A stretch of 6,044 bases of DNA, from contig JACVJG010000204.1 in the NCBI GenBank assembly GCA_015711875.1, positions 1 through 6,044 on the forward strand. Reading direction: 5' to 3'. Below the pieces are notes generated by a model. It ran no database searches and had not been told where the DNA came from. It saw only the letters and a program-made list of their open reading frames with translations. Numbering within the stretch: position 1 is the first letter of the stretch; each line of letters opens with the position of its first letter. Below, one piece after another: positions 1 through 6,044 of the stretch. The position numbers and the translations under genes are program-made. The stretch comes from Candidatus Solincola jinzensis. Lineage in GTDB: Bacteria; Actinomycetota; Geothermincolia; Geothermincolales; RBG-13-55-18.

Positions 1-2
1 TG

Positions 3-1307
3 GTGCTGGGCGGGGAGCGCCTGGAGGGCGTGGTGGTTCAGGCCTATCCGTACATGGACACCAACCTGCAGGTGGAGGTTCCGGGGGAGGGCTCCTGGGA
101 ATTCGAGCTGTCCATGGGACGCGCCCGCGAGCTCAGGGTGGCCTTCGGCCCCCGCCGCTCCGCCGTGGTGAGGTTCAAGGTGCCGAGGACGGCAAGGCCG
201 GGTGGAGATGCCAGAGAGGTCGGGCTGGCGGTACGCAGGGTCATGGCCCTCGCGGGGGGCTATGGACGCGAACTCGACCTCGGCAGAGGGTGGAGGGAGT
301 TTCTGGACACCGCGCAGGAATCCGCGCTCTCCAGCGTGCTGTGGGGCGTTTCGGAACAGAGGCCGGAACGTTCCTCCAGGCGCCACCGCTATGTGATGGG
401 TCCCCGCTCCCCGATGCTGGAGCGAAGGGCTATCGCCGCCGCCTCGCAGTACGACCTGGTGTTGGGAGCCATGGCGCCCATGGCCACTCTCGAACTGGCC
501 TGGCGTGCCGCCCAGGCGGCGGGCAGGCCCTTCGTGGCCCTCCCTCTCTTCCACACCCGCGACCCCAATCACTACTGGGCTCATTTCAAGAGGGCCATGC
601 AGGGAGCGGCGGGGGTGGAGGCCAACTCCGGCGTGGTGGAGGAGCTGATGAGGGGATGGGGATTCGCGGCCTTCGCCATCGGCCCCGGCTATGAGCTGGA
701 GGAATTCTCCTCGCCCCATATAGATGGGCGCAGGTTCAGGGAGGCTTTCGGGTTAGCGGACCGGCCCATGCTGCTGTGGGTGGGCAGGAAAAACGAATAT
801 AAAGGCTATCGCGACGCCATGGCCGCCCTTAGCCTGGTGAGGGAGAGGGCGCCCGAGGCGGTGCTGGTGATGATCGGCCCCGATGAGGACAACCTGCCCG
901 TGAGCCAGGAGGGGGTCTATTACCTGGGGGCGCAGCCCAGGAGCAACGTGCTGGACGCCTTCGATGCCTGTGACGCGCTTCTTTTCCCCTCCCTGCACGA
1001 GAGCTTCTGCCTGGTGTTCGGAGAGGCGTGGCTGAGGGGCAGGCCGGTGCTGGGAAACGCCTACTGCGCCGCGGCGCGCGGTATCATCGAGCACGGCGTG
1101 GACGGCTTCCTGTGCGGGGGCATCGAGGACTACGCACGGCGAGCCCTGGAGCTCATCGCGGATCCCGCCCTGGCCCGCCGTATGGGCCAGAGAGGAAGGG
1201 AGAAGATGCTCGCCACGCGGGGCTGGGATCTGCTGGTTGGGCGCCTGGAGGAGAAGCTGCAGGAGATGGTGGGCGAGGCGAAAGAGGCAAAGAGCGACGG
1301 GCGTTAA
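3..1307 (+). CDS. GT4-type (GT-B fold) glycosyltransferase with N-terminal beta-sandwich remnant, 5' partial
   Basis: This is a probable cytoplasmic glycosyltransferase that moves a sugar from a nucleotide-sugar donor to a glycan or lipid carrier; donor and acceptor cannot be read from sequence. The visible part is 434 codons ending in TAA. The C-terminal donor-binding half is clear: the VGRKNEYKG strand-loop (residues 260-268, with Arg262 and Lys267 in the usual phosphate-contacting places), then LFPSLHESFCLVFGEAW with the GT4 E-x7-E pair Glu333/Glu341, then the HGVDGFL loop near 365. Residues about 100-245 form the acceptor-side Rossmann half. Residues 1-85 are not part of GT-B: they are strand-rich and end in DAREVGLAVRRV, which resembles the end of a beta-sandwich module attached to some polysaccharide glycosyltransferases. 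A GTG lies at position 3, but the domain is already under way there, so the gene probably begins before the window. A promoter follows it, so the next gene need not depend on this transcript. Confidence 0.88.
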   Translation: MLGGERLEGVVVQAYPYMDTNLQVEVPGEGSWEFELSMGRARELRVAFGPRRSAVVRFKVPRTARPGGDAREVGLAVRRVMALAGGYGRELDLGRGWREFLDTAQESALSSVLWGVSEQRPERSSRRHRYVMGPRSPMLERRAIAAASQYDLVLGAMAPMATLELAWRAAQAAGRPFVALPLFHTRDPNHYWAHFKRAMQGAAGVEANSGVVEELMRGWGFAAFAIGPGYELEEFSSPHIDGRRFREAFGLADRPMLLWVGRKNEYKGYRDAMAALSLVRERAPEAVLVMIGPDEDNLPVSQEGVYYLGAQPRSNVLDAFDACDALLFPSLHESFCLVFGEAWLRGRPVLGNAYCAAARGIIEHGVDGFLCGGIEDYARRALELIADPALARRMGQRGREKMLATRGWDLLVGRLEEKLQEMVGEAKEAKSDGR

Positions 1308-1322
1308 GTCGGGTCGGTCCGC

Positions 1323-1350
1323 TTGAAGGGGAACCGGCGTCGCGTATAAT
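1323..1350 (+). promoter_or_regulatory. sigma70-like promoter for the secreted hydrolase gene
   Basis: A perfect TATAAT -10 box lies at 1345-1350 in otherwise GC-rich DNA, preceded by TTGAAG at 1323-1328 (4 of 6 matches to TTGACA) with a 16-bp spacer. Transcription would start near 1357 and leave a purine-rich leader of about 130 nt before the hydrolase ATG. It sits just after the stop of the upstream glycosyltransferase, so the hydrolase can be expressed on its own. No operator or riboswitch fold was recognised in the leader. Confidence 0.6.
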
Positions 1351-1426
1351 CGTCAAAGGAACAAGTCCGGAAAAGAGAGGAAACGTAGAGCCAGGAGTAG
1401 ATGAAGGCCGGCAAAGGGGCGTTTTC

Positions 1427-1471
1427 ATGTATATGAAGTTGAAGGCCTCTTGGGTGACGGTACGGCCATAA
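1427..1471 (+). other. possible 14-codon leader ORF (MYMKLKASWVTVRP)
   Basis: This short ORF starts with ATG, has AAAGGGG at 1413-1419 (7-nt spacer) and stops at TAA 17 nt before the hydrolase ATG, in a different frame. The well-placed ribosome binding site and position inside the leader would suit a translated leader peptide that couples or modulates translation. There is no run of a single amino acid that would point to classical attenuation. It is short enough to occur by chance. Confidence 0.2.
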
Positions 1472-1477
1472 GTGGAC

Positions 1478-1488
1478 AAAGGAGGGAC
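1478..1488 (+). promoter_or_regulatory. ribosome binding site that fixes the hydrolase start at 1489
   Basis: AAAGGAGG at 1478-1485 is a near-perfect Shine-Dalgarno sequence. The spacer to ATG 1489 is only 3 nt, shorter than usual. The in-frame TTG at 1450 is a worse choice: it would put 13 polar residues in front of an otherwise standard signal peptide. A TTG at 1507 has better spacing but would remove the positively charged n-region. Confidence 0.6.
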
Positions 1489-3606
1489 ATGATAAGGGAA
1501 CGCGCGTTGAGGAGTTTCCTCGCGGCCAGCCTGGCCGTGATGGTGCTGGTGTCGGTCGTGGCGGCGGTTATGGCGGAAAAAGGCGCGCTGGAGACCGCCT
1601 CCGCGGCGGGAGGGACCGCTGGCGGTGAGGGAACGCGGGCAGCGAGCGCCGCGGACATGACCATACTCGGCCTCGATACGCGTGATTATGCCAAGCGCAT
1701 GTCCAAACTCGTTCCCCTCTCCGACAGGCAATGGGTGCGCCATCACAAGATCGTGGTGAGGTGGAGCGACATCCACAGAGCGAAAAACTCCTTTGACTTC
1801 TCCTATTACGACAAGGAGATAAACGCGCGACTCGCGGACGGCACCCAGTCCCTGCTCATCCTCCTTCAGGGCCCCACGCCGGAATGGGCACGTGACCCCG
1901 CGTACGGTTCGTTCTCGCACAACGCACCGCCGCGCGACTGGGGCGACTGGTATGCCTTCTGCTCCAAGGTCGCCGAGAGATACGGCGGGGTGGTGGACTT
2001 CTATGAGATATGGAACGAGCCGGGATGGGACCAGGACGCCTACGCCTACAGGCAGTGGGGGGTTTACCATTTCGGGGGGCAGGTGGAGACGGACTACCTG
2101 CCCATGCTGCAGACAGCCTACGCGGCCATCAAGGAGAAAGACCCCTCGGGACAGGTGATGTGCGGAGCCCTCATCTACACCCTGGACCAGAACCCCAACA
2201 CGGGAGCCGACCTCACTTTGCAGCTCTACGATGAGGTCAACCGGCCCGGGCAGGACGTCTCCATGAAGGTGACCTCCAGCAAGCCCATCGTGGCCGAGCG
2301 CCCCATGTACTTCAATTACAAGGGAGCCTGGAACGGGGGACATGACGTGCTGGGCGCCACGGCGGCGGGCAAAGAATGGTTTTTCGCCGAGGGCACTACC
2401 CGCGACGGCTTTGAGGAATGGCTGTGCCTGCAGAACCCCAACCCGGTTCCCATCCAGGTGACCGCCACCTACATGTTCGGGCCAGGGCAGGGGGCCAACA
2501 TGGTCAAAACCTACGACCTGCAGCCCAGCTCGCGCACCACCCTCATGGTCAACAACGAGGTGGGAGCGGGGAAAGACGTCTCGGTGAGGATCACCTCGGC
2601 CTCCGACTTCATCGCCGAGCGCCCCATGTATTTCAACTACAACGGCGTGTGGACGGGCGGGCACGACGTGGTTGGCACCACGGCGGCGGGCAAGGAGTGG
2701 TTCTTCGCCGAGGGCACCACGCGCGAGAATTTCCACCAGTACCTCTGCCTGCAGAACCCCAACCCCGAGCCCATCGACGTCACCATGACCTTCATGTTCG
2801 GCCCCGGCCAGGGGGAGAACCGGGAGATGACCTTCCGCCTTGATCCCACCTCCCGCACCACCTTCAGGGTCAACGACCTGGTGGGCCAGGAAAAAGACGT
2901 CTCGGTGAGGATCACCTCGGCCTCCGACTTCATCGCCGAGCGCCCCATGTATTTCAACTACAACGGCGTGTGGACGGGCGGACACTGCGTGGTGGGGGCG
3001 GGGTCATCCGCGGACACCTGGTATTTCGCCGAGGGATGCACCGGCTTCTCCATCCAGCAGTACCTGTGCCTGCAGAACCCGCACCCGCAAGGGGTCACGG
3101 CGGAGATAACCTTCATGATGACCAAAGGCCAGGTGATCAAGAGAACGGTGGAGCTGGCGCCGAATTCCCGTACCACCTTCGACATCAACATGCTCATCGG
3201 CTTTCACGGCTCCTCGGACATGCTGGCCATACACCCATATAAGGATTTCTGGAAATGGGGGGAGCATTATGCCTATTTTGCAGCGCAGATGCGAGCTCAC
3301 AACATATGGCATGAGGTGGCGGTTACCGAGGTCGGCACCCCCAATCACGGAGACGATCCCAATTCGCCCTTCAACGAGAGTTTGCAGGCTGAGGCCATAG
3401 GATCGGTGGGAGTCGGGGGATTGTTAGGCGCCGGATGCAAAAAGATCTGGATCTACCGCGACATCGACGAGGAGCCTGGCACCTCATGGGACCATGTCTA
3501 TTACGGGCTTTTCAAGTACACTGGAGAGCCTCACCCGGCCTGGTTCGAATACGTGAAATGGCAACAGAAACTGCCGAGCTATCCCAACCTTCCTTCCAGT
3601 CTGTGA
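1489..3606 (+). CDS. Secreted clan GH-A (GH39-like) glycoside hydrolase with three repeat domains inserted in the TIM barrel
   Basis: The 705-residue product should be an exported retaining beta-glycosidase acting on a polysaccharide; its substrate is unknown. Residues 1-29 form a signal peptide (RERALR, hydrophobic core 10-28, V-M-A cleavage site), followed by an Ala/Gly-rich linker to about 56. The first half of a TIM barrel spans about 57-249: VRWSDI near 90-95, the LLILLQGPTPEWA strand at 122-134, FYEIWNEPGW with acid/base Glu177, and the strand QVMCGAL at 222-228. Three tandem repeats then occupy 250-565. The barrel resumes with SDMLAIHPY (576-584, His582 and Tyr584), AVTEVG with probable nucleophile Glu614, and strand KKIWIY (651-656). 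Without the repeats the catalytic core is about 327 residues, normal for a clan GH-A barrel. No sorting motif or C-terminal anchor is seen. It lies between glycosyltransferase genes, which suggests a role in exopolysaccharide trimming or release like PslG. The exact GH family is less certain than the clan; GH5-like is the main alternative. Confidence 0.85.
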   Translation: MIRERALRSFLAASLAVMVLVSVVAAVMAEKGALETASAAGGTAGGEGTRAASAADMTILGLDTRDYAKRMSKLVPLSDRQWVRHHKIVVRWSDIHRAKNSFDFSYYDKEINARLADGTQSLLILLQGPTPEWARDPAYGSFSHNAPPRDWGDWYAFCSKVAERYGGVVDFYEIWNEPGWDQDAYAYRQWGVYHFGGQVETDYLPMLQTAYAAIKEKDPSGQVMCGALIYTLDQNPNTGADLTLQLYDEVNRPGQDVSMKVTSSKPIVAERPMYFNYKGAWNGGHDVLGATAAGKEWFFAEGTTRDGFEEWLCLQNPNPVPIQVTATYMFGPGQGANMVKTYDLQPSSRTTLMVNNEVGAGKDVSVRITSASDFIAERPMYFNYNGVWTGGHDVVGTTAAGKEWFFAEGTTRENFHQYLCLQNPNPEPIDVTMTFMFGPGQGENREMTFRLDPTSRTTFRVNDLVGQEKDVSVRITSASDFIAERPMYFNYNGVWTGGHCVVGAGSSADTWYFAEGCTGFSIQQYLCLQNPHPQGVTAEITFMMTKGQVIKRTVELAPNSRTTFDINMLIGFHGSSDMLAIHPYKDFWKWGEHYAYFAAQMRAHNIWHEVAVTEVGTPNHGDDPNSPFNESLQAEAIGSVGVGGLLGAGCKKIWIYRDIDEEPGTSWDHVYYGLFKYTGEPHPAWFEYVKWQQKLPSYPNLPSSL
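2236..3183 (+). repeat. Three tandem 104-107-residue protein repeats inserted within the hydrolase barrel
   Basis: Units begin at V-N dipeptides: unit 1 at 2236 (residue 250), unit 2 at 2548 (354), unit 3 at 2869 (461); the next dipeptide, I-N at 3184 (566), closes the array. Shared marks in every unit are D-V-S, A-E-R-P-M-Y-F-N-Y, G-G-H, W-[FY]-F-A-E-G, L-C-L-Q-N-P and S-R-T-T. Register is exactly 321 bp through the central part; unit 1 is three residues shorter at its first loop and unit 3 two residues shorter before S-R-T-T. The alternating strand pattern suggests beta-sandwich modules, probably for binding or spacing at the cell surface. Function is not established; I recognise the motif from secreted actinobacterial-type proteins but cannot assign a Pfam name with confidence. 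Confidence 0.9.
2572..2981 (+). repeat. Pair of perfect 89-bp direct repeats (2572-2660 and 2893-2981)
   Basis: The two copies are base-for-base identical over 89 bp at a 321-bp offset, including every third codon position. They encode the D-V-S to G-G-H stretch of units 2 and 3 (residues 363-392 and 470-499 are identical). The same stretch in unit 1 has clearly diverged. Identity at silent positions suggests recent duplication or gene conversion between units 2 and 3. Confidence 0.93.
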
Positions 3607-3868
3607 GCGCTCGAACGTAGCGAAGCGGCTGTTGCCGGAAGATGCATGATAAGAACCCCCTGGCTCGAACGGGATCAGGGGGTTAAACATGGATGAAGCG
3701 GGAAAGGATGGGCGGCCATAAGGAGTTGAGCTGGCTTGATAGCCGTGATGGCGTGTTTGTCCGCTGGGAGAGAAGCCTTAAGACCAGGGTGTGACGGGGC
3801 CCATCATGTCCGGCGGTCCATTGATATGCGTTCGGGCGCGCAATCGTCGCTGGAAGCGGATGGGGGAT
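3607..3868. other. Intergenic region after the hydrolase
   Basis: Apart from the hairpin at 3654-3684, no convincing gene is seen on either strand. The 9-mer GCTCGAACG occurs twice, at 3609-3617 and in the hairpin loop at 3663-3671. No -10/-35 pair as good as the one at 1323-1350 was found, so how the downstream glycosyltransferase is transcribed is unclear. Confidence 0.5.
3654..3684 (+). terminator. Hairpin after the hydrolase gene, possible terminator
   Basis: AACCCCCTG (3654-3662) pairs perfectly with CAGGGGGTT (3676-3684) around a 13-nt loop, 48 nt after the hydrolase stop. The stem is strong, but only two T residues, which are themselves part of the stem, are followed by AAA, so there is no proper U-tract. 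It could be a factor-dependent terminator or an mRNA 3'-end stabiliser. Confidence 0.4.
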
Positions 3869-3988
3869 ATGGAATCGGCTGAGAAAAAATCCGGCGGCAT
3901 GGGCGGGATCGACGTCTCCACCGTCGTGATCGGCCTGAATCGCCCCCACCCCATGGCCATGGGCCTTTGCGAGGGGTGCGGGCGATGA
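3869..3988 (+). pseudogene. Short ORF, possible N-terminal stub of a GT2 glycosyltransferase
   Basis: From ATG 3869 the frame encodes 39 residues, stopping at a TGA that overlaps the ATG of the next gene (ATGA at 3985-3988). The middle, IDVSTVVIGLNR, reads like the first beta strand and loop of GT2-family transferases (VSVVI-x3-N-R); what follows (PHPMAMGLCEGCGR) does not. One explanation is that a deletion removed the body of a GT2 gene and left its start. It could instead be a small ORF translationally coupled to the downstream gene, or chance. The frame is also open upstream to a GTG at 3791. The match is short and made by eye. Confidence 0.25.
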
Positions 3989-5097
3989 GAGCGGCGATCT
4001 TCGCTGACCAGCTGTTCTACCGCCAGCCGGGAGGCATCGGGACCTACCTGCGACATCTGGTGCCGGGCCTTGCGGACTCGCCGGAAATCGACTCATTGGC
4101 GCTCGCCCATCATGGGCCGGAGGGCTCCCGCGCTTTTCGCGGCCTCACGAAGGTGGAGGAGGTACGCCTTCCCGGTCGGCGTGACCTCACGGGGCTATCA
4201 TGGCACCTTCTGGGTAAGCCCTGCCTTGAAAAGAGCCTCGGGCGCCTGGATGTGGTGCACACCCCCTCGCTGGTGTATACGCCATCAAACGCTCCCCTGG
4301 TGGCCACCGTGCACGATCTCTGCGTGCTCAAGATCCCCTGGGCTTTTCCCGCTCGCTGGAGGGCTTTCCATCGCCGCGGCTTGTCCCTGATAATGCGCCA
4401 TGCCCGGACCATCCTGGTGGACTCCCGGAGCACTCTTGAAGACCTGCGTTCACTTAACGGGGGCAAGGACCCCAGGGTAAGGGTGGTTCCCCTGGGGGTG
4501 GACACGCCTCCAGAGCCAAGCCCGGAAAAGGTGGCTATGACGCTGGAAAAGCACGGACTGCGGCCCGGCTACCTTCTCTTCGTGGGCACCATAGAGCCGC
4601 GCAAGAACCTCTCGCGCCTGGCGCTGGCGTACGCATCCTTTGCCGAGGAGGAGAGGAGGAGATGCGGTGAGCTGGTGCTGGTGGGGGCCTCAGGGTGGAT
4701 GGGAAGGCGGGAGCTGTCGCGTATCCTCTCCCAGAGGGGAGTGAGGTGGCTGGGCTATCTCCCCCAGGAGGAGCTGGAGGCGGTATACCGGGGCGCCTCG
4801 CTCTTCGTCTACCCCTCCCTTTACGAAGGGTTCGGCCTGCCGGTGCTCGAGGCCATGGCGAGAGGCCTGCCGGTGGTGACCTCCGACAGCTCCTCCCTGC
4901 GAGAGGTGGGAGAGGGCGTGGCCCTGCTGGTCGATCCCGGCGACGTCATGGAGCTGGGCAGGGCGATGCGTAGATTGTTGGACGACGAGGAGCTGCGCGA
5001 GGACCTGGCGCAAAGGGGCCGGGAACGGGCGGCCGAATACCGGTGGGAACGCACCGTGGAAATGACCCTGGAGGCATACAAAGGGGCGCTGGGTTGA
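3985..5097 (+). CDS. GT4 glycosyltransferase, MtfB/WbaZ-like (probable mannosyltransferase)
   Basis: The 370-residue product is a full-length cytoplasmic GT-B retaining transferase, probably adding a sugar to a lipid-linked glycan during surface polysaccharide assembly. The N-terminal half has the acceptor-side loop PGGIGTY (15-21), the VHTPSLVYTP strand region (91-100) and His110 in ATVHDL. The C-terminal donor half has LLFVGTIEPRKNL (197-209, Arg206/Lys207), LVLVGASGWMG (230-240) and YPSLYEGFGLPVLEAM with the E-x7-E pair Glu281/Glu289. The G-T-I-E-P-R-K-N and Y-E-G-F-G-L-P signature is typical of the MtfB/WbaZ/WbpY group, many of which use GDP-mannose; mannose specificity here is inference. 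ATG 3985 is chosen because the first strand MRAAIFADQ begins there and a GAGGGG lies about 9 nt upstream. An in-frame TTG at 3967 would add six residues with no benefit. Its start overlaps the stop of the preceding short ORF. It converges with the dehydrogenase gene downstream. Confidence 0.92.
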   Translation: MRAAIFADQLFYRQPGGIGTYLRHLVPGLADSPEIDSLALAHHGPEGSRAFRGLTKVEEVRLPGRRDLTGLSWHLLGKPCLEKSLGRLDVVHTPSLVYTPSNAPLVATVHDLCVLKIPWAFPARWRAFHRRGLSLIMRHARTILVDSRSTLEDLRSLNGGKDPRVRVVPLGVDTPPEPSPEKVAMTLEKHGLRPGYLLFVGTIEPRKNLSRLALAYASFAEEERRRCGELVLVGASGWMGRRELSRILSQRGVRWLGYLPQEELEAVYRGASLFVYPSLYEGFGLPVLEAMARGLPVVTSDSSSLREVGEGVALLVDPGDVMELGRAMRRLLDDEELREDLAQRGRERAAEYRWERTVEMTLEAYKGALG

Positions 5098-5428
5098 ACG
5101 GGCGGTCGCCGATAAGCCATTGACCCATCCCGCGATGGGAAAAAGGAGAATATACCATAATATACCAGTGCGCCCTGAGGGATTTCACCGCGCTTACCGT
5201 CGAAGCGACGGAATCGGCGGGATGCTTCCCGAACAAGCTGGCAAATGACAGAAACGATCGCCGCCGAGTCCGGGCCATCAGGTTCGACCCACAGCGCTGA
5301 TCGGGTTCCCCCGCATCACGGGTGAGGAAGAAGCGCGCCCTCTTGATCTCCGTTGGCCCGCGCCTTTTCGTCAAGGTCATTTTCAACCCGCCCCGCGACC
5401 CCTCCTGACTCCTCAGAAAGGCTTCAGT
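5098..5428. other. Convergent intergenic region without a clear gene
   Basis: These 331 bp separate two converging genes. They contain a small hairpin CCCATC/GATGGG (5124-5139) followed by five A residues on the plus strand, a second one CCGTCG/CGACGG with a 3-nt loop (5197-5211), and an AT-rich patch with AATATACCA twice (5149-5157, 5159-5167). Neither hairpin has a T-run on its 3' side in either direction, so no intrinsic terminator can be called. A minus-strand open frame from 5386 runs leftward into the glycosyltransferase; it is discussed in the findings and not called as a gene. Confidence 0.5.
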
Positions 5429-6044
5429 TCAGCGTCCCACGCCCTCGTAGTTGAAGCCGAGACGGCGTATGGAAAGAGGCTCCAGGCAGTTCCTGGTGTC
5501 GAGGATCTCGCGGCCTTTCATCACCTCGCCCACGCGCCGGAAATCCTGGAGCTTGAACTCGTCCCAGTCGGTGAGGATGAGCAGCAGGTCCGCGCCCTCC
5601 GCGGCCTCCAGGGCGCTGGCGGCGCAATCCAACCCGGGCATGGCCTCGCGCGCGTTCTCCATGGCCTGGGGGTCGTAGGCTTTGACCTCCGCGCCTCCCT
5701 CCAGTAGCATGCGGATTATCTCCAGGGCCGGGGAGTCCCTCACGTCGTCGGTGTTGGCCTTGAAGGCCAGGCCCCAGGCCGCTATGCGTTTTCCCCGCAA
5801 TCCCCCCAGGCGTCGCTCCGCCTTCCTGGCCATGAGCTCCATCTGCTCGCGGTTCACCTGCATGACCCCCTCCAGGAGGTAGAAACTGTAACCGGAGCGC
5901 CGGGCGATGTCGATCAGAGCCTGGCAGTCCTTGGGAAAACAGGAGCCCCCGAAGCCCGGACCGGAGCGCAGGAACTCGAACCCGATACGGCGGTCATAGC
6001 CCATGCCCATGGCCACTTCCTTGACGTCGGCGTCCACCGCCTCG
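5429..6044 (-). CDS. ugd: UDP-glucose 6-dehydrogenase family, C-terminal part (5' end beyond the window)
   Basis: This enzyme family oxidises UDP-glucose twice with NAD+ to UDP-glucuronate in the cytoplasm, supplying acidic sugar for surface polysaccharides. About 205 residues are visible, ending in TGA at 5431-5429. They begin in the middle of the protein with E-A-V-D-A-D-V-K-E-V-A, the helix before the active site. The catalytic loop GPGFGGSCFPKD is intact, its Cys encoded at 5939-5941 and Lys three residues later. It is followed by the dimer-forming helices, then the C-terminal UDP-binding Rossmann domain opening with KRIAAWGLAFKANTDDVRDSPA. Full members are about 430-450 residues, so roughly half is missing off the right edge. 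The GTG at 6037 is an internal valine, not a start. GDP-mannose or UDP-ManNAc dehydrogenases are related alternatives, but the F-K-x-N-T-D-D-x-R-x-S-P-A motif fits UDP-glucose dehydrogenase best. It points away from the right-hand neighbourhood toward the glycosyltransferases. Confidence 0.93.
   Translation of the reverse strand, partial: EAVDADVKEVAMGMGYDRRIGFEFLRSGPGFGGSCFPKDCQALIDIARRSGYSFYLLEGVMQVNREQMELMARKAERRLGGLRGKRIAAWGLAFKANTDDVRDSPALEIIRMLLEGGAEVKAYDPQAMENAREAMPGLDCAASALEAAEGADLLLILTDWDEFKLQDFRRVGEVMKGREILDTRNCLEPLSIRRLGFNYEGVGR

What the first reader, a model, noticed from the sequence alone, without database searches (positions are those of the whole stretch)
1489..3606. A GH39-like TIM barrel split by three surface-type repeats
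Seen: the acid/base motif WNEPG (Glu177) and the nucleophile motif TEVG (Glu614) lie in one reading frame, 437 residues apart, with three tandem repeats between them. Known: in GH39 enzymes the two glutamates are about 110-120 apart (Thermoanaerobacterium XynB Glu160/Glu277; PslG Glu165/Glu276, from memory). Subtracting the repeat block (250-565) leaves 121. The junctions fall after a helix (LQLYDEV) and before strand 6 (SDMLAIHPY), the alpha5-beta6 loop. That loop is on the face of the barrel opposite the active site, so the insert could leave catalysis intact while tethering or presenting the enzyme. Repeats of this kind normally sit in tandem at a terminus; placement inside a catalytic barrel is unusual.
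Basis: partly seen in the sequence, partly recalled or inferred. Interest (0 to 1): 0.75.

Follow-up and report, generated by a model that had tools for sequence, protein, structure and literature searches.

The report
Sugar-enzyme barrel carrying inserted repeat array
In a little-known group of bacteria, an enzyme that probably trims surface sugar chains is interrupted in the middle by a string of repeated, possibly sugar-binding modules at one fixed place, and relatives carry from none to five of them, as if the enzyme had a slot where modules come and go without breaking it.

The parts
1480..1486 (+). Shine-Dalgarno-like AGGAGGG before ATG 1489
   Evidence: sequence
1489..3606 (+). whole gene: 705-aa clan GH-A/PslG-like protein with nested repeat array
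1489..1596 (+). N-terminal helix 2-36, hydrophobic by reading (signal peptide or anchor; inferred)
1657..2238 (+). barrel, first part (residues 57-250)
2017..2019 (+). Glu177, putative acid/base (WNEP)
   Evidence: invariant in 61/61 rows; aligned with WNEP of PslG
2239..2376 (+). insert, head: C-terminal half-unit (residues 251-296)
2377..2697 (+). insert, whole unit 1 (residues 297-403, 107 aa)
2698..3018 (+). insert, whole unit 2 (residues 404-510, 107 aa)
3019..3201 (+). insert, tail: N-terminal half-unit (residues 511-571), of the end-specific type
3202..3603 (+). barrel, second part (residues 572-705)
3232..3240 (+). HPY of strand 6 (H582, Y584 invariant)
3328..3330 (+). Glu614, putative nucleophile (TEVG)
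   Evidence: invariant in 61/61 rows
3..1307 (+). upstream GT4 glycosyltransferase (context; reaches the window start)
3967..5097 (+). downstream GT4 glycosyltransferase (context)
5429..6043 (-). UDP-glucose/GDP-mannose dehydrogenase, C-terminal part (context; cut by window end)

Best explanation
This is probably an exported clan GH-A, PslG-like retaining glycosidase of an exopolysaccharide locus. Its alpha5-beta6 loop holds one circularly permuted beta-sandwich of the DUF5719/ASRAH kind (C-half leaves helix alpha5, N-half leads into strand beta6). Further whole ASRAH units are strung as a tandem array in the loop of that domain. Because units are added or lost whole, their number changes (0-5 unit lengths across the family) without touching frame or barrel. 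Likely action: the barrel clips or trims the surface polysaccharide made by the neighbouring glycosyltransferases, while the ASRAH array, on the face away from the active site, binds that polymer or another wall glycan and keeps the enzyme at the surface. Shown here: site, phase, step size, conservation of both Glu, family-specific ends, a loss (or repeated gain), fold matches by prediction, gene neighbourhood. Inferred: export, activity, substrate, sugar binding, head-tail pairing, position of the array in space.
For: Single barrel. Both Glu invariant in 61/61 rows (window + 60 relatives). Insert at one site in the same 61/61, lengths 102-107, 209-219, 320-342 and 422-449; over 86 family rows (76 of the 79 rows, three outgroup rows left out, plus ten) units are 0:11, 1:7, 2:11, 3:24, 4:32, 5:1. 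Repeat identity: at E <= 0.01 DUF5719 in 53 and ASRT in 19 of 61; TM1070 1nc7_B TMt 0.79, rmsd 1.9, 112 columns; in L138 the ASRT match starts (profile position 6) on the W that starts a unit. Permuted/nested: tails nearest to tails in 48/48, heads to heads in 48/48 (47/48 after trimming), inner N-halves to inner ones in 114/114, inner C-halves in 111/114; inner units 70-72% alike within a protein, 47-50% between. A one-unit relative, P0043, whose insert is head+tail alone, models with pLDDT 73-89 over 241-270 and 77-96 over 301-350. Loss. EPS neighbourhood. Sugar-binding prediction for ASRAH: PMC2739507 (parts 1-2 of 3 read).
Against: No coordinates were available, so head-tail pairing, Glu-Glu distance and the face of the array were not measured. 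The join between head and next unit is low confidence: 61-63 at 271-290 in the window model, 42-63 at 271-300 in P0043, where it includes the first strand of the N-half, 289-299. The end-half analysis used 48 of 74 filled proteins; the 26 left out include six of seven one-unit members. For heads the contrast is weak after trimming: head-head between proteins 60%, head to inner C-half of the same protein 59%. The search that gave the 61 rows admits only 388-1234 aa, so 61/61 does not show that the insert is universal; 11 of 86 rows lack it. The second barrel part alone finds no significant PDB relative. No activity or binding of a member is known to me.
Confidence: 0.66

Rival explanations
1. 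Serial permuted units: each structural domain is the C-half of one unit plus the N-half of the next, so the insert is three permuted domains in a row, and head and tail do not meet.
For: The insert does start with a C-half and end with an N-half; in a one-unit member both readings are the same, so one search does not separate them; heads are nearly as close to inner C-halves of their own protein as to other heads.
Against: The three-unit model contains an unpermuted match to TM1070 (1nc7_B TMt 0.79, 112 columns, rmsd 1.9), the ASRT match in L138 starts at the unit's W, terminal arrays of L019 and L003 end after a C-half, and head and tail are both of the end-specific type by nearest neighbour.
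Confidence: 0.13
2. The array is a passive spacer or neutral decoration; it tethers nothing, and its number drifts.
For: Number changes at least 26 times on an 89-row tree and P0078/P0079 lack the insert within a filled group; a neighbouring subclade has diverged repeats.
Against: An insert is present in 75 of 86 family rows (sampling favours longer proteins); W(F/Y)FAEG and LCLQNP persist in the window's units.
Confidence: 0.25
3. The barrel is active but not in polysaccharide biosynthesis: it degrades foreign or spent glycans.
For: No substrate known; 19 of the 89 sequences of the set match a loose lipobox-like pattern, so some may be surface lipoproteins (no control for chance).
Against: Neighbourhood GT2-GT4-gene-GT4 with UDP-glucose dehydrogenase nearby in L019 (Pfam) and, judged by the starts of the proteins only, in L005 and L008; closest fold is PslG, whose gene is co-transcribed with psl genes (PMC9075953, passages).
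Confidence: 0.25
4. Chimeric assembly joined a repeat gene to a glycosidase gene.
For: Repeats are a common source of misassembly; the repeat has over 100 matches per genome in relatives.
Against: Both junctions stand in frame at the same site in 60 of 60 aligned relatives from other records and in named genome contigs.
Confidence: 0.01

Closest known systems
PslG of Pseudomonas aeruginosa (GH39 by recall; 5bx9, 4zn2, 9g17)
   Different: 17% identity over the aligned residues; by its length and two-Glu spacing no array in this loop; Psl chemistry need not apply.
ASRT/ASRAH superfamily (PF07100, TM1070 1nc7) and DUF5719 (PF18986)
   Same: W at start of strand 1, Asn at end of strand 2, Cys three before that Asn (LCLQN); tetrads and extracellular actinobacterial forms, predicted sugar binders, in PMC2739507 (parts 1-2 of 3 read).
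   Different: In the parts read not described inside a catalytic barrel, nor permuted.
Xyn10C/Pm25 GH10 xylanases with two CBM4 inserted (PMC7848910, passages)
   Same: A glycosidase TIM barrel interrupted by tandem beta-sandwich modules, conserved across relatives.
   Different: GH10, beta3-alpha3 loop, two whole CBM4; no permuted outer domain and no 0-5 series in the passages read.
Nested insertions A1-B1-C-B2-A2 (PMC13114784, passages)
   Same: Host inside host, as proposed here.
   Different: In the passages read C is a domain of its own; here C is a tandem array of the same family as B, with variable number.
GH39-type proteins with C-terminal repeats in related genomes (L137, L138, L139, L140, L141)
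   Same: Same two domain kinds; found in genomes G001, G003, G005, G006 that also hold a filled member. L138 matches Pfam GH39 (6.9e-9); the others judged by reading.
   Different: Repeats at the C-terminus, barrel uninterrupted; L137, L139 and L141 are split from the family by a long branch.

Membership tests
GH39 | clan GH-A (beta/alpha)8 barrel with Glu acid/base after strand 4 and Glu nucleophile on strand 7 | tested here: met
   Predicted barrel aligned to 5bx9 and 5jvk and 2bfg; both Glu invariant. These features are shared by clan GH-A (established knowledge), so they do not single out GH39.
GH39 | match to the family profile PF01229 | tested here: inconclusive
   Window protein no match; 2 of 61 members, best 3.7e-4. 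The C-terminal-repeat protein L138 does match (6.9e-9).
GH39 | retaining hydrolysis of a glycoside | not testable with these tools
   no assay
PslG group | closest solved structure and polysaccharide-cluster context | tested here: met
   rows with Z differing by under 1 are tied (5bx9 26.7, 5jvk 26.3)
DUF5719 (PF18986) | profile score above gathering cut-off | tested here: met
   46.9 bits against 26.2
ASRT/ASRAH superfamily | sandwich fold like TM1070 | tested here: met
   1nc7_B TMt 0.79, rmsd 1.9, 112 columns, by predicted model
ASRT/ASRAH superfamily | Trp at strand 1 start, Asn at strand 2 end | tested here: met
   both whole units and the tail of the window protein start W(F/Y)FAEG and contain LCLQNP; feature definition from PMC2739507
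ASRT/ASRAH superfamily | profile match PF07100 | tested here: inconclusive
   19 of 61 members at E <= 0.01; the window protein itself did not match
ASRT/ASRAH superfamily | binds sugar | not testable with these tools
   prediction only, PMC2739507

The most novel reading that the evidence does not exclude
The alpha5-beta6 loop of this barrel is an evolutionary expansion slot: a permuted ASRAH domain closes the slot, and a tandem array nested in it grows and shrinks by whole units (0-5) through recombination, so that the reach or avidity of a surface glycosidase is tuned by copy number while catalysis is insulated.
Probability: 0.4. Interest if true: 0.75.

Novelty: new variant of a known kind. 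Interest (0 to 1): 0.6.

Why it matters
It gives a natural series (0, 1, 2, 3, 4, 5 unit lengths, with empty members nested in a filled group) for asking how a folded barrel tolerates an insert longer than itself, how circular permutation lets a tandem array sit inside another domain, and whether such arrays steer an exopolysaccharide glycosidase. Empty-slot and one-unit members are ready-made controls. It also puts a predicted sugar-binding module of unknown ligand next to a candidate polysaccharide.

Tried and rejected
Chimeric assembly: rejected. 'Always filled': A1 suggested it (61/61 rows), but the search behind A1 admits only 388-1234 aa; others (L119, L120; P0071-P0079) then gave empty-site members. 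One filled clade: not rejected with the first 79 rows (p 0.433), rejected when P0078/P0079 and others were added (p 0.0019); the result changed with sampling, and the group was named after the tree was seen. Whether the nine early-branching empty rows are ancestral or another loss is not settled (support 51/80). Viral contigs: 3 stretches matched a pattern, none a relative. Sequence search of two repeats against the PDB: one chance-level row, E 2.2. C-half of the barrel against the PDB: best E 0.28. NCBIfam BGTF surface domain on the repeats: 18.4 bits, below its cut-off of 40. Rfam: 0 matches. Promoter and terminator scans of 1200-4100: one of each, no more than shuffles give. The rows shown for the one-unit model hold no ASRAH chain; the barrel fills the list, so this says nothing. 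Papers: DUF5719 in 0 papers of the held library; other searches; none of the titles or abstract starts listed there describes this arrangement. PMC2739507 was read in parts 1-2 of 3; PMC7848910, PMC9075953 and PMC13114784 as passages; all others as search listings.

Rows dropped: of the 63 coherent hits, P0031, P0033 and P0059 were left out of A1 as incomplete; P0065-P0069 are remote. One search dropped rows with identical barrels; L138 and L140 were skipped there (no second-half hit). P0070 (the query's own record) was not added; P0077 is a partial protein. Near-duplicates remain (P0013/L127, P0019/L001, P0075/P0077). Of 74 filled rows 26 were left out of the half-unit analysis (listed). In one search the 20 stretches of one genome were picked from high-scoring matches, not at random. 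L142 and L143 were fetched but not followed up.

Full report
What is in the window. The frame 1489-3606 encodes 705 residues, with ATG after AGGAGGG and an N-terminal helix 2-36. Above a Pfam cut-off only DUF5719 is found, on the repeats (46.9 bits). The repeats recur at 321 nt (76% over 300 nt for the first two; TRF score 914). The flanking genes are two GT4 glycosyltransferases and, on the other strand, a UDP-glucose/GDP-mannose dehydrogenase.

A conserved site. A search with residues 57-255 gave 68 proteins, of which 63 (P0002-P0064) form one group. The search admits only proteins of 388-1234 aa. In the alignment of the window protein and 60 of the 63, N176, E177, H582, Y584 and E614 are invariant. 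In a set with more distant loci the residue before the acid/base is Gln in 5 of 13 rows, the Glu still invariant. Every one of the 61 rows has an insert between LFDDV and IGFxGxCDMxAxHPY (consensus), of 102-107, 209-219, 320-342 or 422-449 residues. Over the 86 family rows of the final tree the unit numbers are 0:11, 1:7, 2:11, 3:24, 4:32, 5:1. In the class of G001 (the genome of L019) 27 of 31 genomes have a match to the first barrel part at 1e-20; in a draw of 396 from the phylum 29 do, two of them (G100, G305) outside that class and weak. The records that carry names include Candidatus Solincola and Candidatus Geothermincola.

What the repeat is. Besides DUF5719 (53 of 61) the ASRT profile is reached in 19 of 61 at E <= 0.01. 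The model matches TM1070, 1nc7_B, with TMt 0.79 and rmsd 1.9 over 112 columns. PMC2739507 (parts 1-2 of 3) describes this superfamily (ASRAH) with a Trp at the start of strand 1 and an Asn at the end of strand 2, a pocket Cys three before that Asn in the ASRT-like family, and predicts sugar binding; the window's units read W(F/Y)FAEG ... LCLQNP. In the C-terminal array of L138 the ASRT match starts exactly at that W, which fixes the phase of the domain.

Empty sites. L119 (in G019, a genome that also carries a filled member, L101) and L120 lack the insert: about eight residues join the two parts and the two Glu are 118 apart. A search with L119 gave nine more (P0071-P0079). P0078 and P0079 sit inside supported filled groups (12 rows 100/97, 15 rows 100/98), and a tree with all filled rows as one clade is rejected (AU p 0.0019; with the earlier 79 rows it was not, p 0.433). 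So the insert was lost cleanly at least once, or gained more than once. On the tree unit number changes at least 26 times and filled/empty at least twice. For the nine early-branching empties, ancestral state or loss is open.

Neighbourhood and lineage. In L019 the gene stands in the order GT2, GT4, this gene, GT4, UDP-glucose dehydrogenase by Pfam; L005 and L008 look the same from the starts of their proteins. The distant member L018 has a polysaccharide flippase-type gene about 8 kb away. A second repeat-bearing frame lies upstream on the other strand in nine loci (L001, L004, L005, L007, L008, L009, L017, L019, L022); in L019 it is an FG-GAP protein with C-terminal repeats. A two-unit query is matched 128, 133, 143 and 106 times in four genomes, 150 candidates scored in each, so these are lower bounds. 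Of 21 repeat-bearing frames from 20 chosen stretches of one genome, 16 have the array at the C-terminus and 17 show four units, in line with the tetrads of PMC2739507. GH39-type proteins with the array at the C-terminus occur in genomes that also hold filled members (L137-L141). So the common arrangement exists next to the inserted one.

How it works, most likely. An exported PslG-like glycosidase of an exopolysaccharide locus, with a predicted sugar-binding array mounted in the alpha5-beta6 loop. Loops between a helix and the next strand lie on the face away from the active site (established TIM-barrel knowledge, not measured here). PslG activity is important for Psl production, and its loss leaves Psl at septa and cells in chains (PMC9075953 passages); a like role here is inference.

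Known and new. Tandem beta-sandwiches inside a glycosidase barrel are known (GH10 with two CBM4 between beta3 and alpha3, PMC7848910 passages), and so are nested insertions (PMC13114784 passages). In the held library I found no paper with DUF5719, and none among the listings that by title or abstract start describes this arrangement. What I take to be new: a fixed slot in the alpha5-beta6 loop, closed by a permuted domain, with 0-5 unit lengths and empty members nested in a filled group. After checking, confidence in the best explanation was set at 0.66 instead of 0.68 and that in the serial-permutation rival at 0.13 instead of 0.12, because the weak head contrast and the low confidence of strand 289-299 had been understated.

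Noticed in passing
L181:3107-8821 (G001): A 1905-aa multicopper-oxidase-like protein (Pfam Cu-oxidase_2) with four DUF5719 units after a DPNATPHYFGPYPNYALSPLPE stretch and a second internal block of GGSGYTSPPTV-like repeats: another enzyme with an internal array.
   Followed up: partly
L176:1347-3638, L187:2007-4259 (G001): Four and five DUF5719-type units near the N-terminus, before a PGA_cap (CapA) domain and before an M28 peptidase.
   Followed up: partly
genomes G001, G003, G005, G031: At least 106-143 matches to a two-unit repeat query per genome; in one genome 15 of 16 C-terminal arrays looked at show four units.
   Followed up: partly
L019:3007-5709 and loci L001, L004, L005, L007, L008, L009, L017, L022: A second repeat-bearing frame (FG-GAP plus C-terminal repeats in L019; in L007 split over two frames) sits upstream on the opposite strand in nine loci.
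   Followed up: partly
L010, L014, L018, L020, L024: The acid/base motif reads QEP instead of NEP, an unusual change of a clan GH-A Asn.
   Followed up: no
P0034, P0036, P0042, P0038 and kin: A subclade keeps one or three unit lengths with diverged repeats; its relatives P0078/P0079 lack the insert.
   Followed up: partly
P0006: Inner units 2 and 3 are almost identical, a sign of recent tandem duplication.
   Followed up: no
L018 (record titled Acidimicrobium ferrooxidans): Its genome G005 is listed in the class of G001, so the record title is probably a misassignment.
   Followed up: no
window 3001-3750: G+C falls to about 0.55-0.57 over the second barrel part against 0.61-0.64 before it; no explanation sought.
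   Followed up: no
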